64,000 nt of DNA from Pontibacterium granulatum (lineage in GTDB: Bacteria; Pseudomonadota; Gammaproteobacteria; Pseudomonadales; Balneatricaceae), in assembly GCF_029961155.1 (NCBI RefSeq), contig NZ_JASBRH010000002.1:1-64000 (forward strand), written 5' to 3'. Both the position numbers and the translations under genes were made by a program. Positions 1 to 64,000 of the stretch are shown here, in pieces. Numbering within the stretch: position 1 is the first letter of the stretch; each line of letters opens with the position of its first letter. The notes beneath the pieces were generated by a model. It did not search any database and was not told where the DNA came from. It saw only the letters and a program-made list of their open reading frames with translations.

Positions 1-94
1 ACCCCTCGTCGTCATCGAAGGTGATCAGGGTGCCGGCAGCTTAAAAGCTGCCCTACATCCTACGGCCCAAACACCTCCAGGCTCAGCTTATAGC
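1..94. other. Left edge, unassigned, with a perfect hairpin
   Basis: No gene can be assigned in this edge fragment. An 8-bp perfect inverted repeat, GGCAGCTT at 35-42 and AAGCTGCC at 45-52, forms a hairpin that could be a terminator or part of the adjacent repeat element, though it lacks a T-run. Short open stretches exist on both strands (plus frame 2 is open to a stop at 98-100), but they are too short to call. In relatives a ygfZ-like gene lies on this side of sdhE; nothing here proves it. Confidence 0.3.
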
Positions 95-199
95 CAGTAG
101 GTTGGCCATCGCTTTAGCGATGCCCAACACTGCTCAACGATCCTAAGCGCGCAAATCTAAAGGCCGCCGGGCAACGCTGCCGCGTTGACCAACCTACTG
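95..199. repeat. REP/BIME-like extragenic palindrome
   Basis: Two hairpins are bracketed by a perfect 11-bp inverted repeat: CAGTAGGTTGG at 95-105 and CCAACCTACTG at 189-199. The left inner hairpin is CATCGCT (107-113) against AGCGATG (116-122); the right is CAACGC (172-177) against GCGTTG (182-187). A GTAGGTTGG arm next to a small hairpin is typical of repetitive extragenic palindromes mobilised by RAYT transposases. Only one copy is visible in this window, so repetitiveness in the genome is inferred. Confidence 0.55.
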
Positions 200-423
200 T
201 AGAGGGTGTGAATAAATCACGGGGCTCAGCCAAAGGTCGATTGTGGGTATGCCTCACAACAGGCCAATCATTTTCCAAAATCTGTTAAACTACGCGCTGC
301 GGTGTGGGACAAAGGTTTATCTGTCACTGCATGACAATCGTCATTTACCTGTGTCGTATCTGTTGGCATTGTTTGTCTGGATCGACCTTTGATGTAACTG
401 CTGATGTAGGAAGGTTAGTGTAA

Positions 424-678
424 ATGTATAGCGAAGAAGATATCCGCCGTCTCGCCTGGCAGAGCCGCCGGGGAATGCTGGAGCTGGATGTACTGTTTGT
501 TCCGTTTGTGAACGAGGCGTTTCGTGATCTGCCCGAAGATGATCAGGATCGGTTTGTGAATCTGCTGGCTTGTGAAGACCAGGACCTTTTTGTTTGGCTA
601 ATGGAACGGGAAGAGCCGACTGACCCGGATATCAAGCGTATCGTACGTATCATTCTGGACCGTGTTCAGCCCGATTGA
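424..678 (+). CDS. sdhE: SdhE/CptB-family flavinylation factor
   Basis: This 84-residue protein belongs to the SdhE (YgfY/CptB) family, which helps attach FAD covalently to the flavoprotein subunits of succinate dehydrogenase and fumarate reductase in the cytoplasm. The hallmark RGxxE motif is present (R16, G17, E20, in SRRGMLELD), and the length matches the family. An AGGAAGG ribosome-binding site lies about eight bases before the ATG. It overlaps the following ygfX-like gene by 17 bp, as in the E. coli sdhE-ygfX pair, so the two are translationally coupled. Confidence 0.93.
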   Translation: MYSEEDIRRLAWQSRRGMLELDVLFVPFVNEAFRDLPEDDQDRFVNLLACEDQDLFVWLMEREEPTDPDIKRIVRIILDRVQPD

Positions 679-1117
679 GTTTCGCTTCAAGCGTTCCCGC
701 TCCCTGATTGCTCTGATATTGGGGAGCCATCTCCTCTCTCTGTATTGCGTTTACGTCGCGGCGCTCGACGTTACAATCGCTTCTGTTTTGTCTTTCGTCC
801 TGCTTCTCTCATTGCTTCTGCAGCTCCGCCATATTGTTGTGGATAACACACAAGGGATCAGAGGTATTCGTTTTAACGGTTTGCGCAAACAGATCTCGGT
901 AAATGACGGGGGAGATTGGCGTGCTGTGAGCAAAGTGGTGAGTGCAGTTGTTTTGCCTTACGCAGTGGTACTGGGATTTCGCGTGGACGGGAGCCGCTTT
1001 TCGCGCTACGTCGTGGTGTTCTTTGATGCGCTGAATCGTGATGATTTTCGTCGTTTACGGGTGTTTGCCTTGCACGGGGCCTATGTGAAAGACCCCGAGA
1101 CAGAGAACGTTAGTTAA
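662..1117 (+). CDS. YgfX/CptA-like inner-membrane protein
   Basis: A 151-residue membrane protein starting at a GTG inside the end of sdhE. Two hydrophobic segments (about residues 14-32 and 37-54) precede a soluble C-terminal half, the usual layout of YgfX (CptA), the membrane partner of SdhE. E. coli YgfX was described as a toxin-like protein, but the function outside enterobacteria is unsettled. The call rests on topology, size and the overlap with sdhE; sequence similarity to YgfX is weak by eye. Its 3' end overlaps the convergent nadB by 8 bp. Confidence 0.65.
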
Positions 1118-2720
1118 CAGGTTGATGACGCCATTGGAAGTTAACGGGTGTCAGGATGGTGTCGAGTGCTTCTGGTGCTTCGTCAGGGTAATCCAGAGTG
1201 TAGTTCAGCCCTCGGCTTTCCTGTCGTAACATCGCAGAGCGAATAATCAGGTCCGCAACCACGGCGAGGTTGCGTAGCTCCAACAGATCTTTGCCAATTT
1301 TGTAGTTGCTGTAGTACTCACTTATCTCCTGCAGCAGCAGGTCGACACGGTGTTTTGCGCGCTGCAGACGTTTATTCGTGCGTACGATACCCACGTAGTC
1401 CCACATAAAGCGGCGTAGCTCATCCCAGTTGTGCGAGATAATAACGTCTTCGTCGGAGTCGGTTACCTGACTTTCGTCCCATTCTGGGATATGAACCTCT
1501 TCTGCCGGAGCACGCAGTTCCTCAGCGATATGCCGGGATGCTGAGCGAGCATATACCAGACACTCCAACAGTGAGTTACTGGCCAGACGATTTGCGCCGT
1601 GCAGGCCGGTAAATGCGGTTTCACCGATTGCATATAGGCCTGGCAAGTCAGTCATCCCTGTTTCGTCTGTCATTACCCCACCACAGGTGTAGTGAGCAGC
1701 AGGTACCACCGGGATAGGTTCCTTGGTGATATCGATCCCCAGTTTCATGCAACGTTTGTAGATAGTCGGGAAGTGGTTGCGGATAAACTCTTCTGGCTTG
1801 TGGGATATATCCAGGAACAGGCAGTCAGCACCCAGGCGTTTCATTTCGTGGTCAATTGCGCGTGCAACAATGTCACGCGGAGCCAGTTCACCGCGGGAAT
1901 CAAAACGGTGCATAAAGCGTTTGCCGTTTGGTAGTAGCAGCTTACCGCCTTCACCGCGGACCGCTTCGGTAATCAGAAACGATTTAGCCTGTGGGTGATA
2001 TAGACAGGTTGGGTGGAACTGGTTGAATTCCATATTGGCGACACGACAGCCTGCACGCCAGGCCATCGCGATACCGTCTCCGGTTGAGCCATCCGGGTTG
2101 CTGGTGTACAGGTAGGATTTTGACGCGCCACCGGTCGCCAGTACAACGGTACGGGCGTTAAAGACCTCTACGTGTCCGCTGGCGCAGTTCAGCGCATAAG
2201 CGCCGATACAACGGTTGCCAGGAAGGCGCAGTTTGGTACGGGTAACCAGATCAACAGCAGTGTAGTGTTCGAACAGGTCGATGTTCTCCGCAGCGATCGC
2301 TTTCTCAATCAATGTGCGCTGAACGGCCTTGCCGGTGGCGTCGGCGGCATGAATGATACGACGGTGGGAGTGGCCGCCTTCTTTGGTAAGGTGATGCTCA
2401 CCGTCATTCTTTGTAAAAGGCACGCCTTGGTTGATCAGCCACTCGATGCTCTCCTTGCCGTGCTGCACGGTAAAATCAACCGCGTCTTTATGGCTGAGCC
2501 AGGAGCCGGCGATCATGGTGTCTTCGCTGTGTTTTTCTTCACAGTCATTATCATCCAGTACAGCCGCAATACCGCCTTGGGCAAGCCAGGTTGAGCCACT
2601 TTTCAGGTCGCCTTTACTTAACACTGCTACTTTGATTTCCGGGGCCAGATGCAGAGCAAGCGTTAACCCGGCAGCGCCGCTACCAATAATCAGTACATCG
2701 TAATGGTGAGTAATAGCCAT
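1110..2720 (-). CDS. nadB: L-aspartate oxidase
   Basis: NadB oxidises L-aspartate to iminoaspartate, the first step of de novo NAD synthesis, using FAD in the cytoplasm. The 536-residue protein starts with the FAD dinucleotide-binding loop GSGAAG (residues 12-17) and carries the succinate-dehydrogenase-like segment LAQGGIAA, the HxxG-containing AAHYTCGGV region and the [12 protein letters not shown] motif near residue 380. Length agrees with the family (about 540). It is transcribed away from rpoE, in the same relative position as in Pseudomonas, and runs into the convergent ygfX-like gene. Confidence 0.97.
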
Positions 2721-2826
2721 TCCCGGATTAGTTCCTTCGTTGTATGTAACAGTTTGGTTTTAATTATGCCTGAATCTTTGATAATTGGGGATTTTCCGCC
2801 AATTTCAATTTTTTTAACGATAGCGG

Positions 2827-2853
2827 GAACTAACTTTTTCTGAGGTGTTCATA
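2827..2853 (+). promoter_or_regulatory. Candidate sigma-E (AlgU) promoter for rpoE
   Basis: GAACTA at 2827-2832, a 16-bp spacer and TCATA at 2849-2853 resemble the sigma-E/AlgU consensus (GAACTT, 16-17 bp, TCtgA or TCaAA). The position, about 140 bp before the rpoE GTG in a 274-bp divergent intergenic region, fits the autoregulated promoter known for rpoE/algU. The remaining nadB-rpoE spacer shows no other clear element. Inferred from pattern match only. Confidence 0.45.
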
Positions 2854-2994
2854 GAGTGTAGTTCGAGACGCTCGTAGGATATGAGGTTGCAATGAAGTAG
2901 TAGGTAAAAAATACTTTTAAGTGCAAGTAGCCATGAGAACAGGCTACATTTAGCCTCATCCCAAGGAAAAAATTAGCTAACAAAAGGACCGAGA

Positions 2995-3582
2995 GTGTCG
3001 AACGAAAGCCAGGCAGCATTAGATCAACAGCTTGTAGCCCGAGTGCAGGCCGGAGATAAAAGAGCTTTCGACCTATTGGTTAAAAAGTATCAGCACAAAA
3101 TTGTTGGGCTGATCGGCCGATATGTATATGACCAGCATGAAGCACTGGATGTCGCGCAGGAAGCCTTTATCAAAGCTTACAGAGCTTTGCCGAAGTTTCG
3201 TGGCGACAGTGCGTTTTATACCTGGTTGTATCGCATCGCGATCAATACGGCGAAAAATCATCTGGTAGCCAAAGGGCGACGTCCTCCCGATGTGGACGTC
3301 GACGTTGAAGACGCACATCACTTTGAAGGTGCAAACGATTTGAAGGACATTGAGAACCCTGAGAATCAGCTTTATCGTGATGAGCTTGAACGCGTCGTTA
3401 AAAAAGCGCTGGATCGTCTGCCAGAGGATCTACGCGTGGCATTGACTCTGCGTGAGTTTGAGGGGCTCAGCTATGAGGATATCGCCAGCGTTATGGATTG
3501 TCCGGTTGGAACGGTGAGATCACGTATCTTCCGTGCCCGAGAGGCAATTGATAAGGAGATCGTGCCATTAATGGCTAACTAG
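2995..3582 (+). CDS. rpoE: RNA polymerase sigma factor RpoE (AlgU)
   Basis: An extracytoplasmic-function sigma factor of 195 residues that directs transcription of envelope-stress genes. Region 2 (about residues 22-92) holds the conserved DVAQEAFIKAYRAL and FYTWLYRIAINTAKNHL segments; region 4 (about 130-185) holds the YEDIASVMDCPVGTVRSR helix-turn-helix. It starts at a GTG after an AAGGACC Shine-Dalgarno. The next gene encodes its anti-sigma factor, so activity should be controlled by regulated proteolysis at the inner membrane. A sigma-E-like promoter lies upstream. Confidence 0.97.
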   Translation: MSNESQAALDQQLVARVQAGDKRAFDLLVKKYQHKIVGLIGRYVYDQHEALDVAQEAFIKAYRALPKFRGDSAFYTWLYRIAINTAKNHLVAKGRRPPDVDVDVEDAHHFEGANDLKDIENPENQLYRDELERVVKKALDRLPEDLRVALTLREFEGLSYEDIASVMDCPVGTVRSRIFRAREAIDKEIVPLMAN

Positions 3583-3622
3583 GTTATCGGGGTAGAGACT
3601 GGGAAAGTTTGAGGTAGGGTTT

Positions 3623-4480
3623 ATGACTGATCGATCCATCGAATCAGTGTCCGCATTGATGGACGGTGAAGTGGCGGAGTTTGAATTACGTCGCTCACTG
3701 GACAAAATCGCTGAGGATTCTGAAGCATCGGAGCGTTGGCGCAGATACCATGTCGCGCGCTCGGTGATGAAAGGCGAAGCGGTAGCGGTTGTGGATATCG
3801 ACATCAGCGGTTCGGTAATGGCCGCACTGGATGATGAAGAGCCACTCACAAAAAGCGAAGTACCTGCATCTGAACAGAAATCGTCCAGGGCAAGTGAAAT
3901 GTTCTGGAAACCGCTCACCAGTATGGCTGTTGCAGCCTCTGTAACTGCAGTGGTTATTTTTGGTGCGCAAAACTTTAGTGGTGCGCCGGTGGCGTCTAAG
4001 CCAGCACCGGTGTTGGCCGACAATCGTCCTGAGTACGTACTGCCAGGTGCAGTGAACTCCGGCAACTATGTACGTGCGCAACTCGGCAATCGCGTATCGC
4101 TGACAAGTAGCAGTGACACTGTCGAACCTGAGGTGATTCGCTTGTCTCAGGGCTTGTCCCGCTATATCAACCAGCACAATCATCTGCTCACGGCCCAGCA
4201 GCCTGAATGGAAAGCAGATTGGTTACCGCAGGGATTCAGCAACGTGCGTCACGAAGTGATGCCGGATGCGGAAGTGATGGTGTTTTCAAACGGACGCAAC
4301 TCGTTCTCCGTATGCATCGAAACCCTGGGGCGTGAGTCTGTACCGCAGGGCGTGGCGCAGTCCGATGAAATGGTTGCTGTTGCCAAGCGTATGGACAGCC
4401 ACTTTGTGACTGTTGTTGGTGATGTGCCGTTGATGATTGCGGAGCGAATCGCTTCCTCTGTAACCCCTAAGCGATTGTAA
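3623..4480 (+). CDS. RseA/MucA anti-sigma factor fused to RseB C-domain
   Basis: This 285-residue protein combines two normally separate regulators. Residues 1-75 are an RseA/MucA N-terminal sigma-binding domain (SALMDGEVAEFELRR, then ERWRRYHVARSVMKGE). One transmembrane helix spans about 96-114. Residues 165-190 resemble the periplasmic tail of MucA (RLSQGLSRYINQHN). Residues 196-280 match the C-terminal domain of RseB/MucB: WLPQGF, VFSNGRNSFSV and VTVVGDVPLMIAERIASSV. The N-terminal lipoprotein-like domain of RseB is absent and the next gene is rseC, so the operon has no separate rseB. Expected role: hold RpoE at the membrane until proteolysis. GAGG precedes the ATG. Confidence 0.9.
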   Translation: MTDRSIESVSALMDGEVAEFELRRSLDKIAEDSEASERWRRYHVARSVMKGEAVAVVDIDISGSVMAALDDEEPLTKSEVPASEQKSSRASEMFWKPLTSMAVAASVTAVVIFGAQNFSGAPVASKPAPVLADNRPEYVLPGAVNSGNYVRAQLGNRVSLTSSSDTVEPEVIRLSQGLSRYINQHNHLLTAQQPEWKADWLPQGFSNVRHEVMPDAEVMVFSNGRNSFSVCIETLGRESVPQGVAQSDEMVAVAKRMDSHFVTVVGDVPLMIAERIASSVTPKRL

Positions 4481-4483
4481 ATT

Positions 4484-4918
4484 ATGCTCGAAGAAACAGG
4501 GCGCGTAGTGGACGTCGATGATGATGGGGTCTGGGTAGAAACCATCAAGCAAAGTGCCTGCGCGTCATGTAGTGCCCGCAACGGGTGTGGCCAGAAGTTA
4601 CTGGCCTCGGTAGGTCAGGGTAAGCGATCAGTAATCTGTGTAAACAATCCGGGCCACCTCCACGTTGCAGCTGAAGACAATGTTGTAATTGGTATCGCCG
4701 AGAACGCCTTTATGCGTATCTCGTTGCTTATCTACCTTCTCCCTTTGCTTGCACTGTTTTTGGGTGCTGCGATCGCCAGCACACTGGGATTGAGTGAGCC
4801 TGGAGTCATCGGATCGGGTCTTGCAGGATTGGGGGTCGGTTTGGTTATTGTTCGCTTTATCAGCCGTACCTACATGACGTCATGCAAGTACCACCCGGTG
4901 CTGTTGAAAGTTATCTGA
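4484..4918 (+). CDS. rseC: RseC/MucC-type inner-membrane regulator
   Basis: A 144-residue RseC/MucC-family protein, a positive modulator of sigma-E activity in E. coli that is also related to Rnf/Rsx and SoxR-reducing factors. The N-terminal cytoplasmic part has the cysteine cluster CASCSARNGC (about residues 26-35), likely redox or Fe-S related. Two transmembrane helices follow (about 80-97 and 105-124). A further Cys occurs near the end (TSCKYHP). It begins 3 bp after the anti-sigma gene stops, so it is co-transcribed with rpoE. Confidence 0.92.
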   Translation: MLEETGRVVDVDDDGVWVETIKQSACASCSARNGCGQKLLASVGQGKRSVICVNNPGHLHVAAEDNVVIGIAENAFMRISLLIYLLPLLALFLGAAIASTLGLSEPGVIGSGLAGLGVGLVIVRFISRTYMTSCKYHPVLLKVI

Positions 4919-4955
4919 CCCTACCTCGGCAATATAATTAGGAAAGGTTATTGTT

Positions 4956-6374
4956 ATGGTGCATTCTGCTCGGATATTTCTCGTTTCTGTTGTTGCGTTA
5001 CTCTGGACAACATTGGCAAACGCCGCCAGCCTGCCGGACTTTAAAGAACTTGTAAAAGAAACGTCCCCCGCAGTGGTTAACATCAGTACGGTTCAGAGTG
5101 CCGCTAGCGCTGATGATCAAAACCCTTTAGGGCAGTTCCGTGGACCTAATGGGGAAGAGATTCCTGAAATTTTCCGTCACTTTTTCCAAATGCCTGAGAT
5201 GGATAAAGGCCCGCGCCGTCGTTCCCCTCAGTCACTCGGTTCGGGATTTATTATCAGTGGCGACGGCTACATCCTGACGAACCACCACGTCGTGGATGGC
5301 GCCGACAAAGTCATCGTACGTCTGAATGACCGGCGCGAGCTGGAAGCTGAAGTGGTCGGCTCGGATAAGCGTGCCGACATTGCGTTGCTCAAGATTGATG
5401 CGGAAGACCTGCCGACCGTTAAGCTGGGGAATTCCGATAAGATTGAAGTCGGTGAATGGGTGCTAGCGATCGGTTCACCGTTTGGTTTCGATTACAGTGT
5501 GACCGCAGGTATCGTCAGCGCCAAAGAACGCGCACTGGCCAATGAAACTTATGTGCCGTTTATCCAGACCGACGTCGCGATTAACCCCGGGAACTCCGGC
5601 GGTCCTCTTTTTAATCTCGATGGAGAAGTGGTGGGTGTAAACTCCCAGATCTACACTCGCTCCGGCGGTTTTATGGGCCTGTCGTTTGCGATCCCAATCG
5701 ATGTGGCGATGGAAGTGGCCAATCAGCTGAAAGAGAAAGGTTTTGTTACCCGGGGCTGGTTGGGCGTGATCATTCAGGAGGTCAACAAAGATCTGGCTGA
5801 ATCCTTCGGGCTGGATAAGCCTGCCGGTGCGCTGGTTGCCAAAGTTTTGCCAGACAGCCCGGCTCAGGCCGCGGGCCTACAGGAAGGCGACGTGATCCTG
5901 AAGTTCAATAACATGCCGGTGATTTTATCCTCGGATCTGCCGCATCAGGTGGGCCGTGTGAAGCCAGGTGCTAAAGCGAAAGTGAGCGTGATGCGTGGTG
6001 GCGAACGCCGGAATGTTTGGGTCACTATAGGTGAACTGCCTACTGAGCAAGAGCTCGCGAACGCCGGTAGCAGCAAGAAAGAGCGCGACCAGTCCAACCC
6101 GCTCAACCTGGTTGTATCTGAGCTGGACGACAACCGAAAGAGCAAATGGAACCTGAGTAATGGTGTAGTCGTACGTCGTGTGATGCAGGGCCCAGGTGCA
6201 GATGCAGGTCTGATGGTGGGTGATGTGATCACCATGCTTAATCGGGAGCAGATCGAATCGGTTGCCGACTTTGAAGAAGCTGCCCGCAACCTGCCAGATG
6301 ATCGTGCCGTACCGATGCGTATTGTGCGCCGCGGGAGCCCGCTCTTTATACCGCTCAAGCTAAGCAGTAAATAG
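4956..6374 (+). CDS. mucD: Periplasmic serine protease MucD (DegP/DegQ family)
   Basis: A periplasmic HtrA-family protease and chaperone of 472 residues that degrades misfolded envelope proteins. A signal peptide ends around ANA (residues 21-23). The trypsin-like domain holds the triad H111 (TNHHVV), D141 (RADIALLKID) and S214 (NPGNSGGPLF). Two PDZ domains follow (about 260-350 and 385-470). It closes the sigma-E operon, as mucD closes algU-mucABC in Pseudomonas, and in that system it dampens the pathway by removing activating signals. A strong terminator follows. Confidence 0.95.
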   Translation: MVHSARIFLVSVVALLWTTLANAASLPDFKELVKETSPAVVNISTVQSAASADDQNPLGQFRGPNGEEIPEIFRHFFQMPEMDKGPRRRSPQSLGSGFIISGDGYILTNHHVVDGADKVIVRLNDRRELEAEVVGSDKRADIALLKIDAEDLPTVKLGNSDKIEVGEWVLAIGSPFGFDYSVTAGIVSAKERALANETYVPFIQTDVAINPGNSGGPLFNLDGEVVGVNSQIYTRSGGFMGLSFAIPIDVAMEVANQLKEKGFVTRGWLGVIIQEVNKDLAESFGLDKPAGALVAKVLPDSPAQAAGLQEGDVILKFNNMPVILSSDLPHQVGRVKPGAKAKVSVMRGGERRNVWVTIGELPTEQELANAGSSKKERDQSNPLNLVVSELDDNRKSKWNLSNGVVVRRVMQGPGADAGLMVGDVITMLNREQIESVADFEEAARNLPDDRAVPMRIVRRGSPLFIPLKLSSK

Positions 6375-6392
6375 AGGGATCTGATAAGACGA

Positions 6393-6417
6393 AAAAGGGG
6401 GCGTTTCGCCCCCTTTT
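6393..6417 (+). terminator. Rho-independent terminator after mucD
   Basis: An 11-bp perfect stem AAAAGGGGGCG (6393-6403) and CGCCCCCTTTT (6407-6417) with a TTT loop, 19 bp after the mucD stop. It separates the sigma-E operon from lepA. Confidence 0.9.
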
Positions 6418-6506
6418 GAGTTTGTGAAGAGTGATGGCCGCAATGCAGTAAATACGGTAAACTTGCCGCCTTTCAAGCGATTCTGAACAGCAATGGTAGC
6501 CAACAC

Positions 6507-8306
6507 GTGAGCAGCCTCGATCACATTCGAAATTTTTCCATCATCGCCCACATAGACCACGGTAAATCTACCCTGGCCGACCGTTTTATCCAGACCTGTG
6601 GAGGTCTGTCCGACCGTGAGATGGCCGCTCAGGTCCTCGATTCCATGGAGCTGGAGCGTGAGCGCGGTATTACGATCAAAGCGCAGAGCGTGACGCTGGA
6701 TTACAAAGCGAAAGATGGAAAAACCTATCAGCTGAACTTCATCGATACCCCGGGGCACGTGGACTTCTCCTATGAAGTATCCCGTTCTTTGGCGGCCTGT
6801 GAAGGTGCATTGCTGGTCGTGGATGCGGCGCAAGGTGTGGAAGCGCAGTCCGTTGCGAACTGCTACACAGCGATTGAGCAGGGACTGGAAGTACTGCCGA
6901 TCCTGAACAAGATGGACCTGCCGCAGGCCGACCCTGACCGTGTACGCGTAGAGATCGAAGAGGTGATCGGTATCGATGCAACCGATGCCGTTGCCTGTTC
7001 CGCGAAGAGTGGCATGGGTATCGACGATGTGCTGGAAGCGCTGGTTGCGACCGTACCACCGCCAGAGGGCAACGTGGACGGCGACCTGCAGGCGCTGATC
7101 ATCGACTCCTGGTTCGATAACTACTTGGGTGTTGTATCCCTGGTGCGTGTGGTACACGGTACTCTGCGCAAGAAAGACAAGATTCTGGTGAAGTCCACCG
7201 GACAGACCTACAGTGTTGATTCCGTGGGTACCTTCACGCCAAAACGCAACGAAACCGGCATCCTGAAAGCAGGTGAAGTAGGTTTTGTCGTGGCGGGTAT
7301 CAAGGACATCCACGGTGCGCCGGTGGGTGATACCCTGACCCACAGCAAAACACCGGACGTTGATGTACTGCCTGGCTTCCAAAAAGTACAGCCGCAGGTT
7401 TACGCCGGCCTGTTCCCGACCAGCTCCGATGACTATGAAGACTTCCGTGAAGCGCTGGATAAGCTGACGCTGAACGATGCGTCCCTGTTCTTCGAGCCTG
7501 AGACTTCCGATGCGCTGGGCTTCGGTTTCCGTTGTGGTTTCCTGGGCATGCTGCACATGGAGATCATTCAGGAGCGTCTGGAGCGTGAGTACAACCTGGA
7601 CCTGGTCACTACTGCACCGACTGTAGTCTACGAGATTGCGTTGCAGAACGGCGATATCGTGCATATCGATAGCCCGTCCAAACTGCCGGATCCGGGATCT
7701 ATCCAGGAGATGCGCGAGCCGATCGTAGAGGCCAATATTCTGGTACCGCAGGACTACCTGGGGCCGGTTATCAGCCTCTGTGTGGATAAGCGTGGTATCC
7801 AGAAGAACATGCAATACGTGGGTAACCAGATTCAGCTCAGCTACGAACTGCCGATGGCGGAAGTGGTACTGGACTTCTTCGACCGTTTGAAGTCCGTGAG
7901 CCGTGGTTATGCATCCCTGGAATACAACTTTGTCCGCTTCGAACCGGCCAAGCTGGTACGTATGGATATTCTGATCAATGGTGACAAGGTGGATGCGTTG
8001 GCTGTCATCCTGCACCGTGACAATGCGCAATACCGTGGTCGTCAGCTCTGTGAAAAGATGAAGGAACTGATTCCACGTCAGATGTTTGATGTGGCTATTC
8101 AGGCCGCGCTGGGTGGTAAGATTATCGCCCGTACAACCGTAAAAGCCCTGCGTAAAAACGTACTGGCAAAATGTTACGGTGGTGACGTCAGTCGTAAGAA
8201 GAAACTGCTGGCGAAACAGAAGGAAGGTAAGAAACGTATGAAACAGGTGGGTAGCGTTGAGATCCCACAGGACGCGTTCCTTGCTGTGCTGAAAGTGGAC
8301 AACTAA
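6507..8306 (+). CDS. lepA: Elongation factor 4 (LepA)
   Basis: LepA/EF4 is a ribosome-associated translational GTPase that can back-translocate ribosomes and aids initiation and 30S assembly. The 599-residue length is typical. The G domain starts with [20 protein letters not shown] (P-loop HIDHGKS), followed by DTPGHVDF and the NKMDLP specificity motif; the C-terminal LepA-specific domain ends in [18 protein letters not shown]. The start is GTG; an upstream ATG is out of frame. lepB follows 9 bp downstream, the usual pair. Confidence 0.98.
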
Positions 8307-8315
8307 GGGTTTCTC

Positions 8316-9128
8316 ATGCAATTCGATTTTGCGCTGCTGCTGGTGCTGGCCACCGCAATCTGTGGTGTCGTCTGGTTTTACGATAAAGCGGTACTGGCGC
8401 CGAAGCGTCGCGTATGCCTGGAGAGCGCCGAAGCTCAGGCAAGTGGGCCGTTGCCGGAGGACGTGGTAGCCAAAATCAACCATGAGCCGGGCTGGGTGGA
8501 CACCGGGCGTTCCATGTTTCCGGTCCTGTTTGTAGTGTTGGTGCTGCGTTCGTTCTTGGTGGAGCCGTTTCAGATCCCATCCGGCTCTATGCTGCCTACG
8601 CTGCAAATTGGTGACTTCATTCTGGTCAACAAATACCACTACGGCATTCGGCTGCCGGTCACCAATACCAAGGTGCTGGAACTGAATAGCCCTCAGCGTG
8701 GCGATGTTGCCGTATTCCGTTATCCGAAACAGCCAAACGTTAACTATATTAAAAGGGTTGTGGGCCTGCCGGGGGACCGCATCAAATACGTTGACAAAGT
8801 CCTGTACGTAAATGGTGTGCCGCAGTCTCAGGAGTTGCTGGCCAAGTTGCCTCCGTCCCGTCCAGAGCGTCTGGTGATGGAAGAAAACCTGGACGGTGTC
8901 CAGCATCAGATTTTCCGTGACGTTTACCGCAGAGGTATTGTTGGGGAGTGGGTCGTACCGGAAGGCCACTACTTCATGGTGGGTGATAACCGTGACAACA
9001 GCAATGACAGCCGCTATTGGGGATTTGTTGCTGACGACCTTTTAGTGGGTAAAGCGTTTGCGGTTTGGATGCACTGGCCTACACTGTTCAGCATTCCAGA
9101 TTTCGGGGACGCCCGACAGATTAAATAA
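8316..9128 (+). CDS. lepB: Signal peptidase I
   Basis: LepB removes signal peptides from exported preproteins at the outer face of the inner membrane. The 270-residue protein has two N-terminal transmembrane segments (about 4-22 and 66-80). The catalytic serine is S91 in PSGSMLPTL and the general-base lysine is K146 in YIKRVVGLPGD. The C-terminal box GDNRDNSNDSRYWG is intact. It follows lepA by 9 bp and precedes a DUF4845 gene and rnc, the standard gammaproteobacterial order. Confidence 0.97.
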   Translation: MQFDFALLLVLATAICGVVWFYDKAVLAPKRRVCLESAEAQASGPLPEDVVAKINHEPGWVDTGRSMFPVLFVVLVLRSFLVEPFQIPSGSMLPTLQIGDFILVNKYHYGIRLPVTNTKVLELNSPQRGDVAVFRYPKQPNVNYIKRVVGLPGDRIKYVDKVLYVNGVPQSQELLAKLPPSRPERLVMEENLDGVQHQIFRDVYRRGIVGEWVVPEGHYFMVGDNRDNSNDSRYWGFVADDLLVGKAFAVWMHWPTLFSIPDFGDARQIK

Positions 9129-9142
9129 ACAAGGAGGATGGG

Positions 9143-9520
9143 ATGAGTAAGATGCGTAACCGACAAACAGGTGCTTCTCTGCTCTCCATCATGATCATCC
9201 TGATCATTGGCGGTGTATTCTTTTCAGTAGGCTTTAAGCTGTATCCCGCGTACTTTGATTACAAGCTGGTCGATTCGGTACTCACGGATGTCAGTACTGA
9301 TCAGGGTGAGCTCTCCAAACCATTGATGCGGCTGCGCCAGGATGTGCAGAAAAAACTACGCATCAACCAGGTGAAACTGCCAGAGAAGGATTCGCTGGTG
9401 ATCCGGCAGGAGAGGGGTATCCTCTACTTCGACCTTGATTACGAAGTACGGGTGCCAATGTTCTTTAACGTAGACGCCGTTGTCTCGTTCAATAAGCAAT
9501 ACGAAGCTGTAAAACCTTGA
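9143..9520 (+). CDS. DUF4845 membrane-anchored protein
   Basis: A 125-residue protein of the DUF4845 family, regularly found between lepB and rnc in Pseudomonas relatives; the function is unknown. An N-terminal hydrophobic stretch (about 13-32, preceded by a Gly-Ala and followed by Phe-rich sequence) resembles a pilin-like or signal-anchor segment, with the rest predicted in the periplasm. A strong AGGAGG lies at 9132-9137, 5 bp before the ATG. Its stop codon overlaps the TTG start of rnc, so the two are translationally coupled. Confidence 0.85.
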
Positions 9521-10200
9521 TCAAACCTATAACTGAATTGATGCGCAAGCTGGGCTATGAGTTTTCTGACGCCAGCTTGCTCGAACTTGCACTGACCCAC
9601 CGCAGCTGTGGCAAGCGCAACAACGAACGCCTGGAATTTCTGGGTGACTCTATCCTTAACTTCGTAATCGCCGAAGACCTGTATGCCCGCTTTCCACAAG
9701 CCCGTGAAGGCGAGTTGAGCCGTTTGCGAGCCGGACAGGTAAAAGGTGACACCCTGGCTGAAATTGCCCGTGAACTGGGCTTTGGCGATTATCTGCGCCT
9801 GGGCTCCGGTGAGCTGAAAAGTGGTGGTTTCCGACGCGATTCCATCCTTGCCGACTCCGTCGAAGCGGTCATTGGTGCGATCTACCTGGATAGCGACATG
9901 GATACCGTGCGCGGATATATCCTGCGTTGGTACAGTGAGCGTCTGGAGAAGATCAATCTAAAGAAAAGTCAGAAAGATTCCAAAACACGCCTGCAGGAGT
10001 TCCTGCAGTCACGTCGTATAGCACTGCCAAAATACGAACTGGTGAAAGTTGAGGGCGAGGCCCACGACCAGACCTTTTATATTCTCTGCCATGTGGAGAT
10101 GCTGGAGGCGCCAACCCACGGCACTGGTAGCAGCCGCCGCCAGGCCGAGCAGGAAGCCGCACGGGCAGCCATTGAACAACTACAGGTGGAGAAGTCCTGA
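9517..10200 (+). CDS. rnc: Ribonuclease III
   Basis: RNase III cleaves double-stranded RNA, including rRNA precursors. The 227-residue protein has the signature [16 protein letters not shown] in its catalytic domain (residues about 5-130) and a C-terminal double-stranded RNA-binding domain (about 153-224). The TTG start overlaps the preceding stop codon; starting there gives an N-terminus that aligns with E. coli (15 residues before GYEF), whereas the internal ATG at 9541 would shorten it. It overlaps era by one base, as in the classic rnc-era operon. Confidence 0.97.
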
Positions 10201-11141
10201 TGGGCGAAGATCTTTCCTATCTGCTGGAACCGCAGAATCCTGACCAGCGTTGTGGCTTTGTCGCCATCGTAGGTCGCCCGAACATGGGCAAATCAACCCT
10301 GATGAACCACATTCTGGGTCAGAAACTAAGCATCACCTCTAAGAAGCCGCAGACCACCCGTCATCAGATCATGGGTATCAAGACCGAAGGTGACCTGCAG
10401 GTGATCTACGTCGATACGCCGGGATTGCACAAAGACGACGGTAAAAAAGCACTGAACCGCTACATGAACAAGGCCGCGTCCGACGCCCTGCGCGATGTGG
10501 ATCTGGTGGTGTTCATGGTTGACCGCACTGCCTGGACCGAAGAGGACCAGTTGGTGCTGGAGAAGCTGGAGCGCGCGCGCTGCCCGGTAATCCTGGTGGT
10601 GAACAAGATCGACAGCCTGAGCGATAAAGCGTCTCTGCTGCCACACCTGCAGGCCCTGTCTGAGAAGATGGTGTTTGCTGAGATCATGCCAATGTCCGCC
10701 ACCGACGGTCACAATGTGGACCAACTGGAGAAGGTCATCGCATCCCATATGCCAAAGGGTATGCATTACTTCCCGGAAGATCAGGTGACCGACAAGAGCT
10801 CCCGCTTCCTGGCGGCTGAGCTGGTGCGTGAAAAGCTGATGCGTAACCTCGGGGATGAAGTGCCGTACGGTACCACCGTGGAGATCGAAGAGTTCAAGTA
10901 CGACGAGAAGAAGAAGCTGACCACCATCAGTGCACTGATTCTGGTGGAGCGTGATGGTCAGAAACGAATCGTCATCGGTGACAAGGGCAGCCGCCTGAAA
11001 ACCATCGGTCGCGATGCGCGTCTGGATATGGAACGTGCCTTCGATAGCAAGATCATGCTCAACCTGTGGGTGAAAGTACGCCGTGGTTGGGCTGACGATG
11101 AACGTGCACTGCGCAGTCTCGGGTATAACGACAAAGATTGA
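10200..11141 (+). CDS. era: GTPase Era
   Basis: Era is an essential GTPase that binds the 3' end of 16S rRNA and assists 30S maturation. The 313 residues contain G1 GRPNMGKS (the usual Val is Met), the switch region [14 protein letters not shown] (G3) and NKID (G4), followed by a C-terminal KH domain (about 215-300). The ATG shares one base with the rnc stop and the stop shares one base with the recO ATG, so rnc-era-recO are tightly coupled. Confidence 0.98.
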
Positions 11142-11833
11142 TGGAGTACGTCGTTGATGGTCAGGCCGCCTATGTGCTGCATGGACGGCCTTACCGCGAT
11201 ACCAGCCTGCTGGTTGATTTCTTTACCCTGGAACATGGCAAAGTCAGTGCTGTGGTCCGTGGCGCCAAACGTCCCAACTCCAAGTTACGCCCCGTTATTC
11301 AGCCTTTTCTGCCGTTGCAGATCGGCTGGCGGGGCCGTCAGGAGCTGAAGAACCTGACCTTGGCCGAGCCGGTGGACGCCAACCCGTTTCTGTCCGGTAA
11401 CGCCCTGATGTGCGGGCTCTACGTCAACGAGTTGCTGGAGCGCCTGCTGCAACCGCTTGATCCGCATCCTCACCTCTACGTCTATTATCAGTATGTGGTT
11501 AATGAACTGCGCAGTGGCGAAGACATTGAGGGCGCTTTGCGCACCTTCGAGCGCCGTCTGATGATGGAGCTGGGTCATGCACCGGATCTGACCGATCTGG
11601 AACCCGACGGGATCTATGTCTACGATCCGGGACAGGGTGTACAGCGTATTGCACAACCGACAGATCAGAATAGAATGCGGTGTTTCTATGGACGACATCT
11701 GCAGGCGATAGAGCAGGACAGCTACGATCAACGGGCGGTCCGGCAGGCCGCTAAGCGTCTGATGCGTCTGCTGATCGACCAGTTGCTGGGTGATAAACCG
11801 CTGCGCAGTCGCGAGTTGTTCCAGAAACGCTGA
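11141..11833 (+). CDS. recO: DNA repair protein RecO
   Basis: RecO works with RecR (and RecF) to load RecA on SSB-coated single-stranded DNA. The 230-residue protein has the N-terminal OB-fold (residues 1-80, containing [19 protein letters not shown]) and the helical remainder with [13 protein letters not shown] chose the ATG at 11141, which overlaps the era stop as TGATG, over a TTG one codon upstream. Position directly after era is conserved across gammaproteobacteria. Confidence 0.95.
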
Positions 11834-11883
11834 TACCGCCGGACACGCATGAGGTCCGGGGCAACCAAATTAAGGAGTTCGCT

Positions 11884-12657
11884 GTGATTGAACCAAGCCG
11901 TCTGTTGCTGGGTGTAAATATCGACCATGTGGCTACGCTGCGTCAGGCACGGGGCACCCGCTACCCGGATCCTGTGCAGGCCGCTGCGCTGGCGGAGGAG
12001 GCCGGTGCCGACGGTATTACCGTTCACCTGCGCGAAGACCGCCGTCACATCCAGGACCGCGATATCTATATGCTGGCCGAGACTCTGCAGACCCGCATGA
12101 ACTTCGAGATGGCGGTAACCGACGAGATGATCAGCATCGCCGAAAAGGTTAAACCGGCGCACGCCTGTCTGGTACCGGAGAAGCGAGAAGAGCTGACCAC
12201 AGAGGGTGGCCTGGACGTGGTGGGTCAGGAAGCGCGTATCAAGGAAGCCTGCGACCGTCTGAATGCGGCGGGTGTTGAAGTGTCCCTGTTTATTGACCCG
12301 GAACCGGCACAGATCGATGCGACCATCCGCTGTGGTGCGCCTGTAATCGAACTGCACACCGGTGGTTACGCCGATGCTGAAAGCGCTGCTGAGCAGGCAG
12401 GGGAGCTGAAACGTATCCGTGAAGCCGCCGCCTATGCTTTCCAGAAAGGCGTGATCGTAAACGCGGGTCATGGTCTTCATTACCACAATGTGGAACAGAT
12501 CGCTGAGATTCCGGAACTGAACGAGCTGAACATCGGTCACGGTATCATCGCCCGTGCCGTGTTTGTGGGCCTGAAAGAAGCGATTGCTGAGATGCGCCGC
12601 CTGATGATGGAAACCCAGGCCCGCGTGCAGCCTTTGCGAGATGCTATCCGCAAATGA
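11884..12657 (+). CDS. pdxJ: Pyridoxine 5'-phosphate synthase
   Basis: PdxJ condenses 3-amino-2-oxopropyl phosphate with 1-deoxyxylulose 5-phosphate to make pyridoxine 5'-phosphate in the DXP-dependent vitamin B6 route. The 257-residue TIM-barrel protein has [16 protein letters not shown] at the N-terminus, [16 protein letters not shown] and [10 protein letters not shown] near the C-terminus, all family signatures. The start is GTG with AAGGAG about seven bases upstream. It overlaps acpS by 4 bp (ATGA), the common pdxJ-acpS pair. Confidence 0.97.
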
Positions 12658-13031
12658 TCTTTGGCATCGGCACGGACATTTTGCAGATCAGTCGGATCGA
12701 ACGTTCTCTGGTACGCACCCCGCGCTTGCCGGAGCGTATTCTCACGCCGACTGAGCTAAGCAAATTCCGTGTCAGCCGCCAACCTGCGGTTTTCCTGGCC
12801 AAGCGTTTTGCCGCCAAGGAAGCCGCAGTCAAAGCGCTGGGTACCGGCATTGGCCGGGGAATCAGCTGGCAGCATTTTGAAACCAGTCACGATGACTGGG
12901 GCAAGCCGCTGCTCACCCTCAACGGCGCTGCACGGGAACGCGCCGCGCAACGCGGTATCGCCGCCATGCACCTTTCCTACAGCGACGAGCAGGAATACGT
13001 CGTGGCCTTTGTGGTCGCCGAGACTGCTTGA
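12654..13031 (+). CDS. acpS: Holo-[acyl-carrier-protein] synthase
   Basis: AcpS transfers the 4'-phosphopantetheine arm of CoA to apo-ACP, activating it for fatty-acid synthesis. The 125 residues match the family length. The metal-binding aspartate is in IGTDI (D8) and the catalytic glutamate lies in [16 protein letters not shown]. The ATG overlaps the pdxJ stop codon. The C-terminal [16 protein letters not shown] strand is typical. It is the last gene of the lepA-to-acpS block. Confidence 0.97.
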
Positions 13032-13145
13032 CCCTGAGCAACGTCTGCTCAGTTCCTGAATGGCGCTTGCCCCCCTGAACTACACTGAGAGTATGCGCCA
13101 GTGAGTATTTACTCGCCGGCGAATATTGATTCAGTGGGGTATGTC

Positions 13146-13565
13146 ATGAACACCATTCTATTGCCGGTGGATCTGTCCTCAAGCACCGGTTTGCTTTATG
13201 AAAAAGCCATCAGCATGGCTAAAGCCTTTGCCAGCACGGTCTACCTGATCCATGTGGTCCTCCCCAACGAAGATACCAGCAGTAAAGATAAGAAAGAGAT
13301 GGGGCGGGAGTTTGCCGATGAGTCTCAGGCCCTGAATCGCCTGGCAACCGGACTGCGTGATGAGGGGATCGAAACTCATGCGTTACTGATGGAAGGTGTG
13401 GCCGCTAAGGTGATTCTTGAAGAAGCGAAACGGCTTGATGCTGACCTGATCATTCTCGGTAGTCACGGACATGGTCCATTGGTTGGCACCTTGATGGGGG
13501 ACGTGAGCCAGGCGGTGACCCGCGATACATCCTGCCCAGTGTTGATTGTGCCGACCCGGGGTTGA
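13146..13565 (+). CDS. Universal stress protein (UspA family)
   Basis: A 139-residue single-domain universal stress protein. It begins NTILLPVDLSSS and ends with the nucleotide-binding signature GSHGHGPLVGTLMGDVSQAV followed by CPVLIVP, so ATP or a related nucleotide is probably bound. The ATG at 13146 is favoured over an upstream in-frame GTG at 13101 because it places the first beta strand at the N-terminus and has GGGG about seven bases before it. The gene stands alone; the specific stress is not inferable. Confidence 0.88.
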   Translation: MNTILLPVDLSSSTGLLYEKAISMAKAFASTVYLIHVVLPNEDTSSKDKKEMGREFADESQALNRLATGLRDEGIETHALLMEGVAAKVILEEAKRLDADLIILGSHGHGPLVGTLMGDVSQAVTRDTSCPVLIVPTRG

Positions 13566-13763
13566 TACACAGCACGCATTCACACTTAATGCCCGTAGGC
13601 TTGGTAACAGTTGGCCGCTTCCTATAGGGCCATCTTTGTATCGGTGTGCGCTTTTCTTGTGCTTTACAGGCGTCAAAGGTATTATCCCGACTTGTCTTGT
13701 AGGGTATATAAAACCCGTTTTTTAGTTGTTTTTATTATATTCTTGTAACCCCCGGGTGAATTT

Positions 13764-14663
13764 ATGAGCGTGGAATTTCCGACCATCGAAGATTATGTCG
13801 GCCAGACACCACTGGTGCGCCTGCAGCGTATCGGCCAGGGAAGGGGCAACACCATCCTTTGTAAGCTGGAAGGCAATAATCCAGCCGGTTCCGTAAAGGA
13901 CCGTCCGGCGCTTAGCATGATTCAGCTGGCGGAAGAACGTGGCATGATCGAGCCCGGTGATACACTGATCGAAGCGACCTCCGGCAACACCGGTATCGCA
14001 CTGGCAATGGCGGCGGCGATCAAAGGTTACAAGATGATCCTGATCATGCCGGACAACAGCAGTGCCGAGCGCAAGGCATCGATGACTGCATACGGTGCCG
14101 AGCTGATCACCGTGACCAAGGAAGAGGGTATGGAAGGCGCCCGCGACCTGGCGCATCAGATGCAGGACGAGGGTAAAGGCAAGGTGCTGGACCAGTTTGC
14201 CAACCTGGACAACCCGGAAGCGCACTACCGTGGTACCGGGCCGGAGATCTGGCAACAAACCCAGGGCACCATTACCCATTTTGTCAGCTCCATGGGAACA
14301 ACCGGTACCATCATGGGGACCTCCCGTTTCCTGAAAGAGCAGAACAAAGATGTGCAAATCGTGGGGCTGCAGCCGAGTGAAGGCGCACAGATTCCAGGTA
14401 TTCGTCGCTGGCCAGAGGAGTACCTGCCGAAAATTTTTGATGCCTCCCGTGTGGATCAGGTGATCGATATCAACCAGCAGGAAGCGGAAGACACCATGCG
14501 TGCACTGGCGCGTGAAGAGGGTATTTTCTGTGGTGTTTCCTCCGGCGGCGCGGTGGCTGGTGCTTTGCGTCTGGCCGAGCAGGTTGAAAACGCAGTAATC
14601 GTCTGCATTATCTGTGATCGAGGCGATCGCTACCTTTCAACCGGTGTTTTTAACGCGGAATAA
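13764..14663 (+). CDS. cysM: Cysteine synthase B (O-acetylserine sulfhydrylase)
   Basis: CysM makes cysteine from O-acetylserine and sulfide or thiosulfate with pyridoxal phosphate. The 299-residue protein carries the PLP-binding lysine in NPAGSVKDRPA, the substrate loop EATSGNTGIALA, and the glycine-rich phosphate loop SSMGTTGTIMG. The R-W-P segment (IRRWPEEYLP) and length near 300 point to CysM rather than CysK. It is followed by a strong terminator. In Pseudomonas an rlmD gene lies between cysM and relA; here there is none. Confidence 0.95.
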   Translation: MSVEFPTIEDYVGQTPLVRLQRIGQGRGNTILCKLEGNNPAGSVKDRPALSMIQLAEERGMIEPGDTLIEATSGNTGIALAMAAAIKGYKMILIMPDNSSAERKASMTAYGAELITVTKEEGMEGARDLAHQMQDEGKGKVLDQFANLDNPEAHYRGTGPEIWQQTQGTITHFVSSMGTTGTIMGTSRFLKEQNKDVQIVGLQPSEGAQIPGIRRWPEEYLPKIFDASRVDQVIDINQQEAEDTMRALAREEGIFCGVSSGGAVAGALRLAEQVENAVIVCIICDRGDRYLSTGVFNAE

Positions 14664-14682
14664 CGCACACAACACCCGTGAG

Positions 14683-14708
14683 AAAGGGAGCCGTAGGCTC
14701 CCTTTTTT
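14683..14708 (+). terminator. Rho-independent terminator after cysM
   Basis: Perfect 10-bp stem AAAGGGAGCC (14683-14692) and GGCTCCCTTT (14696-14705), GTA loop, followed by a T-run to 14708. The remaining spacer up to relA (14709-14923) holds the relA leader; no further element is clear. Confidence 0.93.
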
Positions 14709-14923
14709 GTCTGTCCAGGGTCAAAGATAAATGTGAAGTGAATGGAACTTGCTCGCGATTGTCTGTCTTAAGGTCTAGAATGTGCGCCCAACCCGCATGT
14801 TGAGTGGGTGTGGGTGCTTGCCGTTATAACGTGTATGCGGAATTTGGTACCCGCTCTGTTTAATAAGAATAAAAAACCGTTGCTTCACGGCAGAGTTGTA
14901 TAAAAAAGGAGTGGCAATTTGCC

Positions 14924-17185
14924 ATGGTAAAGGTTCGAGAAGATCATCCTATCCGTCAGGATGGGACTGTCGATCTTGATCTCTGGCTCGAGCGTTTGGG
15001 CGAGCAGGTTGAGATCGAAGATATAGATGAAATACGTCGCGCGTGCGAAGTGGCGAAGGCCGCGTTCGAGCGTGTAGGAACAGAAGAGGATGTCTGGTCC
15101 GATCACTCTCCCGGCAGTTACCTGACCGGTCTGGAGATGGCGCAGATCCTCGCCGAGTTGCAGCAGGATCAGCCCACCCTTGTGGCGGCCATCCTGTATC
15201 GCTCCGTGCGCGAGGGTAAACTGTCGATCGAGTTGGTGCGCAAGCAGTTTGGCAAAGAGGTTGCCAGACTGGTTGATGGCGTGCGCCAGATGGCCGCGAT
15301 TGGCAGCATCAAGAATCCCCGTGCCGAAGACAACGTTCTGGGTGGTGCCACCCACATGGACAACCTGCGTAAGATGCTGGTGGCCATGATTGACGACGTG
15401 CGTGTGGCGCTGATCAAGATCGCCGAGCGCACCTGTGCGATCCGAGCGGTAAAAAACGGTTCCCGTAAAAAGCGTTATTTGGTAGCGCGGGAAGTGTTCG
15501 ACATCTATGCTCCACTGGCCCATCGCCTGGGTATCGGTCATATCAAGTGGGAGCTGGAAGACCTGTCTTTCCGCTACCTCAAGCCCAACGATTACAAAAA
15601 CATCGCCAAACTGCTGGACGAGAAACGTCTCGACCGCCAGAAGTTTATCAACCAGGTTGTAGACCTTTTGCACCGCCGGTTGCATGAGAGCAACATCGAC
15701 GGTGAAGTGAACGGGCGCGCGAAACATATCTACAGTATCTGGCGCAAAATGCAGCGTAAGAACATCGACTTCAGTCAGGTATATGACGTGAGGGCGGTGC
15801 GTATTCTGGTGCCGGAGATTAAGGACTGTTACGCCGTGTTGGGTATCGTGCACGGCGAGTGGAAGAACATTCCGCACGAATTTGATGATTACATCGCCTC
15901 ACCCAAACCTAACGGCTACCGCTCCCTGCATACCGCGGTATTCGGGCCGGAAGGTAAGGTGTTGGAGATCCAGATCCGTACCCATGAAATGCACGAGGAA
16001 GCGGAGCTGGGGGTATGTGCTCACCACCTGTACAAAGGCACTGATACCAAATCCAAGAGCGATGCCTACGAAGACAAGATTGCCTGGTTGCGTCAGGTCC
16101 TCGAATGGCATGACGACTTGGGCGAGAGCGAAGCCTTTGGCGAGATGCTGCGCGGCGATATTGTGCAGGACCGGGTGTATATTTTTACTCCGGACGGTCA
16201 CGTGATCGATATGCCACTGGGCTCTACGCCGGTGGACTTTGCATACCGTGTGCACACCGAGATCGGACACCGTTGCCGTGGTGCCAAAGTAAATGGCCGC
16301 ATTGTGCCGCTGAATCGTCGCCTGCGTACCGGTGATCAGGTCGAGATCATGACCATCAACGAGGAGCGTCCACGCCGCGACTGGCTGAACCCGAACCTGG
16401 GCTTTGTTACCTCCTCTCGTGCACGAGCGAAGGTGGCTCACTGGTTCAAGCAGCAGGACAAAGAGAAGAACGCCGCGGCAGGTTTCAAGATCATCTCCCG
16501 CGAGTTCAAACGTCTGGCGTTGGAGCAGGGCGAGATCAGCTTCGAGGTGATGGCAGCAGAGCTGAACTTCAAAGCACCGGAAGATCTGTTTGCGGCATTG
16601 GGTGCCGGTGATGTGCGTCTGTCGCAGATTATCAATGCGGCCCAGCGCCAGGTGGAAAAAGCCCATCCGGATGAACAGCTCGATCTGGCATTGCCAACGG
16701 ACGATCGCATACCAAAAGGGCAGAGCGATATCCGAATCTCCGGTGTCGGCAATCTGATGACCACCATGGCCAGTTGCTGTAAGCCTGTGCCGGGTGACCG
16801 CATTGCGGGTTACATCACTGTGGGACGTGGTGTCTCCGTACACCGCGAAGATTGTCCTAACCTGATGCAGCTGCGCGAGAACGAAGGTCAGCGTGTGATC
16901 GAGGTAGACTGGGGCCGCGAAGGTGAAAGTACCTATCCGGTGGACATTTACATCGAAGCATACGACCGTTCCGGTCTGCTGCGCGATGTGATGATTCTGT
17001 TGGCGGAGGACAACATCAACGTGACCGCTGCCAATACCGTGACCGACAAAAACCACAATACCGCGCGTCTGACCATCACTGTTGAGATTGCCGGTCTGGA
17101 ATTGTTGGGGCGCATCATGGATAAGATCAACCAGGTGCCAAACGTGATCGATGTGCACCGTCAGCGCAGTGGGTTTAACCTCTGA
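14924..17185 (+). CDS. relA: (p)ppGpp synthetase RelA
   Basis: RelA makes (p)ppGpp on ribosomes stalled with uncharged tRNA. The 753 residues comprise a degenerate hydrolase domain (the HDxxED of SpoT is replaced, reading AAILYRSVREG), the synthetase domain with the ExDD motif (PHEFDDYIASPKPNGYRSLH) that marks RelA rather than SpoT, then TGS (about 405-465), a zinc-finger-like region with MASCCKPVPGD, and a C-terminal ACT domain (from about 675). AAAAGGAG precedes the ATG. The stop shares one base with the mazG ATG. Confidence 0.97.
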   Translation: MVKVREDHPIRQDGTVDLDLWLERLGEQVEIEDIDEIRRACEVAKAAFERVGTEEDVWSDHSPGSYLTGLEMAQILAELQQDQPTLVAAILYRSVREGKLSIELVRKQFGKEVARLVDGVRQMAAIGSIKNPRAEDNVLGGATHMDNLRKMLVAMIDDVRVALIKIAERTCAIRAVKNGSRKKRYLVAREVFDIYAPLAHRLGIGHIKWELEDLSFRYLKPNDYKNIAKLLDEKRLDRQKFINQVVDLLHRRLHESNIDGEVNGRAKHIYSIWRKMQRKNIDFSQVYDVRAVRILVPEIKDCYAVLGIVHGEWKNIPHEFDDYIASPKPNGYRSLHTAVFGPEGKVLEIQIRTHEMHEEAELGVCAHHLYKGTDTKSKSDAYEDKIAWLRQVLEWHDDLGESEAFGEMLRGDIVQDRVYIFTPDGHVIDMPLGSTPVDFAYRVHTEIGHRCRGAKVNGRIVPLNRRLRTGDQVEIMTINEERPRRDWLNPNLGFVTSSRARAKVAHWFKQQDKEKNAAAGFKIISREFKRLALEQGEISFEVMAAELNFKAPEDLFAALGAGDVRLSQIINAAQRQVEKAHPDEQLDLALPTDDRIPKGQSDIRISGVGNLMTTMASCCKPVPGDRIAGYITVGRGVSVHREDCPNLMQLRENEGQRVIEVDWGREGESTYPVDIYIEAYDRSGLLRDVMILLAEDNINVTAANTVTDKNHNTARLTITVEIAGLELLGRIMDKINQVPNVIDVHRQRSGFNL

Positions 17186-18006
17186 TGGCTCAGTACAGCA
17201 TCGACGACCTGATCTACCTGATGCAACGTCTGCGAGATCCCGAGAGCGGCTGCCCTTGGGATCTGAAGCAGAACTTCGCCAGCATCGTGCCGCATACCCT
17301 GGAGGAGGCGTACGAAGTTGCCGATACCATTGAACGGCAGGATTGGGCGCATCTGAAAGATGAACTGGGCGACTTGCTGTTTCAGGTGATTTTCTACGCC
17401 CAATTGGGTGATGAGATCGAGGACGAAACACAGCATTTTGACTTCAATGCCATCGCCAGCAACCTGATCGAGAAGTTGGTGCGGCGCCATCCCCATGTGT
17501 TCCCGGAAGGCACCCTGCGTTCCGAGCGTACAGGGGCAAGTATCGACGAGGCGCAGATTAAGGCGAACTGGGAAGCGATCAAGCAGCAGGAGCGCGATGG
17601 CAAGGCGCGTACTGGTGTGTTGGATGATATCCCGCGTTCATTGCCAGCGCTAAGCCGCGCGCAGAAGCTGCAGAAACGGGCCGGTCAGGTTGGGTTTGAC
17701 TGGAACGATCCGATGCCGGTGCTCGATAAAATCGCCGAGGAGATCGACGAACTGCGAGAAGCAATCCGTGAAGGCCGTCAGGAAGAAATTGCCGACGAGA
17801 TGGGGGATATGCTGTTTGCGCAGGTCAATCTTGCCCGTCACCTGGGCGTGAATCCGGAAACCGCCCTGCGCGGCACCAATCAGAAGTTTGAACGACGCTT
17901 TGGCCATATTGAAGCTCAGGTGAATGCATCTGAGCGAGACTGGGAGCAGTACAGCTTGGATGAGCTGGATGCGTTCTGGAACGAAGCGAAAGCCAAAGGG
18001 CTGTAA
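17185..18006 (+). CDS. mazG: Nucleoside triphosphate pyrophosphohydrolase MazG
   Basis: MazG hydrolyses NTPs and dNTPs to monophosphates; in E. coli it lowers ppGpp effects and limits mutagenic nucleotides. The 273-residue protein has two MazG repeats, each with the metal-binding pattern: EEAYEVADTIE with DELGDLLFQV in the first, and EEIDELREAI with DEMGDMLFAQVNLAR in the second. The one-base overlap with relA gives a relA-mazG pair, as in E. coli (without mazEF) and Pseudomonas. Confidence 0.96.
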   Translation: MAQYSIDDLIYLMQRLRDPESGCPWDLKQNFASIVPHTLEEAYEVADTIERQDWAHLKDELGDLLFQVIFYAQLGDEIEDETQHFDFNAIASNLIEKLVRRHPHVFPEGTLRSERTGASIDEAQIKANWEAIKQQERDGKARTGVLDDIPRSLPALSRAQKLQKRAGQVGFDWNDPMPVLDKIAEEIDELREAIREGRQEEIADEMGDMLFAQVNLARHLGVNPETALRGTNQKFERRFGHIEAQVNASERDWEQYSLDELDAFWNEAKAKGL

Positions 18007-18017
18007 GGAGTCGAGTT

Positions 18018-18395
18018 GTGGGCGGTATACAGTGGTTTATCCTCATCGTCATTGTGCTCGCTGGACTGGCGCTCTATAACTGGAAAGCCAGCCAGAACCA
18101 GTTGGCAGCGCTGCAAAAGCAGGGCTTTAACATCTCTGACGATCTTAAAGGTCAACCCAATCTGCTGGTGGACAGCCAGGCACGGGAGCTGGCTGTAGTC
18201 ACGGCTAAAGGATTCCAGCGCTACGGCTTTGATCAGGTGGCAAAGGTTGAGCTGCGCTTCGATCAGGGTGTACAGACCGATGAAAAATACCGTGTGCATA
18301 TCAGCTTTAACGGTGCCAAGGCCACCGAAATCAACTATGAGAACGAGTGGTTGGCGAAGGAACAACAGGCGCGCCTGCAGGACATTTTGCAATAA
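18018..18395 (+). CDS. Unknown single-pass membrane protein
   Basis: A 125-residue protein that I cannot assign to a named family. It starts at a GTG seven bases after AAGGAG, 11 bp after mazG, so it probably belongs to the relA-mazG transcript. An N-terminal hydrophobic helix (about residues 4-20, WFILIVIVLAGLALYNW) anchors a hydrophilic domain that includes VVTAKGFQRYGFDQVAKVELRF in two pieces; no catalytic motif is visible. A hairpin follows 28 bp downstream. Confidence 0.75.
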   Translation: MGGIQWFILIVIVLAGLALYNWKASQNQLAALQKQGFNISDDLKGQPNLLVDSQARELAVVTAKGFQRYGFDQVAKVELRFDQGVQTDEKYRVHISFNGAKATEINYENEWLAKEQQARLQDILQ

Positions 18396-18422
18396 GCTTT
18401 TGACTCCGCACCCCCTCTTTTA

Positions 18423-18442
18423 CAGGCCCTTTTTAGGGCCTG
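18423..18442 (+). terminator. Probable terminator after the mazG operon
   Basis: CAGGCCCT (18423-18430) and AGGGCCTG (18435-18442) form an 8-bp perfect stem with a TTTT loop. The downstream T content (cttcattt) is modest. A second hairpin with one mismatch follows at 18458-18467/18472-18481. Confidence 0.6.
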
Positions 18443-18656
18443 CTTCATTTCTGTTACCTGCTTGTCACATCTGACAGGCAGTGTCTTTTATAACTGACTT
18501 CATGCCCTTAAGTTTTTGATTTGTGTAACAAAGGGTGTATGTTGGTTACTAATCAAAGCACAAGTATCTAGATATTTACGGGTGTTGAGTACCGCCAGAC
18601 TACTGGATGAATACTCTGCATCCGGTACGTTTTAGGACTGTTTGCGGAGGTACACG

Positions 18657-21266
18657 ATGTCTGATCTACATGAAGCCCTGCGAGAGAATGTACGCTCTCT
18701 GGGCGAAAGTCTGGGACGAACGATCAGCGGTCATCAGGGAGAGGCGTTCCTGGGGAAGGTCGAGCAGATTCGAAAGCTGGCCAAAAACGCGCGCGACAAT
18801 GATGAAACGGCACGGGATGAGTTGTTGAAGGTTTTGAGCAACCTCAGCTACGACGAAGTCCTGCCGGTTGCACGGGCATTTACCCAGTTCCTCAACCTGG
18901 CAAATATCGCCGAAGAGCACCACCGGGTACGCCGTCGTTTGGAGATCACAGACGTCTGCACGCCGGATTCCCTGTGTAGCCTGTTTGCCCGCCTGCGCCA
19001 GCGAGGCTTCAACGCCAAAACCGTGGCCGAAACCCTGAGTGAAATGCAGGTGGATCTGGTGCTGACCGCGCATCCGACCGAGGTGAACCGCCGTACTCTG
19101 ATCCAGAAATATGACGGTGTTGCGGATTGCCTGCGCCGCCTTGATCAGGGCGAGAGTGCAGAGCACCGCCTCAACGAACTGATCAGCCAGATCTGGCACA
19201 CTGACGAGATCCGACAGCAGCGCCCAACCCCGGTGGAGGAAGCGAAGTGGGGTTTTGCGGTGATCGAAAACTCGCTCTGGCAAGCGATTCCAGAATTCCT
19301 CAAACGGCTGGACGCCCAACTCAATGAAACTCTGGGGGAACGTCTGCCGCTTGATGCTGCACCGATCCGTTTCGCCTCCTGGATGGGCGGCGATCGTGAC
19401 GGCAACCCGAATGTAACCGCCAAGGTCACCGAAGAGGTGTTGCTGCTCTCCCGCTGGATGGCGGCAGATCTATACTACCGCGATGTGGATGCGCTGCGTG
19501 CCGAACTGTCGATGGCAAAGGCAAACGAAGCGCTGCGCAACCGGGTAGGTCATGAGTGTGCTGAGCCGTACCGCGAATTACTGGCGGATGTACGTACCAA
19601 GCTGTCCAACACCAAGGCCTGGATCTTTGCGCGCTTGAAAGGACAGCCGCTGCCCGAGACACGGATCTACAACAGCAGTGAAGAGTTGTTGGAGCCGCTG
19701 ATGTTGTGTCACCAATCGCTGGTGGATTGTGGTATGTCGATCATCGCCGAAGGCGCGCTGGAAGACATTATCCGACGTGTGGCCTGCTTTGGTACTTCGC
19801 TGGTCAAACTGGATATCCGGCAGAGTTCCGACCGGCATGCACAGGTGTTTGAAGAGCTGGCGCAGTTCTATGGTCTGGGCTCATACAATGGCTGGAGTGA
19901 GGAGGGACGCCAGAACTTCCTGCTGAAAGAACTGCAGAGCCGTCGCCCGCTGTTTCCGCGTGACTGGCAGCCATCGCCGGAAGTGCAGGAGGTTCTGGAT
20001 ACATGCCGTGTGGTGGCGGAAGCCGAGCCAAACAGTCTGGGGTCCTACGTGATCTCCATGGCGAGCAGTCCTTCCGATGTGCTGTCGGTGATCCTGCTGC
20101 TGCGCGATATGGGGATCGGCCACAATATGCGGGTGGTGCCGTTGTTCGAAACCCTTGCAGACCTGGATAATGCCCGAGACTGTATCGCTGCGTTGCTGGA
20201 TGTGGACTGGTATACGCAGTACACCGAAGGTCACCAGGAGGTGATGATCGGTTACTCCGACAGTTCCAAAGATGCCGGCCAGTTGGCAGCGGCATGGGGG
20301 CAGTTCAAGGCACAGGAAGCGCTGACCGAACTCTGTAAAGAGCGCGGTGTGCACCTGACCCTGTTCCATGGTCGTGGTGGTACGGTGGGTCGAGGAGGTG
20401 GTCCTAGCCATACAGCGATCCTGTCACAGCCACCGGGTTCGGTGGATCGCAGCCTGCGTGTCACTGAGCAGGGTGAGATGATCCGCTTTAAGTTCGGTAT
20501 TCCTGAGATCGCGGTGCGTAATCTGGAGCTGTATGTAGGGGCAGTGCTGGAAGCGACGCTGGATCCGTCCCCTGCGCCGGAGGAGGTGTGGCGTCAGCAG
20601 ATGGAACAGATGGCTCAGTTGGGGCTGAAGTCATACCGCGACGTCGTTCGCAACGATCCACAGTTTGTACCGTACTTCCGTGCGGCAACTCCGGAGCAGG
20701 AGCTGGCCAAGCTGCCGTTGGGGTCACGCCCGGCCAAACGTCGTCAGGATGGTGGCGTGGAGAGTCTGCGTGCCATTCCATGGATCTTTGCCTGGACCCA
20801 GATCCGTCTGATGCTGCCTGCGTGGCTGGGTTCCGATACCGCTTTGGGTAAGGCCGTCGAAGGTGGACAGGCGCAGCTTCTGCGTACCATGTATAAGGAC
20901 TGGCCATTTTTCCGCTCCTATCTCAACATGCTGGAGATGGTACTGGCGAAAAGTGATCCACAGGTTTCGGCGTACTACGATCATCAGCTCGTCTCGGAAG
21001 AGCTGCGGGTGCTGGGTTCCAGCCTGCGTAGCCGCTTGCAGCGCACCATCGATCTGGTGAACGAGATCAAACAGCAGGATCTGCTGTTGGTGGAGCTGCC
21101 GGTAATTCGTCAGTCGATCGATGTGCGTAACCCCTATATCGACCCGCTGCATGTATTGCAGGCGGAGCTGCTGAACCGTGACCGTACCCAGCCGGACAAG
21201 CGTCTGGAGCAGGCGTTGATGGTAACCATGGCGGGTATTTCCGCCGGGATGCGCAACACCGGCTAA
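18657..21266 (+). CDS. ppc: Phosphoenolpyruvate carboxylase
   Basis: Ppc carboxylates phosphoenolpyruvate to oxaloacetate, refilling the TCA cycle. The 869-residue protein has the catalytic histidine H139 in LTAHPTEVNRRT, the GYSDSSKDAG lysine signature, the FHGRGGTVGRGGGP loop and the conserved C-terminus MRNTG. I used the ATG at 18657, with GCGGAGG six bases upstream, rather than an in-frame start 15 bp earlier. The gene is monocistronic, flanked by hairpins on both sides. Confidence 0.97.
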   Translation: MSDLHEALRENVRSLGESLGRTISGHQGEAFLGKVEQIRKLAKNARDNDETARDELLKVLSNLSYDEVLPVARAFTQFLNLANIAEEHHRVRRRLEITDVCTPDSLCSLFARLRQRGFNAKTVAETLSEMQVDLVLTAHPTEVNRRTLIQKYDGVADCLRRLDQGESAEHRLNELISQIWHTDEIRQQRPTPVEEAKWGFAVIENSLWQAIPEFLKRLDAQLNETLGERLPLDAAPIRFASWMGGDRDGNPNVTAKVTEEVLLLSRWMAADLYYRDVDALRAELSMAKANEALRNRVGHECAEPYRELLADVRTKLSNTKAWIFARLKGQPLPETRIYNSSEELLEPLMLCHQSLVDCGMSIIAEGALEDIIRRVACFGTSLVKLDIRQSSDRHAQVFEELAQFYGLGSYNGWSEEGRQNFLLKELQSRRPLFPRDWQPSPEVQEVLDTCRVVAEAEPNSLGSYVISMASSPSDVLSVILLLRDMGIGHNMRVVPLFETLADLDNARDCIAALLDVDWYTQYTEGHQEVMIGYSDSSKDAGQLAAAWGQFKAQEALTELCKERGVHLTLFHGRGGTVGRGGGPSHTAILSQPPGSVDRSLRVTEQGEMIRFKFGIPEIAVRNLELYVGAVLEATLDPSPAPEEVWRQQMEQMAQLGLKSYRDVVRNDPQFVPYFRAATPEQELAKLPLGSRPAKRRQDGGVESLRAIPWIFAWTQIRLMLPAWLGSDTALGKAVEGGQAQLLRTMYKDWPFFRSYLNMLEMVLAKSDPQVSAYYDHQLVSEELRVLGSSLRSRLQRTIDLVNEIKQQDLLLVELPVIRQSIDVRNPYIDPLHVLQAELLNRDRTQPDKRLEQALMVTMAGISAGMRNTG

Positions 21267-21294
21267 GTTATCAGGTTGACTGCTGGCACGAGAC

Positions 21295-21319
21295 AAACAG
21301 GCGCGTTGGCGCCTGTTTT
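21295..21319 (+). terminator. Rho-independent terminator after ppc
   Basis: Perfect 10-bp stem AAACAGGCGC (21295-21304) and GCGCCTGTTT (21309-21318) with a GTTG loop and trailing T, 28 bp past the ppc stop. Confidence 0.88.
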
Positions 21320-21418
21320 GCGTCATCTAAAACGTTATAAAACGACGATGAAATGACAGAAAGCTTGAGCGATTTCCCCCTTTAACGTAATCTCAATAAC
21401 CTTTTTGTGAACAGGCTA

Positions 21419-21427
21419 TGTGGATAA
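21419..21427 (-). promoter_or_regulatory. Consensus DnaA box upstream of adk
   Basis: TGTGGATAA is the reverse complement of TTATCCACA, a perfect high-affinity DnaA box. It lies in the 338-bp ppc-adk spacer (21267-21604), which otherwise shows only the ppc terminator and an AT-rich stretch just before adk. A nine-base match can occur by chance, and no second box is nearby. Confidence 0.4.
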
Positions 21428-21592
21428 GTGTGTTAGTCCTAACGTCTTATTGTCCGGGTTAGGGTGCGTGGTATTGTCCTGTTCAGGTGTAATCTGATAT
21501 TCAGTTTCAGAAAGAATTTTCTCCGCTCGGTGGCACTAAAACGGGGCGGACAGCAGTTTTATATTTATAACAATTCTTAATTTTGGACTTAG

Positions 21593-22261
<669 letters not shown>

Positions 22262-22283
22262 GTTACTGTACGCCTGATCGACG

Positions 22284-22312
22284 AAAACCGCGCTTTTAAG
22301 CGCGGTTTTTTT
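22284..22312 (+). terminator. Rho-independent terminator after adk
   Basis: A 12-bp perfect stem AAAACCGCGCTT (22284-22295) and AAGCGCGGTTTT (22298-22309) with a TT loop and a run of T to 22312. Confidence 0.95.
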
Positions 22313-22362
22313 ATGTCTGTAATCCACGTAGTGATGGGTGCACCGAAGAGGCTGTTTTCACG

Positions 22363-22368
22363 TATAAT
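22363..22368 (+). promoter_or_regulatory. Candidate -10 box for hemH
   Basis: A consensus TATAAT lies 32 bp before the chosen hemH ATG (22401), just after the adk terminator. No good -35 hexamer is visible at the right distance. The location makes an upstream ATG at 22380 unlikely as the start, since transcription would begin only about five bases before it. Confidence 0.45.
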
Positions 22369-22400
22369 CAGCCCCCTGAATGGATAGGACCGCCAACAAC

Positions 22401-23411
22401 ATGCGCACACAGCAGAAAACAGCCATCATACTGGCTAACCTGGGTACCCCGGACAAAGCTGAAGCCGGAGCCGTACGCCGTTACCTGAATGAGTTTCTTT
22501 CCGATCGCCGTGTGGTCGAGGGCAACGGCTTGCGCCGCTTGTTGTGGCTGGCAGTGCTCAAAGGGATCATCCTCAACGTGCGTCCGGGGCGTGTGGCTAA
22601 GGCCTATGCATCGATCTGGGAGGATGACTCTCCGATGCGTAAGATCCTTAATCAGCAGGTATCTGAGCTGAAGCTGGCGCTGCAAGAGCGCTTTGCGGAC
22701 AACGCACCGGAAGTGTATTCGGCGATGACCTATGGCCAGCCCGGACTAAGCCGTCTGCTGCCGGAGCTGGCCAAGAATGATTACACCCAGCTGTTGATTG
22801 TGCCGCTTTATCCACAGTACTCGGCAACGACTACCGCACCGATCTACGATCAGGTGGCCAAGTTCCAGATGGCGCAGCGCGAAGTGATGGATATTCGGAT
22901 CGTAAAATCTTACTACGATCACCCGGCGTACATTGAGGCGTTGGCAGGTAGCATCCGTGATTTCCGTGAGCAACAGGGCAGTGCCGATAAGCTGATGCTG
23001 TCCTACCACGGTATCCCGAAAGAGTACGCCGACAAGGGCGACCCATACCCACATCAGTGTCATCGTACCTCCGAGCTGCTGGCGGCAAAGCTGGGCTTGA
23101 ACGACAGCGAATGGATCACCACCTTCCAGTCCCGTTTCGGCCCTAAAGAGTGGCTGCAGCCTTACACGGACAAAACCCTGGAAAAGCTGCCGGGGCAGGG
23201 TGTGAAGAATATACAAGTGGCATGTCCGGCATTTTCGGCGGACTGCCTGGAAACACTGGAAGAGATTGCGCTAGAAAACCGCGATGTCTTTAAAGAGGCA
23301 GGGGGTGACTCCTACGCCTATATCCCGGCGTTGAACGCCTCCGCCGGATTCATCACCCTGCTTGCCGAGCTGGTTGCAGAACAGGCCGGTGACTGGGTTC
23401 AGGAGCGATAA
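22401..23411 (+). CDS. hemH: Ferrochelatase
   Basis: HemH inserts ferrous iron into protoporphyrin IX, the last step of heme synthesis, at the inner membrane surface. The 336-residue protein starts TAIILANLGTPD, contains the catalytic histidine in LSYHGIP and the conserved TFQSRFG and CPAFSADCLETLEEI segments. I chose the ATG at 22401 by alignment of the N-terminus with E. coli and the nearby -10 box. rlmB starts two bases downstream, so the pair forms an operon. Confidence 0.96.
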   Translation: MRTQQKTAIILANLGTPDKAEAGAVRRYLNEFLSDRRVVEGNGLRRLLWLAVLKGIILNVRPGRVAKAYASIWEDDSPMRKILNQQVSELKLALQERFADNAPEVYSAMTYGQPGLSRLLPELAKNDYTQLLIVPLYPQYSATTTAPIYDQVAKFQMAQREVMDIRIVKSYYDHPAYIEALAGSIRDFREQQGSADKLMLSYHGIPKEYADKGDPYPHQCHRTSELLAAKLGLNDSEWITTFQSRFGPKEWLQPYTDKTLEKLPGQGVKNIQVACPAFSADCLETLEEIALENRDVFKEAGGDSYAYIPALNASAGFITLLAELVAEQAGDWVQER

Positions 23412-23413
23412 GA

Positions 23414-24154
23414 TTGCAAAACGAAATTCTGTTCGGTATCCATGCGGTTAAAACTGCACTGAAACGTGATGCGAAGCGTATCCGTTCCATGTGCGCGCAG
23501 AAAGGGCGCAAAGACGAACGTATCCAGCAGGTGCTGGAACTGGCTCAGGAGCAAGATATCCGCGTCAAGTGGCTGAGCCGCCAGGAGCTGGATCAGTTGA
23601 CCGACAACGGTGTACATCAGGGCGTGCTGGTGGAGTGTGAGCCGATCCGCTCCCACAACGAAAAACAGCTGGAGCAGATGCTCGATAATCTGGATGAACA
23701 ACCCTTTCTGCTGGTATTGGACGGCGTAACCGATCCGCATAACCTGGGCGCCTGCCTGCGTACCGCCGATGCGGCGGGCGTGCACGCGGTGATTGCGCCG
23801 AAGGACAAGTCTGCCCCGCTGAATGCAACCGTGGCTAAAGTGGCCTGTGGTGCCGCCGAAGCGGTGCCGTACGTACAGGTAACCAACCTGGCGCGTACCC
23901 TGAAAGCGTTGCAGGAGCGGGGAATCTGGATTACCGGTACGGCCGGTGAAACCGACCTGGACGTGTACCAGTCCAACCTGACCGGCCCGATGGCGCTGGT
24001 GATGGGCGCAGAAGGTAAAGGCATGCGTCGCCTGACCCGTGAACACTGCGACCAGTTGGTTAAGATCCCGATGGCGGGTGAGGTGAGCAGTCTCAACGTC
24101 TCTGTGGCGACCGGTGTGTGTCTGTTTGAAGCGGTGCGTCAGCGTTCCCGCTAA
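23414..24154 (+). CDS. rlmB: 23S rRNA (guanosine-2'-O-)-methyltransferase RlmB
   Basis: RlmB 2'-O-methylates G2251 of 23S rRNA using S-adenosylmethionine. The 246-residue SpoU-family protein has an N-terminal substrate-binding domain (to about 75) and the trefoil-knot methyltransferase motifs NLGACLRTADAAG, VMGAEGKGMRRL and SLNVSVATGVCLFEA. It starts at TTG, with AGGAG inside the end of hemH nine bases upstream. Its end overlaps the convergent yceI-type gene by 4 bp. Confidence 0.95.
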   Translation: MQNEILFGIHAVKTALKRDAKRIRSMCAQKGRKDERIQQVLELAQEQDIRVKWLSRQELDQLTDNGVHQGVLVECEPIRSHNEKQLEQMLDNLDEQPFLLVLDGVTDPHNLGACLRTADAAGVHAVIAPKDKSAPLNATVAKVACGAAEAVPYVQVTNLARTLKALQERGIWITGTAGETDLDVYQSNLTGPMALVMGAEGKGMRRLTREHCDQLVKIPMAGEVSSLNVSVATGVCLFEAVRQRSR

Positions 24155-24780
24155 TCGCTTGGTGATTGGCGCTGGAATTCGGCATAGAACTCAAGCTTGA
24201 CCTCTTCGCCGACCAGGCCCGTGTAGCGATCGACCCCAAAATCGGTACGGTTAATCGTGCCGCTGGCGGCAAAACCCAGTGTGTACCTGCGGGTCAGCAG
24301 GTTGGTGGCGCCGCCGTTAAAACGTCCCTGAAAGCTGACGCTCTTGGTGACGCCGCGCAGTGTCAGGTCGCCAGTAAAGATAAAACGGTTATCCCCCAAC
24401 GGCTTGATAGCCGTGCTGGTGAAAGCGGCCTGTGGAAACTGTTCGCTGTGAAACCAGTCACTGTTTTGCAGGGTGCCTTCAATGATGCTGTCATCCACAT
24501 CCACACTCGCGGTGTCTACCCGGGCGCTTAATCGCGTGGCCTCAATATTAGCCGGATCGAACTCCAGACTGGCACCGAAATCGTTGAAACGCCCCACATA
24601 GGTGGATAGACCAAGGTGTTCGATCTTGAACAGCAGTGTGCTGTGTTGAGGATCAATCTGGTAGGTACCGGGCTTCAGCGCACCTATCTGATCGGTTTTA
24701 TCCGGTGTTACCAGTGCACTGCAACCGCTAAGTAACAGGCTGGTAAACAGCGCAAAGCCAAAATGCTTGAACAGACCCAT
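24151..24780 (-). CDS. YceI-family lipoprotein
   Basis: A 209-residue YceI-like protein, a lipocalin-type beta-barrel family that binds polyisoprenoids in characterised members; the cellular role is generally unknown. The N-terminus is a lipoprotein signal with lipobox LLSGC (Cys at residue 20). The core holds the usual motifs GTYQIDPQHSTLLFKIEHLG and TLRGVTKSVSF with ADFGVDRY-like RTDFGVDRY. It is downstream of the LuxP/kinase module on the same strand with a 97-bp gap, so co-transcription is possible but unproven. Confidence 0.9.
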   Translation of the reverse strand: MGLFKHFGFALFTSLLLSGCSALVTPDKTDQIGALKPGTYQIDPQHSTLLFKIEHLGLSTYVGRFNDFGASLEFDPANIEATRLSARVDTASVDVDDSIIEGTLQNSDWFHSEQFPQAAFTSTAIKPLGDNRFIFTGDLTLRGVTKSVSFQGRFNGGATNLLTRRYTLGFAASGTINRTDFGVDRYTGLVGEEVKLEFYAEFQRQSPSD

Positions 24781-24877
24781 ATCTGACGGTTCTCCGTGTT
24801 TGTGTATAACACCTACGAACGTTCAGACTAGGCGCCGTGGCATTAGTTCGTGCAGGTGAGCGTCAGCTTGCGCGGGG

Positions 24878-26638
24878 TTATTCTGCAGGCATGTTCTGCT
24901 CGCTATAAGCGTATGCTGCCGGCACAAACACATTAATAGCAACGCCCTCGTTATCACTACCCGGGCCAATACTCAGGGTGGCATTCATGTAATCTGCCCG
25001 CTCCTGAATGCTCATCAATCCAAAACCACCCCGTGTGGCTTCTTTCTTCAACGAGCTGGGTAAGCCTACGCCATCGTCCTCGATGATCAGCCGGACTCCC
25101 TGCAACTCATCTTTAAGCTTGATAGTGACCAGGGTGCCTTCGGCGTGTTTCATAATGTTGGTCAGGGCTTCCTGGGTGATGCGGTACAGATTGGACTTAA
25201 TCTCGTCCTTCAACGGTTTTTCCTGCTCCAGTTCCATCAATACACCGTAGTCCTGCATCTCAAGCTGTTTGATGGTAGGTATTTTAGGAATGCTGACACT
25301 CAGGCCGAAGTCATTCATCTCGAACGGACGCAGAGACTCAATCCGGTTGTAGACCTTGTCGTACATCAGGTTGATGATGTTAAGGCACTCACTGACGGTT
25401 TCCTTCGAAGTTTCTTCGTGCATCAACTGATCCTTCAGGGTGATCAGGTTGATATGCACCACCGCCAGCAGCTGGCTCATGTCGTCGTGCAGGTCATTGG
25501 AGATGCGTGATCGTTCATGCTCCTGCGAGCTAATCAGGTGGTGCAGGATACGGCGTTTGTCTTCGTTGATGGCGATCAGTTTGCTGTTGGTGCGCTCCAG
25601 CATCTCTTCTTTCTGCTTTAGGTCGCGCATGATCTGCACAATCTCTTCGCCGATTGCGTTAAAGTCGGAGATATTGGTGCGTCGCCAGGTGGTGCGCTTG
25701 TCGGCGTGCGCCTTACGGGCAAACAGGATCAGTGACTGCAGCTGGGTATCGACGGAGCTGGAGAGGGTGAATGCGATCGCCAGGGAGATCAGCAGGGCTA
25801 CCACACAGCCAAAGATCATGGTTTCCCAGAACTGCAGGCGCAGGTCCTGGCTGACATCATTGTCCGGGTAAAACTGAATTTTGAAGTTGTCCCCCAACAC
25901 CGTATCACCCAAGGACGTCACTACCTTATCGTCCTGCTCCATCGCCAGCAGGGTGGTTAGCCAATTGTCCTGGCGGGTGCTGGGATATTCCACCGTGCTT
26001 ATCGGTTGGTTGTCGTACTGAAAACTGATTTTGCGCAGGCTATTCTGGTCGTAGAAGGAGAGTTTCTCCAGCAGGTACTGGTTATCGGAGAGTTTGACAC
26101 CGCCAGCCAGCTGGCCGATCACCTTGCCTGAACTTTTGATATCAAGATTGATAGTGTACACGCCCAGCAGGGTGTCTTTAATCTGCAGGGTATTCCAGCC
26201 GTAGCTGTCCAGCCCGCCGTTCTGGACGATTAGCTCGTCACAGGAAAGGTGGTGCAGCTTGGTGAAATAGCCGGTAAACAGGAAGCAGCGATTGGTGTCA
26301 TGAAAGGCGACCGCGATGAAGTCGTAGCGAACCTTTTCGAACTCTTCTTCCCAGGCTGACAAGGTGGCAAGAAAGTTGGCCTGATCACCCCGGTAGAAGG
26401 ATTCGATCATACGCTCGTTGGAGCGGATGGTCAGCAGATTGTCCTCCACGCCATCCAGGTAGGTGCGTAAACTTTCCTCCAGGCGAAATGACAGGGCGTG
26501 GTTGTGAGAGTCCACCTGTTTGCCGATGATCTCCCGCGATTCATAGAAGATATTGACTAGAAATGAGACGAGGAAGGTAAAGGTTGCCAGCAACAGCAAC
26601 AGGAAGGTGATCGTTTTAAACCGCAGGTTGGCGCGCAT
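24878..26638 (-). CDS. NarL-type sensor kinase paired with LuxP-like receptor
   Basis: A 586-residue inner-membrane histidine kinase. TM1 (about 9-31), a roughly 240-residue periplasmic region, TM2 (about 271-292) and a HAMP-like linker (293-345) have the layout of LuxQ; the linker (VDTQLQSLILFARKA and SDFNAIGEEI) resembles LuxQ by eye. The output is different: a HisKA_3 domain with phosphoacceptor H384 (SNDLHDDMSQLLA) and a short HATPase (N-box ALTNIMKHA, DDGVGLP, GGFGLMSI), with no receiver. It starts 13 bp after the LuxP-like gene ends, so they form an operon. The cognate NarL/FixJ-type regulator is not in the window. Confidence 0.88.
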   Translation of the reverse strand: MRANLRFKTITFLLLLLATFTFLVSFLVNIFYESREIIGKQVDSHNHALSFRLEESLRTYLDGVEDNLLTIRSNERMIESFYRGDQANFLATLSAWEEEFEKVRYDFIAVAFHDTNRCFLFTGYFTKLHHLSCDELIVQNGGLDSYGWNTLQIKDTLLGVYTINLDIKSSGKVIGQLAGGVKLSDNQYLLEKLSFYDQNSLRKISFQYDNQPISTVEYPSTRQDNWLTTLLAMEQDDKVVTSLGDTVLGDNFKIQFYPDNDVSQDLRLQFWETMIFGCVVALLISLAIAFTLSSSVDTQLQSLILFARKAHADKRTTWRRTNISDFNAIGEEIVQIMRDLKQKEEMLERTNSKLIAINEDKRRILHHLISSQEHERSRISNDLHDDMSQLLAVVHINLITLKDQLMHEETSKETVSECLNIINLMYDKVYNRIESLRPFEMNDFGLSVSIPKIPTIKQLEMQDYGVLMELEQEKPLKDEIKSNLYRITQEALTNIMKHAEGTLVTIKLKDELQGVRLIIEDDGVGLPSSLKKEATRGGFGLMSIQERADYMNATLSIGPGSDNEGVAINVFVPAAYAYSEQNMPAE

Positions 26639-26651
26639 AGTGGGGCCGTGT

Positions 26652-27785
26652 TCACAAATCCTTGTTGGAGTATCGGAAAGCCTGGCTTTCCATCCGTTTT
26701 ATCTCATCCAGCGACATACTCTCATCCAGTATAGTGAAGTCTCCCGAGAAGATCAGAGGTACGGGCTTACCTTCAAGGTCGCGCTTGATCGCTTCCGCCA
26801 TGGAGATGCCGTTGGCGTCATTCATGCGCATCAGCACTACCTTAAGGTTGCCGTTGACCAGTTCCTGGATCTCCTCGGAGCCCCCGCCCCAGCCATTGGC
26901 GATGATGTCCTGGCGATCGGTTTCGCGCAGGGCGTCCAGCGCACCAATGGCGGTATCGGTCCCACAGGCATAGATATATTTGATATGCGGTGTCTCCTGC
27001 AGAATCTGCAAGGTGGCCTTGTAGCCGCCCTCACGGTTGGAGTTGGCGTAATAACTGGCCTGCAGGTCATGGTAGTCGCCGATCTCGCGGATGAAGGTCA
27101 GACCACGCATCTCGCTGACCAGGCCTTTATTGCGGAACAGTACGGCGTAGGGGGTGCCTCGTGGCATGCGTTGCCTGAAGTACTGTGCCAGTCGCTTGGC
27201 GCCCTCGGCATGGTCAAAACCGCTGTACATAAACGGCTGACGGTTACCCCAGTCCTTGATTGGGGTGGTGATGTTCTGCAGGATCAGTTTGATATTAGTG
27301 CCGCGTATCAGGCGTTCCACCATCGCTTTCTGACGGGCCGAATCCAGAGTGTAGACCAGATAGTCCGGATTCCACTCCAGCATCTCCTCGATCTGGGCGA
27401 GTTGTTTGGAGATCTCGCTGAACGGCTTGGTGTAACGGGTTTGCAGCTCGTAATTGATGCCCAGTTCATCCATTCGCAAGGCAAAGGAGCGTACACTGCG
27501 CAGCCAGTAACCGGAGTATTGGATGGAGGGGTAGATGATGCCGATCTTGATCTTCTTGTTGGGTTTTGCCAGTGGCACCGATTCGCTGCGTACGGCAGCA
27601 ATCAGTTCAGCCGAGGCGTACTGTTGCTCCGGATGTTCTGCATAGTATTCGTCATACATCCAGTAATCGGCCAGTTTCCCGGCCCAGACATTGCCGCTAA
27701 AAGTAATGAGTAGGGGGGCCAGCAGTGCGGCGCAACGGCTTAAATAGGTGCGAAAAGGGAGGCTGTAAGGGTGATGCTCGGGCAT
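26652..27785 (-). CDS. luxP: LuxP-like periplasmic AI-2-binding protein
   Basis: A 377-residue periplasmic binding protein strikingly close to Vibrio LuxP, the receptor for the borated autoinducer AI-2. A signal peptide ends at VWA. Counting from a TTG three codons upstream, the residues aligned with LuxP ligand contacts are Q92, S94, W97 (IQYSGYW), N174 (QNITTP), R230 (SEMRG), T279, D280 (GTDTAIG), W302 (NGWGGG) and R323 (MRMND), corresponding to Q77, S79, W82, N159, R215, T266, D267, W289 and R310. I chose the ATG at 27785. It is co-directional with the downstream sensor kinase. luxS is not in this window. Confidence 0.9.
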   Translation of the reverse strand: MPEHHPYSLPFRTYLSRCAALLAPLLITFSGNVWAGKLADYWMYDEYYAEHPEQQYASAELIAAVRSESVPLAKPNKKIKIGIIYPSIQYSGYWLRSVRSFALRMDELGINYELQTRYTKPFSEISKQLAQIEEMLEWNPDYLVYTLDSARQKAMVERLIRGTNIKLILQNITTPIKDWGNRQPFMYSGFDHAEGAKRLAQYFRQRMPRGTPYAVLFRNKGLVSEMRGLTFIREIGDYHDLQASYYANSNREGGYKATLQILQETPHIKYIYACGTDTAIGALDALRETDRQDIIANGWGGGSEEIQELVNGNLKVVLMRMNDANGISMAEAIKRDLEGKPVPLIFSGDFTILDESMSLDEIKRMESQAFRYSNKDL

Positions 27786-27804
27786 GGTGTGCAAGCCTGC
27801 TCAG

Positions 27805-27858
27805 GGTTGAATCCGTAATTTTTCGGTCTGAACCGTCGATTTTGGCATGGATTCAACC
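27805..27858 (-). promoter_or_regulatory. Inverted repeat in the luxP leader
   Basis: GGTTGAATCC (27805-27814) and GGATTCAACC (27849-27858) are perfect 10-bp inverted arms spaced by 34 bp, within 75 bp upstream of luxP. A smaller repeat CGGT/ACCG (27824-27827/27832-27835) lies inside. It could be a pair of operator half-sites or an RNA stem in the leader. Function is inferred from position only. Confidence 0.4.
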
Positions 27859-27870
27859 TGGATATAACAA

Positions 27871-27903
27871 ATCGGGGCCAATCTCTACATGATTAGCCCC
27901 GAT
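27871..27903 (-). terminator. Terminator after ackA (minus strand)
   Basis: ATCGGGGC (27871-27878) pairs with GCCCCGAT (27896-27903), and AATC with GATT inside it, giving a 12-13 bp stem with one mismatch. Read on the minus strand it is followed by TTTGTTAT. It separates ackA-pta from luxP, implying luxP has its own promoter. Confidence 0.75.
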
Positions 27904-27950
27904 TGCAGGTGCTGTCTATAGTCTGGATCGAATTGACGCAAAGAAAGCGG

Positions 27951-29132
27951 TTAAGCTCGCAACTCTTCTTCCACATGGGTGGCGATCATCGCCTCTTCGT
28001 CTGTTGGGATCACGCGTACCACGATCGTTGAATTCTGGGTGCTGATGACAGGTGCGCCGCGGTCATTGGCCTTTTTATCGATCTCTATACCCAACCAACC
28101 ACAACGGTCCAGCACGCGCTGGCGCAGGTTGGCATCGTTCTCACCGATGCCGCCCGTGAATACCAGTTGCTGCAGGCCTTCCAGCGCTGCAGTCAGGCGA
28201 CCCGCCTCCAGGGCGATGCGGTAGGCGAACATGTCGATTGCCTCTTCGGCGTGTGGGTGATCCGCCTGATGCAGTTCCTGCATGTCGGAGCTGATGCCGG
28301 ATACGCCCAACAGTCCACTCTCCTTGTTGATCAGAGTTTCCAGCGCATCGAGATCCATATTGTAATGGCGTGCCAGGTAGATCAGCACACCCGGGTCGAT
28401 GTTTCCGCAGCGGCTGCCCATCGGCAGTCCGTCGACCGCAGTAAAGCCCATGCTGGATGCGATTGACCGACCGGCCTTTACCGCACACATGCTGGCGCCG
28501 GCACCCAGGTGGCAGATCACGGTATTCAGGTTGCCACTGTCCAGTTGGGTCAGCTGGCGCTGAATATACTCATAGGATAAACCGTGGAAGCCGTAGCGGT
28601 GCACACCGTCTTCAGTGAAACGGCGTGGTATTGCATAACTACGCTCCATTTTCGGCTGGCCGACGTGGAACATGGTGTCGAAGCAGGCGATCTGTGGCAG
28701 CGACGGTTCCAGAATCTGGCAAGCACGGATCAGCTTCAGATTGTACGGCTGGTGCAGCGGCGCCAGCGGCACATACTGCTCCAGCGCCATCAGCAGTTGG
28801 GAATTGACCCGCATTGGGCTACTGAACTGGTCTCCGCCGTGCACCACACGGTGACCAAAGGCGATCAGCTCACTCTTTGGGACATTCTTACCAATCCAGG
28901 TCAGTACATGCTGCAGGGCGGCCTGGTGACGGTTGTCGCGGAATGCCGCAGACAGATCCAGATCACCGTTTTCGATCAATTCTCCGCCACCGTTGATGAT
29001 CTTGCAGCGGGCATTACCGAGGATATTGCTCAGCTTAAGGGTGAACAGGCCTTTAAGTCCGCTTTTATCCTGGGCGAACAGAGCGCATTTAAGGCTGGAA
29101 GAACCGCCATTGACGGTCAGTACCGTCTTCAT
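27951..29132 (-). CDS. ackA: Acetate kinase
   Basis: AckA interconverts acetyl phosphate + ADP and acetate + ATP. The 393-residue protein has TVNGGSSSLK (N8), HRVVHGG (R95), FDTMFH (D152) and RYGFHGLS (H184). In the normally HLGNG adenosine/phosphate motif it reads CHLGAGAS, so the Asn at position 211 is Ala. The short-Pta partner immediately upstream overlaps by 4 bp, giving a pta-ackA operon for acetate metabolism and acetyl-phosphate supply. A terminator follows. Confidence 0.93.
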   Translation of the reverse strand: MKTVLTVNGGSSSLKCALFAQDKSGLKGLFTLKLSNILGNARCKIINGGGELIENGDLDLSAAFRDNRHQAALQHVLTWIGKNVPKSELIAFGHRVVHGGDQFSSPMRVNSQLLMALEQYVPLAPLHQPYNLKLIRACQILEPSLPQIACFDTMFHVGQPKMERSYAIPRRFTEDGVHRYGFHGLSYEYIQRQLTQLDSGNLNTVICHLGAGASMCAVKAGRSIASSMGFTAVDGLPMGSRCGNIDPGVLIYLARHYNMDLDALETLINKESGLLGVSGISSDMQELHQADHPHAEEAIDMFAYRIALEAGRLTAALEGLQQLVFTGGIGENDANLRQRVLDRCGWLGIEIDKKANDRGAPVISTQNSTIVVRVIPTDEEAMIATHVEEELRA

Positions 29133-30073
29133 TCCTCAATACCGTTTGGGTGCAGAACTATGTGTGATGCCAGGGCGCAGGAGGCCAGGCGGCCCAGCGT
29201 TTTCTCGGATCGGCTGGTGAGGATGATTGGTACCTTGGCACCTAGCGCGATCCCTGCTGCTTTTGCGTCGGCCAGGTAAACCAGCTGCTTGGCGATCATG
29301 TTGGCGGATTCCAGATCGGGCGCCAGCAGGATATCGGCATCACCGGACACCACCGACTTGATGTGTTTGTCGATGGCGGCTTGCTGGGAGATCGCATTAT
29401 CGAACGCCAGCGGGCCATCCAGAATGCCGCCACGGATCTGTTCGCGGTCAGCCATTTTGCAGAGCGCTGCCGCATCAATGGTGCTCTGAATCGCCGGTTT
29501 CACTTTCTCTACCGCAGACAGAATTGCCACTTTGGGTACATCCACACCCAGCGCATGGCAGAAATCGATGGCGTTCTGGGTGATATCACGCTTGGTCATC
29601 AGGTCGGGCGCGATGTTGATGGCTGCGTCGGTGATGATCAGTGGTTTGTGGTAGTTCGGCACGTCAAACACAAACACATGGCTGAGACGGCGTTCTGTGC
29701 GGATTCCCTTGGTTTTGTGCACCACAGCACTCAACAGTTCGGCCGTTGCTAAATTGCCTTTCATCAAGGCACTGGCGTCAGCAGTGCGAATAAGATTGCA
29801 GGAATGTTCGGCTGCTGCATGGCTGTGCGGAACGTCGATGATTTCGTATGGGGTGATGTCGAGATTGTTTTCGTCGGCAGCGGCTTGGATTTTGCCTTCC
29901 GGACCCACTAAAATTGGCTGGATCAGACCTCGCTCGGCCGCTTCAACAGCGCCCACCAAGCTATTGTGATCGACAGGGTGAACAACGACAGTACGAATTG
30001 GAGTGGCTTTGATCGCCTGCTCGATAAAGAACTCCAACTGATCGTGAAGGGGAGGTTTCTCTTTAATGATCAT
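29129..30073 (-). CDS. pta: Short phosphate acetyltransferase (PTA_PTB family)
   Basis: A 314-residue phosphate acetyl/butyryltransferase comprising only the catalytic domain; E. coli Pta is about 714 residues with extra N-terminal domains. It transfers acetyl between CoA and phosphate. Visible segments include LMKGNLATAELLSAVV, ITDAAINIAPDL and GGILDGPLAFDNAIS, typical of the PTA_PTB fold. I prefer the ATG at 30073 because AAGGAA lies nine bases before it; an ATG at 30091 has no such site. The overlap with ackA supports acetate rather than butyrate as substrate. Confidence 0.88.
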   Translation of the reverse strand: MIIKEKPPLHDQLEFFIEQAIKATPIRTVVVHPVDHNSLVGAVEAAERGLIQPILVGPEGKIQAAADENNLDITPYEIIDVPHSHAAAEHSCNLIRTADASALMKGNLATAELLSAVVHKTKGIRTERRLSHVFVFDVPNYHKPLIITDAAINIAPDLMTKRDITQNAIDFCHALGVDVPKVAILSAVEKVKPAIQSTIDAAALCKMADREQIRGGILDGPLAFDNAISQQAAIDKHIKSVVSGDADILLAPDLESANMIAKQLVYLADAKAAGIALGAKVPIILTSRSEKTLGRLASCALASHIVLHPNGIEE

Positions 30074-30326
30074 CGTACGTTTTTCCTTCATATTGGGAAT
30101 CGATGTTTGCGTTTCCCGTTATGCCAGCGTCTATGGGTATTTGACTCTAAAGATACGTTAACTCTGTGAAATCATTATGACGCAGTGCAGCATTGAGAAC
30201 TATAGATATGTATCAGAGGGCTTAACTTCTGAGTAAGCCTGCCGAAAACACCACTTATTAGATTAGTAAGCTTATAACTTTGTTCTACACTCAAGCGGAT
30301 AACTTTTTATTGAGGGAGTGTTCTTG

Positions 30327-31922
30327 ATGAATACTGGTATTGCCCGAGTAATCGACGGAATGTTACGTGCATTGGGCTGTCGCACGCTGAACCAGCAGTT
30401 TCTGTTGTCGTACGCAATCATTTTCCTATTGGCAGCGGCATCGGGTATCTCTCTGTACCTCAGTATGGCGATCGACCCCAATACCATTAACGTTGCCGGT
30501 CGTCAGCGTATGCTGAGTCAGCGTATTGCGAAAGAGGCAATGCTGGTGGAAGCGGGGATCGAGCAACGTGCGGTGCTGGAAAAAACGATCAACCTTTTCG
30601 AGCACTCCCATCGGGCCATTGTCGATGGCGATCCTGCACAGAATATGAAACGGATCAGCAATCCTGAAATCCTGGCCCAGTTGCAGAAAGTCGAAGGGCT
30701 GTGGAAAAACTATAAAGGGCTTCTGTTGCGTCACATCGACAACGCTTCCAGTGAAACACTCTCCGATATTCATAAACAGTCGCCGGTTGTTCTCAAAGAG
30801 ATGAACAAAGCGGTGGTGATGATGACCAAGGAGTCCGGCAGCATCACCCGTAGCTACCTGATGATTGCCTTTGTCTGTGTCATTCTGATCCTTGTGCTGG
30901 TGGTGATGGGACGCGTCTTTGGCCTGCGTATGCTGATGGATAACATCCTGCGTCTGGAGAAGCGGATGAGTCAGGTGGGCAGTGGCGACTTCAGCCACCG
31001 CTTCAGTATCACCCGCGAAGACAACGAAATTGGCCGCTTGTTTAAGTGCTACAACGATATGTTGCAGCACGTCAGCGATCTGATGGCGAAAGTGCAGGTC
31101 GTGGCTGGTAATACCGACCGTCATGTAAACCGCGTGGCCAAGGCAACCGCGGATACCGAGCGTGGTGTCAGCCGCCAGTACGATGATTTGGAGCAGGTGG
31201 CTGCGGCAATTACCGAGATGGCCGCCACCGTACAGGAAGTTGCTGGTAATGCAGTAGAAGCCGAGCGTGCGGCGGGGGATACCGACCAGCAGGCGAATAC
31301 GGGTGGTGAAATGGTGCGCCGATCCGAGCAACAGTCCAAAGAGATGTTGAAAACGCTGAAAGCAACAGAAGAGCTGCTGTTGCAACTGGAAAACGAAACC
31401 CAGGCGGTTGATCAGGTGACCTCGGTAATCAACGATATTGCCGAACAGACTAACCTGCTGGCGTTGAATGCGGCGATCGAAGCGGCGCGTGCCGGTGAGC
31501 AGGGACGGGGTTTTGCGGTTGTGGCGGATGAAGTACGTACCCTGGCACAGAGGACCCAGCAGTCCACCCACCAGATTCAGGACATCGTCGAGCGCCTCCA
31601 GCAGCAGTCTCAGACCGCGGTGTCTTCGATGGAGCGTAGCACCCAATTGGCGGGGGAAAGCAGTGAGCTTTCCCAGGCGGGGGCTGAGGCGCTGCAGGGT
31701 ATTATTGACTCCACCTCGACCATCTCCTCCATGAATACCATGATCTCTACAGCCTCCGAAGAGCAGAGTGCTGTTGCTGCCGATATTGATCAGCGTGTGG
31801 TGAATATTTCCGCCGTTGCTGGGGAAACCAAGGAAGATACCCAGCGTGTGGTTGAAGCGACCGAAGAGATCCGTCGGGAGATTCATGAGCTGAATATGCT
31901 GGTACAGAAATTCAAGCTCTGA
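30327..31922 (+). CDS. Methyl-accepting chemotaxis protein with PilJ-type sensor
   Basis: A 531-residue chemoreceptor. The N-terminus has TM1 (about 30-50) and a periplasmic domain with [21 protein letters not shown], the signature of the PilJ/NIT-type N-terminal domain. TM2 (about 175-198) leads to HAMP and a long coiled-coil signalling domain whose tip is [14 protein letters not shown]-like ([19 protein letters not shown]) followed by [13 protein letters not shown]. The ligand is unknown; nitrate/nitrite or similar is only a family-level guess. The ATG at 30327 has GAGGGAG eight bases upstream. Divergent from pta across about 250 bp. Confidence 0.9.
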
Positions 31923-31946
31923 TCCCTGTCGATGCCTGAACATGAG

Positions 31947-31979
31947 AAAGCCCGGTTGTGATTGCAATCGGGCTTTTTT
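31947..31979 (+). terminator. Rho-independent terminator after the chemoreceptor
   Basis: AAAGCCCG (31947-31954) pairs with CGGGCTTT (31969-31976), with a GATTGCAATC palindrome in the loop and a run of six T to 31979. Confidence 0.88.
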
Positions 31980-32024
31980 GTTGCCACTGTTTCAGGGCAA
32001 GCAGGTCAGTAGAAGGAGCGACAG

Positions 32025-33281
32025 ATGAAAGTTCTTCATACCCGTGCGGTTCAGGTCCAGGAACAGATTGAACGTTTTAATGCGGGGTTGCCCCAGTCGG
32101 ATCGGGCGCTGAAGTTTGAAAAAATGGCCCAGTCTCCCTTCATCTTCTATCGTGGCAGCAGCCATCTCTACTGGCACGATGTGTCACGGGATTGGCGTAT
32201 CTCGCTGTTTGGCGGGCGCCCGGAGAGCCAGATCTGGTTGCAGGGTGACGCTCATATCTACAACTTTGGCGCGCTGCATGATCACCGGAATCGGATCTAC
32301 TTCGGCATGGATGATTTTGATGATGCGGTGGTTGCGGATTATCAGTTTGATCTGTGGCGACTGGCGGCCAGTATGGTGTTGGATCTGCAGGAACGTGAGT
32401 TCTACAGCGATGAGTTGATGGACAGCGCAGTGAAAAAGCTGGGTAACAGCTATATCACCACTGTAGCGAAAGCTGGGCCCGATTGTCCGGCTATCCGTAT
32501 GGAACATGCGCCCAAGCCGCTGCGAAAATTTCTACAGAAAGTACATGAGAAAAATACCCGTGAGAGGATGCTAAGCAAGTGGACGAACGGTAATTTCAGT
32601 ACCTTTGATCACAACCAAGAAAAACTTGAAACGGTAGGAGATGACCTGTTTCTGAAGATCAAAGCTGCCGTGGATGACTATCACCAGACCCGGATACCGG
32701 AAGTAGACGCCGTTCCGAAAGTATTGGATATCGCGCGCCGCACTCAGGCGGGAACCGGATCGCTAGGGAGTCGGCGCTACTACGTGCTGATGGAGGGGGA
32801 TTGTTCTCAGAACAATGTGATTCTCGATATCAAGCAGCAACGCGAACCGGCTTCGGTGGATGTGATGCCATTGCCGGAGCAACACTGGTACCGGGAAACC
32901 TTTACCCATGAGGGGCGGCGTCATGCAGATGCGTTTCGTGCGATTGCTGAGCATCCGGATGGATGGTTGGGCTGGCTAAGCCTGGAAGGGCAACTGTACT
33001 CGGTCAGAGAGCGCTCTCCGTTTAAGAAAGACTACCCGGCGCACAAACTCAACGCCGATGAATACCTGGAGATGGCCGCGATCTGGGGCGAGGTACTGGG
33101 CCGAGAGCATGCTCGGGGGGCCTACTGTGTGCAGGAGCCGGAATCGCGATTTGGCGATTTCATTCGTAGCGAGATTCTGCCGCAGAAAAAAGCGTTTGTA
33201 CGCCTGTTGCGCGCTGTTGCGCCACACTATGCACGCTGTGTGCAGCAGGACTGGCAGGTTTTTTGTGCCATGCAGCCATAA
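32025..33281 (+). CDS. DUF2252 family protein
   Basis: A 418-residue DUF2252 protein. Recognisable blocks are FIFYRGSSHLYW, GDAHIYNFGAL and GMDDFDDAVVADYQFDLWRLAAS, which recall the phosphotransferase/kinase-like fold with an acidic catalytic centre; no activity is established for the family that I can cite. No signal peptide or membrane segment. GAAGGAG precedes the ATG. It is preceded by a terminator and followed 98 bp later by an acetyltransferase gene, so it may be a separate unit. Confidence 0.85.
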   Translation: MKVLHTRAVQVQEQIERFNAGLPQSDRALKFEKMAQSPFIFYRGSSHLYWHDVSRDWRISLFGGRPESQIWLQGDAHIYNFGALHDHRNRIYFGMDDFDDAVVADYQFDLWRLAASMVLDLQEREFYSDELMDSAVKKLGNSYITTVAKAGPDCPAIRMEHAPKPLRKFLQKVHEKNTRERMLSKWTNGNFSTFDHNQEKLETVGDDLFLKIKAAVDDYHQTRIPEVDAVPKVLDIARRTQAGTGSLGSRRYYVLMEGDCSQNNVILDIKQQREPASVDVMPLPEQHWYRETFTHEGRRHADAFRAIAEHPDGWLGWLSLEGQLYSVRERSPFKKDYPAHKLNADEYLEMAAIWGEVLGREHARGAYCVQEPESRFGDFIRSEILPQKKAFVRLLRAVAPHYARCVQQDWQVFCAMQP

Positions 33282-33379
33282 CATAATCCGTTGATTGTAA
33301 GCTCTACGTTACATATTGACCTCAAATCTGAACGTTACGGTCTATCCTTAGAGTGTTAACGATCGTTAGGGGTATGGCG

Positions 33380-33955
33380 ATGAACATCAGACCGGCTTTT
33401 TCGACCGATGCCGACGCACTTGCCTATCTGACCAATCTATCGTCCGAAGGGATGTCTGGATGTATCTGGGAGCACCTTGCCGAAGGGGAAGAAACCCCGT
33501 TACAGGCGGGAGCTCGTCTGATTGCGAAAGATAGCGGCATCTTCAGTTTTCACAACACAACGGTGATTGCCCAGGGGCACCAGGTTCTGGGGCTGATTTC
33601 CGGGCGACATCTGCAAGGTACCAATCTGCCGGTCCGGCTGGATGATTTCCTGCCATTTATCCGACCACTGATTCAGCTGGAAACCAAAGTACAGGAGACG
33701 TGGAACATCACAGCGCTGGCGGTGGATGAAAGCATGCGTCATCGCGGCCTCGCAATGCAGTTGCTGGAAGCGATAGAGCAAAAAGCGCAGACGATGCGGC
33801 TGCGTCAGCTCAGTATTGCGGTCGCCAGCGAAAACACTGAAGCGTGTTCGTTGTGCCAGGGCTTTGGTTTCCAGTTGATTGCCGAGGAGGAGTTCATCCG
33901 CTTCGGTAGCCTTATACACAACGGTAAATGGTTGATGATGGTAAAGGACATTTAA
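33380..33955 (+). CDS. GNAT-family N-acetyltransferase
   Basis: A 191-residue GCN5-related acetyltransferase. It starts MNIRPAFSTDADALAYLTNL and holds the acetyl-CoA-binding region ITALAVDESMRHRGLAMQLL (the Q/RxxGxG/A loop as RHRGLA), then ASENTEACSLCQGFGFQ before the last strand. The substrate is not inferable. Two ATGs at 33374 and 33380 compete; TAGGGG at 33367-33372 is well spaced only for 33380. Confidence 0.85.
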   Translation: MNIRPAFSTDADALAYLTNLSSEGMSGCIWEHLAEGEETPLQAGARLIAKDSGIFSFHNTTVIAQGHQVLGLISGRHLQGTNLPVRLDDFLPFIRPLIQLETKVQETWNITALAVDESMRHRGLAMQLLEAIEQKAQTMRLRQLSIAVASENTEACSLCQGFGFQLIAEEEFIRFGSLIHNGKWLMMVKDI

Positions 33956-34066
33956 TGCTTCACGACTCACACCGATCAGATAGTGTCCGATTTTAATGGT
34001 GGAACCTGTCCAGTTGTCGGTGGATGGGGCATAATCACGCGCAGACATAGTACTTAGGGAAGACAG

Positions 34067-35101
34067 ATGGGACGACTATTTGATTGGTGTGTGGATCTTT
34101 GGGATGCCACACCGGGCGGCAAACTGGTCCGTATGGTTCTGGCTGCACTGGGTGCATACCTCGTGCTGTCGATTCCGGTAGGCATGTACTGGAGTATGAC
34201 GCCAGCCGAGTTTAATCCGGTAGTGGCGGCGAAGGAGGATGCGCAGGCGCGTGGCCTGACTCCGGCAACGGGTTACACCACGGTATACACCCTTAATCAG
34301 GTGATGACGACCCTGATGGATAAACCCGGTGGCTACATCACCAACGATCGCTCCCCTCCAGGTGTTTGGCTGGATAATATCAGCCACTGGGAGTTTGGTG
34401 TTCTGGTGCAGGTCCGTGACCTGAGTCGCGCGCTGCGCAAAGATTTTAGCCGTTCCCAGTCCCAGTCGGTCGAGTACCCGGCGCTGACGGTTGCCGAGCC
34501 GCAGTTCCATTTCGACAACAACAGCTGGATGCTGCCGTCATCCGAGTCCCAGTACAAAGAGGGTCTGGAAGCATTGCAGACCTACCTGACGGCTCTGGCT
34601 GACGGTGGTCAGGCGGATGCCCAGTTCTATGCCCGTGCAGACAACCTGAACAACTGGCTGGCTGACGTGCAGACCCGTCTGGGTAGCTTGTCCCAGCGCC
34701 TGAGTGCCAGTGTCGGCCAGAAGCGCCTGAACACCGATCTGGCGGGTGAAGCGGAAGCAACCCAGTCCACAGCGACGGCATCCGAGCAGGAAGTGAAAAC
34801 GCCATGGCTTGAGATTGACGACGTATTCTATGAAGCACGTGGTTACACTTGGGCTCTGCTGCACATTCTGCGTGCCATGGAAGCAGACTTCGGCCCTACT
34901 CTGGATAAGAAAAACGCCCGCGTCAGCCTGCGTCAGATCATTCGTGAGTTGGAAGCGTCTCAGGATACCGTATGGAGCCCGATGATCCTCAACGGCGGCG
35001 GCTTCGGTCTGTTTGCCAATCACTCCCTGGTGATGGCGAACTATATCTCCCGCGCTAATGCGGCGATCATCGATCTGCGTGAGCTGCTGAGCCGCGGTTG
35101 A
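34067..35101 (+). CDS. DUF2333 family membrane-anchored protein
   Basis: A 344-residue DUF2333 protein, a family common in Pseudomonas and marine relatives with no known function. One N-terminal transmembrane helix (about 20-42) is followed by a large, presumably periplasmic domain with conserved-looking PGGYITNDRSPPGVWLDN and DVFYEARGYTWALLHILRA segments. A short low-complexity stretch near residue 235 (ATQSTATASEQE) links two parts. Terminator follows. No neighbouring gene suggests a pathway. Confidence 0.85.
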   Translation: MGRLFDWCVDLWDATPGGKLVRMVLAALGAYLVLSIPVGMYWSMTPAEFNPVVAAKEDAQARGLTPATGYTTVYTLNQVMTTLMDKPGGYITNDRSPPGVWLDNISHWEFGVLVQVRDLSRALRKDFSRSQSQSVEYPALTVAEPQFHFDNNSWMLPSSESQYKEGLEALQTYLTALADGGQADAQFYARADNLNNWLADVQTRLGSLSQRLSASVGQKRLNTDLAGEAEATQSTATASEQEVKTPWLEIDDVFYEARGYTWALLHILRAMEADFGPTLDKKNARVSLRQIIRELEASQDTVWSPMILNGGGFGLFANHSLVMANYISRANAAIIDLRELLSRG

Positions 35102-35120
35102 TTCGATTGATTCCATTACA

Positions 35121-35148
35121 AAAGGGCAGCCGATTTGGCTGCCTTTTT
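35121..35148 (+). terminator. Rho-independent terminator after DUF2333 gene
   Basis: GGCAGCC (35125-35131) and GGCTGCC (35137-35143) form the stem, extended by A/T and G/T pairs, with a GATTT loop and a T-run to 35148. Confidence 0.88.
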
Positions 35149-35267
35149 CATAATGCCTGGCGATTTCCGCCTACACTTACAATAAACTGAAAACTGATGT
35201 AGTGCGCACGAACCCTACTATAGCCAGATATAACGGTTATGAGCGGACGCGATTGGAGGAGCTCATG

Positions 35268-35732
35268 ATGCGTATCTTTTTAATGATTACCCACCTTGGT
35301 GCCGTTGCGCTTGGTTTTGCGCTGGGTATCTACATGCTGCCAATCCTGACCGAACCGCAAGGGCCAACGATGGCTGAAGTGCAAGCGGTTGCGTCTACTT
35401 CAACCTACAACGCCGAGTTTAAGCGTGATCTGGCGGGCAGTGACCTGCTGCATTGGGGCGAGGGCATGGTATATGTGAGCCCAACAGCAATCTCCCTGAT
35501 GGGGGAGGTATCGCCAGGCCCTGATTACAAGCTTTATCTTTCACCGGAATTTGTGGAAACGGAAGAGCAGTTCCTGCAGGTTAAACGCAGTTCATTGCGG
35601 GTGGGCGAGATAAAAACGTTTGATAACTTTGTGGTGACTCTGCCCGATGGTGTGGATCTGGAGCAGTACAACACGGTGTTGGTCTGGTGTGAGACCTTCG
35701 GAGAGTTTATTACGGCAGCCAAATATCGTTAA
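35268..35732 (+). CDS. DM13-domain membrane-anchored protein
   Basis: A 154-residue protein with an N-terminal signal anchor (about 3-25) and a DM13 domain (about 50-154). Typical DM13 features are LHWGEGMVYVSPT, LMGEVSPGPDYKLYLSP and the C-terminal VLVWCETFGEFITAAKYR, with the single conserved cysteine in VWCE. DM13 has been proposed to act in electron transfer or redox chemistry near membranes; unproven here. The ATG at 35268 has GGAGGAG six bases upstream; an ATG immediately before it is also possible. Confidence 0.85.
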   Translation: MRIFLMITHLGAVALGFALGIYMLPILTEPQGPTMAEVQAVASTSTYNAEFKRDLAGSDLLHWGEGMVYVSPTAISLMGEVSPGPDYKLYLSPEFVETEEQFLQVKRSSLRVGEIKTFDNFVVTLPDGVDLEQYNTVLVWCETFGEFITAAKYR

Positions 35733-35764
35733 CAAAAACTGCTTAAGTTAGTTTCTCAGTAACT

Positions 35765-35793
35765 AAAAACGGGCACCTGCAGTGCCCGTTTTT
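35765..35793. terminator. Bidirectional terminator, DM13 and HIT genes
   Basis: AAAAACGGGCAC (35765-35776) and GTGCCCGTTTTT (35782-35793) form a perfect 12-bp stem with a five-base loop, flanked by A and T runs, between two convergent genes. Confidence 0.93.
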
Positions 35794-35800
35794 TATGCCG

Positions 35801-36172
35801 TTATGCCACCGGCTGCTTGAGGTTTTCGTCGAAGTACGGAGGCCAACCCAGTGGCTTGCCACCCAGCAGGTGCAGGTGGATGTGGAAAACCGTCTGGCCG
35901 CCGTGGCTGTTACAGTTGAAGACCGTGCGGTAACCGCTCTCGTCGAAGCCCTGCTCTTTAGCGATCTTGCCTGCGACCTGCACCATGTGGCCAACCAGTG
36001 CCTGATCGTCATCGGCAATATCATTCACGGTGTCGATATGTTTGCGCGGGACCACCAACGCATGGGTTGGTGCCTGCGGGTTAATATCGTTAAATGCGAT
36101 GACCTGATCATCTTCGTAGATAATATCTGCCGGAATTTCCTTGTTCAGAATCTTGCAGAACAAACAGTCCAT
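35801..36172 (-). CDS. HIT-family nucleotide hydrolase (HinT-like)
   Basis: A 123-residue histidine-triad protein of the HinT (PKCI) branch, which hydrolyses nucleoside phosphoramidates such as AMP-lysine. The catalytic triad is in QTVFHIHLHLLGG. The N-terminal CLFCKI has two cysteines that can contribute to a zinc site in this family. I chose the ATG at 36172, which has AAGGG nine bases upstream; an in-frame ATG at 36187 has none. It shares a terminator with the DM13 gene. Confidence 0.93.
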   Translation of the reverse strand: MDCLFCKILNKEIPADIIYEDDQVIAFNDINPQAPTHALVVPRKHIDTVNDIADDDQALVGHMVQVAGKIAKEQGFDESGYRTVFNCNSHGGQTVFHIHLHLLGGKPLGWPPYFDENLKQPVA

Positions 36173-36236
36173 AGTGATACCCTTCATTGCTTGATACGGC
36201 TGAGTTCACAGCAGTATAGCGATGAGCGGGGCATCA

Positions 36237-37757
36237 TTAAATCGCTGCTTGAATCATGTCCGTTTGTATCGGCGGACAATGCATCGAGTTGCTGACTGTT
36301 CCGTCCGGCAGGACCGACTCCAGATGCACATCAAACCCCCACAAGCGGTGCAGGTGACGCAGCACCTCTTCGCTGTCCTCGGCCAGTGGCTGACCGTTAT
36401 GCACATAGTGGCGCAAGGTCAGGGCGCGATCGCCGCGTACGTTGACGTTATACACCTGGATGTTGGGTTCGCGGTTACCCAGGTTGTACTGGGCTGACAG
36501 GTCTTCACGGATCTGCTGATAACCGATCTCGTCGTGAATCGAAGAAACACCTAACGTCGGCTTTTCAGAATCGTCCAGGATGGTGAACAGTTTCAGCTCT
36601 CGGATCAGTGCCGGTGACAGGAACTGCAGGATGAAGCTCTCATCCTTGTAGTTGCGCATGGCGTTGTGCAGGGTTTCGTTCCAGTCGCTGCCCGCAATAT
36701 CCGGGAACCAGTCGCGGTCCTCCGCCGTTGGGTTTTCACAGATACGGCGAATATCCTGCATCATGTTGTAACCCAGGGTATATGGGTTAATACCGCTGAA
36801 GTACGGGCTGTCGAACGGTGGCTGGTAGACCACGCTGGAGTGGGAGTGGAGAAACTCCATCATAAAGCCGTCGGTGACCAGACCCTCGTCATACAAACCG
36901 TGCAGCAGGGTGTAGTGCCAGAAGCACGCCCAGCCCTCGTTCATCACCTGGGTCTGTTTCTGTGGATAGAAATACTGGGAGACTTTGCGCACAATACGGA
37001 TGATCTCGCGCTGCCAGGGTTCCAGTAATGGCGCATTTTTCTCAACGAAGTAGAGAATGTTCTCCTCGGGCTCCGCCGGGAAACGTTGCTCGGTGGTTTT
37101 CTGCTCTGTTTCCTTTTGCGGGATGGTGTTCCACAGCTGATTTACGTGGCGCTGGATGTACTCTTCTCGCGCCTTCTGGCGTTCGCGCTCTTCCGCCGCA
37201 GTAAGCGGTTGTGGACGCTGGTAGCGGTTGACGCCATAGTTCATCAGGGCGTGACAGGAGTCGAGGATCTCTTCCACCTCGGCAACGCCGTACCGTTCTT
37301 CACATTTGCGGATATAGTTCTTGGCGAACAGCAGATAGTCGATGATCGCAGTGGCATCGGTCCAGGTGCGGAACAGATAGTTGCCCTTGAAGAAGGAGTT
37401 GTGGCCATAACAGGCGTGGGCAATAACCAGCGCCTGCATGGTCATGGTGTTCTCCTCCATCAGGTAGGAGATACAGGGATCGGAGTTGATCACGATCTCG
37501 TAGGCCAGGCCCATGCGACCGCGTTTGTAATTCTGCTCGGTTTCAACGAACTGTTTGCCAAACGACCAGTGGTTGTAGTTGAGTGGCATGCCCACTGAGG
37601 CGTAGGCGTCCATCATCTGTTCGGACGTGATAATCTCAATCTGGTTGGGATAGGTGTCCAGACCGTAACCTGCGGCGATACGGGCAATTTCCCGGTCGTA
37701 TCGCTCGATCAGTTCAAAGGTCCATTCTGCGCCGGTGGAGATAGGTTCCTTCTTCAT
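36237..37757 (-). CDS. SpoVR family protein (YcgB-like)
   Basis: A 506-residue SpoVR/YcgB-family protein. In Bacillus SpoVR affects spore cortex; the function in non-sporulating Gram-negatives is unknown, but the gene regularly travels with prkA (yeaG) and yeaH as part of a stationary-phase or stress module. Visible family blocks include [36 protein letters not shown] and [21 protein letters not shown]. It overlaps yeaH by 4 bp (ATGA), so translation is coupled. Confidence 0.94.
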
Positions 37758-39043
37758 GCGGCCCCCTCGGTCTTCTTCTCAAACAGCTTACGGAAGACAG
37801 GATAGATTTCCGATGCATCCGTTATCTGATGCATGGCGAACGCATCTTCCCATTTCGCATGCACCTTCTCGTATTCCATCCACAGGTTCTGGTGTGGACC
37901 GGTGGTAATCTCGACATAGGAGAAATACTGCACTTTCGGCAGGATCTTAGCGTCCAGCAGATCACCACAGATGTTGGAGTCGCCATCCCAGTTATCCCCA
38001 TCCGAGGCCTGGGCGACATAGATGTTCCAATCGCCTGGTGGGTAGCGGTCTTCCAGAATTTCAGCGGTCAGCTTGAGCGCGCTGGAAACAATGGTGCCGC
38101 CGGTTTCGCGGGAGTAGAAAAATTCCTGCTCGTCCACTTCTTTGGCGTGAGTATGGTGACGCACAAACACCACCTCGATCTGCTTGTAGTTCCGCTTCAG
38201 GAACAGGTACAGCAGAACAAAGAAGCGCTTGGCGATGTCTTTGATGCTTTGGGTCATGGAGCCGGATACGTCCATCACGCAAAACATCACCGCCTTACTG
38301 GACGGCACCGGTACCCGAATCGTGTTGTTGTACTTGATGTCGAAGTCATCGATCCAGGGAATACGCTTGATATGCGCTTTCAGCTCCTCCACGCGCTCGC
38401 GCAGACAGACGATCTGTTGTGCCGCCTCCTCATCGGGCAGGCGGGCTTCCAGCGTCAGGATCTCTTGCTCGAGTTCGCGGATCTCACGACGCTCTTTACC
38501 GGTCAGCGCCACACGACGTGCCTGTGCCGAACGCAGGGAGCGCACGATATGGATCTTTTCCGGTGCCCCGGCGTTGGTAAAGCCGGCACGACGGGTTTCA
38601 AACTGGGTGGTGTTCTTCAGCTGCTTCTTGACCAGGTAGGGCAGTTCGAGGCCATCGAACATGAAGTCGAGAAACTCATCCTGGCTGATCTGGAAGGTGA
38701 AGTCGTCCATCCCTTCGCCCTGGTTGCTGGCGCTGCCTTCGCCGGCACCACCGCCTCCGCCACCGCCGGAAGGGCGTTGAAATTCATCCCCAACAACAAA
38801 TTCCTTGTTGCCCGGGAATACACGTTTTGTCTTACCGCCAGGACCATGGTGGAAGATCGGCTCGGATATATCGCGTCGGGGGATGGTAACCGAACCGCCC
38901 TGATCGATGTTGGTGATCGAGCGACTGTTTACCGCATCCTCTACCGCTTCCTTGATGTGCTTCTTATAGCGTTTCAGAAAGCGCTGGCGATTGACCGTGC
39001 TTTTCTTCTTCGAGTTCTGACGGCGGTCGATGATATAGCTCAT
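37754..39043 (-). CDS. yeaH: YeaH/DUF444 protein with VWA-like domain
   Basis: A 429-residue DUF444 protein, partner of the PrkA kinase (YeaG) in E. coli, where the pair responds to stress and nitrogen starvation. It opens with [21 protein letters not shown], has a glycine-rich linker (about 93-103), and a C-terminal von Willebrand A-like domain with a MIDAS motif DVSGSM and later [12 protein letters not shown] start at the ATG at 39043, matching the E. coli N-terminus, instead of an in-frame ATG 15 bases upstream. Confidence 0.94.
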
Positions 39044-39162
39044 ACTTCCGATCCCCATGAAGGGTCGATGCTCACTTACAGTCTGCGCAAACAGCGACCT
39101 GCTAATTGATCCGTAATATCCGGAGAGCCAGGTGGCCTTCCGGGCAGTCTGCTATTCAGCGA

Positions 39163-41085
39163 TTACTGCGACTTACGTACGCGGATGTACCACTCGGACA
39201 GCAGGCGAACCTGTTTCTCGGTGTATCCACGTTCGATCATGCGTTTAACAAATTCGCTGTGCTTCTTCTGATCGTCGCGGGAAGCTTTGGCGTTGAAGGA
39301 GATAACAGGAAGCAGATCTTCTGTGTTGGAGAACATCTTCTTCTCGATCACCGTACGCATCTTCTCATAGCTGGACCAGGCCGGGTTCTTGCCGTGGTTG
39401 GAGGCCCGTGCGCGCAGAACGAAGTTGACGATTTCATGGCGGAAATCTTTTGGATTACTGATACCGGCAGGTTTTTCGATTTTCTCCAGCTCTTCGCTGA
39501 TCGCCTGGCGGTCCAGAATGTCGCCGGTTTCCGGATCACGGTATTCCTGATCCTGAATCCAGAAGTCGGCATAGGTTACGTAGCGGTCAAAGATGTTCTG
39601 ACCGTACTCCGAGTACGATTCCAGATACGCGGTCTGAATCTCTTTACCCAGGAACTCGATGTATTTCGGCTGTACGAACTCCTTCAGGAAACCCACGTAG
39701 CGTTCCTGCATCTCCGGTGGGAACTGCTGCTGTTCGATCTCTTTCTCCAATACGTACATCAGGTGTACCGGGTTGGCGGCTACTTCCGACGGATCGAAGT
39801 TGAACACCTTGGACAGAATCTTGAAGGCAAATCGGGTGGAAAGACCATCCATACCTTCGTCCACACCGGCGGAGTCTTTGTATTCCTGCAGGGACTTGGC
39901 TTTTGGATCGGTGTCTTTCAGGTTCTCACCGTCGTAGATCCGCATTTTGGAGTATATGCTGGAGTTTTCCGGCGACTTAACACGGGACAGCACGGAGAAC
40001 TGGGCCAGCATGTTGAGTGTATCCGGTGCACATGGTGCATTTGAAAGTGAGCTGTGTTCCAGCAGTTTCTCGTAGATATGGATCTCTTCGGTTACCCGGG
40101 TGCAGTAAGGCACCTTAACGATATACACACGGTCGATGAAGGCTTCATTGGTTTTGTTGTTCTTGAAGGCCTGCCACTCCGATTCGTTGGAGTGCGCCAT
40201 GATGATACCGTTGTACGGGATGGCGCCCATACCTTCGGTACTGTTGTAGTTGCCTTCCTGGGTGGCGGTCAGCAGAGGGTGCAGCACTTTGATCGGTGCC
40301 TTAAACATCTCTACGAACTCCATCATGCCCTGGTTGGCACGGCACAGAGCACCGGAGAAGCTGTAGGCATCGGGGTCGTGCTGGGCAAACTCTTCCAGCT
40401 TACGAATATCCACTTTACCCACCAGGCTGGAGATATCCTGGTTATTCTCATCGCCGGGTTCGGTTTTGGCGATGGCGATCTGGTCTAGAACAGACGGATA
40501 CAGCTTCACAACGCGGAACTTGGTGATGTCACCGCCGTATTCGTGCAGGCGTTTCACCGCCCACGGCGACATAACACCTTTCAGGTAGCGCTGCGGGATG
40601 CCGTATTCCTCTTCCAGAATGGAAGCATCCTCTTCCGGATTGAACAGGCCCAGCGGCGATTCAAATACCGGAGAGCCCTTGATCGCATAGAACGGCACGT
40701 GCTGCATCAGGTATTTCAGTCGTTCTGCCAGCGAGGATTTACCACCCCCCACCGGACCAAGAAGATAAAGGATCTGTTTGCGCTCTTCGAGCCCCTGAGC
40801 GGCGTGCTTGAAATATGCCACAATGTTTTCGATGGCATCTTCCATTCCATAAAATTCACTGAACGCAGGGTAGCGCTTGATCAGTTTGTTCGAGAAGATG
40901 CGGCTGAGACGTGGGTCGGAGGCAGTATCTACAATCTCCGGCTCACCAATCGCTTTCAGCATCCTTTCTGCAGCATCGGCATAAACCGACGGGTCTTGCT
41001 TACACAGAGCGAGATACTCGTGCAGAGACATCTCTTCTTGCTTCGTTGACTCGTAGCGGGTTCTATAATGCTCAAAAATACTCAT
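39163..41085 (-). CDS. prkA: PrkA-family serine kinase/AAA protein (YeaG)
   Basis: A 640-residue PrkA protein closely matching E. coli YeaG. The N-terminal AAA domain has the Walker A LGPVGGGKSS and the segment VKLYPSVLDQIAIAKTEPGDENNQD in two blocks; the C-terminal PrkA domain resembles eukaryotic cAMP-dependent kinases. It supports stress adaptation with YeaH and SpoVR. The ATG at 41085 follows GGAAGG. The order prkA-yeaH-spoVR on one strand indicates a single operon; the 119-bp gap after prkA shows no clear terminator. Confidence 0.96.
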   Translation of the reverse strand: MSIFEHYRTRYESTKQEEMSLHEYLALCKQDPSVYADAAERMLKAIGEPEIVDTASDPRLSRIFSNKLIKRYPAFSEFYGMEDAIENIVAYFKHAAQGLEERKQILYLLGPVGGGKSSLAERLKYLMQHVPFYAIKGSPVFESPLGLFNPEEDASILEEEYGIPQRYLKGVMSPWAVKRLHEYGGDITKFRVVKLYPSVLDQIAIAKTEPGDENNQDISSLVGKVDIRKLEEFAQHDPDAYSFSGALCRANQGMMEFVEMFKAPIKVLHPLLTATQEGNYNSTEGMGAIPYNGIIMAHSNESEWQAFKNNKTNEAFIDRVYIVKVPYCTRVTEEIHIYEKLLEHSSLSNAPCAPDTLNMLAQFSVLSRVKSPENSSIYSKMRIYDGENLKDTDPKAKSLQEYKDSAGVDEGMDGLSTRFAFKILSKVFNFDPSEVAANPVHLMYVLEKEIEQQQFPPEMQERYVGFLKEFVQPKYIEFLGKEIQTAYLESYSEYGQNIFDRYVTYADFWIQDQEYRDPETGDILDRQAISEELEKIEKPAGISNPKDFRHEIVNFVLRARASNHGKNPAWSSYEKMRTVIEKKMFSNTEDLLPVISFNAKASRDDQKKHSEFVKRMIERGYTEKQVRLLSEWYIRVRKSQ

Positions 41086-41235
41086 TGTGGTCACCTTCCT
41101 ATTGAGATCCTTTAAAATCAAACGCTTAAGGGCTCATCATGTTGTTCTCTCTGGTGGTTTCGCTTTTTAGTGTAGTTCACATTTAAGGCTGTCGAACGAA
41201 TTGATTCTGTTTTTTAGACAACGCTTGTTCGAATT

Positions 41236-42369
41236 TTAACCATTTGATTCTTCAGAGAATTCCCGTTCAAGAACTCGGATGATTTCAGCCATAAAACGAG
41301 CGGCCTCCCCTCCAGTCGCTGCGCGGTGGTCAAACGTCAGTGAAAGTGGCATTACCCGGTGCACCACCAGTTGGCCGTTAACTGCGACCGGTTGCTCGCG
41401 GATTACACCGGCGCCGAGAATCGCCACCTGCGGTGGAACGACCACCGGTGATGCGTAACGACCGGCTATGGTGCCAAAGTTGCTGAGGGTGATCGTAGCG
41501 CCCTGCAGCTCCTTCGGCGGGATGGTGCGGGCTTTCACGTCAGCGCGCATCTGGTCCAGGCCGGCCCGCAACTCTTCGCTGCTGCGTCTCCCTATATCGC
41601 GCAGGACCGGTACAAACAGCCCCTGTTCGGTATCCACGGCGACCCCAAGATTGATTTTACGGTGCTGACGCCGGCTCAGGCTGCTGCCGTCGAACCAGGT
41701 ATTCAGGGCCGGTTCCGCTTTGCAGGCAGCGGCGATCGCGTTCACCAACCTCATGGTGATGTCGGTACCTGCCGGCCAGCTGTGGATATCGGCGTCTTCA
41801 CACAAGGTAACCGGTACCACTTCGGCATGGGCCAGCGCCATGGTTTTGGCCATCTGCTTGCGCACCCCACGTAACGGTTCGGCATGACCATGGGTTCGGT
41901 TCATGTTGGCAGCCTGCTCCACATCCTGGGGGGTAATAGCACCGTCTCGTCCACTACCCTGCAGGCCGTTAAGGTCCACATCCAGGCGTTTGGCCAGTGA
42001 ACGGACCGCCGGTGTGGCTCGGACGCTGAGGTGGGCGCGGGTACTGGGCGCCGCGCCGATGATAAAGTCATCCCCGGATGCAGCGCTGTCGGCAGTCGGG
42101 ATTTCGCCCACCACGGTGCCACTGTCGTCGCTCTCTTCACTGACATATTCAACCAGCGGTTCGCCGGTGTGGATGGTGTCGCCCACGTCGCCGAACAGGT
42201 GGGCGATCACACCGTCCTGCGGCGAAGGCACTTCAACGATCGCCTTGGCGGTTTCCACCGATGCCAGTATCTGGTCAGTTTTTACCTCATCACCTTCCTT
42301 GACGTGCCATTCCACAATTTCGGCCTCGGGTAATCCTTCACCCAGGTCCGGCAGTTTGAAGTATTTCAT
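41236..42369 (-). CDS. Branched-chain 2-oxoacid dehydrogenase E2 (acyltransferase)
   Basis: The 377-residue E2 core of a 2-oxoacid dehydrogenase complex, transferring the acyl group from lipoate to CoA. It has one lipoyl domain (1-77; K42 in SVETAKAIVEV), a peripheral subunit-binding domain (about 118-153, RATPAVRSLAKRLDVDL) and the catalytic domain. The catalytic box reads FDHRAATGGEAARF, so the aspartate of HxxxDG is threonine (H348, T352). It overlaps the E1-beta gene by 4 bp. No E3 gene is adjacent. Confidence 0.92.
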   Translation of the reverse strand: MKYFKLPDLGEGLPEAEIVEWHVKEGDEVKTDQILASVETAKAIVEVPSPQDGVIAHLFGDVGDTIHTGEPLVEYVSEESDDSGTVVGEIPTADSAASGDDFIIGAAPSTRAHLSVRATPAVRSLAKRLDVDLNGLQGSGRDGAITPQDVEQAANMNRTHGHAEPLRGVRKQMAKTMALAHAEVVPVTLCEDADIHSWPAGTDITMRLVNAIAAACKAEPALNTWFDGSSLSRRQHRKINLGVAVDTEQGLFVPVLRDIGRRSSEELRAGLDQMRADVKARTIPPKELQGATITLSNFGTIAGRYASPVVVPPQVAILGAGVIREQPVAVNGQLVVHRVMPLSLTFDHRAATGGEAARFMAEIIRVLEREFSEESNG

Positions 42370-43352
42370 ACGAACTCCAGTGTCTGTCTGACCGCATCCT
42401 TAATGTCGGCGGTGTTGGGCATAAAATGGTTTTCCAGTCGGTAGTACGGCATCACCGTGTCATATCCGGTTATACGCACCGGTGGTGCTTGCAGATCCAT
42501 CAACGCTTTTTCGCACAGGTTAGCTGTGATCTCGGCACCCACACCGAGATTACGGGAGGCCTCGTGAACGATGGCACAGCGACCGGTCTTGGCCACGGAT
42601 GCCAGGATGGTGTCCATATCCAGCGGGCTGATAGTTGCCACGTCGATCACCTCACAACTGATGCCTTCTTCTGCCAATTGTTCGGCGGCCTCCAATGTCT
42701 CTTTCACCATGGCCCCCCAACTGACCAGGGTGATGTCGGATCCCTCCCGCAAGGTAAAGCAGGTATCCAGCGGCAGGGCAGCACCGTTGTCCGGTACCGG
42801 CTGTTTGCTCGCACGGTAGATCCGTTTGGGTTCCAGGAATATCACCGGATCCGGGTCGCGAATAGCGGACAGCAACAAACCGTAGGCGCGGGCAGGGGAG
42901 GAGGGGATCACCACTCTCAGGCCTGGAATATGCGCCAGCAGGGTTTCGGTGCTCTCGGAATGGTGCTCCGGTGCATGGATACCGCCACCAAAAGGTGCAC
43001 GCAGTACCATCGGGCAGGTCAAACGCCCCCGGGTACGATTACGCAAACGGGCGGCGTGACAGATGATGTGTTCCAGCGCCGGGAAGATAAAGCCCATGAA
43101 CTGGATCTCGGCGACCGGTTTTAAGCCTTGGCTGGCCATACCTACTGTGAGGCCGCCGATCATCGCTTCCGCAAGCGGGGTATCCATCACCCGGCGGTTG
43201 CCGAAACGATCCTTCAGGCCCGCAGTCGCACGAAATACACCGCCGTTGGTGCCCACATCCTCACCCAGGATGACCACGTTTTCGTCATGTTCCATCTCAT
43301 GGGCGAGTGCCAGGTTGACCGCTTCGACCATGGTAATTGCTTCATGAGTCAT
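42366..43352 (-). CDS. 2-Oxoacid dehydrogenase E1 beta subunit
   Basis: A 328-residue transketolase-like E1-beta subunit that binds thiamine diphosphate together with E1-alpha and decarboxylates branched-chain 2-oxoacids. Features are VVILGEDVGTNGGVFRAT (catalytic Glu), QFMGFIFPALEHI and RAPFGGGIHAPEHHSES (conserved His-rich loop). It overlaps E1-alpha by 11 bp and E2 by 4 bp, an arrangement that keeps subunits stoichiometric. Confidence 0.94.
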   Translation of the reverse strand: MTHEAITMVEAVNLALAHEMEHDENVVILGEDVGTNGGVFRATAGLKDRFGNRRVMDTPLAEAMIGGLTVGMASQGLKPVAEIQFMGFIFPALEHIICHAARLRNRTRGRLTCPMVLRAPFGGGIHAPEHHSESTETLLAHIPGLRVVIPSSPARAYGLLLSAIRDPDPVIFLEPKRIYRASKQPVPDNGAALPLDTCFTLREGSDITLVSWGAMVKETLEAAEQLAEEGISCEVIDVATISPLDMDTILASVAKTGRCAIVHEASRNLGVGAEITANLCEKALMDLQAPPVRITGYDTVMPYYRLENHFMPNTADIKDAVRQTLEFV

Positions 43353-44433
43353 GGTGTGTGCCTCCTTTCATCGCTTTTACCATTGCCCAGTCACGCTGTT
43401 CGTGCAGCTGCTTGGGCAGTTCGGCAAACAGATGATCAAAGATCGATTCGATCGGCTGGGCCGGTGTGGCCAGGTAACGTTCGGTGGCGGTCTGGACCAT
43501 GGTATTGACCTCCTCCTGCCATGCGGTTTCCTGGGTTTCGTCCCACCAGCCCTGGCTGTGCAGGAAGGTCCTCAGGCGCTTTACCGGTTCCAGCTCCCAG
43601 GCTTTTTTCAGTTCTTCGTTGTCGCGGTAGCGGGTGGCGTCATCGGCAGTGGTGTGGTCCGACAGGCGGTAGCTGATCGCTTCGATCAGGCTTGGGCCTT
43701 TGCCGTCACGGGCACGCTCCAGGGCCAGTTCGAACGCTTCACGCACGGCGATCACGTCGTTGCCGTCTACCTGTTCACCGCGGATGCCTGCGCCGATCGC
43801 TTTCTGGGCCAGTGTTGGTGCGCCGTTTTGCAGGGCGCGGGGGACGGAGATCGCCCACTGGTTGTTATTTACTACAAACACCACCGGCAATTGCCAGGCG
43901 CCAGCTACGTTCAGGCCTTCCAGGAAATCGCCCTTGGAGGTGGCACCGTCGCCACAGAAGGTCACCGCGACACGTTTTTCGTTGCGCATTTTGATGGCGG
44001 TGGCAACACCGCAGGCGTGCATCGACTGGGTAGCGATGGGTACGCAGTTGGGAAAATCCTGTCTCTGCTGAGCAGACGCGTTCCCCCGTTCATCGCCGCC
44101 CCAGTACAGCAGGATCTCTTCCATGGGCATGCCACGCAGCATCTGGCAGGCGTGGTTACGGTAGTAGGGGATCAATACGTCTTCCGGACGCATCAGTAAA
44201 CCGGCAGGAACATCGACTGCCTCCGATCCCAGCAAGGAGGCATAGGTGCCCAGCTGACCGGTGCGTTGCAGTGCAATCGCTTTGCTATCGAGGGCGCGGG
44301 CCAGAACCATATTGCGGTAGCAGAGGGTCAGCCATTCGGGATCTTTTGCCCACGCCGGCAACTCGGCCGTGGCCTTGCCCTGCGCGCTGAGATACTGGCG
44401 ATAACGAATATCGCCTTCATAAACAGTGTCCAT
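43342..44433 (-). CDS. 2-Oxoacid dehydrogenase E1 alpha subunit
   Basis: A 363-residue E1-alpha subunit. The thiamine diphosphate motif is GDGATSKGDFLEGLNVAG followed by VVNNNQ. The SYRLSDHTTADDATRYR segment is the phosphorylation-loop equivalent and is typical of branched-chain rather than pyruvate enzymes. GAGGAG precedes the ATG by about nine bases. Placed between the amino-acid dehydrogenase and E1-beta, its substrates are most likely the 2-oxoacids of leucine, isoleucine and valine. Confidence 0.93.
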   Translation of the reverse strand: MDTVYEGDIRYRQYLSAQGKATAELPAWAKDPEWLTLCYRNMVLARALDSKAIALQRTGQLGTYASLLGSEAVDVPAGLLMRPEDVLIPYYRNHACQMLRGMPMEEILLYWGGDERGNASAQQRQDFPNCVPIATQSMHACGVATAIKMRNEKRVAVTFCGDGATSKGDFLEGLNVAGAWQLPVVFVVNNNQWAISVPRALQNGAPTLAQKAIGAGIRGEQVDGNDVIAVREAFELALERARDGKGPSLIEAISYRLSDHTTADDATRYRDNEELKKAWELEPVKRLRTFLHSQGWWDETQETAWQEEVNTMVQTATERYLATPAQPIESIFDHLFAELPKQLHEQRDWAMVKAMKGGTHHDS

Positions 44434-44455
44434 GTGCTCTACTCCTCTGTGAGGT

Positions 44456-45496
44456 TTACGCAGCAGAATGCAGTGCCGCCCGGGCGATGATTGTTTCGGC
44501 CCGTTCGTTGGCGATACGGTGGGTGCAGCGATCTTCCTGATCGGCCTGCTGATACAGCTGGCCTAGCGAGGTGCCTATCTGGCGTACTTTGCTGTTGATC
44601 GCAGCATCACTTTGTCCGGCGTGTTGCATGGCGACGAAGATCAGGCCTCCGGCGTTGATCAGGTAGTCGGGGGCGTACAGAATGCCTCGGCGGCGCAGCA
44701 GCTCACCGTGTTCTTCCCGTTCCAGTTGATTGTTGGCCGAGCCTGCCACGATGCGGCAGTGCAGCTGTTGCAGGCTGTGGTCGTTGATGATGGCGCCAAG
44801 ACCACAAGGGCAGAACACATCGGCTTCGACCCCATAGATTCGATCAGGAGCGATCGCTTTGGCCCCCAGTTCATTGACTGCTTTAAGGACTTTGGCGTTG
44901 TCGATATCGGAGACAGTCAGGTGCGCACCGCTTTTATAGAGCAGTTCGGCGACGGCATAACCGACGTGGCCCAGACCCTGTAAAGACACATGGATACCAT
45001 GCAGGTCATCGCTGCCGTGGATGTGTTTGACTGAGGCTTTGATCCCTTCGAACACACCCAGCGCAGTGTAGGGTGATGGATCGCCGGTCTGGCTGGTACA
45101 AGTGACCCATTTGGTGGTCTGACTGATAGAGTCCATATCACTGGTTTGTGTACCGCTGTCCATGGCTGTGATGTATTTGCCAGCCAAGTCCTGCACAAAG
45201 CGTCCGAAGGACTTCATCAGGGCATGCCGATCAAAGTTATGATCGGGTTTGATGACCACCGCTTTGGCGCCGCCATGAGGGAGTCCGGCCAGGGCGGCTT
45301 TGTAGCTCATGCCACGGGCGAGTCGGGTTGCATCCGTGATGGCGTCAGCTTCACTTTGGTAGGTGATAAAACGACAGCCACCGATTGCGGGTCCACGTGC
45401 CGTGGAGTGAATCGCGATGATTGCTCTTAAACCGCTCTCAGGGTCGCAGGCTAGATGAAGCCTTTCCAGGCCCGCGTTTTCCATCTGTTCAAACAT
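44456..45496 (-). CDS. Leucine/phenylalanine-type amino acid dehydrogenase
   Basis: A 346-residue Glu/Leu/Phe/Val dehydrogenase that oxidatively deaminates a hydrophobic amino acid to its 2-oxoacid with NAD+. Family features include RGPAIGGCRF, the active-site lysine loop GLPHGGAKAVV, and the Rossmann loop LQGLGHVGYAVAELL. I start at the ATG at 45496, eight bases after GGAGG; a longer in-frame extension upstream has no family match. It is the first gene of an operon feeding its product to the downstream E1/E2 genes, so leucine or another branched-chain amino acid is the likely substrate. Confidence 0.9.
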   Translation of the reverse strand: MFEQMENAGLERLHLACDPESGLRAIIAIHSTARGPAIGGCRFITYQSEADAITDATRLARGMSYKAALAGLPHGGAKAVVIKPDHNFDRHALMKSFGRFVQDLAGKYITAMDSGTQTSDMDSISQTTKWVTCTSQTGDPSPYTALGVFEGIKASVKHIHGSDDLHGIHVSLQGLGHVGYAVAELLYKSGAHLTVSDIDNAKVLKAVNELGAKAIAPDRIYGVEADVFCPCGLGAIINDHSLQQLHCRIVAGSANNQLEREEHGELLRRRGILYAPDYLINAGGLIFVAMQHAGQSDAAINSKVRQIGTSLGQLYQQADQEDRCTHRIANERAETIIARAALHSAA

Positions 45497-45636
45497 GACG
45501 GGATCCTCCGTACTCGTTATCTGGAAAACCGTATTGTGCGTTTTGGAGTCACCCCATACGTGCTGATCGCCATGATTTTTATAGGGATTTCCCGAACGCC
45601 ACTTTGCGTATCCTCCTTTTTTGGATAGCACAGCTT

Positions 45637-45676
45637 TTCGCAAAGTTCAGATAAATTTTGCGAATTTTTCTAACAA
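45637..45676 (-). promoter_or_regulatory. Candidate promoter with palindromic operator, bkd operon
   Basis: In the 314-bp divergent spacer (45497-45810), TTCGCAAA (45637-45644) and TTTGCGAA (45657-45664) are perfect inverted arms 12 bp apart. Overlapping them on the minus strand is a possible promoter: -35 TTGTTA (complement of 45671-45676), 16-bp spacer, -10 TTATCT (complement of 45649-45654). An AT-rich palindrome over the -10 suggests repressor or Lrp-type control. Inferred. Confidence 0.35.
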
Positions 45677-45766
45677 GTTACGGCCACAGACGCGGTACCG
45701 ATCACCGCTGACGGTAATGCGGCAGGCGGGTTAAATTTTGATCTGGGGTGTTTGCGCAGATGCGGT

Positions 45767-45772
45767 TATAAT
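45767..45772 (+). promoter_or_regulatory. Candidate -10 box for the L,D-transpeptidase gene
   Basis: A consensus TATAAT 38 bp before the ATG at 45811. No convincing -35 element is visible at 16-18 bp. Confidence 0.4.
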
Positions 45773-45810
45773 CACGCCCTCAAGACCACCACACTGAGTT
45801 TGAGTCACAT

Positions 45811-47019
45811 ATGTACAAGCTGGTACCAGGGATACTGTTAGCCGCCGCAATTGCAGCTCCGCCGCTGCATGCGGAGACGCCTGCCAGTTCTCCGGCACAG
45901 GTACAACCGGATAACGAAGAGCTGCTGCTGAGCAGCTTGCGGCACCTGCGTGAAAATCGGGTGGATTCTGCCCTGCAGGATCTGCGCACGCTAACCAGTC
46001 AGCAGCCCGATTTTCGCCTTGCACAGCTGATCTATGCAGATTTGATGGCGGCACGTGGTGCGCCTCTGACTGATGTGGGGCGTAACCGGGCAATCGATGA
46101 CAAGCAACTGTACGGTCTGATTTCCGAAGCGAAAGCACGTTTGCTGATCGAAAAGGAGAAACCAGCACCGGACATGGTGCCTGCGTCGATGATTCAGCTA
46201 GCGCCGTCGCAGAAGTACGCGATTGTGATGGATACCCGTCTGCGTCGTCTGTTTGTGTTCGAAAACGTGATGGGCGTCCCTAAGCTGATCAAGGATTATT
46301 ACGCGTCTTACGGTCGTGGTGGTGTCGGTAAAGAGCGGCAGGGGGATCTGAAAACCCCGCTGGGTGTCTACTTTGTAACCGGACGTTTCTTAGATAGGCA
46401 ACTGCCGGACCGTTACGGTACGGGAGCTCTGCCTCTGAATTATCCGAATCGGTGGGATGAGCGTCTGGGCCGCACCGGCAACGGTATCTGGGTACATGGC
46501 TCACCGTTCGAGACATACAGCCGCCCGCCGGAGGCGAGTGAAGGTTGTATCTCGCTGAGTAACGTGGACTTCACGGAGCTTGATGGCCTGGTGGATATCC
46601 GTAATACACCGGTGCTGGTGGGGTTTAACGTGCGTTGGATGAAACGCAGCGACTGGCTGGCGCAGCAGTCTTCCTACCGCGAGCTGGTGGAACGTTGGCG
46701 AGTGGATTGGGAGAGTCTGGATAGTGAGCGTTACTTGTCCCATTACTCTGCCGACTACAAGAACGGCAGTTGGGATTACAAGCGTTTTTCCTCCCACAAG
46801 CGACGTGTGAATGCCGGCAAGAAATACATCAACGTCGATGTGGACCAGCTCAGTCTGTTCACCTATCCGGATCAGCCGGATCTGATGGTCGCAACCTTCC
46901 GTCAGTCGTATAAAAGCAGCAACTACAAAGGCGATTCCATGAAACGCCAGTACTGGGTGCTAGGAGACGATGGCTGGAAGATCGCGTATGAAGGGGAGCC
47001 GGGTAAAGGTAAACCTTAA
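45811..47019 (+). CDS. L,D-transpeptidase with C-terminal NTF2-like domain
   Basis: A 402-residue periplasmic YkuD enzyme that forms or remodels 3-3 peptidoglycan cross-links or attaches proteins to the wall. A signal peptide ends near LHA (residue 21). A helical segment (35-115) precedes the YkuD domain (about 133-272) with catalytic H229 (WVHGSP) and C246 (SEGCISLSN). Residues about 290-398 form an NTF2/SnoaL-like domain (ATFRQSYKSSNYKGD, GWKIAYE) that recurs in the TPR protein at 54119-55573. It is divergent from the bkd operon. Confidence 0.92.
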   Translation: MYKLVPGILLAAAIAAPPLHAETPASSPAQVQPDNEELLLSSLRHLRENRVDSALQDLRTLTSQQPDFRLAQLIYADLMAARGAPLTDVGRNRAIDDKQLYGLISEAKARLLIEKEKPAPDMVPASMIQLAPSQKYAIVMDTRLRRLFVFENVMGVPKLIKDYYASYGRGGVGKERQGDLKTPLGVYFVTGRFLDRQLPDRYGTGALPLNYPNRWDERLGRTGNGIWVHGSPFETYSRPPEASEGCISLSNVDFTELDGLVDIRNTPVLVGFNVRWMKRSDWLAQQSSYRELVERWRVDWESLDSERYLSHYSADYKNGSWDYKRFSSHKRRVNAGKKYINVDVDQLSLFTYPDQPDLMVATFRQSYKSSNYKGDSMKRQYWVLGDDGWKIAYEGEPGKGKP

Positions 47020-47040
47020 GCATTGCAGACAGGTAATGAA

Positions 47041-48201
47041 TTAAGTGCCATAACCCAGCCGGAGGCTGTTTTTGTCAGTCGCTTTGCGGCTTAGATGCTT
47101 CTCGATTTTCTGTACAAAGATCTCTTTACTTGCCGGCTTGATGATGAAGTCGCTGGCCCCGGCGTTCATGCACGCCTTGAACACCTCTTTATTCCGGTGG
47201 CCCGTCAGCATGATAACCGGGATATCGCAGAGTTGCTGATAACGATCCATGTACTCTAACACCTTGGTGCCGGAGTAATCTGGCATTTCATAGTCCAGCA
47301 ACAGGATGTCCGGTTTTTGTTTCATCATCGCTGGCAGGGCGTCTTTTGCGCTGGTGTGTATGAACGGCTGATATCCGGAATCCATCAGTATTTTCTTAAC
47401 GACCGACGCATACATCGAGTCGTCATCGATAACCATCACCCGTTTTTTGAGGTAGATCCCGCCTCTAGCCGGTATCGACAGCTGTTCGCTGAGTTTGTCG
47501 TAGCTTTCTTGCAGTGTTTCGGACCAGCTGCGTATGTTTTGCTCCGCACGGCTCTTGAGCGTGTCGGCGCCCTGTTCCAGTTGTTGGGGAAGCCCGGGGG
47601 TTGCGGTATTAAGCTGTTTCAAGGCGTCATCGGGCAATGCCCTCAGCTCGGTGAGGGTTTGATTGATCAGTTGCTGAAAATCCTGAAGTGTCTGTGTCTG
47701 GCATGCCATGCCATTACTAAGGCCACTTACAATCAACTGGTCGAGTTGTTCCTTGGTTTCGATAATGGTCTCGGAGAATTGAAGAGACTGGCTTTGCTGG
47801 TTGGACTGAACCAAGCCTTCCAGCGCCTGATGGATGGTCAGATTGAAACGAAACTTGTCGTGCAAGGGGTCTACAACAATGTAGGTGTCGATCAGGTGAT
47901 TCATGCAATAACCAAGCGCCTGACCTGTTTCCTCTGCACCGCAGAGTGCAACGCTGTAGTGCTTCACATTACGCAGGTTTTGCACGCTGGAATGCAGTTG
48001 AACATAGTGTTCTATCCCTTTTTCAACCCGCTGGAAACGAATAAACAGTATCTTTGGCTCCGGCCGGGCACACGCTTGTGCCATCGCTTCCTCGGTGCCT
48101 GTGTCTATGATCTGTAAACCATAGTCGCTGAGGAGTGCTTCGGTTTCTTTAAACAGCTCAGCGCTCTCGCTGAGTACCAGGGCTAAGGGTTGGCTGTCCA
48201 T
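47041..48201 (-). CDS. Two-receiver response regulator without output domain
   Basis: A 386-residue cytoplasmic protein. Residues about 1-125 look like a degenerate receiver (LALVLSESAELFKE, then KILFIRFQ where the phosphoacceptor Asp should be). A helical middle follows (130-245). The C-terminal receiver (253-371) is canonical: VIDDDS acidic pair, D303 in LLLDYEMPD, T in MLTGH and K355 in FIIKP. No DNA-binding or enzymatic output. It is convergent with the transpeptidase gene and divergent from the hybrid kinase, a likely partner. A GTG at 48258 is an alternative start; neither has a strong ribosome site. Confidence 0.82.
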   Translation of the reverse strand: MDSQPLALVLSESAELFKETEALLSDYGLQIIDTGTEEAMAQACARPEPKILFIRFQRVEKGIEHYVQLHSSVQNLRNVKHYSVALCGAEETGQALGYCMNHLIDTYIVVDPLHDKFRFNLTIHQALEGLVQSNQQSQSLQFSETIIETKEQLDQLIVSGLSNGMACQTQTLQDFQQLINQTLTELRALPDDALKQLNTATPGLPQQLEQGADTLKSRAEQNIRSWSETLQESYDKLSEQLSIPARGGIYLKKRVMVIDDDSMYASVVKKILMDSGYQPFIHTSAKDALPAMMKQKPDILLLDYEMPDYSGTKVLEYMDRYQQLCDIPVIMLTGHRNKEVFKACMNAGASDFIIKPASKEIFVQKIEKHLSRKATDKNSLRLGYGT

Positions 48202-48552
48202 ATGCGCGGCCTGTCTGGAAATTCCGTTTGATAGCACTCCATAGCGGAGTGTATCCACTGTTTCGCTTCAACCTGAAATATTAGTTGAATTGTTGGTAAT
48301 GTGAACGCTGTAAATCGATTATGGCAGGGTATTGTTAAATCACTAGCTGGCAGAATAGCCGATTGCAGGGGCTGAAAAAAAGTTGTTATAACGGCAATTC
48401 AGCTATTCAGTAAAAGCATATACACTTTATCTCAGTGTGTATTTGGGTTGTGCTTGTTTAAACAGTGCAGCCATGAGCCTTTCGGCTATATAGGTCAAGG
48501 CGATTAATCACATCTGTTTACAGATGCATCAGGGACAAAGGATTGGTAGGCG
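48202..48552. other. Divergent spacer upstream of the hybrid kinase
   Basis: A 351-bp AT-rich spacer between the two-receiver gene and the hybrid kinase. It should hold both promoters, but I see no strong consensus. A weak palindrome ACACT/AGTGT lies near 48430. The first 57 bp may be coding if the upstream GTG of the two-receiver gene is used. Confidence 0.3.
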
Positions 48553-51500
48553 ATGGTTGATATTCTGCAGTCATACAAGCACAAATATACAGAGCAGGGA
48601 TTGATATGGTCGGTCGTCGCCACAGTTTTCTTGGTTGTGCTTGGCGCTCAGTATAGCTACAACCTGTTGGGTAAAGAATATGACCAACGGCTGTCTGGTG
48701 AGTTCAGGCGTGTGCTTTTGGGTACGCAGCAGGCACTTCATGTCTGGGCTGACGAGCACCTGAAACGGGCAGAAGTGATCGCTTCGAATGATGTGGTGAT
48801 AAAGTCAGCTTTGGCGTTGAATACACTGGATCATACCGATGCGCCTGGGTTGATCGAATCAGCCTCCATGCACGCATTACGTGAGTTCTTTCTCCCGCGT
48901 CTGAGCAACAGTTCCTACCAGGGTTTTTTTGTCATCAACGATAAAAATGTTAGCTTGGCATCCTCGCGAGACGCCAATGTTGGGACAGAGAATCTACTTG
49001 CCCAGCAGCCGGATATGTTGGCGCGTGCCTGGGCTGGTGAAACAGTCATCAGTCGTGTACAGCGCAGTGATGTGCCTCTGGCCCGGGTTACACACGATCC
49101 CAAACTCAACAGCATCTCTATGTTTGTTATCTCCCCGCTGAGAGATCGGCTGGGGCGTACTTTTTCCCTCCTGGCATTGCGCCTTAATCCCCACGACTCG
49201 TTTTTTCCGATTCTGGAGCGGCAGCAGCTGGGAAGTAGTGCGGAAACCTACGCATTTGATCGTACAGGCGTGATGCTTTCGGATAGTCGCTTCCATAGCT
49301 CACTGTATGAACAAGGCCTACTGTCCGTTCCGGAGCGTTCAGCCGGGCGTTTAGTATTGCATGACCCCCGCACCCCTGAGTCACTCACGTTGGCGGTTCA
49401 GCGCGCTGTGTTGGGGGAAACTGGTGAAAGTTTCAGCGGTTATAACGATTACGTGGGTAATGAGGTTGTCGGAGCCTGGTTGTGGGATGAGCAGTTTGGG
49501 ATTGGATTGACTACAGAGCAGTGGCGGAGTGAGTCCCACAGTCTGTTATATAAACTGCGTGTAGCACTTGTGGTCATCGCTGTTCTCGTGGTTGGGATGC
49601 TAGCGCTGGTTGCTGTTGCAGCGCAGTTCAGCAGGCGACGAGTGAAAGAAACACGCGATATTCTGCAATCTGTTGTGTCCACTGCGTCGGACGGCATTGT
49701 GTTGATTGACCAGCGTGGGGTGATCATGAGCGTGAACTCGGCGGTCACCGAGACCTTCGGATACAGCCGGGAAGAGTTAATCGGACAAAATGTACGTATG
49801 CTCATGCCGACAGGGCATCGGGAGCGCCATGACGGCTATATTTCCAGTTATTTGGAAACAGGTGAGAAGCAGATTATCGGTAAGGGACGGGAAACTGAAG
49901 GCCAGGCTAAGGACGGGCGCATTATCCCGGTATTGCTGACGGTAAACGCTTTCGATCTGGGGGGCGAGGTCTACTTTTCCGGTTTCCTGAAGGATATTAC
50001 AGATCTGAAACGGACAGAGATGGCGTTGAAGGAGACATCTGCCGAGCTCGGACTTATGGCGCTGGTGGCAGAGAAAACCGACAACGCGGTGATTGTTGCC
50101 GATCTGCAAGGACGGATCGTATGGTGTAACCCCGGTTTTACCTCCATTACCGGTTATGAACTTGATGAAGTCCGTGGACAGCGGCCAGGAGATTTCCTGC
50201 AGGGCGAAGGTACGGATAAACACGCGGTACATAAAATCTCCGAAGCATTGCGCAATGGCGAACGTATCGAGACGGAGTTACTGAACTACTCCAAGAGCGG
50301 CGAGCCGTATTGGGTGAATCTGGAGATCACGCCGGTATTCGATGAACATGGTGAGATACAGCGCTTTATTGCCCTCGAAAGCAATATAACTGTGCAGAAA
50401 GAGATCAACTTCGCTCTGAAAAAGGCGAAAGATGAGGCGGACCAGGCCAACCGTGCCAAGTCGACGTTCTTGGCAACAATGAGCCATGAGATCAGAACGC
50501 CACTCAACGGTATAGTGGCGACCATGGACCTGTTGAATCACGATGGTTCCCTGCAGGATGAGCAGCGCAAGCTCGTGCAAACTGCGTGTGATTCTTCGGT
50601 CACGCTGATGCACATCATCGATGACATTCTGGACTTCTCGAAGATCGAGGCCGGACGTGTAGAAATCGACAATCAGCCCTTTAATATCGAGCATATGCTG
50701 GAGCAGGTGGGAGACTCCCTGGCGTCCTTTGCTGACCAGAAAGGGGTTGAGTTGCTGATATTTTGTGAACCATCCCTGGGGCAGGTAGCCGGAGATATCG
50801 TGCAGCTTAAGCAGGTGTTGTTTAACTTAGTTGGCAATGCAATAAAATTCTCTCAGGACAACGATGACCGGCAGGGGCGGGTGCTTGTCACTATCATGCC
50901 GGCTACAAACGGCAGTGCGGATATTGTTATCAAGGTGATCGACAACGGTATTGGTATGAGTAAACAGACTCAGGCCAAACTGTTTGCCCCCTTTGTTCAA
51001 GGGGAAAGCAATACGACCCGCCGTTTCGGAGGCACCGGACTGGGGTTGGTGATTACCCAGCGTTTGCTAAATCTGATGGGTGGGCGCATCACGCTGGAAA
51101 GTGAAGAGGGCGTCGGCAGCACGTTTACAGTGACACTGCCACTGGAGCGTATTGTCGCCAAGGAAGAGGGCGTACTGTCGGATCTTTCAGAAGCACAGAT
51201 TATATTGCTGCAGAACGACCGCGAGTTGGCCTCTATCGTTACCGGATACCTTCACTCGGTGGGTGCGCGTTGTCACCCGTATACCCCGGAAGCCTTGGAG
51301 CAGTTGGAGAGATGCTGTCGTGAAGGCAAGTTGCAGGGTGAGGTGATTGTACTGATTGACGCCTGTGCCGACGAGCGACTGCGTTCACAGTTGGTAGAGC
51401 GCGTACGTACTCATTGTCCTGATACCCAGTTACGTTTCCTCCTGCTGGAGCGAGGGCATCAGCGTTATGTGCAGCGCAGGTCGGACAATACGCTGGCGCT

Positions 51501-52431
51501 GGATATCAATAATATGAAACGCAGCGCCCTGATCAATGCGGTAGCGGCCCTCGCCGGGCTGGAGTCGCCACTGATTGATCAGACCCAGGCGCCCGAGTCG
51601 CTGGCGCTGTCCGAGTTGTTGTCTGAGACGGGCAGGGTGCCGGGCGCCGTGCTGTTGGCCGACGACAACGAGGTAAATCAGCTGGTGATCTCGCAACAGC
51701 TCAAAGCACTCGGTTATCGTGTGGATATGGCAGATGACGGTAAACAGGCATTGGATATGTGGCTGATCCAGCAGCATGACCTGGTTTTGACCGACTGCCA
51801 TATGCCGGTGCTGGATGGTTACCAGTTGGCCAGAGAGATCCGCGCTGTGGAAAGGCCGGGAGCGCACACACCGATTATTGCCATTACCGCCGATGCCTTG
51901 AAAGGTACACGTGAAAAATGCCTGAACGCAGGTATGGATGATTACCTGACCAAGCCGGTAGAGCTTATGGCACTGAAGACGTGCATGGATCGTTGGTACC
52001 CGGTTCAGGCTAGCGATTCGGAGCCAGGTGGGGCGGTGAGGGTGGAATCGGTAAGATTGGAAGAGATCGATCCGGATGCGTTAACGCGTGTGCTTGGCAC
52101 CGATGATCCGGATGTACTGAGCGGGTTCTACGAAGAATTTGTCACCAAAAGCCGTCCCGTGCTGCAGAGCTTGAAAGCGGCTTTCGAGCGCGGTGATCTG
52201 CAAGATGTTGCCGCCGAGGCCCATAAGTTGAAATCGTCAGCCAAGACTGTTGGCGCTATGGCAATGTCGGAATGTTGTGTGCGACTAGAACAGGCGGGCA
52301 AGGTGCAGAACCAAGAGGGGGTGGATAGCGCCATTCCTGAGCTTGAGCATCGGTTTAATCAATTTCACGAATGGGCTGCAACGTTTGCAGAGGAACGGAT
52401 TCAGGAACAGGGAGTTTTCGATGAAACCTGA
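48553..52431 (+). CDS. Hybrid sensor kinase: Cache-PAS-PAS-HK-REC-REC-Hpt
   Basis: A 1292-residue multi-domain kinase. TM1 (17-36) and TM2 (335-357) enclose a periplasmic double-Cache-like domain. PAS1 (370-482) is FixL-like: MPTGHRERHDGYISSYL with H426 and IIGKGR with R446, the spacing of the heme ligand H200 and distal R220 in Bradyrhizobium FixL. PAS2 (500-615) follows. HisKA has H645 (SHEIRTPLNG); HATPase has DNGIGM and GGTGLGL. A degenerate receiver (880-1000) precedes a canonical one (1031-1148; D1081, K1134) and an Hpt domain (H1224 in AEAHKLKSSA). The downstream REC-EAL gene overlaps by 11 bp and is the probable output. Confidence 0.9.
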   Translation: MVDILQSYKHKYTEQGLIWSVVATVFLVVLGAQYSYNLLGKEYDQRLSGEFRRVLLGTQQALHVWADEHLKRAEVIASNDVVIKSALALNTLDHTDAPGLIESASMHALREFFLPRLSNSSYQGFFVINDKNVSLASSRDANVGTENLLAQQPDMLARAWAGETVISRVQRSDVPLARVTHDPKLNSISMFVISPLRDRLGRTFSLLALRLNPHDSFFPILERQQLGSSAETYAFDRTGVMLSDSRFHSSLYEQGLLSVPERSAGRLVLHDPRTPESLTLAVQRAVLGETGESFSGYNDYVGNEVVGAWLWDEQFGIGLTTEQWRSESHSLLYKLRVALVVIAVLVVGMLALVAVAAQFSRRRVKETRDILQSVVSTASDGIVLIDQRGVIMSVNSAVTETFGYSREELIGQNVRMLMPTGHRERHDGYISSYLETGEKQIIGKGRETEGQAKDGRIIPVLLTVNAFDLGGEVYFSGFLKDITDLKRTEMALKETSAELGLMALVAEKTDNAVIVADLQGRIVWCNPGFTSITGYELDEVRGQRPGDFLQGEGTDKHAVHKISEALRNGERIETELLNYSKSGEPYWVNLEITPVFDEHGEIQRFIALESNITVQKEINFALKKAKDEADQANRAKSTFLATMSHEIRTPLNGIVATMDLLNHDGSLQDEQRKLVQTACDSSVTLMHIIDDILDFSKIEAGRVEIDNQPFNIEHMLEQVGDSLASFADQKGVELLIFCEPSLGQVAGDIVQLKQVLFNLVGNAIKFSQDNDDRQGRVLVTIMPATNGSADIVIKVIDNGIGMSKQTQAKLFAPFVQGESNTTRRFGGTGLGLVITQRLLNLMGGRITLESEEGVGSTFTVTLPLERIVAKEEGVLSDLSEAQIILLQNDRELASIVTGYLHSVGARCHPYTPEALEQLERCCREGKLQGEVIVLIDACADERLRSQLVERVRTHCPDTQLRFLLLERGHQRYVQRRSDNTLALDINNMKRSALINAVAALAGLESPLIDQTQAPESLALSELLSETGRVPGAVLLADDNEVNQLVISQQLKALGYRVDMADDGKQALDMWLIQQHDLVLTDCHMPVLDGYQLAREIRAVERPGAHTPIIAITADALKGTREKCLNAGMDDYLTKPVELMALKTCMDRWYPVQASDSEPGGAVRVESVRLEEIDPDALTRVLGTDDPDVLSGFYEEFVTKSRPVLQSLKAAFERGDLQDVAAEAHKLKSSAKTVGAMAMSECCVRLEQAGKVQNQEGVDSAIPELEHRFNQFHEWAATFAEERIQEQGVFDET

Positions 52432-54094
52432 GCATATACTCGTGGTGGATGACGAAGAGTTTGCGTTAAAGACTGTGTCATTTATCTTGCGTTCGATGGG
52501 CTTTGAGCACATAGAAACGGTTGATAATGCGATGGATGCGTTGTCTGTTATTGCCGCCCGTGGAGACAGCATCGACCTGGTCCTCACTGACCTGAATATG
52601 CCCGGTATGAATGGTATCGACCTTATCCGGGCATTCGAGGAGCAAGGTTTTCAAGGGCGCTTGGTACTGCTCAGTGGTGAAGACCAGCAAACGCTGGAAA
52701 TGTCGGAACGCTTGGCACGTGGGCGTAACCTGACCGTGCTTGGTGCGTTGAAGAAACCTCTGCAGCGAGATCAGTTGACGGCGATGTTACATGCGGATGT
52801 GAATCAGGGAGAAACGCCGTCAAACAGTCCGTCACCCGCCCAAACCCTGTCTCAACATCGCCTTCGAGATGCTATCGCAACACATAAAATCGTGCCGTGG
52901 TACCAGCCGAAGGTTAGGGTATCTGATCGCAAGATCGTGGGTGTTGAAGTGTTGGCTCGCTGGCCGCAGTCGTCTAACGGGGCCGTTTACCCGGATATGT
53001 TTATTCCTGCGGCTGAAGAGTACGGTTTGATCGATGAGCTGACTTTTAGTTTGCTGGAGCAGGTGATCCGGGACAAGCAGCTATGGGAGGCGCAGGACCA
53101 GCGCTTTAAAGTTGCACTCAACGTATCGATGATGAGCCTGCAGAGCTTACAGTTTTCCGACCGGTTGGAAGCGATGATCGAGCGTCATCACGAACGTTAC
53201 GAGGACTTTATGCTGGAGGTTACGGAGAGCCAGCTAATGCAGGATCTGGTGACTCCGCTGGATGTCCTTGTTCGTTTGCGGATGAAAAGGCTCTCTTTGT
53301 CGATTGATGACTTTGGGACCGGGCATTCAAACCTGGCGCAGCTGCGGGATCTGCCATTTGATGAATTAAAGCTGGATAAAAGTTTTGTCCAGTCTGCGCG
53401 GGTGGATAAGCGCGCCAAAGTGATTCTGGAATCCAGCTTATCGATAGCGAAGAATCTGTCCATGACGACCGTGGCGGAAGGTGTTGAGTCGGCTGAAGAG
53501 TGGGCATTGGTCGAACAGATGGGGTGCGAGCAGGTGCAAGGCTATTTTATTGCGCGGCCAATGCCCTTTAAGGAGCTGATCTCTTGGTGCCAACGCTGGC
53601 AAAGCGATCATAAAACGGCAGATAGCAGCGAGACTGCAGTTGACACCAGGCGTGTGCCGGAAGTGCAGTCCATATCGGACTTCGACCGGATCACGCGGCT
53701 TGTTGCGCACATGTTCGGCGCTCCTTTGTGCTGCATCGTGTTAACGGATGAACAACCCGATTGGTTGTTGTCGAGCTACGGGGAAGAGCTGTTACACGAC
53801 GATGTTGAAATCAGCTTCTGTTGGCGTGTCGCCCGAGCCGGGCAGCCTGTGGTGGTAAAAGGTCTCGAATCAGGAGAGTATCATGCGGTGCTCGAGAAAG
53901 ATGGTTTTGCGGCCGGTGTACCCCTGTGGCAGGGAGAAGGTGAGGTGCACGGGGCCTTATGTATTTTTGATCGTGAGGTTCGTGACTTGTCAGATGAACA
54001 GCTGAGCTTATTGCAGGACTTTGCCGTATTGGCGGAGCAAGCCTTTCTGCTCTATCACTCGTCAGGTGTAATGTCAGGGCCTATGCAGCGTTGA
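52421..54094 (+). CDS. Response regulator REC-EAL-GAF (c-di-GMP phosphodiesterase)
   Basis: A 557-residue regulator starting inside the end of the hybrid kinase gene after GGGAG. The receiver (1-125) has D57 (LTDLNMPG) and K112 (KKP). The EAL domain (about 145-395) keeps the metal and catalytic residues: E176 (EVLARW, a variant of EAL), N234, E266 (LEVTES), D296-D297 (IDDFGTGHS), K317, E353 (AEGVE) and Q373 (QGYFIARP), so it is probably an active phosphodiesterase degrading c-di-GMP. A GAF domain (about 420-549) follows at the C-terminus, an uncommon position. Phosphotransfer from the kinase Hpt is inferred from the overlap. Confidence 0.9.
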   Translation: MKPEHILVVDDEEFALKTVSFILRSMGFEHIETVDNAMDALSVIAARGDSIDLVLTDLNMPGMNGIDLIRAFEEQGFQGRLVLLSGEDQQTLEMSERLARGRNLTVLGALKKPLQRDQLTAMLHADVNQGETPSNSPSPAQTLSQHRLRDAIATHKIVPWYQPKVRVSDRKIVGVEVLARWPQSSNGAVYPDMFIPAAEEYGLIDELTFSLLEQVIRDKQLWEAQDQRFKVALNVSMMSLQSLQFSDRLEAMIERHHERYEDFMLEVTESQLMQDLVTPLDVLVRLRMKRLSLSIDDFGTGHSNLAQLRDLPFDELKLDKSFVQSARVDKRAKVILESSLSIAKNLSMTTVAEGVESAEEWALVEQMGCEQVQGYFIARPMPFKELISWCQRWQSDHKTADSSETAVDTRRVPEVQSISDFDRITRLVAHMFGAPLCCIVLTDEQPDWLLSSYGEELLHDDVEISFCWRVARAGQPVVVKGLESGEYHAVLEKDGFAAGVPLWQGEGEVHGALCIFDREVRDLSDEQLSLLQDFAVLAEQAFLLYHSSGVMSGPMQR

Positions 54095-54118
54095 TACCTG
54101 CTTGGCCTCTATCTGACC

Positions 54119-55573
54119 TTAAAGTGTTTTTTCCTGAACGATCTTCCAGCCGGAGGAGCGACGCATCAGGTTGATTCTCTTGCGCGCGACATCGCGGTAG
54201 CGGTCTGATTGGTAACTCTGACGGAAGGTCGCTTCGGCGCGGTTATCCGACAGCATAGTGATGTCGATTTCACTCAGCTCAACCTTGATAAAGCTTGGTC
54301 GGGTCAGACGTGATCGGCGCTGTTCCGCCCACTGCTTATGGCTGGTGGCGTCGTTTGGCTTGTAGCCGGCCACGTAGGCGCGAAGGTAGCCATCGACATC
54401 CTGTGCAGACCAGGCTTCAGCCCAGCCTTTGAGGTGTTCGCTGACCAGCTCTTCCGGAGTTGATGGCGTCTCTGCAATCGTCTCCTCCTGGATCTCGGCA
54501 AGTGCCTCGTCGGATTCCAGACTCGCCAACAGCTGTGCTGCGCGCTCCGTCTCGCGGGTGATCGCCAATTCTTCGGGCGATGCACTCAGTACAGTACTGT
54601 TGACCCTGTCGTTGTCTTCGGCGGAGATTTCCGGGCTGCTTTGTACGGCGGTAATCGCTTCGGAATCAGCTTCGTTCAGCACTACGTTGGTGTAGAGAGG
54701 GGACGTTTCCGATACTGTTTCGCTGCTGCCAACGGTTTCTGGGGCGCTGCCTGATGCATCGTTGGATGCGCTAACCCCTGCTTCACTTGAGGCCTCGATG
54801 TCGGCTGTAGCGCGCGCAGCGGTTTCTATTTCAGGCTCTACCGTCTCATTTTTGACAACATTTTCAACCGCGACCGGTGTTGGTGTCGTGGCAACAACCG
54901 CAGGTGTTGTCTCACCGGTTTCGCTATGCGCTGGTGTTGCGAGGCTGATCAGGGACGTACTCGCGTTGATCGCCGTCTGTTTGCCGAAGCGATCCAGGGC
55001 CGCGAGCTGTGGGCCAGATTCGGTACCGGGCAGCCCCAGCGCCTTATTATAAGCCTCGGCCGCCAGTGCCGCGTACATATCCCCTAGGTTCTGGTAAACC
55101 TGGTCGTAACTCGGGTGGGTCTTGAACGCTTTCTGCAGGGTCTGAATGGCGCGGCTGCTGTCGCCGGCTTCGGCGTAGAGCACCGCCAGGTTGTTGAGTG
55201 GTTCGGGGCGGTCAGGATACTGTTCGTGCAGGGTGTTAAAGCGGCGCTCGGCTTCCGCTGTATTTCCCGTTTTGGCTAGCAGGGTTGCCTGCAGAAGCTG
55301 GGCATCCATATTGTTAGCATCGCTTGCCAGCGCTTGGTTGACGGTATTCAGGGCGTCTCGGTACAGGCCGTCCTGTGCAAGGCGGTAAGCCTGTTGCATA
55401 TTTTGGTCTGTACCCGAAGCATTATCCGTGCTCTGACTGATCGGCGCCGATTGCTTATCAGAGCTATCCAGCACGCTGTATGCAATTACACCGGTGGCAA
55501 TTGCCGCTACAATCGCAATTGGAAGCCATCTTTTCTTTCCGGGTGCCTGGTCTAGCCGCTGTAATGAAGCCAT
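54119..55573 (-). CDS. Membrane-anchored TPR protein with NTF2-like C-domain
   Basis: A 484-residue protein. One N-terminal transmembrane helix (about 17-34) follows a basic cytoplasmic tail. TPR repeats span about 60-185 (AYRLAQDGLYRDALNTVNQA, then AEAERRFNTL and SRAIQTLQKAF). A long acidic, Ser/Thr/Ala/Val-rich low-complexity linker covers about 205-365. The C-terminal domain (about 375-484) shares ATFRQSYQSDRY and GWKIVQE with the C-terminus of the L,D-transpeptidase at 45811-47019. Probably periplasmic and cell-wall associated; exact function unknown. Confidence 0.85.
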   Translation of the reverse strand: MASLQRLDQAPGKKRWLPIAIVAAIATGVIAYSVLDSSDKQSAPISQSTDNASGTDQNMQQAYRLAQDGLYRDALNTVNQALASDANNMDAQLLQATLLAKTGNTAEAERRFNTLHEQYPDRPEPLNNLAVLYAEAGDSSRAIQTLQKAFKTHPSYDQVYQNLGDMYAALAAEAYNKALGLPGTESGPQLAALDRFGKQTAINASTSLISLATPAHSETGETTPAVVATTPTPVAVENVVKNETVEPEIETAARATADIEASSEAGVSASNDASGSAPETVGSSETVSETSPLYTNVVLNEADSEAITAVQSSPEISAEDNDRVNSTVLSASPEELAITRETERAAQLLASLESDEALAEIQEETIAETPSTPEELVSEHLKGWAEAWSAQDVDGYLRAYVAGYKPNDATSHKQWAEQRRSRLTRPSFIKVELSEIDITMLSDNRAEATFRQSYQSDRYRDVARKRINLMRRSSGWKIVQEKTL

Positions 55574-55694
55574 CGTTGTTCAGTACGTCATTCAGAGAAA
55601 ATATCGAAGCCGACATTATAAACATCTCGGCCGTCAAAGGCAGGGGGATTACCTGTAGTGCTGTTTATTTTTCCGTAACCTTCCAGTAACACCT

Positions 55695-55720
55695 ACAAAA
55701 AAGCCTCCCGAAGGAGGCTT
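55695..55720 (-). terminator. Terminator after purD (minus strand)
   Basis: AAGCCTCC (55701-55708) and GGAGGCTT (55713-55720) form an 8-bp stem with a CGAA loop (TTCG when read on the minus strand), followed on that strand by six or more T. Confidence 0.92.
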
Positions 55721-55744
55721 TCTGGTTACACGGTAAATGGGCGA

Positions 55745-57034
55745 TTATTCGCCCTGCTCACGTGCAATGGCGCGGTAAGCGATGTCGGTACGGAAGTACG
55801 CATCTTTCCAGCTCACCTGGTCCAGTAGTTCGTAGGCGCGTTTCTGCGCTTCGGTTACGCTGTCGCCCAGTGCGGTCACACAGAGTACTCGACCACCGGC
55901 GGTAACAACGTTACCTTCGTCATCCAGCTTGGTACCTGCGTGGAAGATCTTGGTGCCTTCCGGGCATTCCGCCGGGAAGCTGATCACGTCGCCTTTACCG
56001 TAGCTGCCCGGGTAGCCACCCGCCGCCATAACAACACCCACGGACTTGCGGCTATCCCACTCAGCTGTGGTTTCAGCCAGCTTCTTGTCCAGTGCAGCGT
56101 TGCACATATCAACCAGGCTGGACTTCAGGCGCAGCATGATCGGCTGGGTTTCAGGGTCACCGAAGCGGCAGTTGTACTCGATCACTTTTGGTGTGCCGTC
56201 GGCAGTAATCATCAGACCGGCGTAAAGGAAGCCAACGTATTCGTTGCCTTCCGCTTTCATGCCGTTTACGGTCGGCATGATCACTTCGTCCATGATGCGC
56301 TGGTCGATCTCTGGCGTTACCACTGGGGCCGGGGAGTACGCGCCCATACCGCCGGTGTTCAGGCCGGTGTCACCGTTGCCGACACGTTTGTGGTCCTGGC
56401 TGGTTGCCATCGGCAGTACGTTGTCGCCGTCCACAATCACGATGTAGGACGCTTCTTCACCTTCCAGGAACTCTTCGATCACAACGCGGCTACCAGCTTC
56501 ACCAAAGGCGTTGCCAGCCAGCATATCTTTGATCGCGTCCTCTGCTTCTTCCAGGGTCATCGCCACGATAACACCTTTACCGGCTGCCAGACCGTCCGCC
56601 TTAACCACGATCGGTGCACCTTTTTCGCGTACGTAAGCCAGCGCAGGTTCGATCTCGGTGAAGTTCGCGTATTCAGCGGTAGGGATGTTCTGGCGATCCA
56701 GGAAGTCCTTGGTGAACGCTTTGGAGCCTTCCAGCTGTGCAGCGCCTTCGGTTGGGCCGAAGATGCGCAGGCCTTCTGCCTGGAAGTGGTTGACTACACC
56801 GGCAACCAGTGGCGCCTCAGGGCCGACGATGGTCAGGTCGATCGCGTTGTCTTTGGCGAAGGTGCGCAGGCCGTCCAGGTCCATCACGTCGATAGCGACG
56901 TTCTGCATCTTCTCTTCCTGGGCGGTTGCTGCGTTGCCTGGAGCAACGAAGACGTCGGTTACTTTGCTGTCGCGTGCTGCCGCCCATGCCAGGGCGTGTT
57001 CACGACCGCCGGAGCCGATAACCAGTACTTTCAT
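55745..57034 (-). CDS. purD: Phosphoribosylamine-glycine ligase
   Basis: PurD joins phosphoribosylamine and glycine to form GAR, the second step of purine synthesis. The 429-residue ATP-grasp protein begins MKVLVIGSGGREHALAW and has KADGLAAGKGVIVA and NTGGMGAYSPAPV, then EYNCRFGDPETQ. I start at the ATG at 57034; a longer in-frame upstream extension enters the purH end and has no family match. It lies 64 bp after purH, separated by a hairpin, in a purH-purD operon. Confidence 0.97.
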   Translation of the reverse strand: MKVLVIGSGGREHALAWAAARDSKVTDVFVAPGNAATAQEEKMQNVAIDVMDLDGLRTFAKDNAIDLTIVGPEAPLVAGVVNHFQAEGLRIFGPTEGAAQLEGSKAFTKDFLDRQNIPTAEYANFTEIEPALAYVREKGAPIVVKADGLAAGKGVIVAMTLEEAEDAIKDMLAGNAFGEAGSRVVIEEFLEGEEASYIVIVDGDNVLPMATSQDHKRVGNGDTGLNTGGMGAYSPAPVVTPEIDQRIMDEVIMPTVNGMKAEGNEYVGFLYAGLMITADGTPKVIEYNCRFGDPETQPIMLRLKSSLVDMCNAALDKKLAETTAEWDSRKSVGVVMAAGGYPGSYGKGDVISFPAECPEGTKIFHAGTKLDDEGNVVTAGGRVLCVTALGDSVTEAQKRAYELLDQVSWKDAYFRTDIAYRAIAREQGE

Positions 57035-57054
57035 ATCTATATCCTCAAACACAG

Positions 57055-57079
57055 AGCAGCCCGGACATGCCGGGCTGCT
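57055..57079 (-). other. Intercistronic hairpin between purH and purD
   Basis: AGCAGCCCGG (57055-57064) and CCGGGCTGCT (57070-57079) make a perfect 10-bp GC-rich stem with a five-base loop between the two genes. There is no T-run, so it is more likely an RNA-stabilising or processing element than a terminator. Confidence 0.6.
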
Positions 57080-57098
57080 GGGTTGTTCTTGTAACCGC

Positions 57099-58679
57099 TT
57101 AGTGGCGGAAGTGACGCATGCCGGTGAAGACCATCGCCATGCCGTGCTCGTCGGCTGCTGCGATGGTTTCCTCATCGCGCATGGAGCCACCTGGCTGGAT
57201 GATCGCTTCGATGCCTGCTTCTGCGGCTGCATCGATGCCGTCACGGAATGGGAAGAATGCGTCAGACGCCATGACGGAGCCTTTCACTTCCAGACCTTCG
57301 TCCGCAGCCTTGATACCCGCGATTTTCGCGGAGTATACACGGCTCATCTGGCCGGCACCGATACCGATGGTCTGGCCGTTTTTCGCGTATACGATGGCGT
57401 TGGACTTAACGAACTTGGCCACTTCCCAGCAGAACAGCAGATCGCGGATCTCCTGTTCGGTTGGCTGGCGCTGAGAAACAACTTTCAGCGCAGATGCGTC
57501 GACCATACCCAGGTCACGGTCCTGAACCAGCAGACCGCCGTTTACGCGCTTGTAGTCGAAACCGTGCGCACGGTCAGCGCTCCACTCGCCGCACTCCAGC
57601 AGACGAACGTTTGGCTTGGATGCGACCAGGTCAGATGCTTCCTGAGATACGGACGGTGCAATGATCACTTCTACGAACTGACGTTCGATGATTGCCTGTG
57701 CAGTTTTTGCGTCCAGCGCGCGGTTGAAGGCGATGATGCCGCCAAACGCGGAAGTCGGATCGGTCTGGAACGCACGGTTGTACGCTTCCAGGATATCTGC
57801 GCCGATGGCTACGCCACATGGGTTAGCGTGCTTTACGATCACACATGCCGGCTCTTTGAATGGCTTAACGCATTCCAGGGCTGCATCGGTGTCTGCAACG
57901 TTGTTGAAGGACAGTTCTTTACCCTGCAGCTGACGTGCGGTAGATACAGAGGCTTCAGCCGGGTTGGACTCCACGTAGAACGCCGCGCGCTGGTGTGGGT
58001 TCTCGCCGTAGCGCATGTCCTGTGCTTTAACGAACTGGGTGTTGAAGGTACGTGGGAAGTCCGCTGGCTCTTCCTCTTCACCTTCTACGATTGCGCCCAG
58101 GTAGTTCGCGATCATACCGTCGTATGCAGCGGTGTGCTCGAACGCTTTAACAGCCAGGTCGAAACGGGTTGTGTAACCCAGACCGCCGTCTGCTTCCAGT
58201 TCAGCTGCAACAGCGTCGTAGTCAGATGCATTTACAACGATCGCTACATCTTTGTGGTTTTTCGCTGCGGAACGCACCATGGTAGGACCACCGATGTCGA
58301 TGTTTTCGATCGCCAGAGGCAGATCGCAATCAGGACGGTTGATGGTCTGTTCGAATGGGTAGAGGTTAACTACGACCATATCGATCGGAGTGATGCCGTG
58401 CTCGGACATAACTGCATCGTCGGTACCGCGACGGCCCAGAATGCCACCGTGTACTTTCGGGTGCAGGGTCTTTACACGACCATCCATCATCTCCGGGAAA
58501 CCGGTGTAGTCAGATACTTCGACTGCAGGGATGTTGTTTTCTTTCAGCAGCTTGTAGGTGCCGCCGGTAGAAAGAATCTCAACACCGCGTGCGTTCAGTG
58601 ACTGAGCGAATTCTACGATGCCGGTTTTGTCTGACACGCTGATCAGCGCGCGGCGTACAGGAGTGGTGTTCTCTGCCAT
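57099..58679 (-). CDS. purH: AICAR transformylase/IMP cyclohydrolase
   Basis: PurH carries out the last two steps of IMP synthesis. The N-terminal cyclohydrolase domain (about 1-200) has [19 protein letters not shown] and [13 protein letters not shown]; the C-terminal formyltransferase domain has [11 protein letters not shown] and ends [11 protein letters not shown]. The 526-residue length matches E. coli (529). I use the ATG at 58679 (MAENTT...); an in-frame ATG 18 bases upstream is possible. It follows fis by 61 bp in a prmA-dusB-fis-purHD block. Confidence 0.97.
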
Positions 58680-58740
58680 GGTGATTGGAGTTCCCATTAA
58701 CTAACAAAAAGCACTAATAAGAAGTACTAGTAAAAAGCGA

Positions 58741-59025
58741 TTACAGCAGACCGTATTGTTTCAGCTTCTTGCGCAGGGTACCGCGGTTCAGGCCCAGAAC
58801 CTGAGAAGCTTTGGTCTGGTTGTCCTTGGTGTATGCCATTACAGATTCGAACAGTGGTGCTTCGATCTCAGACAATACCATCTGGTATACGTCGGTAACC
58901 GGCTGTCCGTCGAGCTGACGGAAGTAGTTGTTCAGCGCCAGGTGCACACTGTCGCGCAGGGTAGTGCCGGTTTCTGCAGTTGCGTTCTGAGTAAGGGTCG
59001 GCTGATTAATTTCTTTATATTCCAC
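58741..59025 (-). CDS. fis: DNA-binding protein Fis
   Basis: Fis bends DNA, activates rRNA promoters and shapes nucleoids during fast growth. The 94-residue protein shows [19 protein letters not shown] and the C-terminal helix-turn-helix with [23 protein letters not shown], nearly identical to E. coli. The N-terminal beta-hairpin arms are present but diverged. It follows dusB by 20 bp, the conserved dusB-fis operon, so growth-rate control at the dusB promoter is expected. Confidence 0.97.
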
Positions 59026-59045
59026 GGTAATACGTATCCAGTTTG

Positions 59046-60029
59046 TCAGGCAGCCAGAGGGTCGGCAGCACGCTCAAAGTAAAGCTCAAGCGCTTGCGTC
59101 TGCTCTTCTGCTGTTTCCAATACATTGAATTCCTTGCGGAAGGTCTTGCCTTCCGGCTGAGCTTGCAGGTACCACCCTACGTGCTTTCGAGCGATCCGAA
59201 CGCCTAAGTAGTCGCCGTAAAAGGTTCGTAGCTCCTGCAAATGTCCCAGCAGAACAGTTCTGATCTCATCCAGTGAGGGTTCTTCCATTAACTCACCTGT
59301 TGCCAGGTAATGGTTGATCTCCCTGAATAGCCAAGGGCGTCCCTGTGCTCCCCGGCCAATCATGACGGCATCGGCACCGGTGTGCGCGATAACCTGTTTG
59401 GCCTTGTGTGGTGAATCGATATCGCCGTTGGCGAAAACCGGGATGGATACCGATTGCTTAACCTCTGCAATGGTGTCGTATTCGGCTTCGCCCTTGTATC
59501 CACAGGCGCGGGTTCTGCCGTGCAGTGCCAACGCTGCAATACCGGCGTCTTCCGCCATACGCGCGATGTTCAGCGCGTTGCGGTTATCCATATCCCAGCC
59601 GGTACGGAATTTAAGCGTGACAGGTACATCAACAGCCGCAACAACGGTCTGCAAAATGTCAGCAACCAGTGCTTCGTCCCGCAGTAACGCGGACCCCGCA
59701 GCTTTGTTGCACACTTTTTTTGCAGGACACCCCATGTTGATATCGATTATTTGAGCACCCCGTTCTGCGTTCATCCGCGCGGCATCCGCCATCATCTGGG
59801 CATCACCGCCCGCGATCTGTACAGATCGTGGCTCGGCTTCACCTTCGTGATTCAGGCGGTAGGTAGACTTGCGGGATTTCCACAGACGGGTATCGGAGGT
59901 CACCATCTCGGACACAACCAGGCCCGCACCAAACTGCCGACAAAGCTGCCGGAACGGTCGGTCCGTGACGCCTGCCATTGGGGCCAGAATAGTCTGACTG
60001 TCAATGGAATATGGTCCGATTCGGAACAT
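59046..60029 (-). CDS. dusB: tRNA-dihydrouridine synthase B
   Basis: DusB reduces a specific uridine in the D-loop of tRNAs to dihydrouridine with FMN and NADPH. The 327-residue protein has the FMN-barrel start [16 protein letters not shown], the catalytic cysteine in [19 protein letters not shown] in two blocks, and [12 protein letters not shown] start at the ATG at 60029 ([10 protein letters not shown]); the in-frame upstream extension lacks family similarity. The 246-bp gap to prmA should contain the dusB-fis promoter; no consensus stands out. Confidence 0.95.
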
Positions 60030-60275
60030 GGTTAACCTTAATTTTGGGTAAAAAAATACCGTGAGGCTGCACAGAGCCCCAAAGCGATTTAATACAAGGA
60101 AGGCGGACAATGATAACGCTTCAGCGGCAGAGCTCCAAGCCGTTTTTGATGCTTTTTTGTACGATTTTGGCTTGACTGTTTTGGTCTTTTCAGCTCTCGC
60201 AGGGCGCATCAGCGCTGGGATGAGGGACGACATTAGGGTCGTCCCTTAAATTTGGCGGGGCGGTATGGAGTCTGC

Positions 60276-61169
60276 TTAGCGTTTGGTGCCGGTAATGCGG
60301 ATCCAGCCTTCGCGTTCTACCGGTGCATCCAGGTCAAACCATGGAGAATAGGCTTCGTTAATGGCGTCCGCCTGTTCAGCCAGCAAACCGGATAAGGCCA
60401 GTTTGCCACCGGACTTTACGTGCTTGGCGATGGTTGGTGCCAGCTCCACCAATGGACCTGCCAGGATATTGGCAACAATCAGGTCGCCCTCTACGTCCGG
60501 GGTGTTCTCCGGTAGGTAAACGTTGAGGCGGTCTTCACTTAGCTTGTTGCGTGCCAGGTTGTCTTTGCTGGCCTGTAGTGCCTGCAGGTCGATATCCACG
60601 GCAGTGACGTGGTCAGCGCCCAACAGCAAGGCGGCGATGCCCAGGATGCCGGAGCCGCAGCCGTAATCGACAACCTTGAAGCCGTCCAGGTGCTGCGCAT
60701 CCAGCCACTCCAGACAGAGGGCGGTGGTTGGGTGGGTGCCGGTGCCAAACGCCAGACCCGGGTCCAGCATCATGTTTACGGCGTCCGGTTCCGGGGCTTC
60801 CTTCCAGCTTGGGCAGACCCACAGGCGTTTGCCGAACTGCATCGGGTGGTAGTTGTCCATCCACTCCCGTTCCCAGTCTTTGTCTTCCAGGATCTCCTTT
60901 TTGATTGGTGGCAGTGGTTGGCCTGGAAAGAGTTGATCGTGCGCCTGCTGGATAAAGCGGTTGGTGGCGTCCAGATCGTGGTCGGCGGAAAACAGGCCGG
61001 TAATCACCGTGCTGTCCCAGAGTGGGGTAGTGCCCTGGTCCGGTTCAAAGATTGGTTGGTCTTTGTTGTCCTGAAAGGTTACGGATGCACATCCGGCAGC
61101 CAGCAGCAGGTCTTCATACTGTTCGGCGTGGTCCGGTGTCGTGGTGATTTTAATCTGTAGCCAAGGCAT
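60276..61169 (-). CDS. prmA: Ribosomal protein L11 methyltransferase
   Basis: PrmA trimethylates ribosomal protein L11 with S-adenosylmethionine. The 297-residue protein starts [11 protein letters not shown], has [21 protein letters not shown], the SAM-binding loop [14 protein letters not shown], and [15 protein letters not shown], all PrmA hallmarks. I start at the ATG at 61169. It lies between accC (upstream, with a terminator between) and dusB, the widespread accBC-prmA-dusB order. Confidence 0.96.
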
Positions 61170-61252
61170 GGTGTTTTCCAATTCACGAGAGAACACCCAG
61201 TATATCGCCTTCCAGCGCTGTACGGGAGGTTGAGGCTTTATTGTGCGCACAA

Positions 61253-61278
61253 AAAAGCCCGTGAAAACACGGGCTTTT
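61253..61278 (-). terminator. Terminator after accC (minus strand)
   Basis: AAAAGCCCGTG (61253-61263) and CACGGGCTTTT (61268-61278) form an 11-bp perfect stem with a four-base loop; on the minus strand it is followed by further T. Confidence 0.93.
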
Positions 61279-61300
61279 GGGATTTTTAAAACCGGTCTTT

Positions 61301-62644
61301 TTACAGACCCAGTTTTTTCTCCAGGTAGTGAATGTTTACGCCACCTTTCTGGAAGTGGGTGTCACGCACGATATCCTGATGCAGAGGGATGTTGGTGCGA
61401 ATACCGTCGATCAGCGTTTCGTCCAGCGCGTTGCGCATGCGGATCAGGGCAGTTTCGCGGTCCTCAGCAAAGCTGATCAGCTTGGCAATCAGAGAATCGT
61501 AGTGAGGCGGTACGGTGTAGCCACTGTAAAGGTGGGAGTCTACACGCATACCCAGACCACCAGGGGCATGGAAGTGCTTCACGGTACCCGGGCTTGGCAG
61601 GAATGACTTAGGATCTTCGGCGTTGATTCGGCACTCAAACGCGTGGCCCTGCACAACAACATCGTCCTGTTTAATGGACAGTGGCAGACCAGATGCGATG
61701 CGCAGCTGTTCTTTCACGATGTCGATACCGGTGATCATCTCGGTAACCGGGTGCTCTACCTGAACACGGGTGTTCATCTCGATGAAGTAGAAACCACCAT
61801 CTTCGTACAGGAACTCAAAGGTACCCGCACCGCGGTAACCGATCTCGATGCATGCTTCCACACAGGACTGCAGTACTTTTGCGCGGGCTTCCGGGTCCAG
61901 ATGCGGTGCGGGTGCTTCCTCAACCACTTTCTGGTGACGGCGCTGCATGGAGCAGTCACGGTCGTACAGGTGGATTGCATTGCCCTGACCATCGGCCAGA
62001 ACCTGCACTTCCACGTGGCGAGGGTTTTCCAGGAATTTCTCCATGTACACCGTGTCGTCGCCGAATGCTGCAGCAGCCTCGGAGCGGGTCACATGTACGG
62101 AGTTCAGCAGGGATGCTTCGGAGTGGACCACGCGCATACCACGACCACCGCCGCCGGCAGCCGCTTTGATGATTACCGGGTAACCGATGCGCAGTGCGAT
62201 TTTCTTCATCGCTTCGCCGTCGTCTACCGGCAGTGGGCCGTCAGAACCCGGTACGGTTGGTACGCCTGCTTTTTTCATCGCTTCGATCGCAGAAACTTTG
62301 TCGCCCATCAGGCGGATGGTTTCAGCTTTCGGGCCGATGAACTGGAAGCCGGAACGCTCTACCTGTTCGGCAAAGTCCGCGTTTTCAGCCAAGAAACCGT
62401 AGCCTGGGTGGATGCCCATGGCGTCGGTTACTTCTGCTGCAGCGATGATGGCAGGGATGTTCAGGTAACTCTGTGGAGATGGCGCCGGACCGATGCAGAC
62501 AGCTTCATCTGCAAGGCGTACATGCATCAGGTCGCGGTCAGCCTTGGAGTGGATCGCTACGGTCTTGATGCCCAGCTCTTTGCAGGCACGCAGGATGCGC
62601 AGTGCGATCTCGCCTCGGTTGGCAATGACAACTTTTTCCAGCAT
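61301..62644 (-). CDS. accC: Biotin carboxylase, acetyl-CoA carboxylase subunit
   Basis: AccC carboxylates the biotin on AccB using ATP and bicarbonate, the first half-reaction of acetyl-CoA carboxylase in fatty-acid synthesis. The 447-residue ATP-grasp protein has [30 protein letters not shown] and [18 protein letters not shown]. Length is typical (about 449). It follows accB by 33 bp in the conserved accBC operon. Confidence 0.98.
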
Positions 62645-62677
62645 CTGGATGTCCTTGAATCAGGTCTGTGGGAACGC

Positions 62678-63136
62678 TTAAACGATAGTAACCAGTGGCT
62701 GGTCAAACTCGACCGGCTGACCGTCTTCTACCAGGATCGCTTCCACAACGCCGGCTTTGTCTGCTTCGATCTGGTTCATCATCTTCATCGCTTCAACGAT
62801 GCAGATTACGTCGCCCACTTTTACAGTCTGGCCTACTTCAACGAAAGCAGGGGAGCTAGGAGATGGGGAACGGTAGAAAGTACCTACCATCGGAGACGTT
62901 ACAACATGACCGGAATGAGCCGCTGGTGCTTCTGCTTCAGCAGCAGGCGCAGCTGCCGGAGCGGCTGCAGGGACAGGCGCTGCCATAGGCGCAGGTGCTG
63001 CGTAAGCTACCGCTGGTGCAGCTACGCTGCTGCCACGGCTGATGCGTACAGACTCTTCGCCTTCTTTGATTTCGATTTCGTTGATATTGGATTCTTCAAG
63101 CAGTTCGATAAGCTTCTTAACTTTACGAATATCCAT
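62678..63136 (-). CDS. accB: Biotin carboxyl carrier protein
   Basis: AccB carries the biotin prosthetic group between biotin carboxylase and carboxyltransferase. The 152-residue protein has a charged N-terminal helix, an Ala/Pro-rich flexible linker (about 39-75) and the biotinyl domain with the modified lysine in [12 protein letters not shown]. It is followed by accC on the same strand and preceded by aroQ 43 bp upstream, the usual aroQ-accB-accC order. Confidence 0.98.
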
Positions 63137-63179
63137 TCTGAATTTTGTCTCTTTAGCTGTTTACTGTTGCTGTTCGGTA

Positions 63180-63617
63180 TCACGCAATCTGCGTCATCGC
63201 AGATTGCAGCGCAAATTGGTATCCCTGCGCGCCCAGGCCACAGATCACGCCTACTGCTTTATCGGAGAAATAGGAGTGGTGGCGGAACGCCTCGCGAGCA
63301 TGCACGTTAGATAGGTGGACCTCGATAAACGGTATAGCAACACCCAGTAGGGCGTCGCGCAGGGCTACGCTGGTGTGAGTGAACGCCGCCGGATTGATAA
63401 TAATGAAGGCAACACCTTCATCACGGGCCCGGTGAATACGTTCAATCAGCTCAAATTCGGCGTTGCTCTGAAAACTGTCGAGGTCGTGACCGGCGGTACC
63501 GGCCTGCTGGCTAAGTTCCTGATTGATATCGGCAAGCGTTGTCGAACCGTACACCTCGGGTTCCCGGGTGCCGAGAAGGTTCAAATTCGGGCCGTGCAAT
63601 ACAAGAATTTTCGCCAT
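63180..63617 (-). CDS. aroQ: 3-Dehydroquinate dehydratase, type II
   Basis: AroQ dehydrates 3-dehydroquinate to 3-dehydroshikimate in the shikimate pathway. The 145-residue protein has [20 protein letters not shown] (catalytic Tyr), [30 protein letters not shown] and [17 protein letters not shown] (catalytic His), the type II signature set. I start at the ATG at 63617 (MAKILVLHG); an in-frame extension upstream lacks similarity. It heads the aroQ-accBC operon. Confidence 0.97.
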
Positions 63618-63865
63618 CGATGCAGCCTTATGCAAACGTGCTGAATAGCACCGCAGAGAGAGATTTAGCGCTATAGTGTGCACAACTCCGAACTCGATGT
63701 CTACAACATGGCAAGTTTTAGTTGTTTTCTATCAAATTACCCGAATTTACCCACGATTTCCCTGCGGAGTTTGACTAAAGTCCTGGTTGTTTTTGCAGCA
63801 ATTTTTATTCCAGGCTGAAAAGCGATTATTTCCCGTTAGTTTGACGTAAATTCCCCACATAACGA

Positions 63866-63894
63866 TTGACGATCGCTTCAATATTTCGGATATT
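63866..63894 (+). promoter_or_regulatory. Candidate sigma-70 promoter for the ParA gene
   Basis: TTGACG (63866-63871), 17-bp spacer, GATATT (63889-63894), 62 bp before the ATG at 63957. It lies in the 339-bp aroQ-parA divergent spacer (63618-63956), which also has another TTGACG at 63841 but no other clear element. Confidence 0.4.
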
Positions 63895-63956
63895 GCAGTG
63901 CGGAATCGCTGTTTTTGGCGGGCTCGGAAAACTGGGGATGGAGAGGAGCAATTACG

Positions 63957-64000
63957 ATGATCAGACGCGTTGTATTTAACCAGAAAGGTGGGGTGGGTAA
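63957..64000 (+). CDS. ParA-family ATPase (partial, window end)
   Basis: Only 14 codons are inside the window: an ATG with GAGGAG upstream, then RRVVFNQKGGVGK, which contains the deviant Walker A motif KGGVGK of ParA/MinD/Soj ATPases. Such proteins position DNA or other cargo. The N-terminus resembles the chromosomal ParA-like proteins of Pseudomonas and relatives, but the family member cannot be fixed from this fragment. Confidence 0.8.
   Translation, partial: MIRRVVFNQKGGVG

Follow-up and report, generated by a model that had tools for sequence, protein, structure and literature searches.

What signal is read, and to what output is it passed, when a gene for a LuxP-like periplasmic protein adjoins one for a histidine kinase built unlike LuxQ? 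The question is raised by a locus of Pontibacterium granulatum (GCF_029961155.1), within a window of 64,000 nucleotides comprising positions 1 to 64,000 of the forward strand of contig NZ_JASBRH010000002.1. The kinase gene lies downstream of luxP, and 13 bases separate the luxP stop from the kinase start (Table 1). The luxP open reading frame, 26652-27794(-), opens with TTG at 27794, although the likely start is the ATG at 27785, residue 4, the end coordinate already given in a first-pass annotation. We read the pair, with a probability of roughly 0.6, as a LuxPQ-type AI-2 receptor in which the transmitter has been exchanged, and which acts in one step on a NarL-class target encoded elsewhere.

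Table 1. Features of the luxP-kinase locus in window coordinates.
Feature	Position	Strand	Basis
luxP, putative periplasmic AI-2 binding protein	26652..27785	(-)	phmmer to Vibrio LuxP; Pfam Peripla_BP_4; nine AI-2 residues
LuxQ-sensor HisKA_3 histidine kinase, 586 aa	24878..26638	(-)	ORF; Pfam; pairing with luxP in 27 genomes
First transmembrane stretch, about residues 10-28	26555..26611	(-)	Hydropathy maximum; helix in model
LuxQ-like periplasmic sensor domain, residues 30-264	25847..26551	(-)	AlphaFold; Foldseek; VIA-align; 27-sequence profile
Second transmembrane stretch, about residues 274-292	25763..25819	(-)	Hydropathy maximum; helix in model
HisKA_3 dimerisation/phosphoacceptor domain, residues 375-438	25325..25516	(-)	Pfam HisKA_3
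H384, motif HDDMSQ	25487-25489	(-)	Motif position
HATPase_c catalytic domain, residues 482-573	24920..25195	(-)	Pfam

The periplasmic protein is a LuxP. Its best PDB matches by phmmer were the Vibrio LuxP chains 4yp9, 1zhh, 1jx6 and 2hj9 (E 3e-103 to 9e-103), aligned across residues 41-377, and the next PDB family followed at E 1.7e-9. The AI-2 contacts of V. harveyi LuxP, which we take to be Q77, S79, W82, N159, R215, T266, D267, W289 and R310 (numbering offsets checked against the printed PDB sequence), are identical at 9/9 positions (QSWNRTDWR), corresponding to Q92, S94, W97, N174, R230, T279, D280, W302 and R323 in the 380-aa numbering. The first-pass annotation, made by eye, had named the protein LuxP and listed all nine residues; both statements stood, the former at E about 1e-103. 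Judged from these residues, the window LuxP is predicted to bind AI-2.

The same annotation had given the kinase a LuxQ-like sensor with two transmembrane segments and a HAMP linker, of which the sensor was recovered and the linker was not. The periplasmic domain was modelled with AlphaFold at pLDDT 86; the six best Foldseek matches of this model were all LuxQ, and VIA-align returned LuxQ at Z 17.6-18.1, with the next best at 12.6. The fold was assigned solely from this periplasmic-domain model, the pTM of the whole-kinase model being a modest 0.44. Identity to LuxQ was only 12-17%; a profile built from the sensors of 27 LuxP-paired kinases found LuxQ at E 5.5e-19, whereas one built from the 14 sequences closest to the window ranked LuxQ first at E 0.02 only. 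Pfam LuxQ-periplasm matched 9/27 relatives but not the window kinase, and the sensor is called LuxQ-like despite that missing match because structure comparison matches LuxQ. Two hydrophobic stretches begin near residues 10 and 274. Pfam HAMP gave no match at E <= 0.1; the linker may be a divergent HAMP. LuxP and the kinase probably form a complex.

The transmitter, described at first pass as HisKA_3/HATPase with H384 and neither receiver nor phosphorelay, was confirmed by Pfam: HisKA_3 matched at E 3.3e-7 (31.2 bits, cut-off 24) and HATPase_c at E 1.8e-9 (38.5 bits, cut-off 26.4), and neither Response_reg nor Hpt matched at E <= 0.1. The kinase thus consists of HisKA_3 and HATPase only, not the HisKA hybrid with C-terminal receiver of LuxQ, and NCBIfam LuxQ was absent among its matches at E <= 0.1; the best NCBIfam matches, MctS and UhpB, all fell far under their curated cut-offs. 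The H-[DE]-x-x-x-Q motif is present as HDDMSQ (H384 to Q389), in which the DxxxQ following the phosphoacceptor histidine is the phosphatase motif of HisKA_3 proteins. In a seven-sequence alignment H384, D385, Q389, N494, D521, G523 and G525 were invariant, as were G538 and G540 of HATPase_c, and the LHD box was present in 27/27 LuxP-paired HisKA_3 kinases. The DxxxQ motif and the analogy with Vibrio LuxQ suggest that the protein may switch between kinase and phosphatase activity.

A survey of the family of the source genome, answering a proposal to look for the same gene pair elsewhere, gave 58 LuxP places. The partner was a HisKA_3 kinase at 27 of these, in 27 genomes of 7 genera, and a GGDEF-EAL protein at 23; LuxQ-like hybrid partners were few. 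No partner was called by script at four places (L163, L183, L185 and L167); at L163 a kinase and an EAL protein lie upstream of LuxP instead, and at L183, in the same-genus relative G386, the protein after LuxP, 315 aa long, has a LuxQ sensor but no output domain. The LuxP tree was built without rows L041-L044. Among 369 evenly drawn genomes of the class, 4 carried LuxP, the source genome included; the surroundings of the three outside the family were scanned by script with no partner called, and these genomes were excluded from the results. The source genome encodes a second LuxP, followed directly by a LuxQ-sensor GGDEF-EAL protein, and for this reason AI-2 probably acts on gene expression and on c-di-GMP at the same time in this organism. 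A broader reading, which we put at even odds, is that in this marine family LuxP and the LuxQ periplasmic domain form an interchangeable AI-2 co-receptor cassette, mounted on HisKA_3, GGDEF-EAL, plain HisKA and hybrid proteins, and that the source genome uses two such assemblies simultaneously, so that one quorum signal would reach both transcription and, directly, c-di-GMP without passing through LuxU/LuxO.

The first-pass annotation had further proposed direct control of a NarL/FixJ-type regulator, and no such regulator was found next to any of the pairs. None was found within 300 bp of the LuxP kinases in 27/27 loci (the window locus by GerE matches, the other 26 by phmmer with three regulators of the source genome; at L191 the locus stops about 500 bases past the kinase), whereas one lay within 300 bp at 68/76 non-LuxP HisKA_3 loci, themselves found by kinase alignment. 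The product of the gene next after the kinase in L151 and L152, an SBP_bac_3-GGDEF protein, was considered and rejected, since it lacks a receiver domain and is therefore no response regulator.

Elsewhere in the source genome GerE matched 15 times, and the regulators were sorted by eye into those with complete and those with degenerate receivers. Complete receivers were assigned to NarL on C21, adjoining a PilJ HisKA_3 kinase; to an MctR-like regulator on C73, whose neighbours are a TRAP TAXI gene and the sCache HisKA_3 kinase with which it is paired; to an ErdR-like orphan on C28, with no kinase gene recognised within the 8 kb examined; to an ErdR-like regulator on C11 beside a NahK/ErcS-type hybrid; to a GacA-like regulator on C10; and to FixJ-like regulators on C4 and at C66:104973, which adjoin kinases. 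The receivers on C55, C27 and C13 and at C5:28607 and C66:217209 appeared degenerate by eye alone; that at C66:217209 gave a weak VpsT-like match. Two HisKA_3 kinases, the window kinase and a CHASE kinase on C2, are without a neighbouring regulator, and elimination therefore cannot single out one target; a suggested search for an orphan NarL-type regulator yielded one, on C28, without tying it to the pair. The GacA-like regulator is uninformative, because 103/116 family genomes have one. The ErdR-like orphan occurs in 26/27 pair genomes, yet is not specific to the pair because it is also found in 34/68 genomes without LuxP, and the MctR-like regulator occurs in 20/27 pair genomes, both profiles ignoring kinship. 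These two are the candidates encoded away from the pair.

The second candidate gives rise to the strongest alternative, in which AI-2 is still the signal, the kinase acts on the MctR-like regulator that belongs to a TRAP transporter system, and carboxylate uptake comes under AI-2 modulation. At the loci of genus g2 this regulator lies a few kb from the LuxP kinase: in 7/8 genomes (two named Marinobacterium) three TRAP-sized genes, a further HisKA_3 kinase and the MctR-like regulator come after the LuxP kinase on its strand, and at the one locus annotated with Pfam, L032, DctP, DctQ and an sCache HisKA_3 kinase were identified, the presumed DctM gene being left out. Also in favour are the C73 arrangement of the source genome and the top NCBIfam match of the window kinase, MctS, at 110.7 bits against a cut-off of 700. 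We nevertheless consider this alternative unlikely: the MctR-like regulator is absent from 7/27 pair genomes, among them G313, which retains the pair and has no such block; it is also present in 20/21 genomes whose LuxP has only another partner; and it already adjoins a kinase of its own.

It is less probable still that LuxP binds some other furanose or a pentose in place of AI-2 and that the pair is simply a sugar sensor that descends from LuxP. LuxP is related to the ribose-type binding proteins, listed in the PDB search from E 1.7e-9 down, and the contact residues are lost in distant LuxP-like proteins (L041-L044, L167, L196 and L197), including 4/4 of class D41. Against this, all nine residues are retained in 26/27 LuxPs of the HisKA_3 class, as in 23/23 of the GGDEF-EAL class; single-residue deviations occur in L161, a HisKA_3 pair LuxP, and in L035 and L173, which accompany other kinases. 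ABC transporter genes were 0/4 among the flanking genes scanned. Finally luxS, for which a search had been advised, is present in the source genome and in 25/27 HisKA_3-pair genomes, compared with 30/68 family genomes without LuxP (counts that ignore kinship); the two pair genomes without it are assemblies 86% and 89% complete.

That the two genes are what is left of a LuxPQ system, decayed or idle and with no working output, as the 27/27 loci where no adjoining regulator was found and the partner lacking an output domain at L183 of G386 might suggest, is very improbable given the invariant catalytic residues, the universal LHD box and the persistence of the pair in 7 genera.

Under the preferred reading of an AI-2 receptor with an exchanged transmitter, LuxP would be docked on the kinase's LuxQ-like tandem-PAS sensor and bind AI-2, probably borated, in the periplasm. 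The bound ligand would set whether the HisKA_3 transmitter acts as kinase or as phosphatase, and phosphate would pass in a single step to a response regulator of the NarL class whose gene lies elsewhere, with no receiver/HPt relay to LuxO; the NarL class of the target is a prediction, in line with the NarL-type regulators near 68/76 non-LuxP HisKA_3 loci. If LuxP works in this way, LuxP-based AI-2 perception is wider than Vibrio and its output modular, with transcription controlled in one step and c-di-GMP turned over directly, in marine bacteria that mostly carry luxS; the 27 kinases would also be natural partners in which to study LuxP driving a LuxQ sensor without a hybrid relay.

The co-receptor principle itself is common to NspS-MbaA and TorT-TorS, in which a periplasmic binding protein serves a membrane signalling protein, although their ligands and output domains differ. 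The first-pass suggestion of an undescribed system was borne out in part: no description of a LuxP-HisKA_3 pair was found in the open-access literature, most subscription journals being outside its scope, but the relevant passages of PMC2561040 (2008) already report, for Neptuniibacter caesariensis MED92 and Marinomonas MED121, LuxP homologs whose neighbour is a PAS-domain protein other than LuxQ. Both strains are given there as lacking luxS, unlike the source genome, and those passages mention no HisKA_3 partner. In Vibrio furnissii, according to the portion of PMC11796354 on AsrK-AsrR, an AI-2-controlled two-component system other than LuxPQ-LuxUO exists, in which AsrK binds AI-2 directly by a dCache_1 domain, without LuxP, and the regulator is a c-di-GMP phosphodiesterase. 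The kinases NarX/NarQ, UhpB and MctS share HisKA_3 and HATPase_c with the window kinase, which differs in its LuxQ-type sensor beside LuxP and in that no adjoining NarL-type regulator was found. With Vibrio LuxP-LuxQ the locus shares a LuxP bearing the nine contacts, a LuxQ-fold sensor, adjoining genes and luxS in the genome. Vibrio LuxQ, a hybrid that combines HisKA, HATPase and receiver, signals through LuxU and LuxO, whereas the window kinase is HisKA_3-HATPase without a receiver. In the source genome the best LuxO-family match reached 377.5 bits against a curated cut-off of 800, which 0/14 control genomes passed either (no Vibrio was among the control names seen, hence no positive control). 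LuxP-type sensing is presented in the pertinent part of PMC12834153 as a Vibrio circuit ending in LuxO and small RNAs.

By every sequence feature tested, the binding protein of the window is LuxP: Vibrio LuxP structures match its residues 41-377 at about 1e-103, and ribose-type binding proteins match only from 1.7e-9. The nine AI-2 contact residues of V. harveyi (Q77, S79, W82, N159, R215, T266, D267, W289 and R310; offsets verified on the printed sequence) are all identical, as the first-pass annotation had read them. In the downstream kinase, HisKA_3 and HATPase_c both scored above their cut-offs, with H384 inside an HDDMSQ motif; no receiver, HPt or HAMP was detected at E <= 0.1. The anatomy of the two proteins agrees with the earlier description except for the HAMP linker, which went undetected. 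The nearest NCBIfam families for the transmitter are MctS and UhpB, at scores far under their cut-offs, and LuxQ is absent from the NCBIfam matches of the kinase. Because it lacks the hybrid receiver, the kinase is not LuxQ.

The Pfam LuxQ-periplasm domain gave no match to the window kinase and matched 9 of the 27 homologous kinases downstream of luxP. When a profile of all 27 was compared with the PDB, three LuxQ sequences were retrieved (5.5e-19, 2.9e-8 and 9.5e-6) and nothing else below 0.2; with a profile of the 14 sequences nearest the window, LuxQ ranked first, but at E 0.02. Structural modelling of this domain, named in the first-pass annotation as able to refute its reading, bore out the LuxQ-like sensor: the AlphaFold model of the periplasmic domain was good (pLDDT 86, pTM 0.84), its top six Foldseek matches were all LuxQ (E 8e-10 to 3e-8; next a sporulation kinase, 1e-5), and VIA-align placed five LuxQ entries at Z 17.6-18.1 and 2.9-3.3 A, against 12.6 for the best other sensor. 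Cysteines 118 and 133 (window kinase numbering) are near-invariant in the sensors of the 27 HisKA_3-class kinases and possibly form a disulfide.

Partners were assigned from the gene within 300 bp downstream of LuxP, by phmmer against reference domains on fetched neighbourhoods. LuxP (E <= 1e-30) occurs in 48 of the 116 Balneatricaceae genomes, at 58 places in 11 of 16 genera. The pair recurs: a HisKA_3 kinase lies behind LuxP at 27 places, the window included, in seven genera (g1, g2, g4, g6, g123, g126 and g127). A GGDEF-EAL protein is the partner at 23/58, a HisKA/hybrid kinase at three (loci L035 and L177, each with two receiver stretches, and L162), and a HisKA kinase without receiver at one (L173); none was called at four. 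Among the partners scanned with Pfam, which were only part of the set, LuxQ-periplasm was joined to HisKA_3 (L036, L184, L191, L194, L195), GGDEF-EAL (L026, L040, L166, L186), hybrid (L035, L177) and HisKA (L162, L173) outputs; besides the window kinase, it was unseen in L032 and in the other-family HisKA kinases of L037 and L039. Among the 80 loci listed, LuxP was found in four, all of named genomes: Marinobacterium halophilum, M. weihaiense, Neptunomonas marina and Motiliproteus sp. SC1-56. On a LuxP tree built by a quick method, three changes were needed to explain the HisKA_3 label, at least two of which strongly supported branches make unavoidable; the window LuxP fell in a clade of 14, all HisKA_3 (97% SH-aLRT). 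The receptor cassette has several outputs in this family, a larger result than the single pair.

Coordinates of features in the window and in LuxP loci (L-numbers) of other contigs or genomes
Feature	Location	Strand	Remarks
luxP	26652-27785	minus	opens at 27794 if the start is TTG
Histidine kinase, 586 aa	24878-26638	minus	13 bases after luxP stop
Kinase sensor	25847-26551	minus	
Acetate/propionate kinase and phosphotransacylase genes	27951-30091	minus	upstream of luxP
Second LuxP and 902-aa protein	L026:5562-9533		same genome as the window, contig C13
GerE-type regulator	L026:2881-3516		2 kb upstream of second LuxP; receiver without usual phosphoacceptor by eye
Consecutive genes for LuxP, a HisKA kinase with LuxQ-periplasm, a stand-alone receiver and a receiver-GGDEF-EAL protein	L162:6937-12151		
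LuxQ-periplasm protein, 315 aa	L183:5970-6917		same-genus genome; behind LuxP, no output domain; broken or incomplete gene
SBP_bac_3-GGDEF diguanylate cyclase	L151:5915-7468		genus g123; after LuxP kinase
SBP_bac_3-GGDEF diguanylate cyclase	L152:3158-4786		genus g123; after LuxP kinase
GGDEF piece, 144 aa	L150:9876-10310		third g123 genome; all that is readable after LuxP kinase
LuxP-like protein cluster	L041:5906-11316		another family

The contact residues are retained in 26/27 HisKA_3-class LuxPs (exception L161, at D267), 23/23 of the GGDEF-EAL class, 2/3 of the HisKA/hybrid class (exception L035, at R215) and 3/4 of the PAS-HisKA class (exception L173, at Q77). All four proteins of class D41 have lost them, as have L167, L196 and L197, so belonging to the superfamily does not by itself guarantee that they are kept. 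The D41 proteins (L041-L044), from one genus of another family, are LuxP-like at 28-30% identity; behind each lies a protein about 860 aa long, which in L041 matches LuxQ-periplasm weakly (E 0.0048) and precedes a PNP_UDP_1 nucleosidase, as Pfs is. Such a LuxP-like protein may sense a different methyl-cycle product.

The search for luxS suggested in the first-pass annotation found it in the genome of the window. In raw counts that ignore kinship, luxS is present in 25/27 genomes with the HisKA_3 pair, 14/21 whose LuxP has only another partner and 30/68 family genomes without LuxP. The seven LuxP genomes of genus g7 have no luxS, and we infer that their LuxP may serve eavesdropping. The second LuxP of the window's genome (44% identical) directly precedes a LuxQ-periplasm-PAS-GGDEF-EAL protein whose GGDEF and EAL motifs are readable; through this pair, AI-2 may control c-di-GMP directly.

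HisKA_3 kinases normally pass their phosphate to NarL-type regulators. Such a regulator was found within 300 bp in 68 of 76 non-LuxP loci from the kinase scan, and beside none of the 27 LuxP kinases. In seven of eight Marinobacterium (g2) genomes, a TRAP-sized gene block (Pfam was run on that of L032 only) comes after the pair, together with another HisKA_3 kinase and a regulator resembling MctR; the g2 genome G313 has the pair without this block, and the MctR-like regulator is missing from 7/27 pair genomes. An ErdR-like regulator is present in 26/27, the exception being a genome 86% complete, and also in 34/68 genomes without LuxP; no kinase gene was recognised within the 8 kb examined around that of the window's genome (contig C28). 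With no NarL-type regulator found beside the 27 kinases and these two candidates distributed as above, a trans-encoded regulator is probable. The most likely output of the pair, as a prediction, is the NarL-type one proposed in the first-pass annotation. No LuxO was found in the window's genome above the curated cut-off, which lacks a positive control.

In the open-access literature searched, no description was found of LuxP with a HisKA_3 kinase or GGDEF-EAL partner. In published work, LuxP is described with LuxQ-LuxU-LuxO (PMC12834153), LuxQ is treated as a hybrid kinase (PMC8895600), and LuxQ-periplasm is a Cache family of 115 sequences (PMC4822843); 267 LuxP proteins are counted, with AI-2 binding reported for three and a role given as transport (PMC12268683), and V. 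furnissii has an AI-2 two-component system without LuxP (PMC11796354). The closest prior description found of LuxP beside a non-LuxQ partner is that of Neptuniibacter MED92 and Marinomonas MED121, strains without luxS in which LuxP homologs adjoin PAS-domain proteins unlike LuxQ (PMC2561040); the L041 cluster resembles that of MED121. On its outer side the pair of the window would act as LuxPQ does, and on its inner side as a NarL-class kinase.
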